From Nocardioides sp. (GTDB lineage Bacteria > Actinomycetota > Actinomycetes > Propionibacteriales > Nocardioidaceae), in contig NZ_JAPYPS010000004.1 of NCBI RefSeq assembly GCF_029937575.1, positions 16,624-80,623 on the forward strand: a DNA stretch of 64,000 nucleotides, in the 5' to 3' direction. The notes beneath the pieces are model-generated. The model did no database searches, was not told where the DNA came from, and worked only from the letters and a program-made list of their open reading frames with translations. Made by a program: the position numbers and the translations under genes. Positions within the stretch are counted from its first letter, which is position 1. Each line of letters starts with the position of its first letter. Shown piece by piece: positions 1 to 64,000 of the stretch.

Positions 1-1
1 G

Positions 2-214
2 GCCTACATCACCCGGCTGGCCACCCGGTCCGACCAGCGTGGCCGCGGCTTGGCCCAGGCCCTCATGGTCGACACGTTCGCCCGTGCTCGCGAGCACGGC
101 GCCGAGACCTCCGGGCTCTCGACCGACAGCCGCACCGGCGCGCTCGGGCTCTACGAGAAGGTGGGCATGCGGGTGACGTCGACGTGGCTGCACCGCGCGG
201 TCCACCTGACCTGA
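2..214 (+). CDS. GNAT family N-acetyltransferase, C-terminal fragment (5' truncated by window edge)
   Basis: Open frame from base 2: AYITRLATRSDQRGRGLAQALMVDTFARAREHGAETSGLSTDSRTGALGLYEKVGMRVTSTWLHRAVHLT*; RGRGLA..L and ALGLYEKVGM motifs are typical of GNAT. Confidence 0.8.
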   Translation, partial: AYITRLATRSDQRGRGLAQALMVDTFARAREHGAETSGLSTDSRTGALGLYEKVGMRVTSTWLHRAVHLT

Positions 215-223
215 CCCGGCCAA

Positions 224-239
224 CTAGAACTTGTTCTAG
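224..239. promoter_or_regulatory. KstR-type operator candidate (CTAGAAC-TT-GTTCTAG)
   Basis: 7+2+7 palindrome matching TNNAACNNGTTNNA, 9 bp upstream of the ATG at 249. Confidence 0.6.
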
Positions 240-248
240 CCTGCAGGC

Positions 249-1250
249 ATGCCGCGCACCCAGTTCGTCGTCCGCTACGACTTCCGGGCGCCGGGCGCGA
301 CCCCCGCGCAGCGGCAGGAGCTCTACGGGCGCAGCCTCGACCAGGCGGCGTACGCCGACGAGGCCGGCTTCGACGCGCTGATGCTCTCCGAGCACCACGT
401 CAGCGACGACGGCTACCTGCCGAGCCCGGTGCCGGTGGCAGCGGCGATGGCCGCGGTCACCCGGCGCTTGCCGATCACCATCTCGGCGTTGCTGGTGAAC
501 TTCTACGACCCGCTCCGCCTGGCCGAGGAGCTCGCCGTCCTGGACCACCTGAGCAAGGGCCGGGTCAGCCACACGATCGGGCTCGGCTACCGGCGCGAGG
601 AGTACGCGCTCTTCGACCGTCCGTGGTCCACCCGCGGCGCCGATCTCGAGTCCCGGATCCAGACCCTGCTCGCCGCCTGGACCGGCGAGGAGTTCACCTA
701 CGACGGCCGCCGCGTGCGCGTCCTGCCCACGCCGTACTCCCAGCCGCACCCGATCCTGTTCTACGGCGGCGGCACCCTCGCCGCCGCGCGTCGCGCCGGA
801 CGCCTCGGCCTGCACTTCCAGCCCCAGCACGGCGACCCTGCCCTGAAGGACGCCTACGACCAGGCGTGCCGCGAGGCGGGCCGCGATCCGGGCTTCACGC
901 TGCTGGCACCCCCCGGGCCTGCCAACGTCTTCTGCTCCGAGGAGCCGGCGGCCTTCTGGGCGCGCCACGGCCACCACCTCCTGGCTGACGCGACGGCCTA
1001 CCAGCAGTGGCACGGCGACGCGGCGTCGTACGTCGTCGACACCTCGCGCACGGTGGAGGAGATGCAATCGGCCGGGGTGTACGTCGTGCTCGAGCCCGAC
1101 GACCTCGTCGAGCGGTGCCGCTCCGGGGAGATCGCCCTGGTCACGACGCACCCGGCCTGCGGAGGCCTTCCGGCCGAGCCGTCCTGGGAGAGTCTTCGAC
1201 TGATCGGCGACCGGGTGATGCCGGCCCTCACGAGCCGCGAAGCGCGCTGA
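249..1250 (+). CDS. LLM class (luciferase-like) flavin-dependent oxidoreductase
   Basis: ORF 333 aa; EAGFDALMLSEHHVSDDGYLPSP, ISALLVNFYDPLRLAEELAVLDHLSKGRV typical of bacterial luciferase-like monooxygenases. Confidence 0.85.
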   Translation: MPRTQFVVRYDFRAPGATPAQRQELYGRSLDQAAYADEAGFDALMLSEHHVSDDGYLPSPVPVAAAMAAVTRRLPITISALLVNFYDPLRLAEELAVLDHLSKGRVSHTIGLGYRREEYALFDRPWSTRGADLESRIQTLLAAWTGEEFTYDGRRVRVLPTPYSQPHPILFYGGGTLAAARRAGRLGLHFQPQHGDPALKDAYDQACREAGRDPGFTLLAPPGPANVFCSEEPAAFWARHGHHLLADATAYQQWHGDAASYVVDTSRTVEEMQSAGVYVVLEPDDLVERCRSGEIALVTTHPACGGLPAEPSWESLRLIGDRVMPALTSREAR

Positions 1251-1446
1251 GCGACGTGCCCCCGATCAGCGGCTCCCCGGGATCCGCTCCTGCGCGCTGA
1301 CCTCGACGGTGGTCACGACGTCATCGCGTCGCCGAAGGTGCCCAGCGGGCCGTCGACCCAGCGTCCGACGACGATGCGGACACCGCTGGCGCTGCCGACC
1401 CCGGCGATGTGACCTCGGAAGCGGAACCGTCGGCGGAGGGCGACGT

Positions 1447-2550
1447 TCACCTGATGCGGATCGTCCTGGTGCCGCGATCGCCCTGGGTGCGCAGCAGCAC
1501 CTTGGCCCTGGTCGAGCGCTTCCCCCTGGTCGCCTTCTTGCCGGCCTTGGTCAGCTTGGCGGTCACCTTGCTCTTCCCTCCGGTGCGCGACGAGAAGGAG
1601 GTGGTCTTGGCGAGCTTGCCCTTGCCCTTCGCCTTGGTGACGAGGAGCTTGCCGCGGCAGGAGCCCACACAGCTGATCGGGATCGTCACCTTGCCGCGTC
1701 GGGCGTTGACCGACCCGCTGCGGATCTTGCCACCGCACGGACTGGGCAGGTCGGCGAGCCTGGCGGTCCGCCGACCGCTGTTGCCCACGCCGCTGGTGCA
1801 GAAGGTGAACTCGGTGGTCAGCCGGATCGACGGGGTGCTCGTGGCGTCGGTGCGCACGTCCTGCGGAGCGATCTGCGGGTAGAGCTGGGTCACGCCGGGG
1901 TTGTTGCCCTGGGCGAAGTCCGCGGAGTTGGGCGGGTTGGGGGCCGAGGTCACCAGCAGCGGCAGGGCACCGGTGCCGGCATCGGCGCTGAACCCGACGT
2001 AGTCGGTGATCGCGATGTTCTGGTTGGGGAACGTGTCGTTGACCATCGGCAGGTTGAGCGGGACGGCCGTCACCGTGTTGGGCTGGAAGGTGAACGTGCG
2101 CGTCATCTGGTCGCCGAAGCAGCACTGCGTCGAGTTGGGGATGATGTTGCCCTGGGCATCCACGCCGGAGCGCGCCTGCATCACGGTGAAGCGCAGCGGG
2201 GCCGGGCTGTCGCCGGTGCTGACCCGGACCAGGGTCGCCCGCCCCCGGGGGGCGGGCGCCGCCCCGTTGGCCGGGGAGAGCGGCGTGATCTGGAAGTACG
2301 AGCAGGTCGGGGAGCCGCTCGCGAAGACACCGTAGTTGCCTGCCGAGTCGGCCAACCGGAACCCGGCCTCGCACCCGAAGCCTACGTTGGGCGTCACCGA
2401 CGCGTTGCCGCCGAACTGGATGGCCTCGGCCCGACTGACCGCCGGCCCGAGGCCCGCGCCGACCACGACGAGCAGAGCGCTGACGAGCAGGGCTGCTCGA
2501 CTCCGGATCCGGGCCGTCCGGGGCAGGCGGGCCAAGGCGAGAGCGGTCAC
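1447..2550 (-). CDS. Secreted protein of unknown function
   Basis: ORF 367 aa with hydrophobic N-terminal signal-like segment (RSRAALLVSALLVVVGAGLGPAVSRAEA) and basic C-terminus. Confidence 0.65.
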   Translation of the reverse strand: MTALALARLPRTARIRSRAALLVSALLVVVGAGLGPAVSRAEAIQFGGNASVTPNVGFGCEAGFRLADSAGNYGVFASGSPTCSYFQITPLSPANGAAPAPRGRATLVRVSTGDSPAPLRFTVMQARSGVDAQGNIIPNSTQCCFGDQMTRTFTFQPNTVTAVPLNLPMVNDTFPNQNIAITDYVGFSADAGTGALPLLVTSAPNPPNSADFAQGNNPGVTQLYPQIAPQDVRTDATSTPSIRLTTEFTFCTSGVGNSGRRTARLADLPSPCGGKIRSGSVNARRGKVTIPISCVGSCRGKLLVTKAKGKGKLAKTTSFSSRTGGKSKVTAKLTKAGKKATRGKRSTRAKVLLRTQGDRGTRTIRIR

Positions 2551-2768
2551 GACGATCTCCTGGTGGGGGCGGTCCTGCGACTGTGGCGGGCGACGACGCG
2601 TCGAGTCTAGGCAAGCGCCGTGGCTGGGCGCAGTCGTTCACCGGACTGGCTGCGGCGGCCGCGGACTCGTACGCCGGTGGGATGACGCCCCCTGTCCACA
2701 CCGGGCGCACCGGCGCGTCGGCGGCCCAGGTGTCGGCCGAAGCCGTCGGCCCGCATAGGGTCGGCGCC

Positions 2769-4442
2769 ATGCAGGCCCGGCAGCACCGCACGCTCGCCGA
2801 GCTGCTCATCCTCGTCCAGCGGGAGATCGAGGTACCCGAGCCTCGTGCGACCAGCGGCCTGGTCGTCGTGATCGCCGCCACCGAGCAGCGCCTCGCCGCG
2901 CTCGACTGGGCGGCAGCCGGACTGCCGGAGGGCTCCGTCCACACCCTCGTCGGTCGTCGCGCCGACGACCTGACGAGCCCCCTGCTGGGGCTGCCGCCAA
3001 TCTCGGTCGTGATCGACACCCGTGCGGCCCTGGCGCCGCAGCAGGCGCGCCTCTTCGAGGCGGCATTCTTCGCCCTCGAGCCGGACGCCGTGTGGGTCGC
3101 CGTCCAGGGCGGCGCTTCCGCGGGTCCCGCGTCGTCCGGAGGCAAGCTCCCGCAGCTGGCCAGGCTCGCCGAGAGCTTCTCCGCGTCGTCGCGCCCGAAG
3201 GACGTGAAGCCGCGCTGGCGCACCCACCACCGCAGCTGCGAGGAGGCCGTCCTCACCGGTGAGCTCGCGCTCTTCCGCAAGGGCCGCTCGCACCTCCTCA
3301 AGGTCCGCGACGCCGAGGCCCTCACCGTGCTGGCCGAGCGCGAGCCCGGGCTCGTCGTGAGCGTCGTCGGCCAGCGGCCTGCCTGCACGCTCACCACCCA
3401 CGACCACCAGCAGCACGGTGCACGGGTCGACGGCGACCAGCTCCCGGCCGTGCTCGAGTCGCCACCGCTGGAGGTGCGCCGCTACGACGGGACGATCACG
3501 CTGCCCCTCAACTCGCTGGCCTACCACGGGCACACGCTCCTGCCCGACTCCTTCCGGTGGCACCTCGCCGACGTGCCCACCGCGTGGGGGATCAGCGACA
3601 CGGGCACCCGCTTCGCACGGCTGAAGCCGCACGACCAGCCGACGCACCTGCCGGGCTCCTACTTCCACTTCGGCTACAACAACTCCGGCCACTTCGGGCA
3701 CCTGATGACCGAGGCCCTGGCCAAGCTGTGGGGCTGGGACGCCGCCAAGGCCGACGACCCGGACCTCAAGATCCTCTGCCGCCTGCACCCCGATCGGGCG
3801 CAGGGTCCGGACAAGCGCCTCGAGTCGCGGTTGCTGCCGGCGTACGGCATCTCGCCGGACGACATCGCCTGGGCCGACGGCCCGGTCACCGTCGACCGCC
3901 TCTACGCGTGCACACCCATGTGGCACAACACGACTCCGTTCTACGCCCACGACGCGCTGCGGGCCGACTGGGCGCGATTGCGCGAGGGTCTGCTGCGGCG
4001 ACAGCACACCGCGGCGGGCCAGGGACCGGAGCGGATCTTCGTCTCGCGGCGCGGCGGCAACCGGACGTGCCGCAACGTCGAGCAGGTCGACGCGCTCTTC
4101 GAGGCCGCCGGCTACACCGTCGTCTTCCCCGGTCCGCTGCCGCTCGAGGAGCAGGTCGCCCTCTTCGCGGGGGCCCGGGTCGTGGCCGGCTTCGGTGGCG
4201 CGGGGATGTTCAACCTCGCCTACGCCGAGCGTCTCGAGTCGGTGGTCGTGCTCAACCAGTGGGCCTACGAGGCCCGCAACGAGCAGCTCTTCGCGGCCGT
4301 GCACGGCGCTCCGTGCCACACCTTCTGGAGCCCCCCGGACGTCGACCACGACGGGGGCCGCAGCTACCAGGCCCACCAGTCCAGCTGGGAGTTCGACCTG
4401 GGACTGACCGAGGAGCTGAGGTCGCTGCTCGCGACGTTGTGA
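2769..4442 (+). CDS. Glycosyltransferase family 61-like protein (DUF563)
   Basis: GSYFHFGYNNSGHFGHLMTEALAKLW ... ERIFVSRRGGNRTCRNVEQVDALFEAAGYTVVFPGPLPLEEQVALFAGARVVAGFGGAGMFNLAYAE; start placed at ATG 2769 (MQARQHRTLAEL), in frame with ORF 2583..4442. Confidence 0.75.
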   Translation: MQARQHRTLAELLILVQREIEVPEPRATSGLVVVIAATEQRLAALDWAAAGLPEGSVHTLVGRRADDLTSPLLGLPPISVVIDTRAALAPQQARLFEAAFFALEPDAVWVAVQGGASAGPASSGGKLPQLARLAESFSASSRPKDVKPRWRTHHRSCEEAVLTGELALFRKGRSHLLKVRDAEALTVLAEREPGLVVSVVGQRPACTLTTHDHQQHGARVDGDQLPAVLESPPLEVRRYDGTITLPLNSLAYHGHTLLPDSFRWHLADVPTAWGISDTGTRFARLKPHDQPTHLPGSYFHFGYNNSGHFGHLMTEALAKLWGWDAAKADDPDLKILCRLHPDRAQGPDKRLESRLLPAYGISPDDIAWADGPVTVDRLYACTPMWHNTTPFYAHDALRADWARLREGLLRRQHTAAGQGPERIFVSRRGGNRTCRNVEQVDALFEAAGYTVVFPGPLPLEEQVALFAGARVVAGFGGAGMFNLAYAERLESVVVLNQWAYEARNEQLFAAVHGAPCHTFWSPPDVDHDGGRSYQAHQSSWEFDLGLTEELRSLLATL

Positions 4443-4463
4443 CTCGTCGCGAGCACCACGTCC

Positions 4464-7220
4464 TCAGCGCAGGCGCACCCGCACGCGGTCACCCTTGAGC
4501 CGTACGACGAGGTGGGTCGCTCGCCGGAGCTTCTTGGCTCGCAGCGAGATCCGCTCCGGCTCGCCTCGTTGGACGCGCACCTGCGACGTCCTCAGCGGCG
4601 CCTTGTGACGCATGGCCACGACCGTGGCCCGCCCCGACCTCTCGGTGAGGAGCCTGGCAACGATGGTGCGGCCGTGCCTGACCGCCTTGCGCACGGCGAT
4701 GGGCGCGGGCGCCGGACCGGCCGGAGTCGGGGTCGTCGGCGGTGCGACGGGGTCGCCCTCGGCCGCCACGATGACCAGCACCGTCACGGAGTCGGTGTTG
4801 TCCGACGGGTCGTCGTCGGGCGTATCGGTCTGGACCACCACCGTGTTCTCGGGCGTGTGGAACTCGCTGTCCGGACCGGGCTGGAGCTCGAGGCAGACCA
4901 GGTCGAACGTCGCCTCGATCGGCTGCGAGGTCGGGTTGAGCACCGAGTAGCGCCAGGTCACCGGCTCGGCCGACGGGTCGGGCGGGTAGGTGAAGGTGGC
5001 CGTCAGACCCTTGGCGCCCTTGCCCTGCGTGGAGGCGCAGGTCACCTGGTGCTCGCTGCGACCCGGGGGCAGGGTCACGGTGATCTCCGGGTGGGTGAGG
5101 AGGAGCTCGTGGGTGTGCCGGGGGTGGGTACGGCTCGCGTCCGCGTAGCTCAGTCGCGCCTGCAGGGGTACGTAGCTGACCGTCACGACGGCGTCGACGT
5201 CACCGTCCGGCACCTCGAAGACCAGCTCCCACCCGTACTCGCGCAGGTGGGACTCCATCAGTCTCGCGGAGCCCGCGACCACCTCGTAGCCCGGCGCGGC
5301 GACGTGCGTGCCGAGTCCGGCATCCACGACCACCGAGTGGGTCGACACGCCGTTCGGGTCGCTGGCGTCAGCGGGCTCGGCGGGCAGGGTGTGCGCGGCC
5401 GAGCGGACCGAGCCGGCCAGCACCTCGTGGTCGTGGTCGTTGCCGTCCACCGTGCCGGGCGCCAGGCAGACGAGCTCCATGTTGCCCTGGGCGCGTCCGG
5501 CCGCGGTGTTGTCCAGGACGATGCGCCCCGCCGTGCGCGAGGTGGGGAACGCACCCAGGCGCGTCACCTGGTCGGTCGTGCCACCATCCACTGCGTCGAC
5601 CCGGACCAGCACGTCGGTGACGTAGCCTCGCGCGCCGCAGTCGAGGTCGAACGTGCCGTCGGCGCCGCCGTCCAGCTCCCAGGTGCGGTCGACCTTCTGG
5701 ACGTCCAGCAGGTGCTCGTGGCCCGTCGGGGGAGCCTCGTCCGGGTGCTTGCCCCGGACGCGGCCCTTGATCGTGATCGTGTGCTGCTGGCCCACCCTCA
5801 TCGTGCCGAGGTCGCAGGACACCTCCTGGCTGTTCGGCGAGGTCAGGCACGGTGTGGCTGCGCTGCTCGTCGCGTCGAGGACCTCGAAGCGGTCGGGAAC
5901 GTCGTCGGTGGCGACCACCTGGCGCGCCCAGGACGGGCCGTCGTTGGTCACCACCATCGTGTAGGTGATCAGGTCACCGCCGTAGTACGTCGTCCGATCG
6001 GCCGCCTTGGTGACCGACACCTCGGCTCTGGTCACGAGGGGTGTCTTGTCGGTGGAGACGTTGTTGTCGAGGTTGCGCTCGAAGGACGTCGTGGCGACCC
6101 GTCCCGTGTTGTAGATGTCCCTCGGCAGCAGGTCGGGCCGCGAGAGCGATCGCACCGTCACCGTCCGCGTCGCGTTCACCGCCAGCGTGCCGAAAGAGCA
6201 GGACAACGAGAGCCCGCTCGCCGAGCACTGCGGGTGCGAGACGTGGGTGATGGCGGTGTAGTCGGACGGGAAGGTGTCGCTGACCGTCACGTCGGCAGCA
6301 GGCCACGGCCCGTTGTTGCGGATGACCAGGTCCCACTCGCTCTCCAGACCCGCTGTGGTCGGGTTGACTACGGAGGTCTTGGTGATCTGGACGTCGGTGA
6401 CCTTGCGGTTGCCGATCAGCCCGACTTCGTACTCCTTGAAGCCGGTGTCGTAGGCCACGCTCACCGAGCGCTCGGGGGTGGTCTCCTCGTAGCCGGCCGG
6501 CACCACCTCGCGCACGGTGTAGGTGCCTGCGGTGAAGCGCTCGTCATCCTCGGCGTCGAGCTTGAACCGGTAGTCGCCGTTGCCGGAGGTCGTGGTCTCG
6601 GCCAGCTTGACGCCGCCCTTGTAGAGACGCATGACGACGCCGTTGATCCACCCTTCGCCCGGGTCCTTCGCCTTGTTGCCATTCCTGTCCTCGAACTTCT
6701 GACCGAAGATCTCCGGGATCGGACCGTCCACCGGGTCGCTGAAGTTGCCGCAGACGAGCGCGATGAAGCCGTTGCCATGGAACTTCAGCTTCGACTGTCC
6801 GGACCACATCCTTCCCCACTCGTTGCGCGGCGCCACGTCATCGCAGAACGGCTGCACCCCCGCCGGAACAGTCCGGGCTGTGGAGCACCCCGACCAGTCG
6901 TCGAGCCCGTAGTCGTCGGTGAAGCCGACCTTGGCCCAGTAGAGGAAGTTGCGGTCGAAGCCGTTGGCCCGGAAGCCTACGTCCGCGGCGGGGCTGCGGA
7001 AGTAGGAGGGGTCCAGGTAGCCGTCGGCATCCGTCGTCCCCGGGTCTGCGATGGCCAAGCGGTCGACGCCGGCGCTGTGCTTCATGGCGATGTAGCACTC
7101 GTCGCTCTGATACACGTAGGTGCAATGAGCGGGAACCGCCGAAGCCGCTGTTTCTGTGGCGGCCAGTCCTGTGGCAACCAGGACGGAGACAAGCAGAAGT
7201 CGTAGACACGCGCGCAGCAC
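4464..7220 (-). CDS. Secreted DUF11 / SdrD B-like repeat surface protein
   Basis: Signal peptide; GQKFEDRNGNKAKDPGEGWINGVVMRLYK...GNYRFKL (SdrD_B-like); repeated VTNDGPSWARQVVATDDVP-type DUF11 modules. Confidence 0.8.
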   Translation of the reverse strand: MLRACLRLLLVSVLVATGLAATETAASAVPAHCTYVYQSDECYIAMKHSAGVDRLAIADPGTTDADGYLDPSYFRSPAADVGFRANGFDRNFLYWAKVGFTDDYGLDDWSGCSTARTVPAGVQPFCDDVAPRNEWGRMWSGQSKLKFHGNGFIALVCGNFSDPVDGPIPEIFGQKFEDRNGNKAKDPGEGWINGVVMRLYKGGVKLAETTTSGNGDYRFKLDAEDDERFTAGTYTVREVVPAGYEETTPERSVSVAYDTGFKEYEVGLIGNRKVTDVQITKTSVVNPTTAGLESEWDLVIRNNGPWPAADVTVSDTFPSDYTAITHVSHPQCSASGLSLSCSFGTLAVNATRTVTVRSLSRPDLLPRDIYNTGRVATTSFERNLDNNVSTDKTPLVTRAEVSVTKAADRTTYYGGDLITYTMVVTNDGPSWARQVVATDDVPDRFEVLDATSSAATPCLTSPNSQEVSCDLGTMRVGQQHTITIKGRVRGKHPDEAPPTGHEHLLDVQKVDRTWELDGGADGTFDLDCGARGYVTDVLVRVDAVDGGTTDQVTRLGAFPTSRTAGRIVLDNTAAGRAQGNMELVCLAPGTVDGNDHDHEVLAGSVRSAAHTLPAEPADASDPNGVSTHSVVVDAGLGTHVAAPGYEVVAGSARLMESHLREYGWELVFEVPDGDVDAVVTVSYVPLQARLSYADASRTHPRHTHELLLTHPEITVTLPPGRSEHQVTCASTQGKGAKGLTATFTYPPDPSAEPVTWRYSVLNPTSQPIEATFDLVCLELQPGPDSEFHTPENTVVVQTDTPDDDPSDNTDSVTVLVIVAAEGDPVAPPTTPTPAGPAPAPIAVRKAVRHGRTIVARLLTERSGRATVVAMRHKAPLRTSQVRVQRGEPERISLRAKKLRRATHLVVRLKGDRVRVRLR

Positions 7221-7322
7221 TTGAGATCCCCCTCGAAGTCGGGGCCGCCCTCACAGCCCCGCAGACGCCGATCCCGGATCTCGACACACCAATCCTGTCG
7301 GATCCTGGACGCGCTCGCGGAG

Positions 7323-7349
7323 GATTTCAAAGAACGTCGGATTGAAATC
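7323..7349. promoter_or_regulatory. AT-rich inverted repeat GATTTCAA-N11-TTGAAATC
   Basis: Perfect 8-bp arms between the end of the acyl-CoA dehydrogenase gene (7363) and the start of the DUF11 gene (7220). Confidence 0.45.
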
Positions 7350-7362
7350 GCGATGCGACGCC

Positions 7363-8583
7363 CTACCGGATCGGGGACCCCGACACGGTGCGCGCGATGA
7401 CGAGTCGCTGGATCTCGGAGGTGCCCTCGAAGATCGTGTAGATCTTCGCGTCGCGCGCCCACCGCTCGACGGGGTACTCGCGGGTGAAGCCGTTGCCGCC
7501 GAGGATCTGCATCGCCTGTCCGGTCACCTTGACCGCGGTCTCGGCGGCCATCAGCTTGGACATCGAGCCCTCGGCAGCGTTGAACGCCTTGCCCTGGCTG
7601 GCCATCCAGGCAGCGCGGTGGACGAGCAGGCGGCTGGCGTCGATCGAGACCGCCATGTCGGCGAGCATGAAGGCCACACCCTGGTTCTCGATGATCGCCT
7701 TGCCGAACTGCTCGCGGGTCCTGGCGTAGTCGAGCGCCACCTCGTAGGCCGCGCGCGCGATGCCGACGGCCATGGCGCCGACCGCGGGGCGGGTGCGCTC
7801 GAAGGTGGCCATGGAGGCGTTGCCCTTGGCGCTGGAGCCCTCACGGGCCCGGGCCAGCCGGGCGTCGAGCTTCTCCTTGCCGCCCAGCAGGCAGCGGCCG
7901 GGGACGCGCACGTTGTCCAGGACGACCTCGGCGGTGTGGGAGGCACGGATGCCGTGCTTGTGGAACTTCTGCCCCTGGCTCAACCCCTTGGTGCCGGGGG
8001 GTACGACGAAGCTGGCCTGACCGCGGGTCTTGAGGTCGGGATCGACGACGGCCGTGACGACGTGGACGTCGGCGAGTCCGCCGTTGGTCGCCCAGGTCTT
8101 GGTGCCGTTGATGATCCACTCGTCGGTGGCCTCGTCGTAGCGAGCACGGGTCCGCATCGCACCCACGTCGCTGCCGGCGTCCGGCTCGGAGGAGCAGAAC
8201 GCGCCGAGCTTGAGGTCACCCGGGCTGCCGAACATCTCCGGGACCCACTCGAGCACCTGCTCCTGGGTGCCGTTGGAGCTCACACCTGCGGCGGCCAGCG
8301 CCGTACCGACGATGGCCAGCCCGATGCCCGCGTCACCCCAGCACAGCTCCTCCATCGAGACCGGGATGCCGAGCCCGGTCGGGTCGAAGCCCTGGGTGGC
8401 GAAGAAGTCCATCGAGTAGATGCCGGCCTGGGCGGCCTCCTCGACCACGGGCCAGGGGAACTCCTCCTTCTCGTCCCACTCGGAGGCGGCCGGGCGGATC
8501 ACGTCCGCGGCGAAGGTGTGGAGCCAGTTCTTCAGCTCGAGGTGGTCGGGGGTCAGGTCGAAGCCAAGCGCGTGGTCGGACAT
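7363..8583 (-). CDS. Acyl-CoA dehydrogenase family protein
   Basis: [102 protein letters not shown]; start at [11 protein letters not shown]. Confidence 0.92.
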
Positions 8584-8617
8584 GGTGTCACGGTAAACCT
8601 CGGGAGCACGTCGCGCT

Positions 8618-8650
8618 GCCATGCGGCCACAATTGTGGGGTCCTGACACC
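8618..8650 (-). repeat. Solo copy of the CACAATTGTG palindromic element (site A)
   Basis: CCACAATTGTGG 8627-8638 followed by N7 then GACACC; 44 bp upstream of the acyl-CoA dehydrogenase start. Confidence 0.7.
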
Positions 8651-8717
8651 GATCACGAGTCACGACCCGGACTCGCCCCGGTGGCCCACCGTCCTGTTCG
8701 GGGTCGTCGGCCCGGGG

Positions 8718-10655
8718 CTACTCCGCCAGCCACGCCGCGTACGCGTCGAACGTGTAGGGCCGCCCGAGGAAGTCCGCGACGAGGTCGGCGGCGTCCTTCG
8801 TGCCACCGGGGGCGAGGACGCAGTCGCGGTACCGGCCGGCGACCCCCGTGCCGGCCTCGTCGAAGAGGTCGGCGGGGTCGAAGGCGCTGAAGAGGTCCTT
8901 GGCGATGACCAGCGACCACATGTAGGTGTAGTAGCCCGAGCTGTAGCCACCGAGGTGGCCGAAGCTGGCGAACATGTGGGTGCCGTCGAGGTAGGGCCAC
9001 GCCGAGTAGCGCTCCTGGAGCTCGATCATCCTCGCCGTGAGGTCGGCGGGCCGCTCGACGTGGAAGTAGTAGGACATCGCGGCGTAGAACATCTGCACCC
9101 GCGCGGTGTAGCCCTTGCCGAAGTCGTCGCTGCGCCGCATCGACTCGACCAGGTCGGTGGGGATCGGCTCGCCGGCCGCGTTGGTGGCGAAGCTGCTGAG
9201 GATGTCGGGGTCCCAGGCCCACTCCTCCAGCATCTGCGACGGCGCCTCGACGAAGTCCCACTCCGTGGCCACCCCGGCGAAGCGCGCCCACGGCACCTGC
9301 CCGCCGAGGACGTGGTGGACCAGGTGGCCGAACTCGTGGAAGAGCGTGACGACGTGGTCGTGCTCCATCAGGCCGCGCGAGAAGTTGCAGACCAGCACAC
9401 CCTCCGGCAGCTGGCGGCCGGCCACCCCGTCGGTGAGCGTGAACTGCGCGGCGTGCTTGTACTTCCCGTCGCGGGGGTGCAGGTCGAGGTAGATCCGTCC
9501 CAGCGGAGCCGTGTCGTCGCCCGCCGCGGCGTCGTGGACGTCGTACACGGCCACATCGGCGTCCCACACGGTCGCGTCCGCGATCCGCTCGTAGCGCAGG
9601 CCGAACAGTCGGCCGGTCACGTCCAGCAGCCCCTGGCGGACCTTGTCGAAGGCGAAGTAGGTGCGCACCCGCTGCGAGTCGACGTCGTACTGCTCCTTGC
9701 GGACCAGCTCCTCGTAGTAGGGCGCGTCGTAGTTGGGGACCCGCTCGGCGTCGGGGAAGTCGGCCCGGTAGCGCTCGAGCAGGATCGCGAGATCGCGCTC
9801 CATCGGCTCGGCTGCCGCGTCGGCGATCTTGTCGATGAACGCCGGGATGGCCGGGCCCTCCTTGATCATCTTCACGTCGGCGTCGTACGCCGCCCAGTCG
9901 GCGTACCCGACGAGGTTGGCGATCTCGTGGCGCAGGTCGAACATCTCGCGCAGCAGGGGGTCGGTGGCCGGCCATCCGCGCTCCAGGAAGGCCACCGTCA
10001 TGTCGCGGCGAACGTCCTGGTCGTGGGCGAACATCCGGGTGGGGACGGCGTCGGGGTAGTCAGTGGTGACGGTCACCAGGCCGTCGTCGGCGGCCTCATG
10101 GGCGTCGAGGAAGTCCTGCGGCAGGCCGGCGAGCCGCTCGGGAGCCACCCGGATCGTGCGCACGTCGTCGCGGATGACCTTGCCGAACTCCTGGTCGATC
10201 TCGGTGAGCCGCTCGTTGATCGCGGTGATCCGGGCCCGGGTCTCGTCGTCCTGGTCGACGCCGGCGCGGGTGAAGTCGGCCAGCACCTTGGCCATCAGCC
10301 GGCTCGCCTGCTCGTCGAGCCCGGAGGCGTCCAGCCCGGCGAAGACCTCGTAGAGCCCGCGGTCGAGGCTCAGCTCGGTCATCAGGCGCATCACGTCCTG
10401 CTCGGCCTTCTCGGCACTCGTGCGGACCGCCTCGTCGGGGTGCACGTTGCCGTACAGCGAGCCCATCGCCGCGACGTTGCCCAGCTGCAGCGCCGCCTCG
10501 TCCCACACCAGCAGGGCCGCCATCGCCTCGGTGGGCGGGTCCTCGCGCAAGCCGTCGATCAGGGCACGGGCGGCCGCGATCCCCTCCTCGGCGCGGGTCC
10601 GGACCCACTCCTCGGCGTGCTCGGCATCGGGCAGGGTCAGCGGCGAGATCGTCAC
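8718..10655 (-). CDS. M3 family oligopeptidase (thimet/oligopeptidase-like zinc metallopeptidase)
   Basis: 645 aa; HDHVVTLFHEFGHLVHHVLGG (HExxH) and the M3 C-terminal region FGHLGGYSSGYYTYMWSLVIAKDLF. Confidence 0.9.
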   Translation of the reverse strand: MTISPLTLPDAEHAEEWVRTRAEEGIAAARALIDGLREDPPTEAMAALLVWDEAALQLGNVAAMGSLYGNVHPDEAVRTSAEKAEQDVMRLMTELSLDRGLYEVFAGLDASGLDEQASRLMAKVLADFTRAGVDQDDETRARITAINERLTEIDQEFGKVIRDDVRTIRVAPERLAGLPQDFLDAHEAADDGLVTVTTDYPDAVPTRMFAHDQDVRRDMTVAFLERGWPATDPLLREMFDLRHEIANLVGYADWAAYDADVKMIKEGPAIPAFIDKIADAAAEPMERDLAILLERYRADFPDAERVPNYDAPYYEELVRKEQYDVDSQRVRTYFAFDKVRQGLLDVTGRLFGLRYERIADATVWDADVAVYDVHDAAAGDDTAPLGRIYLDLHPRDGKYKHAAQFTLTDGVAGRQLPEGVLVCNFSRGLMEHDHVVTLFHEFGHLVHHVLGGQVPWARFAGVATEWDFVEAPSQMLEEWAWDPDILSSFATNAAGEPIPTDLVESMRRSDDFGKGYTARVQMFYAAMSYYFHVERPADLTARMIELQERYSAWPYLDGTHMFASFGHLGGYSSGYYTYMWSLVIAKDLFSAFDPADLFDEAGTGVAGRYRDCVLAPGGTKDAADLVADFLGRPYTFDAYAAWLAE

Positions 10656-10750
10656 GAGGCCACGGTAGACGGTCGGGGCCGGAACAGTCCTTCCCGTTTC
10701 CGTCGCCTGTCGGGCGGATCCGCGGCGTGTCGGGTCGGGATCGGGACGGA

Positions 10751-10782
10751 GGAGTGCCCCGCCGGGCTCAGCAGGGCACTCC
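10751..10782 (-). terminator. Stem-loop terminator candidate
   Basis: GGAGTGCCC ... GGGCACTCC perfect 9-bp stem just after the stop of the sigma factor gene. Confidence 0.6.
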
Positions 10783-10787
10783 CAGAC

Positions 10788-11993
10788 TCAACCGCCGAGC
10801 TGGTCGCGCCGCCGCGACAGGTACGCCGCCTCGGCCGCGTTGTCGCTGAGCCCGAGCGCCCGGTCGTACGCCGCCCGTGCCTCCTCGCTGCGACCCAGCC
10901 TGCGCAACAGGTCCGCCCGGGTGGCGTGCCAGGCGTGGTAGGCGTCGAGTGGCAGCGCGTCGACCAGCGCCAGCGCGACCTCGGGGCCGTCGAGCTCGGC
11001 GATCGCTACGGCCCGGTTCAGGGCGACGATCGGGTTGGGGTCGATGCCCGCCAGCTGGGTGTAGAGCGCGGCGATCTGCGACCAGTCGGTGTCGCGCACG
11101 TCCCGGGCGTCGGTGTGCACGGCGTTGATGGCGGCCAACAGCTGGTAGCGCCCCGGCCTGCCGAGGGCCAGGCACTCGCGCACCAGGGCGTGCCCCTCGT
11201 CGATCGCTGCACGGTCCCACCGCGAGCGATCCTGCTCGTCCAGGGTGATCAGCTCGCCACCCGGCGCGAGGCGCGCCGTACGGCGGGCGTCGATGAGCAG
11301 CATCAGGGCGAGCAGGCCGGTGACCTCCGTCGCGTCGGGCAGCAGGCCGCGCAGGATCCGGGCGAGCCTGATCGCCTCGGCGGTGAGGTCCTCGCGCAGC
11401 GGGGCGTCCCCGGAGGTCGACAGGTAGCCCTCGTTGAAGACGAGGTAGAGCACCGCGAGCACCGCGTCGACGCGCGCCGGGAGGTCCGCGGCGCACGGCA
11501 CCCGGTAGGGAATGTGGGCCGCGGTGATCTTCCTCTTGGCGCGGGTGATCCGCTGACCCATCGTGGTCTCGGGCACCAGGAACGCTGCGGCGATCTCGGG
11601 GACGGTGAGCCCGCCGAGGAGCCGCAGGGTGAGGGCCACCCGGGCCTCGGGCGCCAGCGCCGGGTGGCAGCAGGTGAAGATCAGCCGCAGCCGGTCGTCC
11701 TCCACCACGCCCGTGGCCTCGTGGGGTGTGTCGTCATGCAGCATGTGGGCCGCCTGGTGCTTGGCGTCGCGGTGCGACTCGCGACGGAGCCGGTCGATGG
11801 CCTTGCGGGTGGCCGTCGTGGTCAGCCAGCCGCCGGGGTTGGCCGGCACGCCGTCGACGGGCCAGCGCTCGAGGGCGACCAGGAGCGCCTCGCCCGCGGC
11901 GTCCTCGGCGACGTCGAGGTCACCGAAGCGCCGCGTGAGCGAGGCGACCACCCGGCCGAACTCCTCGCGGTAGACCCGCTCGAGGCTCTCCAC
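10788..11993 (-). CDS. ECF RNA polymerase sigma factor with C-terminal extension (DUF6596 / ECF42-like)
   Basis: VESLERVYREEFGRVVASLTRRFGDLDVAEDAAGEALLVALERWP ... NPGGWLTTTATRKAIDRLRRE ... IFTCCHPALAPEARVALTLRLLGGLTVPEIAAAFLVPETTMGQRITRAKRKI; start approximate (GTG). Confidence 0.88.
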   Translation of the reverse strand: MESLERVYREEFGRVVASLTRRFGDLDVAEDAAGEALLVALERWPVDGVPANPGGWLTTTATRKAIDRLRRESHRDAKHQAAHMLHDDTPHEATGVVEDDRLRLIFTCCHPALAPEARVALTLRLLGGLTVPEIAAAFLVPETTMGQRITRAKRKITAAHIPYRVPCAADLPARVDAVLAVLYLVFNEGYLSTSGDAPLREDLTAEAIRLARILRGLLPDATEVTGLLALMLLIDARRTARLAPGGELITLDEQDRSRWDRAAIDEGHALVRECLALGRPGRYQLLAAINAVHTDARDVRDTDWSQIAALYTQLAGIDPNPIVALNRAVAIAELDGPEVALALVDALPLDAYHAWHATRADLLRRLGRSEEARAAYDRALGLSDNAAEAAYLSRRRDQLGG

Positions 11994-12022
11994 GCCGACC
12001 TCCTCGAGCGCCGGGCCGGCGC

Positions 12023-12388
12023 TCAGGCCTCGGGCTCGTCCTGGAAGGGACGCACCTCCACCTTGCCGGCACACGCCTTCGACCCCTTCTGGGCCCACAC
12101 CAGCGCGGCATCCAGGTCCGGCGCCTCGATCACCCAGAAGCCGCCGAGGTACTCCTTCGACTCGGCGTAGGGCCCGTCGGTGATGACCGGCTGAGCGCCG
12201 GTGTTGTCGACCACCGTGCTCATCTCGAGCGGCTGCAGTCCGCCGGCGAACACCCAGGCGCCCTGCTCCTTGACCTCGGTGTTGAACGCGTCGACGGCGG
12301 CGAAGAGCTCCTGCATCTGGGCCGGGGTCATCTCGTCCATGGTGGTGTCGGCGGGGTCGTGGTTGACGGCCAGGAAGTACTGCGACAT
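12023..12388 (-). CDS. YCII-related (YciI/DGPF-type) protein
   Basis: MSQYFLAVNHDPADTTMDEMTPAQMQELFAAVDAFNTEVKEQGAWVFAGGLQP ... DGPYAESKEYLGGFWVIEAPDLDAALVWA; adjacent to the ECF sigma as commonly seen. Confidence 0.88.
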   Translation of the reverse strand: MSQYFLAVNHDPADTTMDEMTPAQMQELFAAVDAFNTEVKEQGAWVFAGGLQPLEMSTVVDNTGAQPVITDGPYAESKEYLGGFWVIEAPDLDAALVWAQKGSKACAGKVEVRPFQDEPEA

Positions 12389-12467
12389 GGGTTTCTCCTC
12401 CAGTGCGGCGGCCCGAGTGGCTGCCTCTCATCCTCACCACGAACCGGGACGTAGCGATACGACACCC

Positions 12468-12485
12468 CCCGAAAGACTTTTCGGG
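12468..12485 (-). terminator. Short stem-loop terminator candidate
   Basis: CCCGAAA-GACT-TTTCGGG immediately downstream of the scramblase-like gene. Confidence 0.5.
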
Positions 12486-12491
12486 ACGAGC

Positions 12492-13313
12492 TCAGCCCAG
12501 GCCGCGCTGGTCCTGCTTGAGCGCGGTGTCCACACTGACCGCGGCCGCGACCACGAGCGCCTGCAGCGGCCCCTCGAGCGGGCGGTGGATCTGGACGACG
12601 TAGTTGTCGGCCGTGGTGAACATCGTCTTCGCCAGGCCCTCCCAGGTCTTGGTGATCCGGGCCACCTCGACGTCGGCGTGGTCACGGATCGAGAAGTTCC
12701 ACGCCCGCCAGTTCTCCGCGTTGATGGAGCCGATCTGGTGGCCCCCGGCGATCAGGCCGAAGCGGATCTTGCCGAAGACGTTCTGCTGCACGAGCTGGCC
12801 GATCTCGTTGCCCCGCGCGTCCTGCACGATGACCTTGGACTTCACGAGCTTCGCCGGCCGCGTGATCGCCAGCACCGGTGCCCCGTTGGCGTCGACGACC
12901 TGCAGCTTGTGGGTCATGAACTGGTCGTAGGAGGTCAGCACCCGCGCGGCCTTCTTGAGCGCGCTCTGCCCGACCTGGCGCACAGCACCGATCTGGCGGG
13001 CATGCTGGTCGTAGATCGCGTACTCGTTGTTGACCTCGATGAGCTTGGCCTTCTGGTTGACCACCAGGACGGGCTCGGTGAACAACGAGCCACCGCCGGA
13101 GAAGGCCGCCTGTCCCGCCGTACCCGCGCGCTCGACGTCGCGCTGCACCTTCTCCGGGGCTCGGTCGACGGTGGGCACGTGACCCTGCACCGGCGGGTCC
13201 GTGCTCTGCCGCCCGTGGGAGGCCACGTGCTCGGTCCACGTGGAGCCGTCGTAGTAGCGGACCTCGTGCCGACCGAACGGATCGGCGTACCAGCCGGGGG
13301 CAGCGTTCGTCAC
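12492..13313 (-). CDS. DUF2510 + phospholipid scramblase/LURP-one-like protein
   Basis: N-terminal APGWYADPFGRHEVRYYDGSTWTEHVA (DUF2510); FTEPVLVVNQKAKLIEVNNEYAIYDQHARQIGAVRQVGQS scramblase-like. Confidence 0.82.
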   Translation of the reverse strand: MTNAAPGWYADPFGRHEVRYYDGSTWTEHVASHGRQSTDPPVQGHVPTVDRAPEKVQRDVERAGTAGQAAFSGGGSLFTEPVLVVNQKAKLIEVNNEYAIYDQHARQIGAVRQVGQSALKKAARVLTSYDQFMTHKLQVVDANGAPVLAITRPAKLVKSKVIVQDARGNEIGQLVQQNVFGKIRFGLIAGGHQIGSINAENWRAWNFSIRDHADVEVARITKTWEGLAKTMFTTADNYVVQIHRPLEGPLQALVVAAAVSVDTALKQDQRGLG

Positions 13314-13380
13314 GACGGGGAGCCTACGCGGGATCCGCCGATCCGCTGCCGGGCACCGCTCGCCGACCTAAACTGGACCA

Positions 13381-14436
13381 GTGTGCTTCCCCAGCGTGCG
13401 CGCCGCTCTCGGCGCCCTGATCTTCGCCCTCCTGGCGAGTCTTGCCGTCGTGCCCGGGCCCGCCGATGCCCGGACGGCGAGCGCAACGTCCGCTGGGGAT
13501 CTCTCGGCCACCGCCCCGCTCAACACCCGTCCGAAGCCCGACCCCCGGACCAGGCGCGGGCTCTTCGTCGACGACCGGATGAAGGCCGCCAACGCCGGCG
13601 ACGCCTTCAGGGCGATCGGCAAGCGGGCGCAGCCGCTGTGGATCACCGACTACTACACGAGTCCTTCCGCCGCACGCGAGGCCACCAAGGCCTACATCGC
13701 GCGCGCACGCTCGGCCCGCAAGACCCCGCTGCTGGTCGTCTACAACATTCCCGACCGTGACTGTGGTCTGTACTCCTCGCAGGACGACCAGATCACCGAC
13801 GCGTTCTACCGGAAGTGGGTGGCCCAGGTCGCCAACGGGATGCGCGGCGGCAAGGCGATCGTGGTCCTCGAGCCCGACGCGATCCCCTTCATCGACAACC
13901 CCGACTGCACCGGTCGCGGCGACCGGCTCGGGCTGCTGAAGTTCGCCACGAAGAAGCTCACCCAGGCCGGCGCCTGGGTCTACATCGACGCCGGCCACTC
14001 CGGATGGCGCTCCTCGACCCACATGGCGCCGCTGCTCAAGAAGGCCGGCATCAAGAAGGCGCGCGGGTTCGCCACCAACGTCGCCAACACGCGCACCAAC
14101 AAGAACGAGACGGCCTACGCCCGCTCCCTGATCAAGCAGCTGAAGAAGCGCAAGGTCAAGGGCGTCCGCTACATCGTCGACACCTCCCGCAACGGCGCCG
14201 GTGCCAAGGGCCCCGCCAACGGCGACGTCTGCAACCCGCTGGCTGCCCGCCTCGGCGCCGACCCCAAGCTGGTCTTCAAGGGCGCGTTCGACGGGCGCCT
14301 GTGGGTCAAGCTGCCGGGAGAGTCCGACGGCCCCTGCAACGGTGGCCCCGGCTCGGGCGAGTTCTTCCCCACGGGTGCGTGCCGGTTGCTGAAGGGCCAG
14401 GCGTTCTACTACGACGGCAGCGCCTGCCGGAAGTAG
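13381..14436 (+). CDS. Glycoside hydrolase family 6 (cellulase-like) secreted protein
   Basis: PLLVVYNIPDRDCGLYSSQ, GGKAIVVLEPDAIPFIDNPDC, VYIDAGHSGWRSSTHMAPLLKKAGI, VDTSRNGAG, WVKLPGESDGPCNGGPGSGEFFP: GH6 signatures. Confidence 0.9.
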   Translation: MCFPSVRAALGALIFALLASLAVVPGPADARTASATSAGDLSATAPLNTRPKPDPRTRRGLFVDDRMKAANAGDAFRAIGKRAQPLWITDYYTSPSAAREATKAYIARARSARKTPLLVVYNIPDRDCGLYSSQDDQITDAFYRKWVAQVANGMRGGKAIVVLEPDAIPFIDNPDCTGRGDRLGLLKFATKKLTQAGAWVYIDAGHSGWRSSTHMAPLLKKAGIKKARGFATNVANTRTNKNETAYARSLIKQLKKRKVKGVRYIVDTSRNGAGAKGPANGDVCNPLAARLGADPKLVFKGAFDGRLWVKLPGESDGPCNGGPGSGEFFPTGACRLLKGQAFYYDGSACRK

Positions 14437-14450
14437 CGGCTCGATCGCCT

Positions 14451-14530
14451 CACGCTGGTCGAGGTGCGAGCCTCGCCCGCGGGTCCCCGACGCTGGTCGA
14501 GGTGCGAGCGCAGCGAGCCTCGAAACCTCG
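14451..14530. repeat. REP-like hairpin repeat, two copies (CGCTGGTCGAGGTGCGAGC...GAGCCTCGAAACC)
   Basis: CGCTGGTCGAGGTGCGAGC occurs twice within 60 bp; the second copy folds with GCGAGCCTCGAAACC. Confidence 0.65.
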
Positions 14531-14560
14531 TGAGCCGACCGGCGGCCGTCACCCGCCCCG

Positions 14561-15058
14561 TCACCACCCCCACGAGCCGGGTTGCCCCTTGAACGGTCCC
14601 ACCACCGTCGAGGTGATCCAGCCACCGTAGAAGCCACCCTCCTGCGCCGTGACGACCTCGTCGTCGACCACGCATCGGTCCATCGCGGCCGGCATCACCG
14701 AGACCGCGCCCGCCAGGTCGGCGAAGCCGCCGGTGGGCGACGGGTAGGTCCACCCTGCCCGCGAGGCGATCCGACCACCTCCGAGGACGTCGAAGTACGA
14801 CGCCATCCCCTTCCACTCGCAGAACGACGACCCGTCGGCCTCGCGCAGGGCACCGCCGACGAACGCCTCCCGAGGCAGGTAGTACGTCGGGGGATGGCTG
14901 GTCTCGAGCACCCGCCAGGACCGGGTCGTCGAGGCGATCGTCTCGCCGCCGAGGACGACCTGGATCGAGGCCGTGCTGGTCTCCAGCCGGGGCGGGCGCG
15001 GGTAGTCCCAGACCGACTCCTGGCCGGGACCGGGCTCGATCGGGGCGCGGCTGCTCAT
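14561..15058 (-). CDS. DUF427 domain protein
   Basis: VVLGGETIASTTRSWRVLETSHPPTYYLPREAFVGGALREADGSSFCEWKGMASYFDV; start at MSSRAPIEPG. Confidence 0.85.
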   Translation of the reverse strand: MSSRAPIEPGPGQESVWDYPRPPRLETSTASIQVVLGGETIASTTRSWRVLETSHPPTYYLPREAFVGGALREADGSSFCEWKGMASYFDVLGGGRIASRAGWTYPSPTGGFADLAGAVSVMPAAMDRCVVDDEVVTAQEGGFYGGWITSTVVGPFKGQPGSWGW

Positions 15059-15120
15059 GAGGGGAGTCAACCCCCTCGACCAAGCCCCCTCGCTCACCCG
15101 GGAGTGGAGCGTCCTGCACC

Positions 15121-15924
15121 ATGGAGGCCATGGCCACCATGTACGGCGAGGTCGTCTCCACCGAGCACCTCACGCCGACCCTCGTCCGCGTCGTCCTTGG
15201 CGGATCCGGCCTCGACGAGTTCGAGATGCCCGACGCCAGCGACACCTACGTCAACGTGGCGATCCCACCCGCGGGCGTGTCCTACGGCCCGGTCTTCGAC
15301 CCACGCGAGGTCGTGGAGACCTTGCCGCGCGAGCAGTGGCCGGCCCGACGCCGCTACACCGTGCGTGCCTGGGACGCCGAGCAGCGCCTGCTCAGCCTGG
15401 ACTTCGTCGTCCACGGCGACGAGGGGGCGGCCGGCCCCTGGGCGGCCGCGGCCTCCCCCGGGGACGTGCTGATCTTCAACGGTCCCGGCAGCGGCTACCA
15501 CCCCGACGCGAGGGCCGCCTGGCACCTGCTCGTGGGTGACGAGTCGGCGCTTCCCGCCATCGCCGCCGCCCTCGAAGTGCTGCCGACGACGGCGCGGGCC
15601 GTCGTCCGCCTCGTCTGCAACGGCCCTGAGCACGAGGTGCCGCTGACGAGCCCCGGCACGCTCGACCTGGAGTGGCTGCACCGCGGCGGGGCCACCTCGC
15701 TGCCCGGGGCGATCGAGGCACTCGACTTCCCCTCGGGCACCCCCCAGGTCTTCGTGCACGGCGAGGCCGAGGAGATCCGCGCGATCCGCCGTCACCTCGT
15801 GCTCGAGCGCGGACTCTCCGCGAAGGCGATGTCGTGCTCGCCGTACTGGCGCCGCGGCATGACCGACGAGCAGTGGCGCTCGGTCAAGCGTGAGTTCACC
15901 GCGGCGATGGACGCCGACCTCTGA
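15121..15924 (+). CDS. Siderophore-interacting protein (SIP family FAD-binding reductase)
   Basis: RRYTVRAWDAEQRLLSLDFVVHGDEGAAGPWAAAASPGDVLIFNGPGSGYHPDARAAWHLLVGDESALPAIAAALE ... YWRRGMTDEQWRSVKREF. Confidence 0.92.
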   Translation: MEAMATMYGEVVSTEHLTPTLVRVVLGGSGLDEFEMPDASDTYVNVAIPPAGVSYGPVFDPREVVETLPREQWPARRRYTVRAWDAEQRLLSLDFVVHGDEGAAGPWAAAASPGDVLIFNGPGSGYHPDARAAWHLLVGDESALPAIAAALEVLPTTARAVVRLVCNGPEHEVPLTSPGTLDLEWLHRGGATSLPGAIEALDFPSGTPQVFVHGEAEEIRAIRRHLVLERGLSAKAMSCSPYWRRGMTDEQWRSVKREFTAAMDADL

Positions 15925-16662
15925 TCAGGTCGCCCAGAGGCCGAGGCTGAACCCGGCCGCGACCACCGCCTCCTCGGCAGCCGGTACGTCCTCCGGCGCG
16001 GCCAGCAGGAGGAGGCCCCGCTCGGCGGTGGCGACGTCGAGCGACCCGGCCTCGACCAACCGGCTCCCGGCCGGGAGTCCGGCTGCCCCGAGCTCGGCGT
16101 AGGAGTCGGCGAGCGCGACCCGGTCGCCGACGATGCCCCACGCGACCGCGAAGTGCCCCACGTCCCAGTCCATCTCCGCGGGGGCGACGTGGCCGGTCCG
16201 CAGGTTGGCGACGACCCCGACCGGGCGGTCGAGGGCGATCAGCCGGCGCAGCAGGTCGGGCGTGGCGCCCGGTCCTCGGGCGGGCACGACGCTCACGCCC
16301 GACACCTCGCGGGCGAGGCCGGCCGCCAGGGCAGCGGCGTCGGTGCCGCTCCGGTCGGCCGTGGCGGCGCGTGGCAGGAGGTCCCACCCGCTGCGGTCCA
16401 ATGGCGCGCCCGCCGGTCGCCATGCCGGGGTGTCGTGCGGCCAGATGCGGGTGCCCGCGGCGACGGCGAGGTCGGTCACCGATGGCGGGTCCGGGAGCAC
16501 CGCGTGCAGGGCCGCCCACGCGGCGAACGGCTCGCACTGCTGGTCGGGCTGCGGCAGCGCCGGCCCGTGGACGGCGAGGATCGCGTCGGCGCCGGCGAGC
16601 CGCCGTACGGGTGACCGGGGTTCCGGGGGCGTCGCGGGACCCGTCACGGTCAGTACCGCCAC
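15925..16662 (-). CDS. Hypothetical protein, possible cysteine-peptidase-like fold
   Basis: PQPDQQCEPFAAWAALHAVL ... WDVGHFAVAWGIVGDRVALADSY (Cys ... His ... Asp order); proposed GTG start overlaps the stop of the upstream glutamine synthetase-like gene. Confidence 0.55.
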   Translation of the reverse strand: MAVLTVTGPATPPEPRSPVRRLAGADAILAVHGPALPQPDQQCEPFAAWAALHAVLPDPPSVTDLAVAAGTRIWPHDTPAWRPAGAPLDRSGWDLLPRAATADRSGTDAAALAAGLAREVSGVSVVPARGPGATPDLLRRLIALDRPVGVVANLRTGHVAPAEMDWDVGHFAVAWGIVGDRVALADSYAELGAAGLPAGSRLVEAGSLDVATAERGLLLLAAPEDVPAAEEAVVAAGFSLGLWAT

Positions 16663-18059
16663 CTCAGCGAGGCGACCGTCTCCTCGGGCGTGTGCTCGGC
16701 CGCCCACGCGGCGTCGGCGTCGCGGACGGCGACGAAGGCACCGAGTAGCTCCTCACCGAGGACGTCGCGGACGAGTTCGCTGGCGAGCAGGTGGACGCGC
16801 TGCTCCTCGTGCGTCGTGGCCAGGGCCGTGATCCCGGCCGCCGCGCGCGCGGCGTCGTCCCAGCCGCCGACGTCGTCCTGCACGGGGTCGGGCAGAGCGG
16901 CCCCGGCGCCGTCGCGGACCCCGGCGAGACCGGCGGCGATCGTGACGGCGAGCGCGAGGTAGGGGTTGGCCGAGGCGTCGCACGCCTTGAGCTCGACGTT
17001 GGTGTGCTCGGTGCCGAGCAGCGGGGACGACGGCACCAGCCGCAGCACGGCCTCGCGGTTCTCGACTCCCCAGAAGCGGTAGGCGCCGGCCCAGAAGCCG
17101 GGGCGACGCCGCATCAGCGAGCCCGTCGTGGGGGCGGTGACCGCGACCAGCCCGGGGAGCTCGCGCAGCAAGCCGGCCAGGTAGTCGCGCCCGGTCGTGG
17201 AGAGCCCGTGCTCGTCGGAGTCGGACTCGGTGCCGGTCAACGCGTTGCGCCCGTCGCGGACCAGGGAGGTGTGCAGGTGCCAGCCGTTGCCGGCGCCGTC
17301 GGTGGTGGTGATCGGGGCGAAGCTGACGCGCAGACCATGCGCGCGGGCGGCGGCGTGGATCGTCTGGCGCGCCAGCACCTGGGTGTCGGCCATCGCGAGC
17401 GGATCCAGGGCATCGAGGGCGATCTCGACCTGCGCTCCGCCGTACTCGGCGTGGAGCTGGCCGATCGAGATCCCGTGCGCGGCCAGGTCGCCGAGCAGCT
17501 GATGGACGAACTCGTCCACGTCACGCAGGGCGTTGGGTGAGTAGACGGGACCACGGTGGGCCGGGCGCCAGTCGTTGCCCTGGGGGTCGGCCAGCAGGTC
17601 GTCGCGGACGACGACCATCTCGATCTCGAAGCCGGCCCGCACCTCGAAGCCCGCCGCTGCCGCGGCCGCCACCTGCCGCTCGAGCACGGCTCGCTGGCAG
17701 TAGGGCCACGGTCCACCGTCGGCGGCGACCTGGCGGCCGTTGACCCAGGCCTGACCGAGCTGGCCGGCCAGCGGGGTCACGTCGGCGGCGGACTCGATGA
17801 CGGGCACCAGCCGGACGTCGCCCGACGGCGTGGCGATCCCCTCGAAGGCGAACGTGACCGCGTCGTGGGAGTCGAAGACCGCGAAGGTCGAGGAGATGCC
17901 GACGCCCTTGCGCGCCGCGGTCGCCAGCCCCGCCGTCGGCACGGTGCGCGAGCGGACCGTGCCGTTGTTGTCCACCCACCCGATCGTCACCCCCCGCACC
18001 CCTTGCTGCTCGAGGGCCGCGGTCAGGGCGTCGAGGTCGGGCTGCGGGGCCGTGGTCAT
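16650..18059 (-). CDS. Glutamine synthetase family protein (GlnA-like)
   Basis: GVTIGWVDNNGTVRSRTVPTAG, FAPITTTDGAGNGWHLHTSLVRDGRN, MRRRPGFWAGAYRFWGVENREAVLRLV, HTNVELKACDASANPYLALAVTIAAGL. Confidence 0.9.
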   Translation of the reverse strand: MTTAPQPDLDALTAALEQQGVRGVTIGWVDNNGTVRSRTVPTAGLATAARKGVGISSTFAVFDSHDAVTFAFEGIATPSGDVRLVPVIESAADVTPLAGQLGQAWVNGRQVAADGGPWPYCQRAVLERQVAAAAAAGFEVRAGFEIEMVVVRDDLLADPQGNDWRPAHRGPVYSPNALRDVDEFVHQLLGDLAAHGISIGQLHAEYGGAQVEIALDALDPLAMADTQVLARQTIHAAARAHGLRVSFAPITTTDGAGNGWHLHTSLVRDGRNALTGTESDSDEHGLSTTGRDYLAGLLRELPGLVAVTAPTTGSLMRRRPGFWAGAYRFWGVENREAVLRLVPSSPLLGTEHTNVELKACDASANPYLALAVTIAAGLAGVRDGAGAALPDPVQDDVGGWDDAARAAAGITALATTHEEQRVHLLASELVRDVLGEELLGAFVAVRDADAAWAAEHTPEETVASLRWRY

Positions 18060-18105
18060 GGGTTCGACGCTACTGCGCCGACCGCTGAGCCGTCGTGGTG
18101 CGGGC

Positions 18106-18190
18106 GTGTCCAGACGCCACAATTGTGGCGTTTGGACCGGGTTCTGAGCCGAAACCGTGCAACAACTCCACAATTGTGGGATCTCGACAC
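18106..18190 (-). repeat. Paired CACAATTGTG palindromic element, 85 bp, sites 51 bp apart (element B)
   Basis: Sites at 18118-18127 and 18169-18178, each in a GTC-N7-CACAATTGTG-N7-GAC frame; the reverse complement aligns without gaps to element D. Confidence 0.85.
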
Positions 18191-18227
18191 CAGGACTGTC
18201 GCAGCACACCGACCTTCCTGCTCGACC

Positions 18228-18551
18228 TCAGACCACGTCGTGACCGGCCAGCAGGATCACCAGGATCGCCGCGAGTGCGGTCAGCCCGCTCCCCAGCACC
18301 CCGCGCGCCATCCACTTCACCCGGCGCCGGTTGCGCAGCAGGTAGGCCGCGCCGATGAGCAGCACCACGAGGGCCACGACCGGACCGCGGCGGGTGACGG
18401 CTCCGACGTACACCGCACCGGCGCCGATCACGATCCCGACGAGGACCTGCACGATCGCCTCGCTGCGAGGCGTCGGGGGCGGGGCCGGCCGCTGGGCTCG
18501 CTGGGTGGCCTGGGACCTGACAGCTCGCAGGGTCGAGAAGAGGCCGGCCAT
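18228..18551 (-). CDS. Small membrane protein of unknown function
   Basis: 107 aa with three hydrophobic segments (VLVGIVIGAGAVYVGAV, VVALVVLLIGAAYLL, GLTALAAILVILLAG). Confidence 0.65.
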   Translation of the reverse strand: MAGLFSTLRAVRSQATQRAQRPAPPPTPRSEAIVQVLVGIVIGAGAVYVGAVTRRGPVVALVVLLIGAAYLLRNRRRVKWMARGVLGSGLTALAAILVILLAGHDVV

Positions 18552-18573
18552 GCCCTGACGCTAGCGTCAGTGC

Positions 18574-19104
18574 GTGAATCTCTTCTCCTTCGAGGGCAAG
18601 CACCCCGTCGTCCACCCCGACGCGTTCGTCGCCCCGACGGCGACGCTCATCGGCGACGTGACCGTCGAGGCCGGGGCCTCGATCTGGTACGGCGTGGTGA
18701 TCCGCGCCGACATCTGCACCGTCGTGGTCCGCGCCGGGACCAACGTGCAGGACAACTCCGTGCTCCACGCCGCACCCGAGGCGACGCTGACCATCGGTCC
18801 CGACGCCACCATCGGGCACGGGTGCGTCGTGCACTGCGAGGAGGTGGGCGAGAAGGCACTGATCGGCAACGGCAGCACCCTGCTCGACGGTGCCCGGGTC
18901 GGTGCCGGCACCCTCGTCGCCGCGGGCTCGGTGGTGACCCCCGGCGCCGTGATCCCCGCGGGAGTCGTGGCAGCAGGGATCCCGTGCAAGGCGACCAAGC
19001 CGATCGAGGGGACCTCCTCGGAGTTCTGGGTCGAGACCAACGCGACCTACTACCGCGAGCTCGGCCAACGCCACGCCGCGGGCGTGGCACCTGTGCAACC
19101 GTGA
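18574..19104 (+). CDS. Gamma-carbonic anhydrase family protein (left-handed beta-helix)
   Basis: HPDAFVAPTATLIGDVTVEAGASIWYGVVIRADICTVVVRAGTNVQDNSVLH...IGHGCVVHCEEVGEKALIGNGSTLLDGARVGAGTLVAAGSVV. Confidence 0.93.
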   Translation: MNLFSFEGKHPVVHPDAFVAPTATLIGDVTVEAGASIWYGVVIRADICTVVVRAGTNVQDNSVLHAAPEATLTIGPDATIGHGCVVHCEEVGEKALIGNGSTLLDGARVGAGTLVAAGSVVTPGAVIPAGVVAAGIPCKATKPIEGTSSEFWVETNATYYRELGQRHAAGVAPVQP

Positions 19105-19153
19105 GCGTCCTTCTCGGGTTGCTCGACCTCTGCTTCGCGCACGTGGACCTGCC

Positions 19154-20470
19154 GTGAGGGAGCGGCTTCGCGGACTCGTCGCCGACACCCGACCGCTGCG
19201 CAACGACCACTTCCGGCGGCTGTGGACCGCCAACATCATCACGGTCATCGGCGCCCAGCTGACGGTGGTCGCCGTCCCGGCGCAGATCTACGCCGACACC
19301 GGCTCCTCGGCGTACGTCGGACTGACCGGACTCTTCGGGCTCGTGCCGCTCGTCGTCTTCGGACTGTGGGGCGGCGCGCTCGCCGACGTCTTCGACCGCC
19401 GCACCCTGCTGATCATCTCGACGTCGGGGCTGATCGGGACCAGCGCTCTGTTCTGGGTCCAGGCCGCCCTCGGGAGCACCGACGTGTGGCTCCTGCTGTG
19501 CCTGTTCTCGGTGCAGCAGGCGTTCTTCGGGATCAACCAGCCCACACGCAGCGCCGTGCTCCCGCGGCTGCTGCCGCCCGACCTGCTGCCCGCGGCCAAC
19601 TCGCTGAACATGACGGTGATGATGGCCGGCGGCATCGCCGGCCCTCTCGTCGCCGGGATCCTGATCCCGTTCATCGGCCTCGAGTGGCTCTACTTCATCG
19701 ACACCATCACCCTCTTCGCCACGCTGTCGGCGGTCGTGCGGCTGCCGTCGCTGCGCATCGAACGGCCCGAGGGCGCCGGCGGCCTCGGGCGTGCCCCGAC
19801 CCCCGGGCTGCGCTCGGTGGTGGAGGGCTTCACCTTCCTGCGGACCCAACCGGTGCTGATGATGTCCTTCGTCGTCGACCTGATCGCGATGGTCTTCGGG
19901 ATGCCGCGGGCGTTGTTCCCCGAGATCGCCTCGGAGTCCTTCGACGGTCCGGACGCCGGCGGGCTCGCCTTCGCGTTCCTGTTCGCCGCCATCCCGATCG
20001 GCGCCGTGGTCGGAGGCGTGCTGTCCGGCTGGGTGTCGCGGGTCGAGGCTCAGGGGCGTGCGGTGGTCGTCTGCATCCTCGTGTGGGGTGCGGCGATGGT
20101 CGGGTTCGGTGTCGCCGTCGGCATCGCCGGAGCCTCCGCCTCGTTGCGCACCACGATGCTAGTCGCCGCCGTGCTCCTGCTCGCCGTCGGCGGCGCCGCC
20201 GACATGGCCTCGGCCGCCTTCCGGTCCTCGATGCTGCAGACCGTGGCGACCGACGAGATGCGCGGTCGGCTCCAAGGCATCTTCATCGTCGTGGTCGCCG
20301 GTGGGCCGCGCGTGGCCGACGTGGCGCACGGAGCGTCGGCTGCCCTCATCGGTACGGCGGCCGCGGCGGCCGGCGGTGGGGTGCTGGTCGTCGTGGGCGT
20401 GGTCGTCGCGGCCCTCGCCGTGCCGTCGTTCGTGCGCTACCGCGTGACGCGGGTGCCCGAGACCGGCTGA
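19154..20470 (+). CDS. MFS transporter (EntS-like exporter)
   Basis: 438 aa polytopic protein; RLWTANIITVIGAQLTVVAVPAQIY, LLPAANSLNMTVMMAGGIAGPLVAGILIPFIGLEWLYFID. Confidence 0.88.
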   Translation: MRERLRGLVADTRPLRNDHFRRLWTANIITVIGAQLTVVAVPAQIYADTGSSAYVGLTGLFGLVPLVVFGLWGGALADVFDRRTLLIISTSGLIGTSALFWVQAALGSTDVWLLLCLFSVQQAFFGINQPTRSAVLPRLLPPDLLPAANSLNMTVMMAGGIAGPLVAGILIPFIGLEWLYFIDTITLFATLSAVVRLPSLRIERPEGAGGLGRAPTPGLRSVVEGFTFLRTQPVLMMSFVVDLIAMVFGMPRALFPEIASESFDGPDAGGLAFAFLFAAIPIGAVVGGVLSGWVSRVEAQGRAVVVCILVWGAAMVGFGVAVGIAGASASLRTTMLVAAVLLLAVGGAADMASAAFRSSMLQTVATDEMRGRLQGIFIVVVAGGPRVADVAHGASAALIGTAAAAAGGGVLVVVGVVVAALAVPSFVRYRVTRVPETG

Positions 20471-20490
20471 GTCCACCGTAGGATCCGCGG

Positions 20491-21981
20491 GTGATCGACC
20501 CCGACGACCTCGCCGCGACCCTGCGCGTCCTCGGGCAGCTGCACACGGTCCCCGAGGACCACCCCGACCACGTCCAGGTCAAGCGGGCGGCCTCCCACAT
20601 GTACAAGGCGCTCAAGCGCGACCGGCGCGCCGCCAAGCGCGCCGAGGAGCTCGCCCACGACCGTGCCGTCACCGAGGCCACTGCCACCGGGTCGCCGCTG
20701 CGCATCGACGACGAGACCGAGGGGACGCTGCTCACCACTCCCACGTCGGGCGCCTTCGCCGGCGAGCTGATCAACCCGCGTGGGTGCTACATCTGCAAGG
20801 ACGACTACACGCTGGTCGACGCGTTCTACCACTGGCTGTGCCCGACGTGCGCTGCTCGCTCCCACGCCAAGCGCGACCAGGGCACCGACCTGAGCGGGCG
20901 GCGCGCGCTGCTCACCGGGGGGCGCGCCAAGATCGGGATGTACATCGCGCTGCGCCTCCTGCGCGACGGTGCCCACCTGACGATCACGACGCGCTTCCCC
21001 CACGACGCCGTACGGCGCTACTCCTCGCTGCCCGACGCCGCCGACTGGATCGGGCGGCTCAAGATCGTCGGGATCGACCTGCGCGACCCGACCCAGGTGG
21101 TCGCGCTGGCCGACGACGTCGCGGCGGCCGGGCCGCTCGACGTCCTGATCAACAACGCCTGCCAGACCGTGCGGCGCTCCCCCGGCGCCTACGCGCCCCT
21201 CGTCGCTGCCGAGGCCGAGCCGCTCCCGGACGCGATCGCCGGGCAGGACCTCCCGGAGATGGTGCGCTTCGACCGGATCTCCGAGGCCCACCCCGCCGCG
21301 ATCGCTGGTGCCCTGTCACGCGAGGCCGTGGCCGCTCACGACGGCGAGTCGCTCGACCACGCCCGCGCCTCCCACTCGGCCGCGACGCTGACCGCACTGG
21401 CCCTGAAGGCCGGGCACGCCTCGCTGGACGCCCACCTCGCCGGCACCGCCGTCGATGCCGGTGGGCTGCTGCCCGACCTCCAGACCACCAACTCCTGGAC
21501 CCAGACCGTCGACGAGGTCGACCCGATGGAGCTGCTCGAGGTGCAGCTGTGCAACTCGGTCGCCCCGTTCCTCCTGGTCTCCCGGCTGCGTCCCGCGCTG
21601 GCCGCGGCAGCCTCCGCGGCCGCGTCAGGGCGAGCCCACGTGGTCAACGTGTCGGCGATGGAGGGACAGTTCTCGCGGCGCTACAAGGGCGCCGGGCACC
21701 CGCACACCAACATGGCCAAGGCCGCGCTCAACATGATGACGCGCACCTCGGCGGGCGAGATGTTCGAGACCGACCAGATCCTGATGAACGCCGTCGACAC
21801 CGGGTGGATCACCGACGAGCGCCCCCACCAGGACAAGCTCCGGATCGCCGCCGAGGGGTGGCACGCGCCGCTCGACCTCGTCGACGGTGCAGCCCGCGTC
21901 TACGACCCGGTCGTGCGGGGCGAGGCGGGCGAGGACCTGCACGGGCACTTCCTGAAGGACTACGACCCCTCGCCCTGGTGA
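20491..21981 (+). CDS. SDR family oxidoreductase with N-terminal Cys4 (zinc-ribbon-like) segment
   Basis: CYICKDDYTLVDAFYHWLCPTC followed by Rossmann ALLTGGRAKIGMYIALRLLRDGA and VLINNACQTVRR. Confidence 0.82.
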   Translation: MIDPDDLAATLRVLGQLHTVPEDHPDHVQVKRAASHMYKALKRDRRAAKRAEELAHDRAVTEATATGSPLRIDDETEGTLLTTPTSGAFAGELINPRGCYICKDDYTLVDAFYHWLCPTCAARSHAKRDQGTDLSGRRALLTGGRAKIGMYIALRLLRDGAHLTITTRFPHDAVRRYSSLPDAADWIGRLKIVGIDLRDPTQVVALADDVAAAGPLDVLINNACQTVRRSPGAYAPLVAAEAEPLPDAIAGQDLPEMVRFDRISEAHPAAIAGALSREAVAAHDGESLDHARASHSAATLTALALKAGHASLDAHLAGTAVDAGGLLPDLQTTNSWTQTVDEVDPMELLEVQLCNSVAPFLLVSRLRPALAAAASAAASGRAHVVNVSAMEGQFSRRYKGAGHPHTNMAKAALNMMTRTSAGEMFETDQILMNAVDTGWITDERPHQDKLRIAAEGWHAPLDLVDGAARVYDPVVRGEAGEDLHGHFLKDYDPSPW

Positions 21982-22027
21982 CGGCAGCTTCTCCGCCTCG
22001 GATGTGAGACTGCCACCACCCACCAGG

Positions 22028-22531
22028 TCACCTCCCCAGCAACCCCCGCACGTACGCCGCCTGCCCGACGTGCTGCAGGTCGTCGTTGACGACGCTGACC
22101 AGCCGGGCGCCGAGCGTCACCGGCGGGTCCCACCGGTCGTCGACGACCCGGTCGAGCTCGTCGGCCGTGAGGCCGTCGAGGTAGCCCACGGTGCGCGTGT
22201 GCACGGCGTCGAGGTACTCCAGCAGCAGCCCGGTCTCCCACGTGCCGGCACCCACCTCGTCGCTCGACTGCCCGAAGCCGATCGACCCCGCGTCGTACGG
22301 GAGTGCGAAGCGCCCGACGTAGTCCTGGGCGGTGTAGACCTGCTGGGTGCCGGCCACGTCGGCGACGTGGTCGTCCTGCACGCGCGTCAGGTGCCAGACC
22401 AGCCAGCCGATCGGGTTGGCCTCGGGCCGGGGGCGGTGGGCGAGGTCCTCCGGCGAGAGGCCCTCGAGCGCCGCCTCGGCGCTCTCCCTCACCCGGTCGA
22501 AGGCGTCTGCCAGCAGCTCAGTAGGCGTCAT
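22028..22531 (-). CDS. DinB-like/DUF664 (mycothiol transferase-like) protein
   Basis: DAFDRVRESAEAALEGLSPEDLAHRPRPEANPIGWLVWHLTRVQDDHVADVAG ... YLDGLTADELDRVVD ... GRLVSVVNDDLQHVGQAAYVRGL. Confidence 0.82.
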   Translation of the reverse strand: MTPTELLADAFDRVRESAEAALEGLSPEDLAHRPRPEANPIGWLVWHLTRVQDDHVADVAGTQQVYTAQDYVGRFALPYDAGSIGFGQSSDEVGAGTWETGLLLEYLDAVHTRTVGYLDGLTADELDRVVDDRWDPPVTLGARLVSVVNDDLQHVGQAAYVRGLLGR

Positions 22532-22583
22532 GCCTCGAACCTACGCCGCGACCCAGGCTTGGCCGGTCGCCTACGGTCGAGGC

Positions 22584-23036
22584 GTGAGCCTCTTGCTGCG
22601 CCTCGTCGCGACCGTCGCCCTGGCCCTGCCGCTGGCGGCCTGCGCCGGAGCGCCTGCTGAGGAGGTCGGCGACGCACAGGTCTTCGTGCCTGACGCCGCG
22701 CCGGACGACGGCACCCCCACCGGCCGCAGCGCCTGCGACCTCGTCGTGGCCGGGATCGAGGCGTTCAACCGCGGCGAGCTCGTGGAGACCGTCGCGCGCT
22801 TCGAGGAGGCGGTCCCGCTCGCCGAGGCCGAGGACGAGGCCGCCGGCACCCAGGCCTCGGCCGACCTGCTGGAGGCCGTGGAGTACTACGCCGAGCTGCC
22901 GGCCGACGAGTACCTGGCCGCCTCGGCCGGGTCGCCGGACTTCGCGAGGTACCAGGCGATCACGCTCGGCCTGTGCGGCTCCGGGGAGCCGCAGGTGCCA
23001 GGTCAGCCCGACGACGAGGGCGGCGTCCAGGCCTGA
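22584..23036 (+). CDS. Putative lipoprotein
   Basis: GTG start; signal plus lipobox MSLLLRLVATVALALPLAACAGAP. Confidence 0.65.
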   Translation: MSLLLRLVATVALALPLAACAGAPAEEVGDAQVFVPDAAPDDGTPTGRSACDLVVAGIEAFNRGELVETVARFEEAVPLAEAEDEAAGTQASADLLEAVEYYAELPADEYLAASAGSPDFARYQAITLGLCGSGEPQVPGQPDDEGGVQA

Positions 23037-23110
23037 TGGGGATGACCGTCGGGACGGTCCCTGACGGAAGTCAGCTCTGCGGGGCCTGAAGCCTTGACCT
23101 TCCTCGGGGC

Positions 23111-24826
23111 CTATCCCGACGTGGTGCCCGGGGCCAGCCGTGCCAGCCGAGCCGCCAGCCCGTCGCGTCGGTGGGCGTTGCCGTGCAGGCCGACGAAGCG
23201 GTCGCCGTAGACCCACAGCAGCGCGTCGTCCAGGCGTCGTACGGCGCCGGCCGGGTGGCGGTAGTCCATCCGCTGGGTGACCAGCGCCTCGTCGACGGGC
23301 CGCAGGACGTCGCCCAGCTCGGCGAGCGAGGTGATGCCGAGCTCGAGGAGGAGACCGGAGATCCACCCGTAGTGCTCGGTGCGGGACCAGCCGGCCTCGG
23401 AGTACTGCCCGGCCAGGAAGGCGGCGAGCTCGCGCGGGTCGATGCGGGGGTCGTCGTCGGCGCCGGCCTGCACCTCGGGCGCGACCCCGCGCAGCCGCTC
23501 GCGGATCTGGGAGAACTCCCGGTCGGCGAGCTCGAGCAGCCCGGCGGCCAGCGCAAAGCGACGGTCGAACTCGCGGGCGTGCTCGGCCGGGACCGTGCCC
23601 TTGTAGCGGATGTCGTGCTCGAACTCCGCCCACGCGTGCTGCAGCACCGTGCGGACCTGGACCTGCGCCGCCCGGCCGCCGAGGTGCGCGAAGTCGGGGT
23701 GCGACTCGCGCGCGGCGTCCAGGGCGATCATCAGGTGCCGGCTGGCGTAGCCGAAGCGCCCCTCGTCGGCCGTCTCCTGCCCCATGTCGCGGTCATCCTG
23801 CACGATCACCTGCTCGCCGAGCAGGTCGGCGACCGCGTCCACGTCGTCCTCGACGTAGGTGATCACCCGCACGCCGAGCTGGTCGGTGATCTGGCGCAGC
23901 GGGTCGGAGTAGGCAGGCACTCCGGCGAGCATCCGCGCCGCCTTCTCGGCGAAGGAGGCCACGCCCTTGGTCCGACCCGTCACCGACAGGTAGTTGATGC
24001 CCGCCTCGTCGAGGATCCCCCGCACCAGCGCAACCGCCTCCGCACCAGCGCGGGTCAGGTCGTCGTGCGTCGCGGCGTATGTCTGCACGGCCTCACGCAC
24101 GACGTCGGTGCGCGTCGGTGACGTGCCCAGGGTGGGGGTCACGATGTAGCCGCTGTCGAGGTCGCCGTACGTCGTGACCAGGTCGGGCGTGCGGTCGGCG
24201 ACGAACCCGACGTAGGCGCACACGACCGCGTCCACCTGGTCCTCGACGACCCGCAGCTCGGACTTGCGCGTGGCCTTCTCGACCTGCGAGCGCAGCCCGG
24301 CCCAGGTCTCGTCGGTGACCACGATCTGCTCGACGTGGCTCATCAGCCGCAGCAGCTCGGCGCGCAGGAGGTCGAGGTCGCGGCCGGGCTTGTTCTTGTA
24401 CTTGAGGATCGTGTCCAGCCCGAAGAGCACCACGGACGCGGCGTGCGGGTAGACCTCGATCGCCCGGCGGGCCCGACCCGAGCGCGGGTCGATGTCGAGG
24501 CCGAGCCGCTTGGCGACCCGAGCACCGCGGCTGCCGTTGGCGAACTCGCGCTTGCCGGTGTTGGTGGGATGGGTGCCGGCGTCGAAGCGCCGGAAGTCCT
24601 TGCTCAGCGCCTTCTCGGCCGGCCGCGACCCGGTGGCGTTCTTGACGACCAGCGGCGCGTCGATCGCGACGAGGCAGTCTCCGGCGACGTACGCCGCCAG
24701 CTCGGCGTCGATGTCGTCGTCGGTGCGCACCGCGCTGACGTGCAGCAGTCGGGCGTGCTCGTCGACGACGGCGAGCCCGGTGGGCTGCTTCTCGCCCCAG
24801 GCGAGGTCGACTCCGACGTAGTGCAT
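23111..24826 (-). CDS. DUF429 (RNase H-like) + RelA/SpoT synthetase-domain fusion, MS_RHII-RSD-like
   Basis: N-term MHYVGVDLAWGEKQPTGLAVVDE...AIDAPL (RNase H-like); C-term SVTGRTKGVASFAEKAARM ... YSDPLRQITDQLGVRVITYVEDDV ... GRFGYASRHLMIAL ... VQVRTVLQHAWAEFEHDIRYKG. Confidence 0.85.
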   Translation of the reverse strand: MHYVGVDLAWGEKQPTGLAVVDEHARLLHVSAVRTDDDIDAELAAYVAGDCLVAIDAPLVVKNATGSRPAEKALSKDFRRFDAGTHPTNTGKREFANGSRGARVAKRLGLDIDPRSGRARRAIEVYPHAASVVLFGLDTILKYKNKPGRDLDLLRAELLRLMSHVEQIVVTDETWAGLRSQVEKATRKSELRVVEDQVDAVVCAYVGFVADRTPDLVTTYGDLDSGYIVTPTLGTSPTRTDVVREAVQTYAATHDDLTRAGAEAVALVRGILDEAGINYLSVTGRTKGVASFAEKAARMLAGVPAYSDPLRQITDQLGVRVITYVEDDVDAVADLLGEQVIVQDDRDMGQETADEGRFGYASRHLMIALDAARESHPDFAHLGGRAAQVQVRTVLQHAWAEFEHDIRYKGTVPAEHAREFDRRFALAAGLLELADREFSQIRERLRGVAPEVQAGADDDPRIDPRELAAFLAGQYSEAGWSRTEHYGWISGLLLELGITSLAELGDVLRPVDEALVTQRMDYRHPAGAVRRLDDALLWVYGDRFVGLHGNAHRRDGLAARLARLAPGTTSG

Positions 24827-24887
24827 GCTCCTACCCTGCCGTATGCCGCCGATGCTCCGCCGACGCGGCGCTCCCGGGTCCGGCGTC

Positions 24888-26282
24888 TCACCCCCGGGTG
24901 AGGGTGACGCGGTCGATGACGGTGCCGTCGGTGGCCAGGGCGGTGAGCTTCATCTTCGCCGGGCGGTCGCCGCGTCGCGGGACGACGTCGACGAAGCCGA
25001 TGGAGTGCTGGTTGTCGGTGACCGCCGACCAGAGCGTGGTCTCGGGGACGCGGATCCCGCCGTCCATGGTCACGTAGGACAGCGGCGACCCGCTGGTCGG
25101 GTAGACCGCCTGGCCGGCTCCGCCGGCGGTGAGGTACGTCGTGCCCTTGCGCGAGTCGACGACGGCGCCGCGGCGTGCCTCGACGACCGGGTCACCGGCG
25201 CGCAGCGGGTGGGTGCGTTCGTAGCAGTGGTTGTGGCCGTTGACGACGAGGTCGACGGAGTACCGGTCGAAGAGCGGCTCCCACCGCGTCCGGTTGCCGC
25301 CGTCGGAGGCGTGCACGAGGTTGGTGCAGTACATGCAGTTGTGGAAGCCGACCACGATGAAGTCGATGTCGTCGCGCTTGCGCAGCCGCTTGAGCCTCCG
25401 CTCGAGCCACGCGTCCTGCTTGGCTCCGAGGTAGCCCTCGTTGCGCGCGATCTCGAAGGACGCGTCGTTGCCGTCGAGCGCGATGAAGGCGACGTTGCCG
25501 TAGACGAAGGAGTAGGTGACCGGCGCGCCCTTGACCCCGTTGCGCGGGTTGCGGAAGCGGTCGAGGTAGCCGGCGTACCCCAGCTCGCCGTTGCCCGTCT
25601 CCATCTCGTGGTTGCCGACCGTGGTCATCCACGGCACCCGCGAGGCGCTCGACTCGATCTGGCGCAGCCACCGGTCCCACGTGCGGAAGTCCTGGGTGTC
25701 GGCCCCGCCGATGCCGGTGCCGCCGCTGGAGTCGGCGTAGCAGAGGTCGCCCACCACGAAGGACAGGTCGGGCTTCATGGCGTCGATGAGCTTCACGTGC
25801 GCGGCTGCGGCAGCGTTGACGCCCATGTCACCGAAGGCGGCGAAGCGGAACCGCTCCGCCGCGGCCGGCGCGGTGGTGAAGGTGCCGGTGGTCGCCCCGG
25901 CGCCGCGGTGGGTGATCCGGTAGCGGTAGCGCGTGCCCGGCTCGAGACCCTCGACCTTGCCGTGGTGGTAGACGGTCCGCAGGTCCTTGGTGGGGCGGCT
26001 GTTGACCGGTACCCGCTGGCCCAGGCCGCGGTCGGGCCCGATCTCCAGGCGCGGCCGGTCGACCGAGCGCGGCGTGGACCACGACACCGTCATCGCGGTG
26101 CGCGCGTCGTCGCCGTACACGAGGTGGACGCCGCTCGCCCGGGCCGCCGCGGCCGCCGGCGGCACCCACAGCATCGGTGAGGCCGCGGCGAGCACCCCGG
26201 CTCCCGCGCCGCCGGCCAGGAGGTGGCGACGGCTGGTGGCGGGAGGCGCAACGGGCACGGGGGCCGCGGGGTGGTCGGTCAC
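24888..26282 (-). CDS. Purple acid phosphatase-like metallophosphoesterase, probable Tat substrate
   Basis: SRRHLLAGGAGAGVLAAA; FRFAAFGDMGVN, DLSFVVGDLCYADSSG, WMTTVGNHEME, DLVVNGHNHCYERTHP. Confidence 0.9.
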   Translation of the reverse strand: MTDHPAAPVPVAPPATSRRHLLAGGAGAGVLAAASPMLWVPPAAAAARASGVHLVYGDDARTAMTVSWSTPRSVDRPRLEIGPDRGLGQRVPVNSRPTKDLRTVYHHGKVEGLEPGTRYRYRITHRGAGATTGTFTTAPAAAERFRFAAFGDMGVNAAAAAHVKLIDAMKPDLSFVVGDLCYADSSGGTGIGGADTQDFRTWDRWLRQIESSASRVPWMTTVGNHEMETGNGELGYAGYLDRFRNPRNGVKGAPVTYSFVYGNVAFIALDGNDASFEIARNEGYLGAKQDAWLERRLKRLRKRDDIDFIVVGFHNCMYCTNLVHASDGGNRTRWEPLFDRYSVDLVVNGHNHCYERTHPLRAGDPVVEARRGAVVDSRKGTTYLTAGGAGQAVYPTSGSPLSYVTMDGGIRVPETTLWSAVTDNQHSIGFVDVVPRRGDRPAKMKLTALATDGTVIDRVTLTRG

Positions 26283-26327
26283 GCGGGGCAGGGTGACAGC
26301 GCTAGGTGGACGGGAGTTGAACCCGCC

Positions 26328-27281
26328 TCAACGGGCGTGGGCGACCGCGATCGCGGCACCGAAGCGGGCGTTGTCGCGCACGAGCGCGATGTTGGCGACC
26401 AGGCTGGCACCGTCGGTGAGCTCGACGATCCGCTTGAGAAGGTACGGCGTGACGTCCTTGCCGCCGATACCGAGGGCGTCCAGGTCGGCCAGCGCCTGGT
26501 CGATGACGGCGCCGATGCGGCCCGCCGAGATCTCGTCGGCGACCGGGATCGGGTTGGCCACCACGATCCCCGAGGTGAGCCCGAGCGTCCGTGCAGCCGT
26601 CATCACCGCGGCGACCTCCGCGGCCGAGTCGATGCGCGCGGGGGCGGCGTACCCGCTGCTGCGCGAGTAGAACGACGGGAACTCGTCGGAGCCGTGCACC
26701 AGCACGGGCACGCTGTTGGTCTCCAGCAGCTCCAGGGTCAGGCCGATGTCGAGGATGCTCTTCACTCCGGCGCTCACGACGGTGACCGGCGTGGTCGCCA
26801 GCTCGCCGAGGTCGGCGGAGACGTCGAAGCTCTCGGCGGCGCCACGGTGGACACCGCCCAGTCCACCCGTCACGAAGACGTCGATGCCCGCGAGCGCCGC
26901 CAGCCGCATCGTCGCGGCGACCGTGGTCGCGCCGTGGGTGCCGCGTGCCACGACGTACGGCAGGTCACGCACGCTGACCTTGGAGACGTTCGCGTCGCTG
27001 GCGAGGAGCTCGAGGTCGTCGGGGGACAGCCCGATCCGGGGTATCCCGCCGAGCACCGCGATCGTCGCCGGCACCGCACCGGCCTCGCGCACGATGGCCT
27101 CGACCTCGAGCGCCATCGCCACGTTGTCGGGGTAGGGCATGCCGTGGCTGATGATCGTGCTCTCCAGCGCGACGACCGGGCGGCCGGCGGCGAGCGCCGC
27201 GGCGACCTCGTCGGTCACGGCGAGTCCGGCAGGTCCGGCAGGTCCGGCCGGTCCAGCTGGTCCGGTTGATGGGGTGGTCAC
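26328..27281 (-). CDS. psuG: Pseudouridine-5'-phosphate glycosidase
   Basis: VALESTIISHGMPYPDNVAMALEVEAIVREAGAVPATIAVLGG; KVSVRDLPYVVARGTHGATTVAATMRLAALAGIDVFVTGGLGGVHRGA. Confidence 0.93.
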   Translation of the reverse strand: MTTPSTGPAGPAGPAGPAGLAVTDEVAAALAAGRPVVALESTIISHGMPYPDNVAMALEVEAIVREAGAVPATIAVLGGIPRIGLSPDDLELLASDANVSKVSVRDLPYVVARGTHGATTVAATMRLAALAGIDVFVTGGLGGVHRGAAESFDVSADLGELATTPVTVVSAGVKSILDIGLTLELLETNSVPVLVHGSDEFPSFYSRSSGYAAPARIDSAAEVAAVMTAARTLGLTSGIVVANPIPVADEISAGRIGAVIDQALADLDALGIGGKDVTPYLLKRIVELTDGASLVANIALVRDNARFGAAIAVAHAR

Positions 27282-28201
27282 AGCAGGCTCCGGACGTTGG
27301 CATCGGTGAGGTCGGGACGGACAGTATGGCGACTGCCCACGGTCAGGGCGGCAGCCGCATGCCCGTAGCGGGCGGCCTCGGCGGGCGTCGAACCGGTGAG
27401 CACGGCGTGGCAGTACGCCGCCAGCATCGCGTCGCCGGCACCGGTGACGTCCTGCACCGCGGCCGGGAGAGAGGTCAGCTCGACGCTCGCCTCCCGGGTG
27501 CGCAGGAGCGAGCCCGCAGCTCCCGCCCGCTCCCAGAGCACAGCTACTCCGCGATCGAGCAGTGAGGCTCCGTCGAGAGCCAGCGCCTCCAGCTCCGTCG
27601 AGCCGGCCGAGAGCAGTGCGAGCGGACGTCCGTCGCCCAGCAGGTGCCCGATGGCAGCGGCCTTGGGCACGCTGACGGGATCGAGCACCACCCCCACGCC
27701 GGCCGTCACGGCCGACTCCCAGGCGGCGACGAGCACCTCGGTCGACAGGTTGCCGTCCAGCACCACCAGGTCGGCCGCGGCGATCGCGTCGCCGGCGAGC
27801 TGCACGTCGGCCTCGCCGAGGGAGGCGGTCGCCGCCATGTCCGACACGGCCGAGACCAGCTCGCCGTCGGCGTCCAGCAGGGCGACGTACGTGCCCGTGG
27901 GGGTGAGCCCCCGGCGCACGAGCTCGATGTCGACGCCCGCATCACCGGTGGCCTCGAGCACCAGGTCGCCGTGGAAGTCGGAGCCGACCACGCTCACCAG
28001 CGAGACCGTGGTGCCGAGGCGGGCGAGGTTCTCGGCGATGTTGCGGCCCACCCCGCCCGCCGTGACGGTCACCTCGCCCGGGTTGCTCGTCGCGGGCAGT
28101 GCCGTGGCCCGTGGCCTGGCGAGGACGTCGACGTTGGACCCGCCGATCACGACCACCCTCGCAGCGGCGGTCGCTCCCGCCACGCCTGTCGCACCGACCA
28201 C
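27278..28201 (-). CDS. PfkB family carbohydrate kinase, probable pseudouridine kinase
   Basis: VVVIGGSNVDVLARP, GGVGRNIAENLARLG, VQDVTGAGDAMLAAYCHAVL; 4-bp overlap (ATGA) with psuG; start approximate (GTG). Confidence 0.87.
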   Translation of the reverse strand: MVGATGVAGATAAARVVVIGGSNVDVLARPRATALPATSNPGEVTVTAGGVGRNIAENLARLGTTVSLVSVVGSDFHGDLVLEATGDAGVDIELVRRGLTPTGTYVALLDADGELVSAVSDMAATASLGEADVQLAGDAIAAADLVVLDGNLSTEVLVAAWESAVTAGVGVVLDPVSVPKAAAIGHLLGDGRPLALLSAGSTELEALALDGASLLDRGVAVLWERAGAAGSLLRTREASVELTSLPAAVQDVTGAGDAMLAAYCHAVLTGSTPAEAARYGHAAAALTVGSRHTVRPDLTDANVRSLL

Positions 28202-28356
28202 CCCGTCAGGATATCGGGAGTCCGATCCACGTCGGATGTCGCGATGAATTCGGTTGTCGGCGGTGGTCCCTACTCTGCAACAGTGACCGCACGACCCACG
28301 ACGTCCTCGATCCGCCACGCACTCACCGACGGGGATCGCTCACGGAAGGAAGCCGC

Positions 28357-29346
28357 ATGCCCGACATGATCCAGGCCACTGGCCTGGTCAAGCGCTACAA
28401 GGAGGTCGAGGCCCTGGGTGGGCTCGACCTCGCCGTGCCGGAGGGCAAGGTGCTGGCGCTGCTGGGCCCCAACGGCGCCGGTAAGACGACCGCCGTGCGC
28501 TGCCTGGCGACCCTGCTCACCCCCGACGAGGGGACCGCCCGGATCGCCGGCGTCGACGTGGTCGCCGACCCGCAGGGCGTGCGCCGCCTGATCGGGCTCT
28601 CGGGGCAGTACGCCGCCGTCGACGAGCACCTGACCGGCTTCGAGAACCTCACCATGGTCGGGCGGCTCTACGGCTTCGACAAGGCCCGCGCGCGACAGCG
28701 CGCCCGCGACCTGCTCGAGCGGTTCGCCCTCTCCGACGCCGGCGACCGACCCTCCAAGACCTACTCCGGTGGCATGCGTCGTCGTCTGGACCTGGCCGGC
28801 GCCCTGGTCGCCGAACCACCCGTCCTGATCCTCGACGAGCCGACCACGGGGCTCGACGTCCGCAGCCGTCAGCAGATGTGGGACGTCATCCGAGAGCTGG
28901 TCTCCTCGGGCGCGACCCTGCTGCTGACGACGCAGTACCTCGAGGAGGCCGACAAGCTCGCCGACGACATCGTCGTGATCGACCACGGCAAGGCGATCGC
29001 GCGCGGCACCGCCGACGAGCTGAAGTCCCAGACCGGGGGCGAGCGGGTCGAGGTCGTGCTCGCCGACAGCAGCCAGGTCGAGGCGGCCGAGCGTGCCCTC
29101 GCGGCCGTCGCCCTGGGCGACGTCCAGGTCGAGGAGCGCACGCTCACCGCCGCCGTGACCGGCGGGGCCGGGGCCCTGCACGCCGTCCTCGGAGACCTGC
29201 AGCGCGACGAGGTCCGAGTGCTCGACATCGGGTTGCGGCGCCCCACCCTCGACGACGTGTTCCTCTCCCTCACCGGTCGCGCCACCGAGCCGGATGACGC
29301 CGCCACCGACCCGACCGACTCCCACGCCACCGAGGTGTCCGCATGA
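28357..29346 (+). CDS. ABC transporter ATP-binding protein (DrrA family)
   Basis: LLGPNGAGKTTAVRCLATLL (Walker A), YSGGMRRRLDLAGALV (signature), PPVLILDEPTTGLD (Walker B). Confidence 0.93.
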   Translation: MPDMIQATGLVKRYKEVEALGGLDLAVPEGKVLALLGPNGAGKTTAVRCLATLLTPDEGTARIAGVDVVADPQGVRRLIGLSGQYAAVDEHLTGFENLTMVGRLYGFDKARARQRARDLLERFALSDAGDRPSKTYSGGMRRRLDLAGALVAEPPVLILDEPTTGLDVRSRQQMWDVIRELVSSGATLLLTTQYLEEADKLADDIVVIDHGKAIARGTADELKSQTGGERVEVVLADSSQVEAAERALAAVALGDVQVEERTLTAAVTGGAGALHAVLGDLQRDEVRVLDIGLRRPTLDDVFLSLTGRATEPDDAATDPTDSHATEVSA

Positions 29347-30230
29347 CCGACCAGACCACTCGCGCCACCGCCGCCGACCCCGCGGAGTCCGCCGGTGCCC
29401 GCAGCGCGGGCGGCCCCGTCCCCCGGGGTGCCGTCAGCCAGGCGCTCACCGACGGCTGGGTCGTGGCCCAGCGCAACCTGATCAAGATCAAGCGGGTGCC
29501 CGAGGTCCTCGTCTTCGTGCTGATCAGCCCGATCATGTTCGTGCTGCTGTTCGCCTACGTCTTCGGTGCGGCGATCGACGTCCCCGGAGACATCGACTAC
29601 AAGGAGTTCCTGATCGGCGGGATCTTCGCCCAGACGGTGGTCTTCGGAGCCACCTTCACCGGGGCCGGCCTCGCCGAGGACATGCAGAAGGGCATCATCG
29701 ACCGGTTCCGTTCCCTGCCGATGTCGCGGGCCGCCGTGCTCGTCGGCCGCACGACCTCCGACGTCGTCTACAACGTGCTGTCGCTGGTCATCATGGCGCT
29801 CACCGGTCTCCTGGTCGGCTGGCGCGTGCGTGAGGGCTTCATCGACATGATGGCCGGCTTCCTGCTGCTCCTGCTCTTCGCCTACGCGATCAGCTGGGTG
29901 ATGGCCTTCATCGGCCTGCTCGTGCCGAGCGTGGAGGTCATCAACAACGCCTCCTTCATCGTGATCATGCCGCTGACGTTCGTGTCCAACGCGTTCGTGC
30001 CGCAGGAGAGCTTCGACGGCTTCCTGCGCACGATCGTCGACTGGAACCCCGTCTCCACCCTGACCCAGGCGTGCCGCGAGCTGTTCGGCAACATCGGCCC
30101 GGGGCTGCCCGACCAGTCGGCCTGGCCGATGCAGCACCCCGTGATCTACTCCCTGGGCTGGATCGTGCTGATCCTCGCGGTCTTCGTGCCGCTCTCGGTC
30201 CGCCAGTACGGTCGCGCCACGAGTAAGTGA
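29343..30230 (+). CDS. ABC transporter permease (DrrB family)
   Basis: VFVLISPIMFVLLFAYVFG, EDMQKGIIDRFRSLPMSRAAVLVGRT, PLTFVSNAFVPQESF; overlaps the ATPase gene by 4 bp. Confidence 0.92.
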   Translation: MTDQTTRATAADPAESAGARSAGGPVPRGAVSQALTDGWVVAQRNLIKIKRVPEVLVFVLISPIMFVLLFAYVFGAAIDVPGDIDYKEFLIGGIFAQTVVFGATFTGAGLAEDMQKGIIDRFRSLPMSRAAVLVGRTTSDVVYNVLSLVIMALTGLLVGWRVREGFIDMMAGFLLLLLFAYAISWVMAFIGLLVPSVEVINNASFIVIMPLTFVSNAFVPQESFDGFLRTIVDWNPVSTLTQACRELFGNIGPGLPDQSAWPMQHPVIYSLGWIVLILAVFVPLSVRQYGRATSK

Positions 30231-30272
30231 GCAGCGGGAGGCGACGAAGGAGCCGCCCGCGTGGCTCACGAA

Positions 30273-30326
30273 GGTTGAGCAAGCGACGCGACTGAGCCTG
30301 CGAAGTCGCGCGAGCGCGTCGAAACC
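30273..30326. repeat. REP-like hairpin (GGTTGAGC...GCGTCGAAACC)
   Basis: GGTTGAGCAAGCGACGCG ... CGCGCGAGCGCGTCGAAACC imperfect inverted repeat in the intergenic gap after the ABC permease. Confidence 0.6.
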
Positions 30327-30418
30327 CGGTGAGGTGTCCGCCCACCCCGTCCCCGGCGCGCCGACGGAGAGCCGCAACCCGCGCGTGCGCGCGGAGGTCG
30401 GCTCGCTACCGTGGAAAC

Positions 30419-30973
30419 ATGCGCCTGCCCCGCCCCGCCGCCACCCTCGCCGCACTCACCCTCGTCCTCGCCACGGCCGCCTGCGGCGACGACGAGACCG
30501 AAACGACGGCAGACGGCATGGACGGCATGGACATGTCGGGCATGGTGCTGAACGACCCCGATGCCACGCCCGCCGACGAGCTCGACGGCGACCTGGAGAC
30601 CGGTGACTTCACGGTGCTCGACACCGCGCCCCCCGGCAGCGACGGGGTCGTCGGAGAGGCGTGGCTGGCCCAGAGCGACGACGGCACCACGGTCACGATC
30701 CGGCTGAGCGGCCTGGCGCCGGACACCGACTACGTCTCGCACCTGCACGCCCAGACGTGCGAGGAGGACAACGGCGGGCCGCACTTCAAGTTCGACCTCG
30801 AGGGCAGTGACGTGCCGCCCAACGAGATCCACCTCGGCTTCACCTCGAGCGCCGACGGCAGTGGAGAGGCCACGATCACCAGCGACGAGCAGGTCGGTGA
30901 CGGCGCCCCGGCGGTCGTGGTCCACCCGGCCGACGCCATGGACAACCGGTTGGCATGCGCCGACTTCTCCTGA
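30419..30973 (+). CDS. Lipoprotein with Met/Asp-rich segment, Cu/Zn-SOD-like or CHRD-like domain
   Basis: Lipobox LVLATAACGDD; DGMDGMDMSGM; YVSHLHAQTCEEDNGGPHFKFD ... NEIHLGFTSSADGSG. Confidence 0.65.
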   Translation: MRLPRPAATLAALTLVLATAACGDDETETTADGMDGMDMSGMVLNDPDATPADELDGDLETGDFTVLDTAPPGSDGVVGEAWLAQSDDGTTVTIRLSGLAPDTDYVSHLHAQTCEEDNGGPHFKFDLEGSDVPPNEIHLGFTSSADGSGEATITSDEQVGDGAPAVVVHPADAMDNRLACADFS

Positions 30974-31530
30974 GGGCACTCGCCCTCCTGGCCACGATCC
31001 TGGCCGCGGTCGCGCTGGCCGCCGTGCCGGCCCGCGCGCACGGCGAGCTGGTCGACGGCTCGCCGGGGCCCGGCGACGACGTCGCCGTCGGCACGACAGT
31101 GCTGCGTCTGGAGTTCACGGCGCTCGACACGGGCGGCGCGCCCCTGGTCGCGATGCGCGGCCCGTCGGGCGACCTGCTCCCCGTAGGGCAGGCGACGTAC
31201 GGCGACGAGGGGACGGTCTGTGCTCTCGCATCGCCGTTGGAGGCCGGGGTCCACGAGCTGACGTACTCGGTGATCAGCGACGACGGGGACCGGCAGACGG
31301 GCACCTACTCGTTCGAGGTCTCCGAGGCCGGCTCTCCCTCCGAGCCCGGGACGTGCGCCTCACCCACCCTGGAGGAGCCGGGACCCGAGGACGCTCGGAC
31401 GATCGAGCAGAAGAGCTCGGGCACCCTGCCGGCCGGGGTTCTCTACGGGCTCGGTGGACTCGCAGTGCTGGTCGGAGGGCTCGTGGTGCTGCGGATCCGG
31501 TCGGACCGGCGCCGGCACCCGGCTGCCTGA
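30955..31530 (+). CDS. CopC domain copper-resistance-like protein with C-terminal TM
   Basis: Signal peptide then AHGELVDGSPGPGDDVAVGTTVLRLEF ... VHELTYSVISDDGDRQTGTYSFEV; C-terminal TM. Confidence 0.85.
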   Translation: MRRLLLRALALLATILAAVALAAVPARAHGELVDGSPGPGDDVAVGTTVLRLEFTALDTGGAPLVAMRGPSGDLLPVGQATYGDEGTVCALASPLEAGVHELTYSVISDDGDRQTGTYSFEVSEAGSPSEPGTCASPTLEEPGPEDARTIEQKSSGTLPAGVLYGLGGLAVLVGGLVVLRIRSDRRRHPAA

Positions 31531-31591
31531 GCCGCCCGGTGCCGCCGACGTCGTACGGCGTGCTCGGCGGAGCCCGCCGGGTGACGCTGGG

Positions 31592-32908
31592 TCACACGCT
31601 CGCCGAGGTGGCTGACGAGCGGTCGGCGCCGTACAGGTGCACGGGCAGCGCCTCCACGCCGTACACCGCGGAGAGCTTGCGGAAGTCGAGGTCGTCGGCC
31701 GGGGCGGTGACCGAGAGGTCGGGGAAGCGCCGGGCCAGGCCCCGCAGCGCGATCCGCAGCTCCATCCGGGCGAGCTCCGCGCCGACGCACCGGTGGATCC
31801 CGTGGCCGAACGCGAGGTGCCGCGTCGGCTCGCGGGCCGGGTCGAACGTGTCGAGGTCGTCGCCGTCGGCCGCGAGACGGGGGTCGCGGTTGGCCGCCAG
31901 CAGCGAGATGCCGACGGCGTCGCCCTCGGAGATCTGCTGGCCACCGAGCACGAGGTCGCGCTTGGCGAAGCGGAGGAAGGCGAGCTGGACGACCGTGAGG
32001 TGGCGCAGGAGCTCCTCGACCACCTTGTCGACCGAGGCGGGATCGTCGCGCAGCAGGCGAACGGCGTCCGGGCTCTCGGCGAGCAGGTAGGCACCGAGGG
32101 CGAGCATCGAGGCCGACGTCTCGTAGCCACCGAGGAAGACCCCGTCGGCGATGCCACCGAGGGTCAGGTCGTCGAGCTCGTGGCCGTGCTCCTTGAGCAG
32201 CCCGCCGATCAGTCCCTCGCCCGGCTCGTCACGCTGGGCGGCCACCGCCTTGATCAGGAAGTCGCGCGTGTGGGCCGCCGCTCCGAACATCCCCGCCCCG
32301 CCCTGGCTGAGGTCGAAGCGGGCGACCCCGAGGCTGAAGAAGCGCTCACGGTCCTCGGTCGGCAGCCCCAACAGCTCGCAGATGACCTCGAAGGGCACGG
32401 GGAAGGCGAACGCGGAGACCAGGTCGACCTCGGGTCCCGCCGCCTCCATCGCGTCGAGTCGCTCGTTGACCACCCGCTCGATCGCCGGCTCGAGACGAGC
32501 CAGGCGCCGCATCGTGAACTCGGGGGTGAGGTAGCGCCGCAGGGCGGTGTGCAGCGGCGGGTCGATCATCCCCAGCCCGCCGATCTGCTCGGAGTCGTCG
32601 CGGCCCTCCTGGGAGACGAACTGGCCGAGGTCGTTGGAGTACGACGCGCCGTCGGCCAGCGCCTCGCGCGCCTCGTCGTACCCGCTGACGAGCCAGACCT
32701 TGCGCCCGAAGAGCGTCGCGAGCTCGGAGACCGGCTCGGTGTCGCGCAGGGCCGACATCTCCGGCACCGGGTCGACCCCGTGGCGCTTGAAGGGGAGGGT
32801 CACCGCGTCGGGGAGGAAGCGCAGCTTGCGCAGGTCGAGTCCTCCGCGCATGGTGCGCTCGAGGAGGTACTTCCCCACGCGCTGCCTGAGGGCGTCGAGC
32901 ATCCGCAT
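31592..32908 (-). CDS. Cytochrome P450
   Basis: FLGGYETSASMLALGAYLL (I helix), FGHGIHRCVGAELARMELRIAL (heme-binding loop). Confidence 0.95.
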   Translation of the reverse strand: MRMLDALRQRVGKYLLERTMRGGLDLRKLRFLPDAVTLPFKRHGVDPVPEMSALRDTEPVSELATLFGRKVWLVSGYDEAREALADGASYSNDLGQFVSQEGRDDSEQIGGLGMIDPPLHTALRRYLTPEFTMRRLARLEPAIERVVNERLDAMEAAGPEVDLVSAFAFPVPFEVICELLGLPTEDRERFFSLGVARFDLSQGGAGMFGAAAHTRDFLIKAVAAQRDEPGEGLIGGLLKEHGHELDDLTLGGIADGVFLGGYETSASMLALGAYLLAESPDAVRLLRDDPASVDKVVEELLRHLTVVQLAFLRFAKRDLVLGGQQISEGDAVGISLLAANRDPRLAADGDDLDTFDPAREPTRHLAFGHGIHRCVGAELARMELRIALRGLARRFPDLSVTAPADDLDFRKLSAVYGVEALPVHLYGADRSSATSASV

Positions 32909-33031
32909 GCGGCTATTGGATCAGATACCCGCGGTACGGCGGCATCAGGGAACCCCCCGGTGTGTCCCGGGGCGTCCCGGGGTGTGGCGCGGGGTGTGGC
33001 GCGGGGCGCCGGCTTGACGGCGAGGCACCTG

Positions 33032-34063
33032 CTACTCGCCGATTCGAGCCAGCTCCAACGGCACCGACGATCGAGCGCCGATCGAGGAGGACGAGGGGCG
33101 CGCCCCCTCGCGGACGAGGAGGTCCCCGATGGCCGCGATCATCGCCCCGTTGTCGGTGCACAGCCGTGGTGGCGGCACGCGCAGCTCGATGCCGGCGGCC
33201 GCGCACCGCTCCTCGGCGAGCGCGCGGATCCGGCTGTTGGCGGCGACGCCACCGACGATCACGAGGGTGTCGACGCCTTCCAGCTGGCAGGCCAGCACCG
33301 CCTTGCGGGTCACGGTGTCGGCGACCGCCTCCTGGAAGGACGCCGCGACGTCCTCGGTGCTGATCCCCGGGTCGCGAGGCGCGGCCAGGTAGCGGGCCAC
33401 GGCCGACTTGAGCCCGGAGAACGAGAAGCCGAGGGCCGGGTCGCGCGAGCCCGTCAACGGCCGCGTGAAGCGTACGGCGTCCCGGTCGCCGGAGCGGGCG
33501 GCCAGGTCGACCGAGGGCCCGCCCGGGTAGGGCAGTCCGAGCAGTCGGGCCACCTTGTCGAAGGCCTCACCGGCCGCGTCGTCGAGCGTGTCGCTGAGAT
33601 GGCGGATGGGGGTGCGCACCAGGTCGTCGACCGCGAGCAGGCTCGTGTGGCCGCCGCTGACGATCAGCACGATGCTGCGCTCGGGCAACGGTCCGTGCAC
33701 GAGGGTGTCGGCCGCAGCGTGACCGGCGAGGTGGTGCACGCCGTACAGCGGCACGCCCAGGGCCAGCGCCGCGGCCTTGGCGGCAGCGACACCCACGTGC
33801 AGCGCGGTCGCGAGGCCGGGACCGGCGGTCACGGCGACGGCCCCGACCTCGTGCCAGGCCAGTCCGGCGTCGTCGAGGGCGGTGCGCATCGTCGGCACCA
33901 TGGCCTGGACGTGGGCACGGGCCGCGATCTCGGGGACGACACCGCCGAACCGGACGTGCTCCTCGATACTGGAGGCCAGCGACTCGCCCAGCAGGACGCC
34001 GTCGCGGACGAAGCCGATCCCGGTCTCGTCGCACGACGACTCGACACCCATCACGATGGTCAC
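33032..34063 (-). CDS. tsaD: tRNA N6-adenosine threonylcarbamoyltransferase TsaD
   Basis: [77 protein letters not shown]. Confidence 0.95.
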
Positions 34064-34151
34064 GCCGCAGTCTCCCAAATCCGTGCCCGGTCGTCCCGAC
34101 CGGCCCAGCAGGGCCACACGGCCCCGAGACGCCGAAGCAGCACGCCAGCGG

Positions 34152-34511
34152 TCAGAGCTCGAGCTCCGCGCGCCGACCGGCCGGGACCAGGTCGACGTAC
34201 TCGGCGTGCTTGGCGATGAAGCCGCGCACCGCACGGCACTGGGGGTTCACCGCCAGGCCGGCGACCCGGGCCGCGTCGAGCGCCGTACGGATCATGACCG
34301 TGGCGAGGCCGCGTCCGCCGTACTCCTCCTCGACGACCGTGTGCGGGAACGTCCGCTCCACCACGTCGTCCCCGTCCGGCTCCGCGTCGACGTACTCCGC
34401 GTAGCCGGCCAGGGTCCCGTCGACGGAGATCTCGAAGCGGGAACGCTCGGGGGAGTCGACGATCGCGACCGACTCAGCAGCCGCGTCAGCGGACTCAGGG
34501 TGTTGGCTCAT
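34152..34511 (-). CDS. GNAT family N-acetyltransferase (YjdJ-like)
   Basis: [63 protein letters not shown]. Confidence 0.85.
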
Positions 34512-34528
34512 CCCACTAGCGTGACACC

Positions 34529-34810
34529 ATGCGCGCAATCTGGAACGGCACCGTCATCGCCTCCTCCGACGACACCGTCGTCGTCGAGGGCAACCACTAC
34601 TTCCCGGCGGACTCGGTCGACCAGGCGCTACTGCGTCCCTCGTCGACCACCAGCGTGTGTCCGTGGAAGGGCACGGCGTCGTACTACTCCGTCGAGGTGG
34701 ACGGGAGGACGAACCCGGATGCTGCCTGGTTCTACCCCACACCCAAGGACGCAGCGGCCGAGATCGCCGACCGGGTGGCGTTCTGGAAGGGCATCGACGT
34801 CACCGACTGA
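34529..34810 (+). CDS. DUF427 domain protein (second in window)
   Basis: MRAIWNGTVIASSDDTVVVEGNHYFPADSVDQALLRPSSTTSVCPWKGTASYYSVEVDG. Confidence 0.92.
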   Translation: MRAIWNGTVIASSDDTVVVEGNHYFPADSVDQALLRPSSTTSVCPWKGTASYYSVEVDGRTNPDAAWFYPTPKDAAAEIADRVAFWKGIDVTD

Positions 34811-34836
34811 GGGCCCGACCGCCTCGGCCGACCGAC

Positions 34837-35997
34837 TCAGAGCCGACGCAGCCACCGCACGACGGCCCGCTGCATCTTCGGTGCGGACTTCTCCAGGGTC
34901 AGCGCGCTGCCGGAGCGCGGGTAGGTCCTGCGCGTGATCGTCGACAGCGAGGTCACCGCGACCCCACCACCCGAGGTCCGCGCGTCGGAGCCTCCGCGCA
35001 GCAGCAGCACGGGCTTCTCGACCTCGCGGTCGCCCACCGTGATCGAGGCCAGGGCTCCGGGCAGGGAGGCGACGTCGCCGCACGGCGTGGGGTTGCGTCG
35101 CTCGACCGCGGCCTTGCGCAGACTGCGGGGCGCGGTCTTGAAGAGCAGCTTGCGGAAGTCGGCCGCGGAGTCGCCGTACGGCGCGTAGGAGTCGCTCAGG
35201 CAGGTGCTGGCCTGAGCCCCGACCGCCTGCAGGGCAATCTGCGAGGGCGACGTCGTCGCGGGTGCCATCAGCACGAGCCCCTCGGCGTCGTCGAAGCGCG
35301 CTGCCTCGAGCTGGGCGATGGTCGCACCGGTGCCGTGCCCGTGCAGCACCACGTGGGAGGCGATGGGCGGATTCGAGTCCGAGCGAGCGCCGAGATGGTC
35401 GTAGCGACCGGCGAGCAGGTGCTGCACGACCTGGTGCAGCATGTGCACCTGCGCGCCGAGGCAGGTGTCGCCGCCGTCCTTCAGCGGGCTCCGGCCGTAG
35501 CCGAGGCGATCGAGCACCAGCGAGGTCTGACCCTTCTTGGCCAGCTGGGTGGCGTAGTCGTACGTCGGGTTGCGGCGCAGGTTGAAGAACCAGCCGCCGG
35601 TGCCGGCGTCGTGGACGAGCACGTTGACGGTGACGACCCGCTGGCGGCCACTGAGGACCGCCTTCGGGGCGACGAGCCGACCGCGGACCCGATGACCCTT
35701 GCCGTCGGGCAGCGGCAGGCACAGCACGGACGAGTTGTTGGTGTTGACCAGGTCGAACCTGACCCTGCTGGAGCGCACCTCGGCCGAGCGGGCCGGCCCG
35801 GGCTGGGTGCTCGGGGCCGAGGACCTCGCCGCGGCTCCCGAGGCGAGCGGTGGCGTGGCGTTCGCCGCCGTGGGTGCCACCAGCGCGGTCGCGAGCAGTG
35901 CGAAGACACTGAGCGACACCAGGACCAGGGGCAGCGACGTCTGGCGGGCACGACGTGTGGTCAGTCGGGCGAGCAGGGGTGCGATCGAGGTCTCCAC
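34837..35997 (-). CDS. Secreted alpha/beta hydrolase
   Basis: N-terminal signal; VNVLVHDAGTGGWFFNL, SLVLDRLGYGRSP, VVLHGHGTGATIAQLEA; serine position not canonical. Confidence 0.72.
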   Translation of the reverse strand: METSIAPLLARLTTRRARQTSLPLVLVSLSVFALLATALVAPTAANATPPLASGAAARSSAPSTQPGPARSAEVRSSRVRFDLVNTNNSSVLCLPLPDGKGHRVRGRLVAPKAVLSGRQRVVTVNVLVHDAGTGGWFFNLRRNPTYDYATQLAKKGQTSLVLDRLGYGRSPLKDGGDTCLGAQVHMLHQVVQHLLAGRYDHLGARSDSNPPIASHVVLHGHGTGATIAQLEAARFDDAEGLVLMAPATTSPSQIALQAVGAQASTCLSDSYAPYGDSAADFRKLLFKTAPRSLRKAAVERRNPTPCGDVASLPGALASITVGDREVEKPVLLLRGGSDARTSGGGVAVTSLSTITRRTYPRSGSALTLEKSAPKMQRAVVRWLRRL

Positions 35998-36104
35998 GTT
36001 ATTGAACGTAGGTCAACAACGCGCCGCCGCGACAGTCGGGAGCCGTGTGAGAAGGCGCACCTCGCGGCTGCCGCCCGCCTGCAGGCGGCGTCATCCGGTG
36101 GCGC

Positions 36105-36281
36105 TCAGGCAACCGTGATCTTGGACTCCACAGCGGCCTTGACCTCGGGGGTGACCTCGGCGATGTCGTGGTCGGCGGCCGCGTGCGCGGCGACCTGACC
36201 GAGCAGCCCATCCTGGGACTCGTCCTCGAACCGGGCGCTGCAACCAGGCATCACGTCACCGCAGGCAAGCTTGAACGTCAT
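36105..36281 (-). CDS. DUF1059 domain small protein
   Basis: MTFKLACGDVMPGCSARFEDESQDGLLGQVAAHAAADHDIAEVTPEVKAAVESKITVA. Confidence 0.82.
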   Translation of the reverse strand: MTFKLACGDVMPGCSARFEDESQDGLLGQVAAHAAADHDIAEVTPEVKAAVESKITVA

Positions 36282-37251
36282 CGGGGGAACCTCCACTGTT
36301 GTGAGCCGCTGCCGGCTCGTTGACCGGCGCACCACGCGGCGCCCCGTCGGGACGTTGCGGGACCTTGACCCACAGGACTGCACGCTGGTCGTCCTGGTCG
36401 ATGCCGAGAGTACCCCCGTGGGCGACGGTCAGCGCTCGAGCGAGGTAGAGCCCCGTCGAGACGCCGGAGTGCAGCTGGTCGGACTCGAAGGGCTCGAACA
36501 TCGCCTGCAGGGTCTCGGTGGCGATCGGACCGCCCTCCCGCACGATCCGGATCTCGGCCCACGGCTCGTTCACCACGACCTCGATGCGGCGCGAGTGCGG
36601 AGACGGGGCATGGAGCGCGGCGTCCCAGAGGTCGGCGAGGACCCGGGTGAAGAGCGTCGGGTCGACGTAGAGCTCGGTGCTCGCGCCGGACCCACCGATC
36701 AGGTCGACCTCGGGGAACCGGCAGACCTCGGCGGCGGTGACGACGCGGCGGGAGACCTGCAGCCCGCCCATCGCGGCTGCGACCAGGAGCTCGACATCGA
36801 CCAGCCGGTCGGCGAGCAGCGCCAGGGTCTCCTGGAGGCGACGGGCGGTCCGCAGGAAGGACCTGGACGGGAGGTCTCCCTCTGCCAGCAGCCCGGACCA
36901 GCCCATGGCGACCGTCAGCGGCGTGCGGATCTCGAAGGCGAACGCGGCGAGGAAGCGCTCGCGCTGGGCCAGTGCCTGTGCCTCGGGCCGGTTGAGCACC
37001 TGCGCCGTACCGGCACCCACGAAGGCGGTGGTCCAGCGCTTCAGGAGGGTCGGGTCGACCGACCACGTCGTGGCGACGTCGCTCAACGGGGTTCCGCCCA
37101 GCACCTCGAGCACCGCGGCTACCCGGGGATCGTCGGGCGCGGACGCGGGCTCGGCGTCGTCTCCGGGAGAGGACGGTGGGGCGTCCGCAAGACCCTCGGG
37201 CGACGGACGCCGGGCGGGCCCCTGGGCGTGCTCGTGCTTGGCAGGCGCCAT
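36256..37251 (-). CDS. HTH (transposase-like) + degenerate histidine-kinase protein
   Basis: RVAAVLEVLGGTPLSDVATTWSVDPTLLKRWTTAFVGAG (HTH) then ERFLAAFAFEIRTPLTVAMGW (H-box with Phe in place of His) and an HATPase-like region. Confidence 0.7.
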   Translation of the reverse strand: MAPAKHEHAQGPARRPSPEGLADAPPSSPGDDAEPASAPDDPRVAAVLEVLGGTPLSDVATTWSVDPTLLKRWTTAFVGAGTAQVLNRPEAQALAQRERFLAAFAFEIRTPLTVAMGWSGLLAEGDLPSRSFLRTARRLQETLALLADRLVDVELLVAAAMGGLQVSRRVVTAAEVCRFPEVDLIGGSGASTELYVDPTLFTRVLADLWDAALHAPSPHSRRIEVVVNEPWAEIRIVREGGPIATETLQAMFEPFESDQLHSGVSTGLYLARALTVAHGGTLGIDQDDQRAVLWVKVPQRPDGAPRGAPVNEPAAAHNSGGSPDDVQACLR

Positions 37252-37354
37252 CTTCCCTCCACGTCCGATCGCGCTGTGAGCTGAGACCTTAATCCTCGCG
37301 CCGTGAGCCTGTGAGGTTTTCGTCAAGAGTCCGTCGGCACCCGTCATGTGGGCG

Positions 37355-37998
37355 TCAAACCCTGCTGGGGCCGTCTCCGAGCGCCTCGGGCGGTTTCGCA
37401 TCGGTCCAGAACTCCTGCGTCTGGAGGAGCCAGAAGACCGTGAAGAGGGCGAGCAGCAAGGTCTCCACGACGAGCAGCCACGACTCCGGGCCCGCGGAGC
37501 CACTGAGCGCGCACTGACCAGCCCGGCGACGGTCGAGGCGTTGGGTCCCACGCCCGCTCCTGCACGGGGTCCCCGGCGGCGCGTCCGGGACCAGGCGACG
37601 ACCCCCACCACGACGGTGCCCAGGACCAGGAGCGCCTGGATGTTGTTGTCCACGCCCGGGACGTACGACGCCGGCACGCTGCTCCGGCCTGCGGGACCGT
37701 CGTGCGTCGCGATCGGCGTGGGGACGACCGCGATGACCGGCGCGAGCAGGCCGGCGAGGTTCAGCAGGACGTCCTCGCCCCGACGATCGCGCCCCTTGAT
37801 GACGACCAGCGCGAGACCGATGGCCACCAGCGTGCCGACGAAGAGTGCGCGCACGGGGGTGTAGTAGTAGGCGCTGATCGAGCTCAGGAGGAACCCGTCG
37901 TCGACGGCCTGCAGGACGACCGCGGTCGCCAGGAGCATCGCGAGCGCGACCACCGAGAGTCGCAGGTAGCGGTAGGTCAGGACGGCCGAGGACGTCAT
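37355..37998 (-). pseudogene. Integral membrane protein with apparent 2-nt frameshift (GCGCGC tract)
   Basis: MTSSAVLTYRYLRLSVVALAMLLATAVVLQAVDDGFLLSSISAYYYTPVRALFVGTLVAIGLALVV...; after the frame change ALSGSAGPESWLLVVETLLLALFTVFWLLQTQEFWTDAKPPEALGDGPSRV*. Confidence 0.6.
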
Positions 37999-38387
37999 GG
38001 GTGAACGGTGCCAGATCCCCCGTCTCCTGCGACCAGGCGCGCCACCAGGGCCGAGAGCTGCTTGGGCACGAACGGCTTCGTCATGTAGACCGTGACACCT
38101 GCGTCGAGACCCTGCTGGACCTCGGCCGGGAGGGCGCGGGCGGTGAGCATCAGGATCGGTACGTCGCGCAGGTCCGGACTCGCGCGGCACGCGCGAACGA
38201 CGTCGATGCCATCCAGACCGGGCATCACCCGGTCGACGATGACGACGTCGTACGGAGCTCGTCGTACCCGTTCCCAACCCAGCGCACCGTCGGAGACCAC
38301 GTCGATGAGGTGACCGTCCCTGGTGAGGATGTGCGCGATCAGTCCGGCGATGTCCGCGTCGTCCTCGAGCACCAGCACGCGCGCCAC
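37995..38387 (-). CDS. Single-domain response regulator receiver protein
   Basis: VLVLEDDADIAGLIAHIL ... DVVIVDRVMPGLDGIDVV ... ILMLTARA ... VTVYMTKPFVPKQL; no output domain. Confidence 0.92.
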   Translation of the reverse strand: MARVLVLEDDADIAGLIAHILTRDGHLIDVVSDGALGWERVRRAPYDVVIVDRVMPGLDGIDVVRACRASPDLRDVPILMLTARALPAEVQQGLDAGVTVYMTKPFVPKQLSALVARLVAGDGGSGTVHP

Positions 38388-38648
38388 GGCCCCACCCTCA
38401 CGTCAGGGTGCACCGTCGGACCAGGCTGTCGCACCCCACGCACGCGCCTGCAGGATCGGGCCCCATGCCCGACCGTCGCCCAACGTAGGGGCCGCACGAT
38501 CTGGTCGGCATCGTGCGTTCGGTCGTCGGGTGATGGTCTGCTCAGGCCAGGGCGGGCTGTCCGTTCGGTCACCGGCGTCGGTCGGTGGACCCGCCGTCGC
38601 AGCGGGGAGGCTGCTGGCTCCCCTCACGGCCTCAGCCCGGATCCAGGC

Positions 38649-39992
38649 TCATCCATCGAGCGCCTTCGCTCCACCGGGCAGCGCGCGCCCGCTGGTGAGT
38701 CGGGCCCGCTGCCCGGCGTGACGGCCGGCCGCGGCCGCCGAGGGCACCGAGTGGGTCCGGCCCTTCCAACCCGACCAGGAGCCGCGCGCATCCGAGTTGC
38801 TCGCGTAGTAGTCGTCGACCTCGGCCCGCTTGTCGGCCAGGACCAGCGACGTGCTCGCGGCGGCGCCACCGCCGGCGTCCAGGTCACGGATCGCGTGTCG
38901 CTCCGCCGCTTCCTGAGCGGCGACCAGGCGTCGGCTGATGGCCTCGACGTAGGAGTCGTAGAAGCTCAGCCGGGCCTCGCGTGCGGTGGCGCGGACGTGC
39001 TGGGCCTTCGAGGATGACCACACCATCGAGTCCCGAAAGGCCCCTGTCGCCAGGTAGCGCGACGCGGACTCCGCCATGTGGGTGGCCAGGTTGGAGTACA
39101 GCGCCTCCACGACGTCGAGGTCCGAGGGGAATCCGTAGGGGTAGACCGACGTCGAGTTGGTGGCGATGTTGGCCTTGACGTCGTTGACGTGGGCGATGGA
39201 GAGGAACAACCGCACGAAGTGCCTGTTGCCCGCCTGACGCGGCTGCCCGATGGTGATGCGCCGGTGGATCGGCGTCTCCCGCTGCTGGCTGCGGGCCACG
39301 TGCTGTCGAGCGACGGCCAGGTCGATCGAGTAGCGAGTCGCCAACGACTGGGCCTTGGCGAAGAAGGTCGAGGCCTCCTCGGTGGTCGAGGCCCGTTCGG
39401 CCTGGGCCAGGACCTTCGAGATCTTGTCGAGCGTCGAGGAGGTGCCGGCGTTGCCGGTGGAGGTGCCGGTGGAGGTGCCGGTGGGCGCCCTGCCCGAGCC
39501 GCCGGCGATCAGGACACCCCCGTCCCACATCTGCACGCGCAGCAGGTGAGCCGCTTCGGGCGACATCACCGTCTCGTAGAGGTGGACCAGGGTCGCCGCG
39601 TAGGAGGGACCATGGGCCGGGGACGGCTGCGGATCCAGGTGGTGGGCGAGCTCGTGCAGGACGACGGTCTCCCGCATCGCCCATCCCGTGTGTCGATGAC
39701 CGGGGATCGCGATCGTCGCGGCGTCCCGCTCGTAGTGGGCCTGGCGGTCGCCGCGGCGCTCGCGGACGGTCACGGGCACCGAGGCGCGCTCCATGCCGGC
39801 GACCGGCCGCAGGGCCAGCACCCGGTCGACATAGGTCTGGATGGCGGGCAGGTCACCGAACTGGCGCTCGGCCTCGACGGTGAGCGTCGATCCCTCGTGC
39901 TCGATCGTGCCGCCCTCCTTGAGGGTCGCCGCGATCGCCTGCTCCGCTCGGTACAGCGCCTGGCGCTGGCGGTCGGTGTGGGTCGGCGGCAT
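38649..39992 (-). CDS. TIGR04338-like metallohydrolase domain + DUF2786 domain fusion
   Basis: RETVVLHELAHHLDPQPSPAHGPSYAATLVHLYETVMSPEAAHLLR; STLDKISKVLAQAERASTTEEASTFFAKAQSLATRYSIDLAVAR. Confidence 0.75.
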   Translation of the reverse strand: MPPTHTDRQRQALYRAEQAIAATLKEGGTIEHEGSTLTVEAERQFGDLPAIQTYVDRVLALRPVAGMERASVPVTVRERRGDRQAHYERDAATIAIPGHRHTGWAMRETVVLHELAHHLDPQPSPAHGPSYAATLVHLYETVMSPEAAHLLRVQMWDGGVLIAGGSGRAPTGTSTGTSTGNAGTSSTLDKISKVLAQAERASTTEEASTFFAKAQSLATRYSIDLAVARQHVARSQQRETPIHRRITIGQPRQAGNRHFVRLFLSIAHVNDVKANIATNSTSVYPYGFPSDLDVVEALYSNLATHMAESASRYLATGAFRDSMVWSSSKAQHVRATAREARLSFYDSYVEAISRRLVAAQEAAERHAIRDLDAGGGAAASTSLVLADKRAEVDDYYASNSDARGSWSGWKGRTHSVPSAAAAGRHAGQRARLTSGRALPGGAKALDG

Positions 39993-40024
39993 GGTGAGGT
40001 CGGGTACGTCGGCAATGACCAGCG

Positions 40025-41443
40025 TCAGTGCGCCATGTCCACGAACCGGGAGTAGTGGCCCTGGAACGCCACCGTGATGTCGCGCGTCGCACCGTTGCGG
40101 TGCTTGGCCACGATCAGGTCGGCCTCGCCGGGGCGGGTCGACTCCTTCTCGTAGGCGTCGTCGCGGTGGAGCAGGATGACCATGTCCGCGTCCTGTTCGA
40201 GGCTGCCGGACTCGCGAAGATCGCTCATCATCGGCCGCTTGTCGCCGCGCTGCTCCGGACCACGGTTGAGCTGGGACAGCGCGATGATCGGGACCTCGAG
40301 CTCCTTGGCGAGCAGCTTGATCTGCCGGGAGAACTCCGAGACCTCGAGCTGGCGCGACTCGACCTTGCGGCCCGAGGTCATCAGCTGCATGTAGTCGATG
40401 ACGATGAGCTGCAGGTCGTGGCGCTGCTTGAGCCGGCGCGCCTTCGCCCGGATCTCCATCATCGTCATGTTGGGGCTGTCGTCGATGAACATCGGCGCCC
40501 CGGAGACCTTGCCCATGTGACGGGCCAGCTTGTCCCAGTCGGCGGAGTCCATCTTGCCGTTGCGGATGTGGTTGAGCGGCACCTTGGCCTCGGCCGACAG
40601 CAGCCGCATCGAGATCTCCGAGCGCGTCATCTCGAGGCTGAAGAAGACGCTGGTCAGGTTGTTGGCGATCGAGGCCGCCCGGCAGAAGTCGAGAGCCAGT
40701 GTCGACTTGCCCATGGCAGGACGTGCCGCCACGATGATCATCTGACCCGAGTGCAGACCGTTGGTCAGGTCGTCGAGGTCGGCGAACCCGGTGGGTACGC
40801 CGTACAGCCCGGCCTCGCGATTCTCGATCGCCTCGATCTCGTCGAGGACCTTGTCCATGATGTCGCTGAGCGGGGCGTAGTCCTCGGCCGCGCGGCGGTC
40901 GGTGATCTGGTAGACCTCGGCCTGGGCCCGGTCGACGATGTCGTCGACCTGACCCTCCCCCGCGTAGCCGTACTGGGCGATCTTCGTGCCGGCGTCGACG
41001 AGGCGGCGCAGGATCGCCTTCTCCCGGACGATCTGGGCGTAGTACTCGGCGTTGGAGGCGATCGGGACGTTGGCGGCCAGCGTGTGCAGGTAGGGAGCAC
41101 CACCGATCTTGGCCAGCTCACCGCGGCGCTGGAGCTCGGCCGCCACGGTGATCATGTCGACCGGCTCACCGCGGCCGAAGAGGTCGATGATCGCGTCGTG
41201 GATCGTCTCGTGCATCGGCCGGTAGAAGTCGTTGCCGCGCAGCACCTCGGAGACCTCGGCGATGGCGTCCTTGGAGATCAGCATCGAGCCGATCACCGAC
41301 TGCTCGGCCGCCATGTCCTGCGGAGGCGTCCGGTCACCCGCCGAGCGCGGTGCCTCGCCCGGGGCATAGGCCGCGGGGCCGTCGCCCCAGTCGTCGAACG
41401 GAGGCTCGGGAGCAACGGTGCGGTCGGAGTCGGTGACGCTCAC
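40025..41443 (-). CDS. dnaB: Replicative DNA helicase DnaB
   Basis: DMAAEQSVIGSMLISKDAIAEVSEVLRGNDFYRPMHETIHDAIIDLFGRGEPVDMITVAAEL; MIIVAARPAMGKSTLALDFCR; LIVIDYMQLM; PIIALSQLNRGPEQR. Confidence 0.97.
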   Translation of the reverse strand: MSVTDSDRTVAPEPPFDDWGDGPAAYAPGEAPRSAGDRTPPQDMAAEQSVIGSMLISKDAIAEVSEVLRGNDFYRPMHETIHDAIIDLFGRGEPVDMITVAAELQRRGELAKIGGAPYLHTLAANVPIASNAEYYAQIVREKAILRRLVDAGTKIAQYGYAGEGQVDDIVDRAQAEVYQITDRRAAEDYAPLSDIMDKVLDEIEAIENREAGLYGVPTGFADLDDLTNGLHSGQMIIVAARPAMGKSTLALDFCRAASIANNLTSVFFSLEMTRSEISMRLLSAEAKVPLNHIRNGKMDSADWDKLARHMGKVSGAPMFIDDSPNMTMMEIRAKARRLKQRHDLQLIVIDYMQLMTSGRKVESRQLEVSEFSRQIKLLAKELEVPIIALSQLNRGPEQRGDKRPMMSDLRESGSLEQDADMVILLHRDDAYEKESTRPGEADLIVAKHRNGATRDITVAFQGHYSRFVDMAH

Positions 41444-41578
41444 GGGCTCGCTTCCGGAGGGCTGGGGAACAGGTGCTGTGCGGTGCTGACGGCCACGCTA
41501 GGCGGGGGCGCCGACATCGCCGGTGGAACTGGTGGGTAGCGCGAACGTACGCGGCCACGGTCGCCGGCGACACCGGCC

Positions 41579-41825
41579 TATCCACAGGCCCTGTGGATAA
41601 CTGGGACGGACCCGTGGACGACACGCGATTCGCTGTGCACAGCCTGGGGAACAACCTGTGCACAACTTGGGGGATGGTCCGGCTAACCCGCCCCTGACCT
41701 GCAACGATCCTGATCGGAGGGTGTGGAGCAGAAACTCTTGACGAGAGTTTTCGTTCACCGCGTGTCCACCTCGGCGTGTCCTGGACGTTTGTCGACAAAC
41801 CCACCCGAGGGAGCCGCTATCCACA
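41579..41825. promoter_or_regulatory. DnaA-box-like and palindrome cluster upstream of dnaB
   Basis: TATCCACAGG-C-CCTGTGGATA (41579-41599, includes TTATCCACA on minus 41592-41600), GCTGTGCACAGC (41632-41643), TTGTGCACA on minus (41657-41665), GTTTGTCGACAAAC (41787-41800), CTATCCACA (41817-41825). Confidence 0.55.
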
Positions 41826-41879
41826 GCACGTGGGGCACCTGTGCACGAGCGGCCCAACCCCTGCCGAACCCCTGCCACA

Positions 41880-41898
41880 CCCCTGCCCACCCCTGCCC
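41880..41898 (-). other. Putative G-quadruplex motif
   Basis: Minus strand reads GGGCAGGGGTGGGCAGGGG; part of an ACCCCTGCC tandem tract at about 41857-41899. Confidence 0.5.
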
Positions 41899-41948
41899 AG
41901 CGCCCGCCCGGGCCCTGTCCGGCACCGACGACCGCCTAGGTTCGACCC

Positions 41949-43298
41949 GTGCGCCACCCTGCGAGCGACCAGGCGAAGGCCCAGGACCGGGCCATCGTCC
42001 GACTCGCCGTGCCCGCCTTCCTCGCCCTCGTCGCCGAGCCCCTGTTCCTGCTGGCCGACGCGGCGGTGGTCGGTCGCCTCGGCACACCCCAGCTGGCCGG
42101 CCTCGGGATCGCCGCCGTGGTCCTCCAGACGCTCGTCGGCGTGTGCGTGTTCCTGGCCTACGGCACCACGGCGGGGGTCGCCCGCAGGCTCGGAGCCGGC
42201 AACCTGCGCGGTGCCCTGACCCAGGGGATCGACGGCCTGTGGCTGGCCGTCCTGCTCGGCGTGGTCCTCACCCCGCTCGGATGGTTGCTCACCGAACCGC
42301 TCGTCGGCGCGTTCGGCGCCACCTCCGAGGTGACCGGGTACGCCGCCGACTACCTGCGCGTCGCCGTGCTCGGCATCACCCCGCTGCTGCTCATGCTCGC
42401 CGCCACCGGCGTGCTGCGCGGCCTGCAGGACACCCGCACCCCCCTCGTCGTGGCCGTCGTCGGCAACCTGCTCAACATCGCCCTCAACATCGGCCTCGTG
42501 TACGGCGCCGGGCTCGGCATCGCCGGGTCCGCCCTCGGCTCGGTGATCGCCCAGGCGCTCTCGGCCCTCGCGCTGGTCGCCGTGGTCGTCCGGGCGGCCC
42601 GGCGCGAGGGCTCGTCCCTGCGCCCCGACGCCCGGGGCGTCCGCGCCGCGGGTCGTGCGGGCCTTCCGCTGGTCGTGCGCACCCTGACCCTGCGCGCCGC
42701 GCTGCTCGTCACGACGTACGCCGTGAGCCTGGGCGCCGCCGGAGGCGCCACGGAGATCGCCACCCACCAGCTGGCGATGACGCTGTGGGGCTTCCTGGCA
42801 TTCGTGCTGGACGCCATCGCGATCGCCGCCCAGGCGCTGACCGGACGGATGCTGGGTGCTGGCGACCGCGCAGGGGCGCGCGCCGCGACGCGCCGGATGG
42901 TGCAGTGGGGGGTCGTCAGCGGGGTTGTCACGGGTGTCGGGATCGCGGCCTCGAGCCCGTTCCTCGGAGCCCTGTTCACCGCCGACGAGGCCGTACGCTC
43001 CCTGCTCGTCCCGGTGCTGCTCGTCGCCGGACTCGGCCAGCCCGCCGCGGGCATCGTGTTCGTGCTCGACGGCGTGCTCATCGGCGCCGGCGACGGCGCC
43101 TACCTCGCCTGGGCGGGCCTCGCCGTGCTCGTCGTCTACGCGCCGGTCGTGCTGCTCGTGGCCGCGCTCGGGGGCGGCCTGGTGGCGCTCTGGGTCGTCT
43201 TCGTCGGGCTCTTCATGGGTGGGCGCCTGGTCACGTTGGTACGTCGTGAGCGCGGCGAGGCCTGGTTGGTCACCGGCGCCGACGGCGCAACTGCGTAG
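41949..43298 (+). CDS. MATE family efflux transporter (DinF-like)
   Basis: AVPAFLALVAEPLFLLADAAVVGRLGTPQLAGLGIAAVVLQT; LQDTRTPLVVAVVGNLLNIALNIGLVYG. Confidence 0.93.
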   Translation: MRHPASDQAKAQDRAIVRLAVPAFLALVAEPLFLLADAAVVGRLGTPQLAGLGIAAVVLQTLVGVCVFLAYGTTAGVARRLGAGNLRGALTQGIDGLWLAVLLGVVLTPLGWLLTEPLVGAFGATSEVTGYAADYLRVAVLGITPLLLMLAATGVLRGLQDTRTPLVVAVVGNLLNIALNIGLVYGAGLGIAGSALGSVIAQALSALALVAVVVRAARREGSSLRPDARGVRAAGRAGLPLVVRTLTLRAALLVTTYAVSLGAAGGATEIATHQLAMTLWGFLAFVLDAIAIAAQALTGRMLGAGDRAGARAATRRMVQWGVVSGVVTGVGIAASSPFLGALFTADEAVRSLLVPVLLVAGLGQPAAGIVFVLDGVLIGAGDGAYLAWAGLAVLVVYAPVVLLVAALGGGLVALWVVFVGLFMGGRLVTLVRRERGEAWLVTGADGATA

Positions 43299-43309
43299 AG
43301 TCCACCCGC

Positions 43310-43891
43310 GTGAAGCCCCTGCAGACGGTCGCCATGGGCTACGTCATCATCGCCTTGCAGGCGCTCCAGGGGGTCCGGCTCGACCCGGACGGGGATCCGG
43401 TCGCCGGCAGCGGCTACGACCTCTTCCCGGACCCGATCGGCTGGCTCCTCGTCGTGCTGGGCGTCGGGCTGCTCCCGGCGGGCCTGGCCGGCGGTGCCCT
43501 GCGCATCAGTGGCCTGCTGGCGCTGCTCGTGGCCAGCGCCCTGTGGTTCCCCGCCGTGGCCGAGCGGGTCGCTGCGGAGGACCCTTCGCTCGGTTGGGCC
43601 GCGAGCCTGCCGGCCCTCGCGTTCGGCGGGCTGCTGTTCTACCGGCTCGCCGACGCCGCTCGACGCGCGGGCGAGCGCACGCCGATGACGGTGCTGCAGG
43701 GACTGGTCACGCTCACCGCGCTGGTCGCCGTCCTTCCGGTCCTCGTCTTCGGAGCCGGTTGGGACGGCCTCGCCGACCTCGCCGCGGGCTCCGGGCAGCT
43801 GCTCAACCTCGCCGCGATCGCGGTGCTCTTCACCTACTCCGCGCGCCCGTGGGCCGGGGCCGTGGAGAAGGACGCCCCGGCAGGCTCCTGA
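43310..43891 (+). CDS. Membrane protein of unknown function
   Basis: 193 aa polytopic; GYVIIALQALQGVRLD ... DPIGWLLVVLGVGLL. Confidence 0.7.
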   Translation: MKPLQTVAMGYVIIALQALQGVRLDPDGDPVAGSGYDLFPDPIGWLLVVLGVGLLPAGLAGGALRISGLLALLVASALWFPAVAERVAAEDPSLGWAASLPALAFGGLLFYRLADAARRAGERTPMTVLQGLVTLTALVAVLPVLVFGAGWDGLADLAAGSGQLLNLAAIAVLFTYSARPWAGAVEKDAPAGS

Positions 43892-43920
43892 GCCGGCGCC
43901 CCAGCTCCGAAATCGCGAGC

Positions 43921-43949
43921 GCGGCCGCCCCCCGAGGGGGACGGCCGCG
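43921..43949. terminator. Bidirectional stem-loop terminator candidate
   Basis: GCGGCCGCCCCCCGAGGGGGACGGCCGC between convergent genes. Confidence 0.6.
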
Positions 43950-43972
43950 TCGATGGTGCTGGAGCAGTCGCG

Positions 43973-44419
43973 TCAGGCTGGGATGACGTTGAGGGCCACG
44001 GAGGCCGAGACGTCGTCGTGCAGCTTGACGGCAACCGTGTGGGCGCCGAGCGACTTGATCGGGTTGGTCACCACGATCGTGCGCTTGTCGACCGACTCGC
44101 CGGCCGCCTCGGCGAGCGCCTCGGCGATGTCGGAGACGGTGACCGCGCCGAAGAGACGACCCTCGGCGCCCGCGCGCACGCGGACGTCGACCTGGGCCGA
44201 CTGCAGCTTGGCGGCCAGCTCGGCGGCGTGGTCGTGGTCGCGCACCGAGCGCGACGAACGAGCAGCCTTGATCGAGTCGACCTGCTTCTGGCCGCCCTTG
44301 GTCCACAGCACGGCAACGCCGCGGGGGACCAGGTAGTTGCGGCCGTAGCCGTTCTTGACCTCGACGACGTCGCCGGCAGAGCCGAGTCCGTCGACTTCCT
44401 GGGTGAGGATGAGCTTCAT
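43973..44419 (-). CDS. rplI: 50S ribosomal protein L9
   Basis: [43 protein letters not shown]. Confidence 0.97.
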
Positions 44420-44430
44420 GTCGACCCCTC

Positions 44431-44667
44431 TCAGCGACCGGTGGAGGTGTACGGGAGGAGGGCGACCTCGCGAGCGTTCTTGACCGCGATGGCGACGTCC
44501 CGCTGGTGCTGGACGCAGTTGCCGGTCACGCGACGCGCGCGGATCTTGCCTCGGTCGGAGATGAACTTGCGGAGCAGGCCGGTGTCCTTGTAGTCGACGC
44601 CGGTCGCCTTCTCCTTACAGAACTGGCAAACCTTCTTCTTGGGCTTGCGCAACACTGCCTTGGCCAT
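44431..44667 (-). CDS. rpsR: 30S ribosomal protein S18
   Basis: [65 protein letters not shown]. Confidence 0.96.
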
Positions 44668-44779
44668 TGTGGTGCTTCCTCTCTCGAAGCCCGGCCCTGC
44701 AGAGCAGGGACGGAATGGTGGTCGGATGTGCGATGGATGTTTCGTGCTGTGCTGCTGGATCAGCGCGTCGGGACGAGCC

Positions 44780-45358
44780 TTAGAACGGGGGCTCTTCCGA
44801 GCCCACGCCGGGTGCTCCCCACGGGTCGGCGGCGGGGCGTGAGGCCCCTCCACCGGACGGGGCGCCGCCACCGGGAGCCGGGGTGGCCCACGGGTCGTCG
44901 GCCTGCTGGCCGCCGCCCTGACCGCCTTGGCCGCCCTGGCTGCCGCCGTAGCCGCCGCCTCCCTGGCCGCCGCCATAGCCCCCGCCGCCGGAACGGCTCG
45001 CGCGGGCCACCTTGGCGGTGGCGTACTTCAGGGACGGGCCGACCTCTTCGACCTCGAGCTCGACGACGGTGCGCTTCTCACCCTCGCGCGTCTCGTACTG
45101 GCGCTGCTTGAGCCGCCCCTGCACGACGACGCGCATCCCCTTCTGCAGCGACTCGGCGACGTTCTCGGCGGCCTGACGCCACACGGCGCAGGACAGGAAC
45201 AGCGCGTCGCCGTCCTTCCACTCGTTGGTCTGCCGGTCGAAGGTGCGGGGCGTCGAGGCGATCCGGAAGTTGGCCACCGCGGCACCCGAGGGGGTGAAGC
45301 GGAGCTCCGGGTCGTCGACGAGGTTGCCCACGACGGTGATGACGGTCTCGCCTGCCAT
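44780..45358 (-). CDS. ssb: Single-stranded DNA-binding protein
   Basis: [71 protein letters not shown]; Gly-rich linker, acidic tail EEPPF. Confidence 0.96.
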
Positions 45359-45489
45359 GTCAGGTCTCCCTAGGAATCGTTGCGTGATCCAGTGATGTCG
45401 GTGTGCCACTCATCGTGACGTGGAGCACCGACAGGGGAAAGTGCTTCTCCACAGGTTGCCTACCGGCTCCCCCGGAGAAAGCCCTCCGC

Positions 45490-45780
45490 TCAGTGAGCGT
45501 CGGGACGCAGCACCTTCGTGCGCAGGATCGACTCGTTCAGCGTGAGCTGGCGGTCGAACTCCTTGACCGTGGCGGGCTCGGCCTGCAGGTTGATGACGGC
45601 GTAGATGCCCTCGGCGTTCTTCTTGATCTCGTAGGACAGGCGACGCCGGCCCCACACCTCGACCTTGTCGACGGTCCCGCCGTCGGTACGGATGACGTTG
45701 AGGTACTTGTCGAGCGACGGCTCGACGGTGCGCTCTTCGAGACCGGGGTCGAGGATGACCATGACTTCGTAGGCACGCAA
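45490..45780 (-). CDS. rpsF: 30S ribosomal protein S6 (probable TTG start)
   Basis: [73 protein letters not shown] upstream of the TTG. Confidence 0.93.
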
Positions 45781-45955
45781 GCGTCCCACCTCCTCTGGAC
45801 TCAGCGGCCACGGTCTCTCCGTGGCAGGAGGGCTTTGCGTTGGTGATGCTCCTCGTCGGCGGGGACCCATCGGTGGGACCGCACGACAAGGACAGGGAAG
45901 AGTAGCAGCGCGGGGCCGAGCCGGCTAAATCCAGCCCGCCGCCGAGAGCCGGGCG

Positions 45956-48040
45956 CTACTGGTAGGCCAGCGGGTTGTCCACGACCGCCTCGGCGTCCTC
46001 GCCGACCACGAACACCCCGTTGATCCCCGGCACCCCGTCCGGCGCCTCGAACGGCACGTAGATGCAGGTCTGCTCCGAGCCGAAGCTCCACGTGTCCTGC
46101 AGCGACCCGATCACCTCGGTGCCGTCCAGGGAGTAGAGCGTCACCCCGATCGGCGTCCCGTCGGGCACCCCGGTGACGACGTACTCGGCGTACAGCAGGG
46201 CCCCCGGCACCACGGACATCCGCTGCGGGGTCTGGACGCTGCTGCTCCCGGCACAGCTGCCCTCCTCGCCGTCCCCGACCCAGCCCGCGGAGGCGAAGCC
46301 GACGTCGGAGGGGAGGTCGTCGGTCTCGGGCAGCTCGTCGACGTACGGCGAGACGTAGTCGAGGTCGCCGCCGGCGCGGGCGACCTCGAGGATGTCGGAG
46401 GCCAGGTCGACCGGGCGCAGCAGCGCCGAGCCCGACGTGATCGCGCCGGCGCTGTCGGAGTTGGCGGTAATCACCGCGGTGTTGATCCCCACGATCTCCC
46501 CGTCGTCGTTGATCGAGGGACCGCCGGAGTTGCCCGACCCGAGCCGCACGTCGGAGTCGATGAAGCCGCGCTCGGTGCCGATGACGGGGTCCGCCTGGAA
46601 GGTCGAGACCACTCCGGTGGTGACGGTGAGTGGCTTGCTCAGCTGCTCGGTGACGTTGCCGATCGCCGGGTAGCCCAGCGCCGTGATCGAGTCGCCGGTG
46701 CGCAGGTCGCTGCTGGTCCCGATCGGGAGCGGCTCGGGCAGCTCGAGCTCGTCGGTGTCGACGGTGTTGCCGTCGGCGTCGCCGGTGATCTGGAGCACCG
46801 CGAGGTCGAGGTAGCCGTCGGCCACGATCGCCTCGGCCCGGAACTCCGGCTCTGCCGCCACGTCGTCGGAGCCGGACGTCACCGAGACCAGCAGGTACGC
46901 CGGGTCCCCGACCTCGACGGCCCCCTGGCCGGGGGCGGTCGGCTTGCCGACGTGGGCGTTCGTCAGGATCAGGCCGTCGGAGCTGATGATGCTGCCCGAG
47001 CCCGTGTAGACCGGCTCGCCGGTGTCGTCGATCGCCGTCAGGAACACCGCGGCGGCCTTGGCACGGTCGAGCTCGGCGGTGCTCAGCCCGGCGACCTCGG
47101 TCGACTCGTCGCCCGAGAAGAGACCGACCGCCGCGACCGTGCCACCCACCGCGAGCAGCACGGCAAGGACAGCGCCTCCGACGAGCACGGCCCCGCGACG
47201 GCGCTTGCGGCGCTGGATCGCGGCCACCGCCTGACCCGCTGCGACCACCGGGACGACCTCGATCTCGTAGCCGGCCGTGGGGTGGCCCAGGCTGATCTCG
47301 GTGGGTTCCTCGATGATCAGCGTCGAGATCCGCTCGCCGTCGACGAACGAGCCTCCCGTGGAATGGTCCGACCAGCGCCAGCCGTCGGGACCGGGCTCGA
47401 GGACGGCGTGCAGCCGCGAGACGGCGCTGTCGTCCGCCACGACCTCCAGGCCCGGGTCTCGTCCGATCCGGACCGGCGCGTTGCCGCCGAAGCGCAGGTC
47501 CGAGCCGAGGCGTCGCCGGACGAGCAGGCCGGGGTGCGCCGGCGCGGCCGGCGCTCCGGGGGCTCCGGGGGGAGTGCCGGGCGGCATCGGGGGGATCCCG
47601 GTGATGATCGTGGTGTCCATCGAGGGCGGGCCGGAGACGCCGGGCGGGTGCGTGGGCGGGTGCGGGGGCGGGCCACCCGGCCCTGCGGGTCCGGCGGGCA
47701 TGGCCGGCTGTCCGACGGGTGGGGCAGGAGGGGTGGGCGGGGCCGGCGCCGTCACGGTCACGGTGACGCTGAAGCCGCGCCCCTGGTCGCCGAAGCCGAC
47801 GACGGTCGTGCCGGTCAGGTCGGCACGCTGGATCCGCTGGCCGTTGACCCACGTGCCGAGCGAGCTGCCGAGGTCCACGACCTCCCAGCCCTCCCCCAGA
47901 GCGCGCAGCTCGGCGTGCGCCCGCGACACGGTCGCGTCGTCGGTGACGATGTCGCAGCCGGGGTCGCGTCCGATGCGGAACACCCGAGCGGTCTCGGCGC
48001 TCCAGGTGCGCATGGCCGACTGGATGCGGATGCTGCTCAT
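45956..48040 (-). CDS. Twin-FHA domain, TM-anchored trypsin-like serine protease
   Basis: FRIGRDPGCDIVTDDATVSRAHAEL ... GSSLGTWVNGQRI and IGRDPGLEVVADDSAVSRLHAVLE (two FHA); TM; LILTNAHVG, DLAVLQI, RLGSGNSGGPSINDDGEIVGINTAV (catalytic triad context). Confidence 0.87.
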   Translation of the reverse strand: MSSIRIQSAMRTWSAETARVFRIGRDPGCDIVTDDATVSRAHAELRALGEGWEVVDLGSSLGTWVNGQRIQRADLTGTTVVGFGDQGRGFSVTVTVTAPAPPTPPAPPVGQPAMPAGPAGPGGPPPHPPTHPPGVSGPPSMDTTIITGIPPMPPGTPPGAPGAPAAPAHPGLLVRRRLGSDLRFGGNAPVRIGRDPGLEVVADDSAVSRLHAVLEPGPDGWRWSDHSTGGSFVDGERISTLIIEEPTEISLGHPTAGYEIEVVPVVAAGQAVAAIQRRKRRRGAVLVGGAVLAVLLAVGGTVAAVGLFSGDESTEVAGLSTAELDRAKAAAVFLTAIDDTGEPVYTGSGSIISSDGLILTNAHVGKPTAPGQGAVEVGDPAYLLVSVTSGSDDVAAEPEFRAEAIVADGYLDLAVLQITGDADGNTVDTDELELPEPLPIGTSSDLRTGDSITALGYPAIGNVTEQLSKPLTVTTGVVSTFQADPVIGTERGFIDSDVRLGSGNSGGPSINDDGEIVGINTAVITANSDSAGAITSGSALLRPVDLASDILEVARAGGDLDYVSPYVDELPETDDLPSDVGFASAGWVGDGEEGSCAGSSSVQTPQRMSVVPGALLYAEYVVTGVPDGTPIGVTLYSLDGTEVIGSLQDTWSFGSEQTCIYVPFEAPDGVPGINGVFVVGEDAEAVVDNPLAYQ

Positions 48041-48217
48041 GAGGGTCCTCCGTGACGGGTGCGCGGACGGCGTAGGGCTGCACCGGCGAGCCGTCCGAGG
48101 GTAACCTCCGTCGAACCGCCCTGGCTCCCGGTCGGACCCCCGGTCCGTACCAGCCGGTGGGTACCCGCCCGGGCCGCCCGGGAAACCGCCGCACCGCCGG
48201 GCTCCTAGAGTGGTCCC

Positions 48218-49024
48218 ATGAGTCAGCCTGCCGCGCCCGCGATCGGTGCCCACGTCGACCAGACCGACCCGATCGCCGAGGCGCGGGCTCGCCAGGCCCC
48301 CCTCGTGCAGTTCTTCCTCGGCGACCCCCAGGGCTACAAGGGCCCCGAGATCTCCTACGCCGGCGGCTCGGACGCGCTGCGTGACGACGCTGCCGCCGCG
48401 GGGATCGACCTGTACGTGCACGCGCCGTACATCGTCAACGTCGCCACCACCAACAACCGGATCCGGATCCCCAGCCGCAAGCTGCTCCAGAAGCACGTCG
48501 ACGCCGCGGCGGCGATCGGCGCCAAGGGCCTGATCGTCCACGGCGGCCACGTCAACAAGGACGACGATCCTGCCGTCGGCTTCGACAACTGGCGCAAGGC
48601 GATCGAGGCCACCGACCTCAAGCTGCCGCTGCTCATCGAGAACACCGCCGGCGGCGACAACGCGATGACCCGCTACCTCGAGCGGATCGACCGGGTCTGG
48701 GACGCCATCGCGAGCGCCGAGGGGGCCGAGATGGTGGGCTTCTGCCTCGACACCTGCCACGCCCACGCCGGTGGCAACTCGTTGGAGACAGTGGTCGCCG
48801 ACGTCCTGGCCATCACCGGCCGGATCGACCTGGTGCACTGCAACGACAGCCGCGACGCCTTCGACTCCGGAGCCGACCGGCACGCCAACTTCGGCGCCGG
48901 CACGATCGACGCCGACCTGCTGGCCGCGGTGGTCCGCGATGCCGCGGCCCCGGTGGTCTGCGAGACCCCGGGTGGCGCCGAGGAGCACACGGCCGACTTC
49001 GCGTGGCTGCGAGAGCGCCTGTGA
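48218..49024 (+). CDS. nfo: Deoxyribonuclease IV (AP endonuclease family 2)
   Basis: YVHAPYIVNVATTNNRIRIPSRKLLQKHVDAAAAIGAKGLIVHGGHV; LLIENTAGGDNAM; VGFCLDTCHAHAGG; LVHCNDSRDAFDSGADRHANFGAG. Confidence 0.93.
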   Translation: MSQPAAPAIGAHVDQTDPIAEARARQAPLVQFFLGDPQGYKGPEISYAGGSDALRDDAAAAGIDLYVHAPYIVNVATTNNRIRIPSRKLLQKHVDAAAAIGAKGLIVHGGHVNKDDDPAVGFDNWRKAIEATDLKLPLLIENTAGGDNAMTRYLERIDRVWDAIASAEGAEMVGFCLDTCHAHAGGNSLETVVADVLAITGRIDLVHCNDSRDAFDSGADRHANFGAGTIDADLLAAVVRDAAAPVVCETPGGAEEHTADFAWLRERL

Positions 49025-50163
49025 GTGAGCTCGCGGTCCGGCTCGTCTCCGCCGACGAGCACCTCGCCTTCGTCGACACCCAGAGGTCGGCGAGCTTCCT
49101 CCAGACCCCCGCCTGGGGCGCGGTCAAGAGCGAGTGGCGCCGCGAGTCGCTGGGCTGGTTCGACGGCGAGACGATGGTCGGCAGCGCCCTCGTGCTCTAC
49201 CGCCAGCTGCCCAAGGTCAAGCGCTTCCTCGCCTACCTGCCCGAGGGTCCGGTGATCGACTGGACCGGCGACCTCGGCGACTGGCTGACCCCGCTCGCCG
49301 GGCACCTGAAGAAGCAGGGCGCCTTCGGCGTCCGGATGGGCCCGCCCGTCGTCACGCGTCGGTGGGACGCCGCGACCATCAAGGCCGGCATCGCCGACGA
49401 CGCCGTACGCCGTCTCGACGACGTGGCGCCCACCTCCCGCGAGGCGGTCGGGGCCCGCGTGGTCTCCGAGCTGACCCGCCTGGGCTGGCGCGCGCAGGGC
49501 GGCGAGGGCGGCTTCGCCGCCGGCCAGCCCCGGCACGTCTTCCAGGTCCCGCTGCGCCACGCCGACGGCAGCGCCCGCACCGAGGACGACCTCCTCAAGG
49601 GCATGAACCAGCAGTGGCGCCGCAACATCAAGAAGGCCACCAAGGAGGGTGTCGTGGTCACCGGGGCGGGTGCCACGGACGTCGCGGGCGAGCTCGAGGC
49701 CTTCCACGCGCTCTACGTGCACACCGCCGAGCGTGACCACTTCACCCCCCGCCCGCTGTCCTACTTCCGCACCATGGTCACCGCTCTCGGTGCCGAGAGC
49801 GGTGACCGGATCCGCCTCTGGTCGGCCCGCCACGAGGGCGACCTGGTCGCCTCGACGATCGCGATCCGCGTCGGCGCCCACGCGTGGTACTCCTACGGCG
49901 CCTCCTCGACCGAGAAGCGCGAGGTCCGCGGCTCCAACGCCGTGCAGTGGGCGATGATCTCCGATGCCCTCGCCGCCGGCGCCGACGTCTACGACCTGCG
50001 GGGCATCACCGACACCCTCGACGCCGACGACCCGCACGCCGGCCTGATCCAGTTCAAGGTCGGCACCGGTGGCGAGGCCGTCGAGTACGTCGGTGAGTGG
50101 GACCTGCCGCTCAACCGCGCGCTCTACCGGGCCTTCGACGTCTACATGCGGCGGCGCGGATGA
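49021..50163 (+). CDS. FemABX-like peptidyltransferase (lipid II bridge-forming family)
   Basis: SASFLQTPAWGAVKSEWRRESLGWF; LLKGMNQQWRRNIKKATKEGV; YSYGASSTEKREVRGSNAVQWAMISDALAAGADVYDLRGI; overlaps the nfo stop. Confidence 0.88.
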   Translation: MSELAVRLVSADEHLAFVDTQRSASFLQTPAWGAVKSEWRRESLGWFDGETMVGSALVLYRQLPKVKRFLAYLPEGPVIDWTGDLGDWLTPLAGHLKKQGAFGVRMGPPVVTRRWDAATIKAGIADDAVRRLDDVAPTSREAVGARVVSELTRLGWRAQGGEGGFAAGQPRHVFQVPLRHADGSARTEDDLLKGMNQQWRRNIKKATKEGVVVTGAGATDVAGELEAFHALYVHTAERDHFTPRPLSYFRTMVTALGAESGDRIRLWSARHEGDLVASTIAIRVGAHAWYSYGASSTEKREVRGSNAVQWAMISDALAAGADVYDLRGITDTLDADDPHAGLIQFKVGTGGEAVEYVGEWDLPLNRALYRAFDVYMRRRG

Positions 50164-51212
50164 GCCTGACCCTCACCGTCGACGGCGACCGCTGGCGCTC
50201 CCACCTGCGCTCGGTCGCCGAGGCCAGCCCCGGTCTGGTCCCCGTCGTCAAGGGCAACGGCTACGGCCTCACCCTCGGACGCCTGGCCCGACGCAGCGAG
50301 TGGCTCGGCGTCGACACGATCGCCGTCGGCACCTACACCGAGCTGCCCGAGGTCGCCCGGCGCTTCAGCGGCTCGTTGGTGGTGCTGACGCCCTGGCGCC
50401 CGTTCGTCGACGACCTCGACCCCACGCTGGCCGCCCGCGTGATCCACACCCTGGGCCGCATCGAGGACGTCGAGGCACTGCTCGCACGAGACCCGCGGGC
50501 TCGGTTCGTCCTCGAGCTGCGCACCTCGATGGTGCGCCACGGGTTCCTGGCCCGCGGGCTCTGGGAGGCCGCCGACCGGCTCCGTCGGCACCCGGGTGCC
50601 CGCCTCGAGGGACTCGCCCTGCACCTGCCGCTGGGCCAGGGCTCCCACCTCGGCGAGGTACGGCGCCTGCTCAACGACGCCGTCGCCGCGGGTCTCGACG
50701 GCCTGGACACCATCTGGGTCAGCCATCTCGTCGGAGCCGAGCTGGACTGGCTGCGGGCGGCGTACGCCGACTTCACGATCCGTCCCCGCATCGGCACCGC
50801 CCTGTGGCTCGGCGACCGTTCGGCGCTACGGGTCACCTCGACCGTGCTCGACGTGCACCGGGTCGACCGTGGAGACGTCTTCGGCTACCGGGGCCGGCAG
50901 GCGCCCCGGGCCGGGCACCTGCTCATCGTCAGCGGCGGCACGGCGCACGGGATCGGGCTGGAGTCCCCGACGGGAGAGTCGTCGCTCAAGGCGCGCGCCG
51001 CCACACTCGCCCGCGGCGGGCTGGACGCGGCGGGCTTCGTGCGCTCGCCGTTCTCGGTCGACGCCAAGCTGCGGCTCTTCGCCGAGCCGCCGCACATGCA
51101 GGCCTCGATGCTGTTCGTGCCGAGGGGCACACGGGTGCCGGAGGTCGGCGCGCAGATCGATGTCCGGGTGCGCTACACCGCGACGTCGTTCGACCGCATC
51201 GTCGTCACCTGA
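50160..51212 (+). CDS. Alanine racemase family PLP protein
   Basis: LVPVVKGNGYGLTLGRLARR (PLP-Lys context), HTLGRIEDVEALLAR, LEGLALHLPLGQGSHLGEV, IRPRIGTALWLGDRSALRVTSTVLDVHRVDRGDVFGYRG. Confidence 0.83.
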   Translation: MSLTLTVDGDRWRSHLRSVAEASPGLVPVVKGNGYGLTLGRLARRSEWLGVDTIAVGTYTELPEVARRFSGSLVVLTPWRPFVDDLDPTLAARVIHTLGRIEDVEALLARDPRARFVLELRTSMVRHGFLARGLWEAADRLRRHPGARLEGLALHLPLGQGSHLGEVRRLLNDAVAAGLDGLDTIWVSHLVGAELDWLRAAYADFTIRPRIGTALWLGDRSALRVTSTVLDVHRVDRGDVFGYRGRQAPRAGHLLIVSGGTAHGIGLESPTGESSLKARAATLARGGLDAAGFVRSPFSVDAKLRLFAEPPHMQASMLFVPRGTRVPEVGAQIDVRVRYTATSFDRIVVT

Positions 51213-52648
51213 CCCCTCGACCCCCCGCGCCCCCTGCGCGGCGGGTCCCTCCGGGGCCGCTCTCCGCCCACCGGGTCGACCTCCGGCCACCACAGGTCGC
51301 CGACCACCACCGCCACCAGCCACAGCGTGCCGACGACGTGCACGCCGATGCCGATCCAGTAGAAGCCGGCAGGTCCGTCGCCGCCCGGGTCGAGCAGCCC
51401 GCCGCGCCACCACGAGTGCATCGCCGCGAACACCACGGCGCACGACTGCCAGATGAGCAGGTCGCGCCACCGTGGCCGTGCCAGCGCTGCGAGCGGGAGG
51501 AGCCACAGCGCCTGGTGGGGCTCGAAGGCGGGTCGCAGCAGCACGAGTCCGGCGACCAGCAGCAGCGCCGCCTGGCTGACCCGAGGAGGGGACGGGGCCA
51601 GCAGGCACAACGTCACGACGCCCGTGACCCACACCCCGACCAGGGCCAACGACGTGGTCAGCACGGTGTCGTGCGAGATCCCGATCGAGTCGTCGAGCAC
51701 GGTCCAGAGCGTGCCGGAGTCGGGACCACGATCGGCGGCGACCGCCCAGAAGCGCTGCCACTGGGCGGGACCCGAGACCAACGCCGGCAGGTTGAGGCAG
51801 ACCCACGCCCCCGCGGCCGCCGCCACGGCGGGCGGCACCTCGACGAGTCGCCGGGTGCGCGAGGCACTCAGCGCGAAGGCACCCAGCAGCAGGACCGGCC
51901 ACACCCCGGCGGCCACGCCCACGCCGACGAGCGCTCCGGCGACCACCGCACGCCGTCGTGACCAGGCCAGCAGGGCGAGCCCGACCGCACTCACGGCGAT
52001 CAGGTCCCAGGCGGTCAGTCCGGTCACGACCAGCAGGGGGGCGACCGCGAAGCCGGCCGCGTCCCACGGCCGCCTCCGATGCACGCGGCTCAGTGCCAGG
52101 GTCGTGAGCAGGGCCAGCACGGCGAGGCCGATCGCGTTGGCGGCGACGAAGATCGTCCGCTCGCGGCGGATGTCGGGGTCGCGCGGCAGGGTCGCTGCCG
52201 CCACGCCGTACCGCTCCTCGAGCGAGGGTCCTCCGGAGACCAGCTGTGTGGCGCGAGCCGCGGCGTAGGTCCACAGCCCGACCAGGGCCGGTTCCTCGAG
52301 CACCGCGTGCCGCGAGAGCGTGTCCGCCTCGCTCGACCACGGCCAGGCGCCCTCGACGAGGCCGGTGCCGGTGTAGGAGTCGGCGATCTCCGAGCCGCAG
52401 ACGCGGGCGAGCTGTCCGTCGCCCCGCCACTGGTCGGCGACGCAGGAGGCCTGGGCGACGAGGCCGAGCGCGAAGCTCAGCGCGGTCAGGGCCAGCAGCA
52501 CCCGCAACGGCGTCCACCAGGAAGACGTGCCACCTGCCTCCCTGGAGCGCGCGCGCGAGCCGACGGGCCCGCCGATCGGCTCGGAGAGCGCCCCCACGAC
52601 CGGGTCGTCGACGGTGGGATGGACCGGACCGGTCGTCGGGTCCGTCAC
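51173..52648 (-). CDS. GT87-like membrane glycosyltransferase (DUF2029)
   Basis: 491 aa polytopic; ERYGVAAATLPRDPDIRRERTIFVAANAIGLAVLALLTTLAL; RPAFEPHQALWLLPLAALARPRWRDLLIWQSCAVVFAAMHSWW. Confidence 0.8.
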   Translation of the reverse strand: MTDPTTGPVHPTVDDPVVGALSEPIGGPVGSRARSREAGGTSSWWTPLRVLLALTALSFALGLVAQASCVADQWRGDGQLARVCGSEIADSYTGTGLVEGAWPWSSEADTLSRHAVLEEPALVGLWTYAAARATQLVSGGPSLEERYGVAAATLPRDPDIRRERTIFVAANAIGLAVLALLTTLALSRVHRRRPWDAAGFAVAPLLVVTGLTAWDLIAVSAVGLALLAWSRRRAVVAGALVGVGVAAGVWPVLLLGAFALSASRTRRLVEVPPAVAAAAGAWVCLNLPALVSGPAQWQRFWAVAADRGPDSGTLWTVLDDSIGISHDTVLTTSLALVGVWVTGVVTLCLLAPSPPRVSQAALLLVAGLVLLRPAFEPHQALWLLPLAALARPRWRDLLIWQSCAVVFAAMHSWWRGGLLDPGGDGPAGFYWIGIGVHVVGTLWLVAVVVGDLWWPEVDPVGGERPRRDPPRRGRGGSRGQVTTMRSNDVAV

Positions 52649-52667
52649 CGCCGAGTCACCGCCCGCG

Positions 52668-55121
52668 TCACCAGGCGAAGGGCGTCGTCATGGTCGTCGG
52701 GCCGGTCGGCGCCGCCGTACGGCGATCGCTCGCCGCGGTCGCGCCCGACGGCGACTGACTGGGCTGCGGCGTCGGCTGCGGGGTGGGCGTCGGGTCCGGG
52801 TCGGGGCACCCCAGCAGTCCGCAGCCCGACGGCGTCTCGCTGGGCACCGGCGTCGGCTCGGGGGTCGGCTCCGGCGTCGGCTCCGGGGTGGGCTCCTTCG
52901 TCGGCTCCTTGGTCGGTTCCTTCGTGGGCTCCTCGGTCTCCGGCTCCCTGGTCGGCTTCCTCGTCGGCTGCGCCGGCGCGGTGTAGGACGGGGCGGTGTC
53001 CAGCCCGCCGGGCGCGTCGCCGTCGACGTACACGGGCTCGGGGAACTCCTCGACGTCGAGGCCCTCCATCTCGTAGCGCATCACCGCCGTCCAGGTCTCG
53101 GCAGGGAAGGCCCCACCGAAGTACGACGGCAACCAGCCCTGGAGCTGCTCGTTGCCCTTGCCGCGGACGTACATGACCGCGGTGGACATCTGGGGGGTGT
53201 AGCCGGCGAACCACGCGGAGGAGACGACGCTCTCGCCATCGGCGTCGGTGGCCGTGGCTGTCCCCGTCTTGCCGGCGGCCGGACGGCCCAGCGCCAGAGC
53301 CGCCGTACCGGAGCCGTCCTGGACGTTCTCCTGCAGGGCGAAGGAGACGTCGGCGGCGATGTCGGCGCTGATCGCCCGGCTGGTCTCCACCTTGTGGTTG
53401 TAGAGGACCTCGCCGTCCGCGTCGGTGACCTTCTCGATCACGTAGGGCTCTGCCTCGACCCCACCGTTGGCCAGGGTGGCGTAACCGTTGGCCATGTTGA
53501 TCGGGCTGACGGTCTGAGAGCCGAGCGCGACGCCGATGTTGGGCAGCAGGCCCGGGGACGAGTCCGGGAACCCCGGCTGCTTGCCCGGCTTTCGGGGCGG
53601 GATGCCCATCTTGTTGGCCATCTTGATGATGGCCTGGGGTCCGTCGTCCATCTTCAGCGTCATGTCGACGAATGCGGTGTTGGCCGACTTCTCGGTGGCG
53701 TAGATCATGTCGATCGCCGAGCCCCAGTCGGCGTCGCCCTGGTTCTCGATGGGGGTGCCGTCCGCCAGCTCCAGGGGCGAGTTGCCCTCGAAGGTGTCGC
53801 GCAGCGAGAAGCCCTGGTCGATCGCGGCGGCGAGGGCGAAGGCCTTGAAGGTCGAGCCGGCCTGGCCGCCGGAGACGGCCCAGTTGATCTGGGAGTCGAG
53901 ATAGTCCTGCCCGGCGTAGAAGCCGCGCAGCGCGCCCGTGCCGGGCTCGACGCTGGCGACGCCGATGTGCAGCTCCTTGTCCCCGAACCCTTCGGGCTTG
54001 GCGTCCAGCACGCCCTGCTCGGCGGCATCCATCGCCTTCTGCGAGAACGTCGTGGTCACGCGCAGGCCGCCTCCGTCGATCTCGTTGGCGGTGAACGGCG
54101 CGCCGGTGGCCTTGTTGGTCAGGCCCTGCAGCGACTTCTTCACCATCGTGAGCATGTGGCCCTTCTGGCCGCCGTAGCTGCTCTCCGCCTCCTGCTCGGG
54201 CATCTTCGGCAGGCGCTTGCCGGCCTTGGTGGCCTGGGCCTCGGAGATGTCGCCGACCTCGAGCAGGGACCCGATGACGTAGGCGTAGCGCTCCTTGAGC
54301 CGCTGCTTGGCGTCCTTGCCGTTGGCGGGGTCCAGTCCCGACGGGTTGTTGAGCACGCTCGCGAGCACGGCGGACTGGCGCAGGTTGAGGTCGGCCGCGC
54401 TGGTGCCGAAGAAGGCGTTGGCGGCGGCCTCGGCGCCGTAGGCACCGCGCCCGAAGTAGATGGTGTTCAGGTAGCCCTGGAGGACCTCCTGCTTGCTCTG
54501 CTCGCGCTGCACCTTGAGGGAGAGGATCGCTTCCTTGATCTTGCGCGTGTAGGAGCGCTCCTGGGTGAGGTACAGGATCTTGACGTACTGCTGGGTGATC
54601 GTCGAGGCGCCCTGCTGGGAGTTGCCGCTCGCGTTGCTGAACGCCGCGCGCAGGATCCCCTTGGGGTCGATCCCGCTGTCGGAGTAGAAGGTGCGGTTCT
54701 CGGCTGCGACGACCGCGTCCTTGAGGTGCTCGGACATCTCGTCGAGACTGACGATCTCGCGCTCCTGCTCGGCGAAGCTGCCGAGCTCGCTCTCGCCGTC
54801 CTCGTAGTAGACGAAGCTGGTCTCGCTGAGGAACGCGTCGTTGGGCTGGGGGATGTCGATCGTCTTGTAGAGGTAGACGAAGCCACCCACGGCGAGCAGG
54901 GCCAGCACCAGGCCGGTCACGGTGACGTAGGTGACGCCCCGCACGAGCCACTGCTTCCACGTGCGACGGGGCCGGTTGCGGAAGGTCAGTCGCTCCGACC
55001 AGGTGCGGCGGGCGCCGTCGGCCCCGATGGACGATCGGGTCCCGAAGGCCCAGCTGCGTCGCGAGCCCGACGTCCCCGTCTTGCTCGACGCCGGAGTCGG
55101 CGCCTTGCGCTTGCCAGCCAC
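52668..55121 (-). CDS. ponA: Class A penicillin-binding protein (PonA1/PBP1A type)
   Basis: VVAAENRTFYSDSGIDPKGILRAAFSNASGNSQQGASTITQQYVK (transglycosylase); VSGGQAGSTFKAFALAAAIDQG (SxxK context), AGKTGTATATDADG; C-terminal PT[KPR]E repeat tail. Confidence 0.94.
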   Translation of the reverse strand: MAGKRKAPTPASSKTGTSGSRRSWAFGTRSSIGADGARRTWSERLTFRNRPRRTWKQWLVRGVTYVTVTGLVLALLAVGGFVYLYKTIDIPQPNDAFLSETSFVYYEDGESELGSFAEQEREIVSLDEMSEHLKDAVVAAENRTFYSDSGIDPKGILRAAFSNASGNSQQGASTITQQYVKILYLTQERSYTRKIKEAILSLKVQREQSKQEVLQGYLNTIYFGRGAYGAEAAANAFFGTSAADLNLRQSAVLASVLNNPSGLDPANGKDAKQRLKERYAYVIGSLLEVGDISEAQATKAGKRLPKMPEQEAESSYGGQKGHMLTMVKKSLQGLTNKATGAPFTANEIDGGGLRVTTTFSQKAMDAAEQGVLDAKPEGFGDKELHIGVASVEPGTGALRGFYAGQDYLDSQINWAVSGGQAGSTFKAFALAAAIDQGFSLRDTFEGNSPLELADGTPIENQGDADWGSAIDMIYATEKSANTAFVDMTLKMDDGPQAIIKMANKMGIPPRKPGKQPGFPDSSPGLLPNIGVALGSQTVSPINMANGYATLANGGVEAEPYVIEKVTDADGEVLYNHKVETSRAISADIAADVSFALQENVQDGSGTAALALGRPAAGKTGTATATDADGESVVSSAWFAGYTPQMSTAVMYVRGKGNEQLQGWLPSYFGGAFPAETWTAVMRYEMEGLDVEEFPEPVYVDGDAPGGLDTAPSYTAPAQPTRKPTREPETEEPTKEPTKEPTKEPTPEPTPEPTPEPTPVPSETPSGCGLLGCPDPDPTPTPQPTPQPSQSPSGATAASDRRTAAPTGPTTMTTPFAW

Positions 55122-55232
55122 GTTCACCTCGGGGTCCGTCGTCGGGACGCAGCCGAGCCAGGAGGCCACCGCTGCGGTGCGCCCAGCGGTGGGCGCGCAG
55201 TTGCGATGGTACGGCGCGCCGGGTGACGGCTC

Positions 55233-55297
55233 CCAATACGTGTAGCCGACACGTGTGACCAATACGTGAGCACGACACGTCCAACGAATACGTCGGA
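55233..55297. promoter_or_regulatory. Five tandem 13-bp ACGT-centred iterons upstream of padR
   Basis: ccaatacgtgtag ccgacacgtgtga ccaatacgtgagc acgacacgtccaa cgaatacgtcgga; ACGT at 55238, 55251, 55264, 55277, 55290. Confidence 0.8.
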
Positions 55298-55335
55298 ACT
55301 TTCTAGTTCATGGATATATCGCTACGATACGTCGC

Positions 55336-55905
55336 ATGGCACGTCGCGCAGAGACCATCGAGCTCGCAGTCCTCGGACTGCTGCACGAGGGACCCATGCA
55401 CGGCTACGAGCTGCGCAAGCGGCTCAACCTCATGCTCGGGTGGGGTCGAGTGCTGTCGTACGGCTCGCTGTACCCGACCTTGAAGAAGATGCTGCGCGGC
55501 GCCCTCATCGAGGAAGCCACCACGACGCTGACGCCGGTCTCGCGTCGTCCACGCATCGTCTACCAGGTGACCGACGCCGGCACGGCCGAGTTCGAGCGGC
55601 TGATGTCGGAGGTCGGGCCCACCGCCTGGGAGGACGACAACTTCGGCATCCGCTTCGCGTTCTTCGGTCGCACCGACATGGAGATCCGGCTGCGGGTGCT
55701 CGAGGGCCGTCGTACCCGTCTGCAGGAGCGGCTGGACCGGATCCAGTCGCAGCTCTCGATGACCGAGCAGGAGGTCGACCGGTACTCCGCGGAGCTGCAG
55801 CGCCACGGAGTCGAGTCGGCCGAGCGCGAGGTCCAGTGGCTCTCGGACCTGATCAACGCCGAGCGCAGCCAGCAGGTCAACCCCCCGGCCCAGCCCCAGA
55901 GCTGA
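55336..55905 (+). CDS. PadR family transcriptional regulator
   Basis: ETIELAVLGLLHEGPMHGYELRKRLNLMLGWGRVLSYGSLYPTLKKMLRGALIEE. Confidence 0.94.
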   Translation: MARRAETIELAVLGLLHEGPMHGYELRKRLNLMLGWGRVLSYGSLYPTLKKMLRGALIEEATTTLTPVSRRPRIVYQVTDAGTAEFERLMSEVGPTAWEDDNFGIRFAFFGRTDMEIRLRVLEGRRTRLQERLDRIQSQLSMTEQEVDRYSAELQRHGVESAEREVQWLSDLINAERSQQVNPPAQPQS

Positions 55906-55971
55906 CCGCACCACCGCCACCACCAGCACTGACCACAGCACCTCATCAGCAGGAATCAGGAAGGAAACCCC

Positions 55972-57057
55972 ATGGGTTCGGTACGAGTAGCAATCGTGGG
56001 AGTCGGCAACTGCGCGACCTCCCTGATCCAGGGCGTCGAATACTACAAGGACGCCGACCCGACCACGACGGTGCCGGGCCTCATGCACGTCCTCTTCGGC
56101 GACTACCACGTGCGCGACGTCGAGTTCGTCGCCGCGTTCGACGTCGACGACAAGAAGGTCGGCAAGGACCTCTCCGAGGCCATCAACGCCTCCGAGAACA
56201 ACACCATCAAGATCACCGAGGTCCCGACTCTCGGCATCGACGTGCAGCGCGGCCCCACCCTCGACGGCCTCGGCAAGTACTACCGCCAGACCATCGAGGA
56301 GTCGGCCGTCGAGCCGGTCGACGTCGTCCAGGCACTCAAGGACGCCGAGGTCGACGTGATGGTGTCCTACCTCCCGGTGGGCTCCGAGGAGGCCGACAAG
56401 TTCTACGCCCAGTGCGCCATCGACGCCGGCGTGGGCTTCGTCAACGCCCTGCCCGTCTTCATCGCCTCCGACCCGGTGTGGGCCAAGAAGTTCACCGACG
56501 CCGGTGTGCCGATCGTCGGTGACGACATCAAGAGCCAGGTCGGTGCCACCATCACCCACCGCGTGATGGCGAAGCTGTTCGAGGACCGCGGCGTCGCCCT
56601 CGACCGCACCTACCAGCTCAACGTCGGCGGCAACATGGACTTCAAGAACATGCTCGAGCGCGAGCGCCTGGAGTCCAAGAAGACGTCGAAGACCCAGGCC
56701 GTCACGTCCAACCTGACCGGCGAGCTGGCCAACAAGATCGACTCGCGCAACGTCCACATCGGCCCGTCCGACTACGTGGCTTGGCTCGACGACCGCAAGT
56801 GGGCCTACGTGCGCCTCGAGGGTCGCGCGTTCGGCGACGTCCCGCTCAACCTCGAGTACAAGCTCGAGGTCTGGGACTCCCCCAACTCGGCCGGCATCAT
56901 CATCGACGCCCTGCGCGCCTGCAAGATCGCCAAGGACCGCGGCATCGGCGGCCCGATCATCTCGGCCTCGTCCTACCTGATGAAGTCGCCCCCGGTCCAG
57001 ATCGAGGACACCGAGGGTCGTCGCCGCGTGGAAGCGTTCATCGCCGGCGAGGAGTGA
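55972..57057 (+). CDS. ino1: Inositol-3-phosphate synthase
   Basis: [90 protein letters not shown]. Confidence 0.96.
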
Positions 57058-57091
57058 CCTCGCAGCACCCCGCACGATCCTGATCGCGCAT

Positions 57092-57121
57092 CGACCCGTC
57101 GCCCCTCCGGGCGGCGGGTCG
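57092..57121 (+). terminator. Terminator hairpin after ino1
   Basis: CGACCCGTCGCCC-CTCC-GGGCGGCGGGTCG, 13-bp stem with one mismatch. Confidence 0.7.
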
Positions 57122-57166
57122 TTGTCGTTCGTGGGTCAGGGGTGGTCGCGGCGCGGGTGGGAGGCC

Positions 57167-57251
57167 GTGTCCAAACTCCACAATTGTGGAGTTGTGACGT
57201 GCTCTGGCGCGCAAACCGTGTCAGAACTCCACAATTGTGCCGTTTGGACAG
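57167..57251 (+). repeat. Paired CACAATTGTG palindromic element, 85 bp (element C)
   Basis: AACTCCACAATTGTGGAGTT 20-nt perfect palindrome (57174-57193) plus second site at 57230-57239; centres 51 bp apart. Confidence 0.9.
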
Positions 57252-57257
57252 GAGCGA

Positions 57258-58172
57258 TCAGGCGGCGAAGTGCTCACGCCAGCGGTCGTCGAGCTTCGGC
57301 ACCTGCCGCATCCCGCGGAGGATGAGCTGGCGACGGATGCGGTGCAGGGTCCTGCCGGGCTCGTCGTAGATCCCGGCCGAGGTCACCAAGAGGATCCGAT
57401 AGCCCTCGTCGTCCAGCTCCTCGCGCCGATCGATGTCGGAGTGCCACTGGCGCGAGCTCAGGGCATGTTGACGCCCCTCGTACTCCACAACCAGCTTGAT
57501 GCCGCGGTAGCAGAGGTCGAAGCGCCGTCGCCACGTTCCGTCCTCCCAGTAGATGACGACGTTGACCTCTGGCTCGGGTAGGCCGGCGAGGACGATGAGC
57601 AGGCGCAGGCGGGTCTCCATCGGCGAGTCCACCCCCTTGCGCACGAGGTCGGCCGCGATCCGTGCCAGACCGGCGTAGTAGTCGGTGCTCTGCTTGCAGG
57701 CGCGGCGCAGCTCGGCTGGGTCGACGCCGTACTTCTCGACCAGCGCGTCGCCGAGCACCACCTGTTCCACCAGGGAGAGCCACCCTGCGCAGTCGATGAA
57801 GGTCGCGATCGGGTCGGTGGTCCGGATTCCCCGTACGACGACCACGCGACGAGGACGCGTTGTGACATGCGGCTTGATCTGCGGTCGATAGTGCCGGTCC
57901 TCCTGCTTGGTGACCGTCACGTGGGCGAACGCACTGTCGGGCACCGGAAGCCCGAGCACCTGGGCAGCACTCAGGTGACTCGCGAAGGCATCGTCGGGAT
58001 GGATCAGCAGGGCTGCCCGGATCAGCGCCAGGTCGTCGCGGTTGTCCCGGTGGACCCAGACGCCCGTGACGAGCTGCACGTAGTCGCGTCGCCGGACCAG
58101 GGCAGGGTTGATGCCCGAGGCGCGCAGCTGCCGTCTCGTGAAGGGGTGCCGCCCGATGAAGTCGCCGTCCAT
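57258..58172 (-). CDS. DUF559 (VSR-like putative endonuclease) protein with AbiEi-type N-terminal wHTH
   Basis: FTRRQLRASGINPALVRRRDYVQLVTGVWVHRDN (AbiEi-like N-term); KLVVEYEGRQHALSSRQWHSDIDRREELDDEGYRILLVTSAGIYDEPGRTLHRIRRQL (DUF559/VSR-like). Confidence 0.85.
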   Translation of the reverse strand: MDGDFIGRHPFTRRQLRASGINPALVRRRDYVQLVTGVWVHRDNRDDLALIRAALLIHPDDAFASHLSAAQVLGLPVPDSAFAHVTVTKQEDRHYRPQIKPHVTTRPRRVVVVRGIRTTDPIATFIDCAGWLSLVEQVVLGDALVEKYGVDPAELRRACKQSTDYYAGLARIAADLVRKGVDSPMETRLRLLIVLAGLPEPEVNVVIYWEDGTWRRRFDLCYRGIKLVVEYEGRQHALSSRQWHSDIDRREELDDEGYRILLVTSAGIYDEPGRTLHRIRRQLILRGMRQVPKLDDRWREHFAA

Positions 58173-58249
58173 GCAGGCACCATGCCCGGCCGGAGCCCGT
58201 CGGTGTCGTGGCTATCCACAGGCCCACAGGCGGGTCCGTCATCTGCGAC

Positions 58250-58334
58250 CAGTCGAGACGGGACAATTGTGGAGTTGTGGCAGCCTTTCGGCCCGCCGAC
58301 GTGTCAGAACTCCACAATTGTGCCGTTTGGGCAC
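58250..58334 (+). repeat. Paired CACAATTGTG palindromic element, 85 bp (element D)
   Basis: GTC-GAGACGG-GACAATTGTG-GAGTTGT-GGC and GTC-AGAACTC-CACAATTGTG-CCGTTTG-GGC; centres 51 bp apart; same orientation as element C. Confidence 0.85.
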
Positions 58335-58362
58335 GCCGACGCCGACGCCGACCCCACCGACG

Positions 58363-59418
58363 TCAGGGCACGTCGACGACGACCAGGGCGTGGTTGTCGG
58401 GCTCTCCTGCCGCTCGTACGGCGTCGCGCACGGTGGCGACGACGTCCTCGGGTGGCGCGTCGGCCACGAGCAGTCCCGTGAGCACCGCGGTCTCGAGGAC
58501 CGCGTGCACGCCGTCACTCGTCAGGACGAGACGGTCGCCCGGCTCGACTGCGTGCACGGCGAGGTCCGGGGCGAAGGAGCCGTCGACCGCGATCGCCCGG
58601 TTGAGGATCACCCGACGGTCGTCGGCGCGCGCCTCCTCGGGGGTCAGCCTGCCCTCGTCGACGAGGGTCTGGACGACGCTGTGGTCGCGGGTCAGCCGCT
58701 CGAGCCGGCCGTCGCGGACGCGGTAGGCGCGGGTGTCGCCGACGTGCGCGACGGCCACCTGGTCGTCGCGCACCACCAGGGCCGTGAGGGTGGTCGCGGC
58801 GTCCGGGTGGTCGGCGTACTGCTCGGTGACCAGTGCCGCGGCGCGGGCCACCGCGGCGTCGAGGGCCCGCAGCGGGTCGTCCTCGCCGGCCCCGTCCAGG
58901 GCTGCCACCACGCCGAGGACGTCGGACGCCAGGTCGCGGGGGCAGCCACCGATCCCGTCGGCCACCGCGTAGACCCCGTCGGTCACCAGGATCGCGTCCT
59001 GCTGGTCCTCGCGACCACCCTGCTCGAGGTACGACGCCGCGTCGGTCGCCGGCTGTCGGGTGATGCTCATCATGGTCTCCTTGTCGTCGAGCTCGGACAC
59101 GAGGGCGGCGACGAGCGAGCGGGTGGAGGCCGCGTCGGCCTCCACCTGGCGCCAGTACGACGTGAGCTCGGCCGCCGCGGCCCGACCGGAGCGCGAGGCC
59201 AGGTCGGCCACCACCCGGATCCGGGCCAGCGGCATGCCGGCCAGTCGCAGCCGCGCCACGAGTCGAGCCCGGTCGAGCTGCTGCGGCGCGTAGCGTCGAT
59301 AGCCGCTGATCGCGTCCACCTCGACCGGGACCAGCAGCCCCATCTCGTCGTAGAGGCGCAGCGCCTTCGCGCTGAGCCCGGTCGCCCGGGCGAACTCGCC
59401 GATGCTGACGTGCGTCAT
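58363..59418 (-). CDS. MerR-type HTH + PP2C serine/threonine phosphatase fusion
   Basis: MTHVSIGEFARATGLSAKALRLYDEMGLLVPVEVDAISGYRRYAPQQLDRARLVARLRLAGMPL (MerR); REDQQDAILVTDGVYAVADGIGG, VAVAHVGDTRAYRVRDGRLERLTRDHS, LVLTSDGVHAVL (PP2C). Confidence 0.9.
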   Translation of the reverse strand: MTHVSIGEFARATGLSAKALRLYDEMGLLVPVEVDAISGYRRYAPQQLDRARLVARLRLAGMPLARIRVVADLASRSGRAAAAELTSYWRQVEADAASTRSLVAALVSELDDKETMMSITRQPATDAASYLEQGGREDQQDAILVTDGVYAVADGIGGCPRDLASDVLGVVAALDGAGEDDPLRALDAAVARAAALVTEQYADHPDAATTLTALVVRDDQVAVAHVGDTRAYRVRDGRLERLTRDHSVVQTLVDEGRLTPEEARADDRRVILNRAIAVDGSFAPDLAVHAVEPGDRLVLTSDGVHAVLETAVLTGLLVADAPPEDVVATVRDAVRAAGEPDNHALVVVDVP

Positions 59419-59446
59419 CGGGTCATCATCCTCTCGTGGCCCGTCC

Positions 59447-59463
59447 CGGTGAACCGTTCACCG
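59447..59463. promoter_or_regulatory. Palindromic operator candidate CGGTGAAC-C-GTTCACCG
   Basis: 17-nt perfect odd palindrome about 29 bp upstream of the MerR-PP2C start. Confidence 0.6.
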
Positions 59464-59671
59464 AGTGTCCCGACGGTGGCCCCTGCCCCGGGGTGAGGGT
59501 CAAGGAGCGACCCGCCGTAGAAACCCCCGGCTGCATCCGCGTCACCGCAAGGTTGTCGGTTTTTCGCCGGGTGCTCGTGAAGATGTCGTGAAAGCCGTAG
59601 CGCGACGGCACCACCTGTCGTTGAGTGATCGATCAGACCCCCGTCTCCCGACCCCTCTCGAGGATCCCTTC

Positions 59672-62600
59672 ATGCTGCCTGCATCGCGCACGGCTCCCTC
59701 TCTCCCGCGGCGCATCGCCACCGGCACGGCGCTGCTCACCGCCCTGGCCACGATCCCGCTGCTCGGCGTGGCCACCGTCTCCGCCGACGCCCGTACGACC
59801 ACCGCACCGGCCACCGCGCCGGTCACGGCACCCTCGATCGACTCCGAGGTCGGCGAGTTCGACCTCAGCGTCGACTTCGTGGCCGCCGCCTCGTCGGTGC
59901 GCAGCGGGAAGTCCTTCGGGGTCAGCGGCACCGTCCGCCGAGCCTCGGAGGTGCTCGCCGCCGCCCGCCAGAGCCTGCCGACGGCACCTGTCGCGGGTGT
60001 GGCAGCGTCGTTCACCCTCGCGCTCGTGGCGCCCGACGGCACCGTCCTGGCCACCCAGGACGTCGTGACGGACGACAGCGGCGCGTTCCGCACCACCGTG
60101 CCCGCCGCGGCGACCCGCGGACTCGACGACTCCCGCTCGATCACCCTCGGCCTGCGCGCCACCGACGCGAGCGACGCCGCCGGGCGCACGACCGCCGACG
60201 CAGGCGCCGCCCCGGTGCTGCTGGCCTCCGCGGGCGGGCTCGACCTGACCAACAGCTTCGTGTCCTCGGTCGGCTGGGTGAAGCCGGGTGAGACCTACCC
60301 GTCGACGATCACCGTCACCAACCCCGGGGCGACACCCGTGGCCGGCGCCGTCGTGGACGTCACCGTCCCGACCGGCACGAGGTTCGAGAGCGCCAAGCCG
60401 AGCGCAGGCACCCGGACGATCAGCGCGACCGAGGTCGTGTGGACGATCCCGACGGTGCCGGCAGCGACCGAGGACGGTCCCGGCGTCGTCAGCCTGGTCC
60501 TCGAGAACACCGCGGCCCTGGCCTCCCAGGAGCCCACCATCGTGTGGCGCGACCTCTCCACGACGGCCACCCTGACCGTCGGCGCCGAGACCAGCGACGC
60601 CACTGCGCACGGTCCCAAGGTGATCCCGCCGAGCGAGACCTACGAGACCGCTCGGTACGGCGACCGTCCGTTCCCGATCGTGCCGGTCCAGTACACCGAC
60701 CGCGCCTACGTCGAGGGCCACACGGGCGAGACCCTCGCCGAGAAGATCAACAGCCCCGAGGTCGCCGGGTCGACGTTCAACCTCTTCCAGGAGATGTCGC
60801 TGGGCCAGCTCTACCCCGCCGGCACCGTGCCGTCGGCCGGCCTGGCGACGGCCGACTTCGACTACGAGCCGGGCTTCGAGCTGACCCGGACGGTCCCGGG
60901 CCAGACGTGCACGGGCACGACCTTCAGCGACCTGCCCTTCGACGTCTCCGGTACGGCGCTGTACCCCGAGCGGGTCACGGACGGGGTCTACAACCTCCCC
61001 GGTCAGACGCAGTACTACGGCGCCGACGCCAACGGCTCCGCGGTCATCGGCTCCCTCGCCGGGATCGGCGCCCTGCAGAACATCGACTCCGGCTGCGGCC
61101 CGACCGGCAAGCTCGTGCGTGACGCCGCCGCCCTGGCGGACCCGGAGGTCGACTACTCCGACTTCGACACCGACAAGGACGGGCTGGTCGACTTCTTCAT
61201 GGTCGTCTACGCCGGCTGCGGCGGCAACGGCGCCTCCCAGCTCGGTGCCTGCAGCGAGGCGACCAGCGACCTGCTGCCCTACGACAACATCTGGCCCCAC
61301 TCGTCCTCGCTGGAGGGCTCCTACAGCGACCCGGTGACCGGGCTCGCGGGCTTCGCCACTGACGACCAGCTCAAGGACCTCGAGGGCAACCCGCTCTGGT
61401 TCACCGACACGACGTACTCGACCAAGACCACCGAGGACCTCGGCGAGGCGCTCAAGGTCTTCGTGCGCGTCGGGCCCTACAACGTCAACCCCGAGACCGC
61501 GATCGACAAGGCCTCGGTGATCTCTCACGAGTACGGGCACTCGCTGGGGCTCCCGGACTTCTACAGCCTCGGTGGCCGCGAGACCTACGGCGACTGGAAC
61601 CTGATGGCGACCGACAAGTCGCAGAACATGGACGCCTTCTCCCGCCAGGAGCTGGGATGGGTCGTGCCCGAGGTGCTCGCGCCCGGCCAGACCGAGGTCA
61701 CCGGCTTCCAGCACTCCAAGGTCGACACCGGGTCGATCACGTGGGCGACGCCCGACGGCGAGGCCTACACCCTGGAGGACGGCGCCGACGGCATCGTGCA
61801 CAACTCCGAGATGTACGTCGCCAAGCTCCCCGGCCGGACGTTGCTCGACGCCGACGCGTTCGAGAGCGGCGACGGCGCCACGGCCGACCACCTGTGGTGG
61901 TCGGGCTCGGGCAACGACTTCGGCTGCGTGCCCAGCGGTGGGCGCAACCTCGACATCGCGATCCCGGGCCTCAGCGACCTCGATCCCGGCACGCCCGTCA
62001 CCCTGTCCTTCAAGTCCCGGTGGAACATCGAGTGGGACTTCGACTACGGCTTCGTGCTCACCACGACCGACGGCGGGTCGACGTACACCTCGCACGAGTC
62101 CGAGGAGGGCTACACGACCTCGGCCAACGGCATCCCGGTCGGGAACCCCAACCAGGTGGGCTGCCTCTCGACCTACGACAACGGCCTGACCGGCTCGAGC
62201 GGCTCCTACGACGCCGGCACCGCCGACCTCGACCGACTCCTGGGCGAGCAGCCCGACCCGGTCTTCCTGGCCGACTCCTACGACATCAGCGACCTCGCCG
62301 GTGCCGACCAGGGCGCGCTGCGCTTCTCCTACGCCACCGACCCCGGCCTGGCTCTGCCCGGCTGGTTCATCGACGACGTCGTGGTGACCGCGACGATCGA
62401 CGGCACCGACAAGGTCCTCTTCGAGACCGACTTCGAGGAGAGTGGCGAGCCCGGCGACGAGCGGATCTTCAACGGCGGCTGCAAGGAGGACCTCTCCACG
62501 GCCAGCCGTTGCACCCTGGGCTGGAAGTACCTGCAGGCCGGCGCAGCCTCCCCGCAGGACCACGCCTACTACCTGGAGATGCGCGACCGCTCGGGCTTCG

Positions 62601-64000
62601 ACTTCGACGGCAAGGGCGAGATCGACCGCGACCCGATCGGCTTCGAGGCCGGGCTCTCCCTCGTCTACACCGACGAGGCGCACGGCTACGGCAACGCCGG
62701 CACGGACGACCCGCCGGCGCAGTCCCCGCTGGACGCGACCCCGACCGTGGGCTCGTCGAGCCCCGAGCTCGACGACGCGGCCTTCACCGCCGCCGACGGC
62801 CGTACGTCGTTCTCCGACGCCGCCGACGACCCGCACGTCGACAACTACGCCGACCCGTCGAGCCCGTCGGGCGACTGGACCTTCGACTACGACTGCCTCG
62901 ACTTCACCGTGAGGTCGATGTCCGGGGAGGACGCCGCACCGGAGGGCAACCTGAGCGGAGACGTGCTCTTCGACCTCGGCGAGGGGTGCAGCGACTTCGA
63001 CTACGGCTACGTCGACGAGGAGCCGCTCCCGGACAACCTCGCGCCCACCGCCGTCGCGGCCGCCGATCCGACGAGCGCCCGGACCGGAGAGACGATCGAG
63101 TTCTCCGGCCTCGGCAGCTCCGACGACGCCGACGCCGTCTCCGACCTGGACTTCAGCTGGGACTTCGGCGACGGCGGCAGCACCAAGGACGCCAGCGGCG
63201 CGACGGTGTCGCGCAGCTACCCGGAGGCAGGCGAGTACGACGTGACCCTGACGGTCACCGACACCCGCGGGCTGAAGGACACCGACCGCCTGACCGTCAC
63301 GGTCACGGGTGAGACCGTCGACACCACGGACCCGATGGCGCAGGCCGAGGTCTCACCGCGCAAGGTGTTCGTGAAGCGCAAGGTCTCGCTGGACGCGTCC
63401 GGCAGCTCCGACGACGTGACGGGCCAGGAGGACCTCACCTACGAGTGGAGCCGGGGTGACGGCGGCGATACCGTCGATGCCACCGGCGCGCAGGCCTCGG
63501 TGAGGTTCCGCAAGCCGGGTCGCTACACCGTGCGGCTGACCGTGACCGACGAGGCGGGCAACAGCGCATCGACGTCGAAGCGGGTCCGCGTACTGCGCTA
63601 CGTGCCCTGCCGCAACTCCTCCGTGCAGCGTCAGGGCTCCTGGAAGGTCCGCAAGGACTCGTCGGTGCCGCGGGGGAGCTACTGCGACACCAGCGGCAAG
63701 GGCAAGCGCCGCAGCGTCGTCACCTACTCGTTCACGGGTCAGAAGCTGCAGATCCTCCAGGGCAAGGCCACCAGCGGTGGCTTCGCCCGGGTGATCGTGG
63801 ACGGCGACAAGAGGAAGCAGCTGAACTTCCGCTCGAAGAGCGGCGCCAGCGGCGTCGCGTTCGACAAGCTGCGCACCTACGGCAAGCTCGGCCGCGGCAC
63901 CCACACGGTGCGCGTGGTGATGAAGCAGACGAGGTCGTCACGCAACGAGGGCTTCCTCGCCGGGTTCGTCGTGGGGGGGGGGGGGGGGCGGCGCGCCCGC
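59672..64000 (+). CDS. M6 family (immune inhibitor A-like) secreted metalloprotease with PKD domains; 3' end not in window
   Basis: Continuous frame from ATG 59672 to the window end; VISHEYGHSLGLPDFYSLGGRETYGDWNLMA (HExxHxxGxxD); PKD modules such as FSWDFGDGGSTKDASGATVSRSYPEAGEYDVTLTVTDTRG. Confidence 0.9.
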   Translation, partial: MLPASRTAPSLPRRIATGTALLTALATIPLLGVATVSADARTTTAPATAPVTAPSIDSEVGEFDLSVDFVAAASSVRSGKSFGVSGTVRRASEVLAAARQSLPTAPVAGVAASFTLALVAPDGTVLATQDVVTDDSGAFRTTVPAAATRGLDDSRSITLGLRATDASDAAGRTTADAGAAPVLLASAGGLDLTNSFVSSVGWVKPGETYPSTITVTNPGATPVAGAVVDVTVPTGTRFESAKPSAGTRTISATEVVWTIPTVPAATEDGPGVVSLVLENTAALASQEPTIVWRDLSTTATLTVGAETSDATAHGPKVIPPSETYETARYGDRPFPIVPVQYTDRAYVEGHTGETLAEKINSPEVAGSTFNLFQEMSLGQLYPAGTVPSAGLATADFDYEPGFELTRTVPGQTCTGTTFSDLPFDVSGTALYPERVTDGVYNLPGQTQYYGADANGSAVIGSLAGIGALQNIDSGCGPTGKLVRDAAALADPEVDYSDFDTDKDGLVDFFMVVYAGCGGNGASQLGACSEATSDLLPYDNIWPHSSSLEGSYSDPVTGLAGFATDDQLKDLEGNPLWFTDTTYSTKTTEDLGEALKVFVRVGPYNVNPETAIDKASVISHEYGHSLGLPDFYSLGGRETYGDWNLMATDKSQNMDAFSRQELGWVVPEVLAPGQTEVTGFQHSKVDTGSITWATPDGEAYTLEDGADGIVHNSEMYVAKLPGRTLLDADAFESGDGATADHLWWSGSGNDFGCVPSGGRNLDIAIPGLSDLDPGTPVTLSFKSRWNIEWDFDYGFVLTTTDGGSTYTSHESEEGYTTSANGIPVGNPNQVGCLSTYDNGLTGSSGSYDAGTADLDRLLGEQPDPVFLADSYDISDLAGADQGALRFSYATDPGLALPGWFIDDVVVTATIDGTDKVLFETDFEESGEPGDERIFNGGCKEDLSTASRCTLGWKYLQAGAASPQDHAYYLEMRDRSGFDFDGKGEIDRDPIGFEAGLSLVYTDEAHGYGNAGTDDPPAQSPLDATPTVGSSSPELDDAAFTAADGRTSFSDAADDPHVDNYADPSSPSGDWTFDYDCLDFTVRSMSGEDAAPEGNLSGDVLFDLGEGCSDFDYGYVDEEPLPDNLAPTAVAAADPTSARTGETIEFSGLGSSDDADAVSDLDFSWDFGDGGSTKDASGATVSRSYPEAGEYDVTLTVTDTRGLKDTDRLTVTVTGETVDTTDPMAQAEVSPRKVFVKRKVSLDASGSSDDVTGQEDLTYEWSRGDGGDTVDATGAQASVRFRKPGRYTVRLTVTDEAGNSASTSKRVRVLRYVPCRNSSVQRQGSWKVRKDSSVPRGSYCDTSGKGKRRSVVTYSFTGQKLQILQGKATSGGFARVIVDGDKRKQLNFRSKSGASGVAFDKLRTYGKLGRGTHTVRVVMKQTRSSRNEGFLAGFVVGGGGGRRAR
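63973..63988 (+). other. G16 homopolymer near window end, possible assembly artefact
   Basis: gtc gtg ggggggggggggggg followed by cggcgcgcccgc. Confidence 0.6.

Follow-up and report, generated by a model that had tools for sequence, protein, structure and literature searches.

In the DNA analysed here, a 64-kb stretch of a Nocardioides sp. genome (the window), a DUF559 nuclease gene lies between two copies of a paired palindromic element. This arrangement raises the question of whether nuclease and repeat belong together or merely adjoin. The initial annotation had placed the gene, elements C and D, and the sequences shared by the two elements, and all of these positions held (Table 1). Element C lies 6 bp from the 3′ end of the gene, and element D ~78 bp upstream of its start. 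The core positions in C and D confirmed that palindrome centres are exactly 51 bp apart, as had been reported, and that corresponding second units of C and D are 1083 bp apart; the altered core of D differs from CACAATTGTG by one mismatch, with its 51-bp spacing intact. The repeat had also been said to occur without the gene, and both copies concerned, one double and one solo, are real. The window thus contains three double elements and one solo unit. C and D had been described as direct repeats in the same orientation. They do share sequence; however, each unit is palindromic and the whole ~85-bp pair is also an imperfect palindrome, so "same orientation" has little meaning.

Table 1. Positions of the DUF559 gene and of the palindromic elements in the window
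Feature	Position	Strand	Details
Element C	57167-57251	none	cores CACAATTGTG at 57179-57188 and 57230-57239; centres 51 bp apart
DUF559 nuclease gene	57258-58172	minus	304 aa, ATG start; ORF call and profile searches
Element D	58250-58334	none	cores GACAATTGTG at 58262-58271 and CACAATTGTG at 58313-58322
Dispersed double element without DUF559 gene	18106-18190	none	cores at 18118 and 18169
Solo unit (single palindrome)	8616-8649	none	core 8628-8637; no partner at 51 bp

The 34-bp motif had 6 matches, against 0.01 expected from shuffled sequence. A scan of the source genome (4.35 Mb, 131 contigs) revealed 33 CACAATTGTG sites, 32 of which were either paired at exactly 51 bp or truncated by a contig end; a reversed control pattern had no match in the whole genome. 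When up to two mismatches were allowed, 16 pairs forming the 85-bp element were found: 15 perfect, 1 with a single mismatch (element D), and none with two. A chance origin of the element was ruled out by the motif excess over shuffles, the empty control and this mismatch distribution. Identical element sequence was present at the end of contig C62 (20956) and the start of contig C71 (29), so a copy of the element probably breaks the assembly there.

The 16 copies could be aligned without gaps, with the consensus GTGYC-N2-AWC-NS-core-SN-GWT-N2-GRCAC and many variable positions outside the cores. All 20 core bases were intact in 15 of the 16 pairs, yet the arms varied. As single strands, the copies usually formed a single long hairpin (z −2.6 to −8.8); that of element C is imperfect and had a z of −8.8. 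An Rfam search for a known structured RNA gave only chance-level matches, none above gathering score. Comparison of the copies by eye showed no joint variation of bases that pair in the arms, which, by inference, fits DNA recognition by a symmetric protein better than a structured RNA. Wherever both neighbouring genes were identifiable, the copy was intergenic and usually within a few bp of a stop codon; the neighbours were often convergent or co-directional and never divergent. Core conservation of this kind, the lack of any pair with two mismatches, and the intergenic placement support the chief rival to the reading that we develop below: the palindromes would be functional sites of a sequence-specific DNA-binding protein serving the host (an autoregulator, a terminator or a chromosome-organising factor), with mobility incidental. 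We consider this rival unlikely, although it deserves serious attention. Against it stand the occurrence of copies on both the downstream and the upstream side of the gene, their placement mostly away from promoters, and further results given below.

The DUF559 protein consists of an N-terminal AbiEi-like region and a C-terminal DUF559/REase_MTES_1575 nuclease domain (residues ~219-283). In Pfam, it matched PF04480 (DUF559) at 23.2 bits (cutoff 20.6), and REase_MTES_1575 was matched by 27 of 30 family members; PADLOC AbiEi models matched the N-terminal part in 25 of the 30. Profile matches in the PDB were 3hrl (endonuclease-like) and 3r3p (mobile intron protein, E=0.0026), the latter of which we take to be I-Bth0305I, an EDxHD homing endonuclease. 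No Y1 transposase was among the Pfam and PDB profile matches. Single-sequence structure prediction failed (pLDDT 33). Among 60 homologues, S183, E186, G233 and D246 were invariant, D219 and E230 were retained in 59, and H236 in 58. Such near-invariance of nuclease residues is a further point against palindromes that merely serve as host binding sites.

dN/dS between orthologues was 0.13-0.28. The source genome has just one close copy of the gene, and paralogues within other genomes are at most 62% identical. The DUF559 genes are, judged by these comparisons, diverged single copies under purifying selection. A weak second relative in the source genome (C80:3099-3938, L017; 28% identity) has an in-frame stop and is possibly a pseudogene. 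Relatives were absent from viral contigs and phage records, and matches on plasmids were four in number and weak. No AbiEii toxin gene was seen beside the DUF559 gene, whose neighbours, identified from translations only, are ino1 and a MerR-PP2C-like ORF. This ORF (58363-59418, minus strand) adjoins element D and, by its translation, would be an unusual fusion of a MerR-like start with a PP2C phosphatase-like remainder. Published AbiEi antitoxins bind paired 23-bp inverted repeats upstream of their own operon and autoregulate it (PMC7319586). By analogy, an AbiEi-like reader of the palindromes is plausible, though not demonstrated; the same autoregulation is also a point in favour of host-serving sites.

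The exact CACAATTGTG pair was not found in 199 other genomes of the family, and the paired pattern was absent from IMG/VR. A collection of 85,000 GTDB species gave nothing beyond one isolated spirochaete match, which is due to chance. A repeat shared throughout the genus was ruled out by these searches.

Flanks of DUF559 homologues gave a different picture once each gene was compared with its own surroundings. Flanks were scored as matching when the best match between upstream and downstream sequence was above the 95th percentile of a control set, 818 ORFs of comparable length taken from two genomes of the genus. Both-side matches were found at 22 of 29 same-genus loci (homologues of 43-67% identity; p=1e-12) and at 22 of 29 loci outside the genus, in unrelated actinobacterial families (p=4e-10), vs. 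~5% of controls. In about a quarter of homologues, no match was detected by score. Outside the genus, elements were assessed through the resemblance of the two flanks; genus and family membership of the compared genomes was itself inferred. Within the genus, most homologues had palindrome pairs on both sides, and the core depended on the species: CGCGATCGCG, TTCGATCGAA, GCGCAATTGCGC, GCCGCAATTGCGGC and TGCAATTGCA were found, and CACGTG types occurred in another clade. Palindromes with the same core were spaced by 51 bp in 21 cases and by 50-54 bp in 38 cases in total; the remaining distances were 102-103 bp (9 cases) and any other value (4 cases). Matching flanks occurred in direct or inverted order and also as 51-bp arrays.

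Three loci (L070, L072 and L079) had arrays of at least three palindromes at a regular pitch of 51-52 bp rather than simple pairs, and further arrays of this pitch were seen at G232:C1:79712-79873 and 113921-114133. In a distant DUF559 clade of same-genus genomes (L092-L097), the palindromes were centred on CACGTG (ACACGTGT, GCACGTGC) and spaced by 52-53 bp.

We also compared element number with gene presence. Pairs of GCAATTGC at 51±1 bp, with species-specific arms, were found 72, 44, 33, 32, 31 and 16 times in six genomes of the genus. All six carried a DUF559 gene, vs. 82 of 220 genomes overall (p=0.0024); gene-positive genomes contained 241 such pairs and gene-negative genomes 23, and a control pattern gave none. 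A degenerate scan for CRATYG-N45-CRATYG was dominated by coding DNA, because 51 is a multiple of 3, with about 15 background matches per genome. Only its upper tail (≥35 matches) was informative, and there 12 of 13 genomes were gene-positive (p=4e-5). These genome-level p-values are uncorrected for phylogeny. The initial annotation had pointed to enrichment of the paired element beside DUF559 genes as a check; such enrichment was found across species, whereas within the source genome only 2 of the 16 elements flank the gene. Outside the genus, dispersal was checked for mycobacteria-like elements only. In this family, CGAGYGTGC...GCACRCTCG hairpins occurred 3-22 times in each of six genomes with DUF559 matches and 0-1 times in seven genomes without them, and several copies directly bracketed a DUF559 gene.

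Genomes with several DUF559 paralogues allowed each gene to be set against its neighbours' repeats. In four genomes with 2, 6, 7 and 4 sampled DUF559 genes, the upstream flank best matched the downstream flank of the same gene for 15 of 19 paralogues; flank scores in G383 averaged 74 for the gene's own flanks and 22 for those of other genes. Such a result is not what a bystander amid common repeats would give. Three mycobacteria-like genomes (G383, G439 and G635) each carry diverged DUF559 paralogues, numbering four to seven or more, and for most of these the hairpin element is private. DUF559 orthologues of G383 and G635 were 80-88% identical and had kept their locus, with the sequence of the bracketing element altered: both copies around one G383 gene contained CGAGCGTGCAGG, and the element of the G635 orthologue contained CGAGCGTGCGAG. 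A change common to both G383 copies would be the expected outcome of concerted change. Protein distance was correlated with core distance more closely for residues 1-170 (Mantel r 0.40-0.43) than for the nuclease domain (r 0.20), in a comparison of 24 loci whose cores were assigned by hand.

A different transposase, such as a RAYT, might move the elements, with the DUF559 genes as mere neighbours; REP-like elements elsewhere do rely on HUH RAYTs, and the analysis of the source genome did not extend to Y1 transposases. This is very improbable, since most paralogues within one genome have their own element and the cores change with the protein; a passenger would share the repeats of its neighbours. 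Species-to-species change of the core is also unusual for a housekeeping site, which weakens the host-site alternative.

Closely related genomes differed in whether the locus was filled, a difference that the initial annotation had proposed looking for. The closest relative found of the source genome (G278; about 94% identical over ino1) lacks the DUF559 gene at this locus and has 212 bp in place of about 1300. It keeps one eroded element there, with cores CACCCTCGCG and CACGATCGTG still 51 bp apart. Other G278 copies have the form CACCATCGTG...CACGATGGTG. In the sample of 652 kb from this genome, five diverged family members were found on four contigs preselected as copy-bearing, and none on the other 36 sampled contigs. 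The element family therefore predates the source species and its core changes. Four of the G278 copies (L245:4042, L249:15799, L249:17924 and L248:275) mostly had CACCATCGTG upstream, with its reverse complement CACGATGGTG downstream in two; their whole element was still symmetric, with single cores no longer perfect palindromes.

A second filled/empty difference was found at another ino1 locus. G184 and G196 are about 93% identical over aligned DNA, and G184 had no DUF559 match at 1e-20; the element-gene-element block at ino1 in G196 is replaced by about 120 bp of other sequence in G184. Among 15 other G196 element sites that could be anchored in G184, 3 were full-length (some with mutated cores), ~4 were remnants and ~8 were absent. 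Half an element was retained at several G184 sites, and we dropped a reading of clean insertion. The polarity was mostly unreadable; where it could be read, the remnants show at least some of the differences to be losses in G184 and not recent insertions in G196. The pattern fits erosion of the elements after gene loss and is not proof of recent transposition. Differences in these sites between species so similar also tell against host-serving palindromes.

The block might be taken for an ordinary transposon consisting of the gene and two flanking elements, with the dispersed elements as its MITEs. The element-gene-element layout, the short internal derivatives and the existence of empty sites for the block are in keeping with such a transposon. 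It is improbable nonetheless: no near-identical second gene copy was seen, orthologues under purifying selection share their locus between two mycobacteria-like genomes, and the matching flanks vary in order and form arrays. No target-site duplication was seen either; at the G196/G184 junctions, where intergenic DNA has diverged, none was consistent.

Known systems resemble the locus in part. RAYTs belong to the HUH/Y1 tyrosine transposases, and their REPs carry a GTAG tag (PMC3733652, PMC8049555). REPIN/RAYT systems share with the present one short extragenic palindromes dispersed in inverted pairs (16 intergenic pairs here, 16-72 in six other species), a species-specific repeat, and a nuclease gene that is kept in single copy, inherited vertically and flanked by repeats of its own. 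However, the enzyme here is a DUF559/REase_MTES_1575 protein with an AbiEi-like N-terminus rather than an HUH/Y1 (IS200/IS605-like) transposase, the 16-copy alignment ends in GTGYC...GRCAC without a conserved GTAG/CGTC, the core is itself a perfect palindrome, and the pitch in the genus is 51 bp. With enzyme and tag both failing to agree, we do not file the system as a member of REPIN/RAYT. The REP/RAYT-like organisation proposed in the initial annotation is thus strongly supported, whereas its cassette-like alternative is not, because genes passed on vertically have kept elements that are private and matched to them.

EDxHD/Vsr-like homing endonucleases, free-standing or intron-encoded, have a related nuclease domain (3r3p), and such a nuclease could copy DNA by break-induced gene conversion. 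Homing enzymes target the empty allele and copy their own gene; here, in contrast, what is dispersed is short palindromes, and only one copy of the gene is kept. AbiE type IV toxin-antitoxin systems share the AbiEi-like N-terminal region, but no AbiEii toxin was seen adjoining, a nuclease domain is fused, and the sites, found on either side of the gene, are also scattered elsewhere. Like the present elements, MITEs mobilised by IS transposases are short, non-autonomous and palindromic; in the present case, no autonomous IS with these ends and no target-site duplication was seen, and the core is conserved while the arms drift.

The results show that the gene is bracketed by its own element, copies of which are scattered through intergenic DNA; that the element is private to each gene lineage; and that genomes rich in copies carry the gene. 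We hold with high confidence that the DUF559 gene and the paired palindromes are one real gene-repeat partnership. How the partnership works is less certain. The account that we prefer, with moderate confidence, is a domesticated nuclease that binds and nicks the cores, leading to slow copying and homogenisation of the element without movement of the gene; each of these steps (binding, nicking, copying) is an inference. Binding to the palindromic cores would be the task of the N-terminal AbiEi-like region, with proteins probably paired across two sites at a distance of 51 bp (about five helical turns). Nicking or cutting at the bound cores would fall to the C-terminal Vsr/EDxHD-type nuclease. 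Repair or hairpin-templated copying may then result in slow spread and homogenisation of the element. The gene would remain in place in single copy, analogous to RAYT, and its loss would leave the elements to erode. This account is weakened by the modest copy number (16 in the source genome) and by the quarter or so of homologues without a flank match, and intact cores with drifting arms also fit a binding site kept by the host.

We found no paper linking DUF559 to palindromes, mycobacteria or repeats in open-access full text, although an earlier report cannot be excluded. Our results suggest a previously undescribed nuclease-repeat partnership with REP/RAYT-like organisation and an unrelated enzyme. 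They also suggest a second origin of the REPIN/RAYT strategy. A 2013 survey reported one large REP superfamily (CGTC) apparently without a dedicated transposase (PMC3733652), which leaves open whether enzymes other than HUH transposases drive palindromic repeats. Whether a phylum-wide, HUH-independent class of selfish or domesticated gene-repeat systems exists, with every AbiEi-Vsr/EDxHD nuclease recognising and spreading a palindrome "word" of its own, and with protein and word changing together, is in our estimate evenly balanced. If so, it would take in many unexplained actinobacterial DUF559 genes and intergenic palindromes, also those of mycobacteria. The DUF559 nuclease genes of actinobacteria, widespread and patchy in distribution, lack an explanation, and the link to private palindromes provides them with a testable substrate. 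The many paralogues with their own palindromes form a natural series of matched proteins and targets from which a DNA-recognition code could be read. The partnership is also a possible route for the spread of short palindromes in GC-rich genomes.

ino1 adjoins or lies near DUF559 genes in eight other genomes of the genus (G196, G197, G138, G091, G136, G224, G287 and G079) as well as in the window, sometimes with the DUF559 gene in opposite orientation, and the interval looks like a favoured or ancestral home of the gene.
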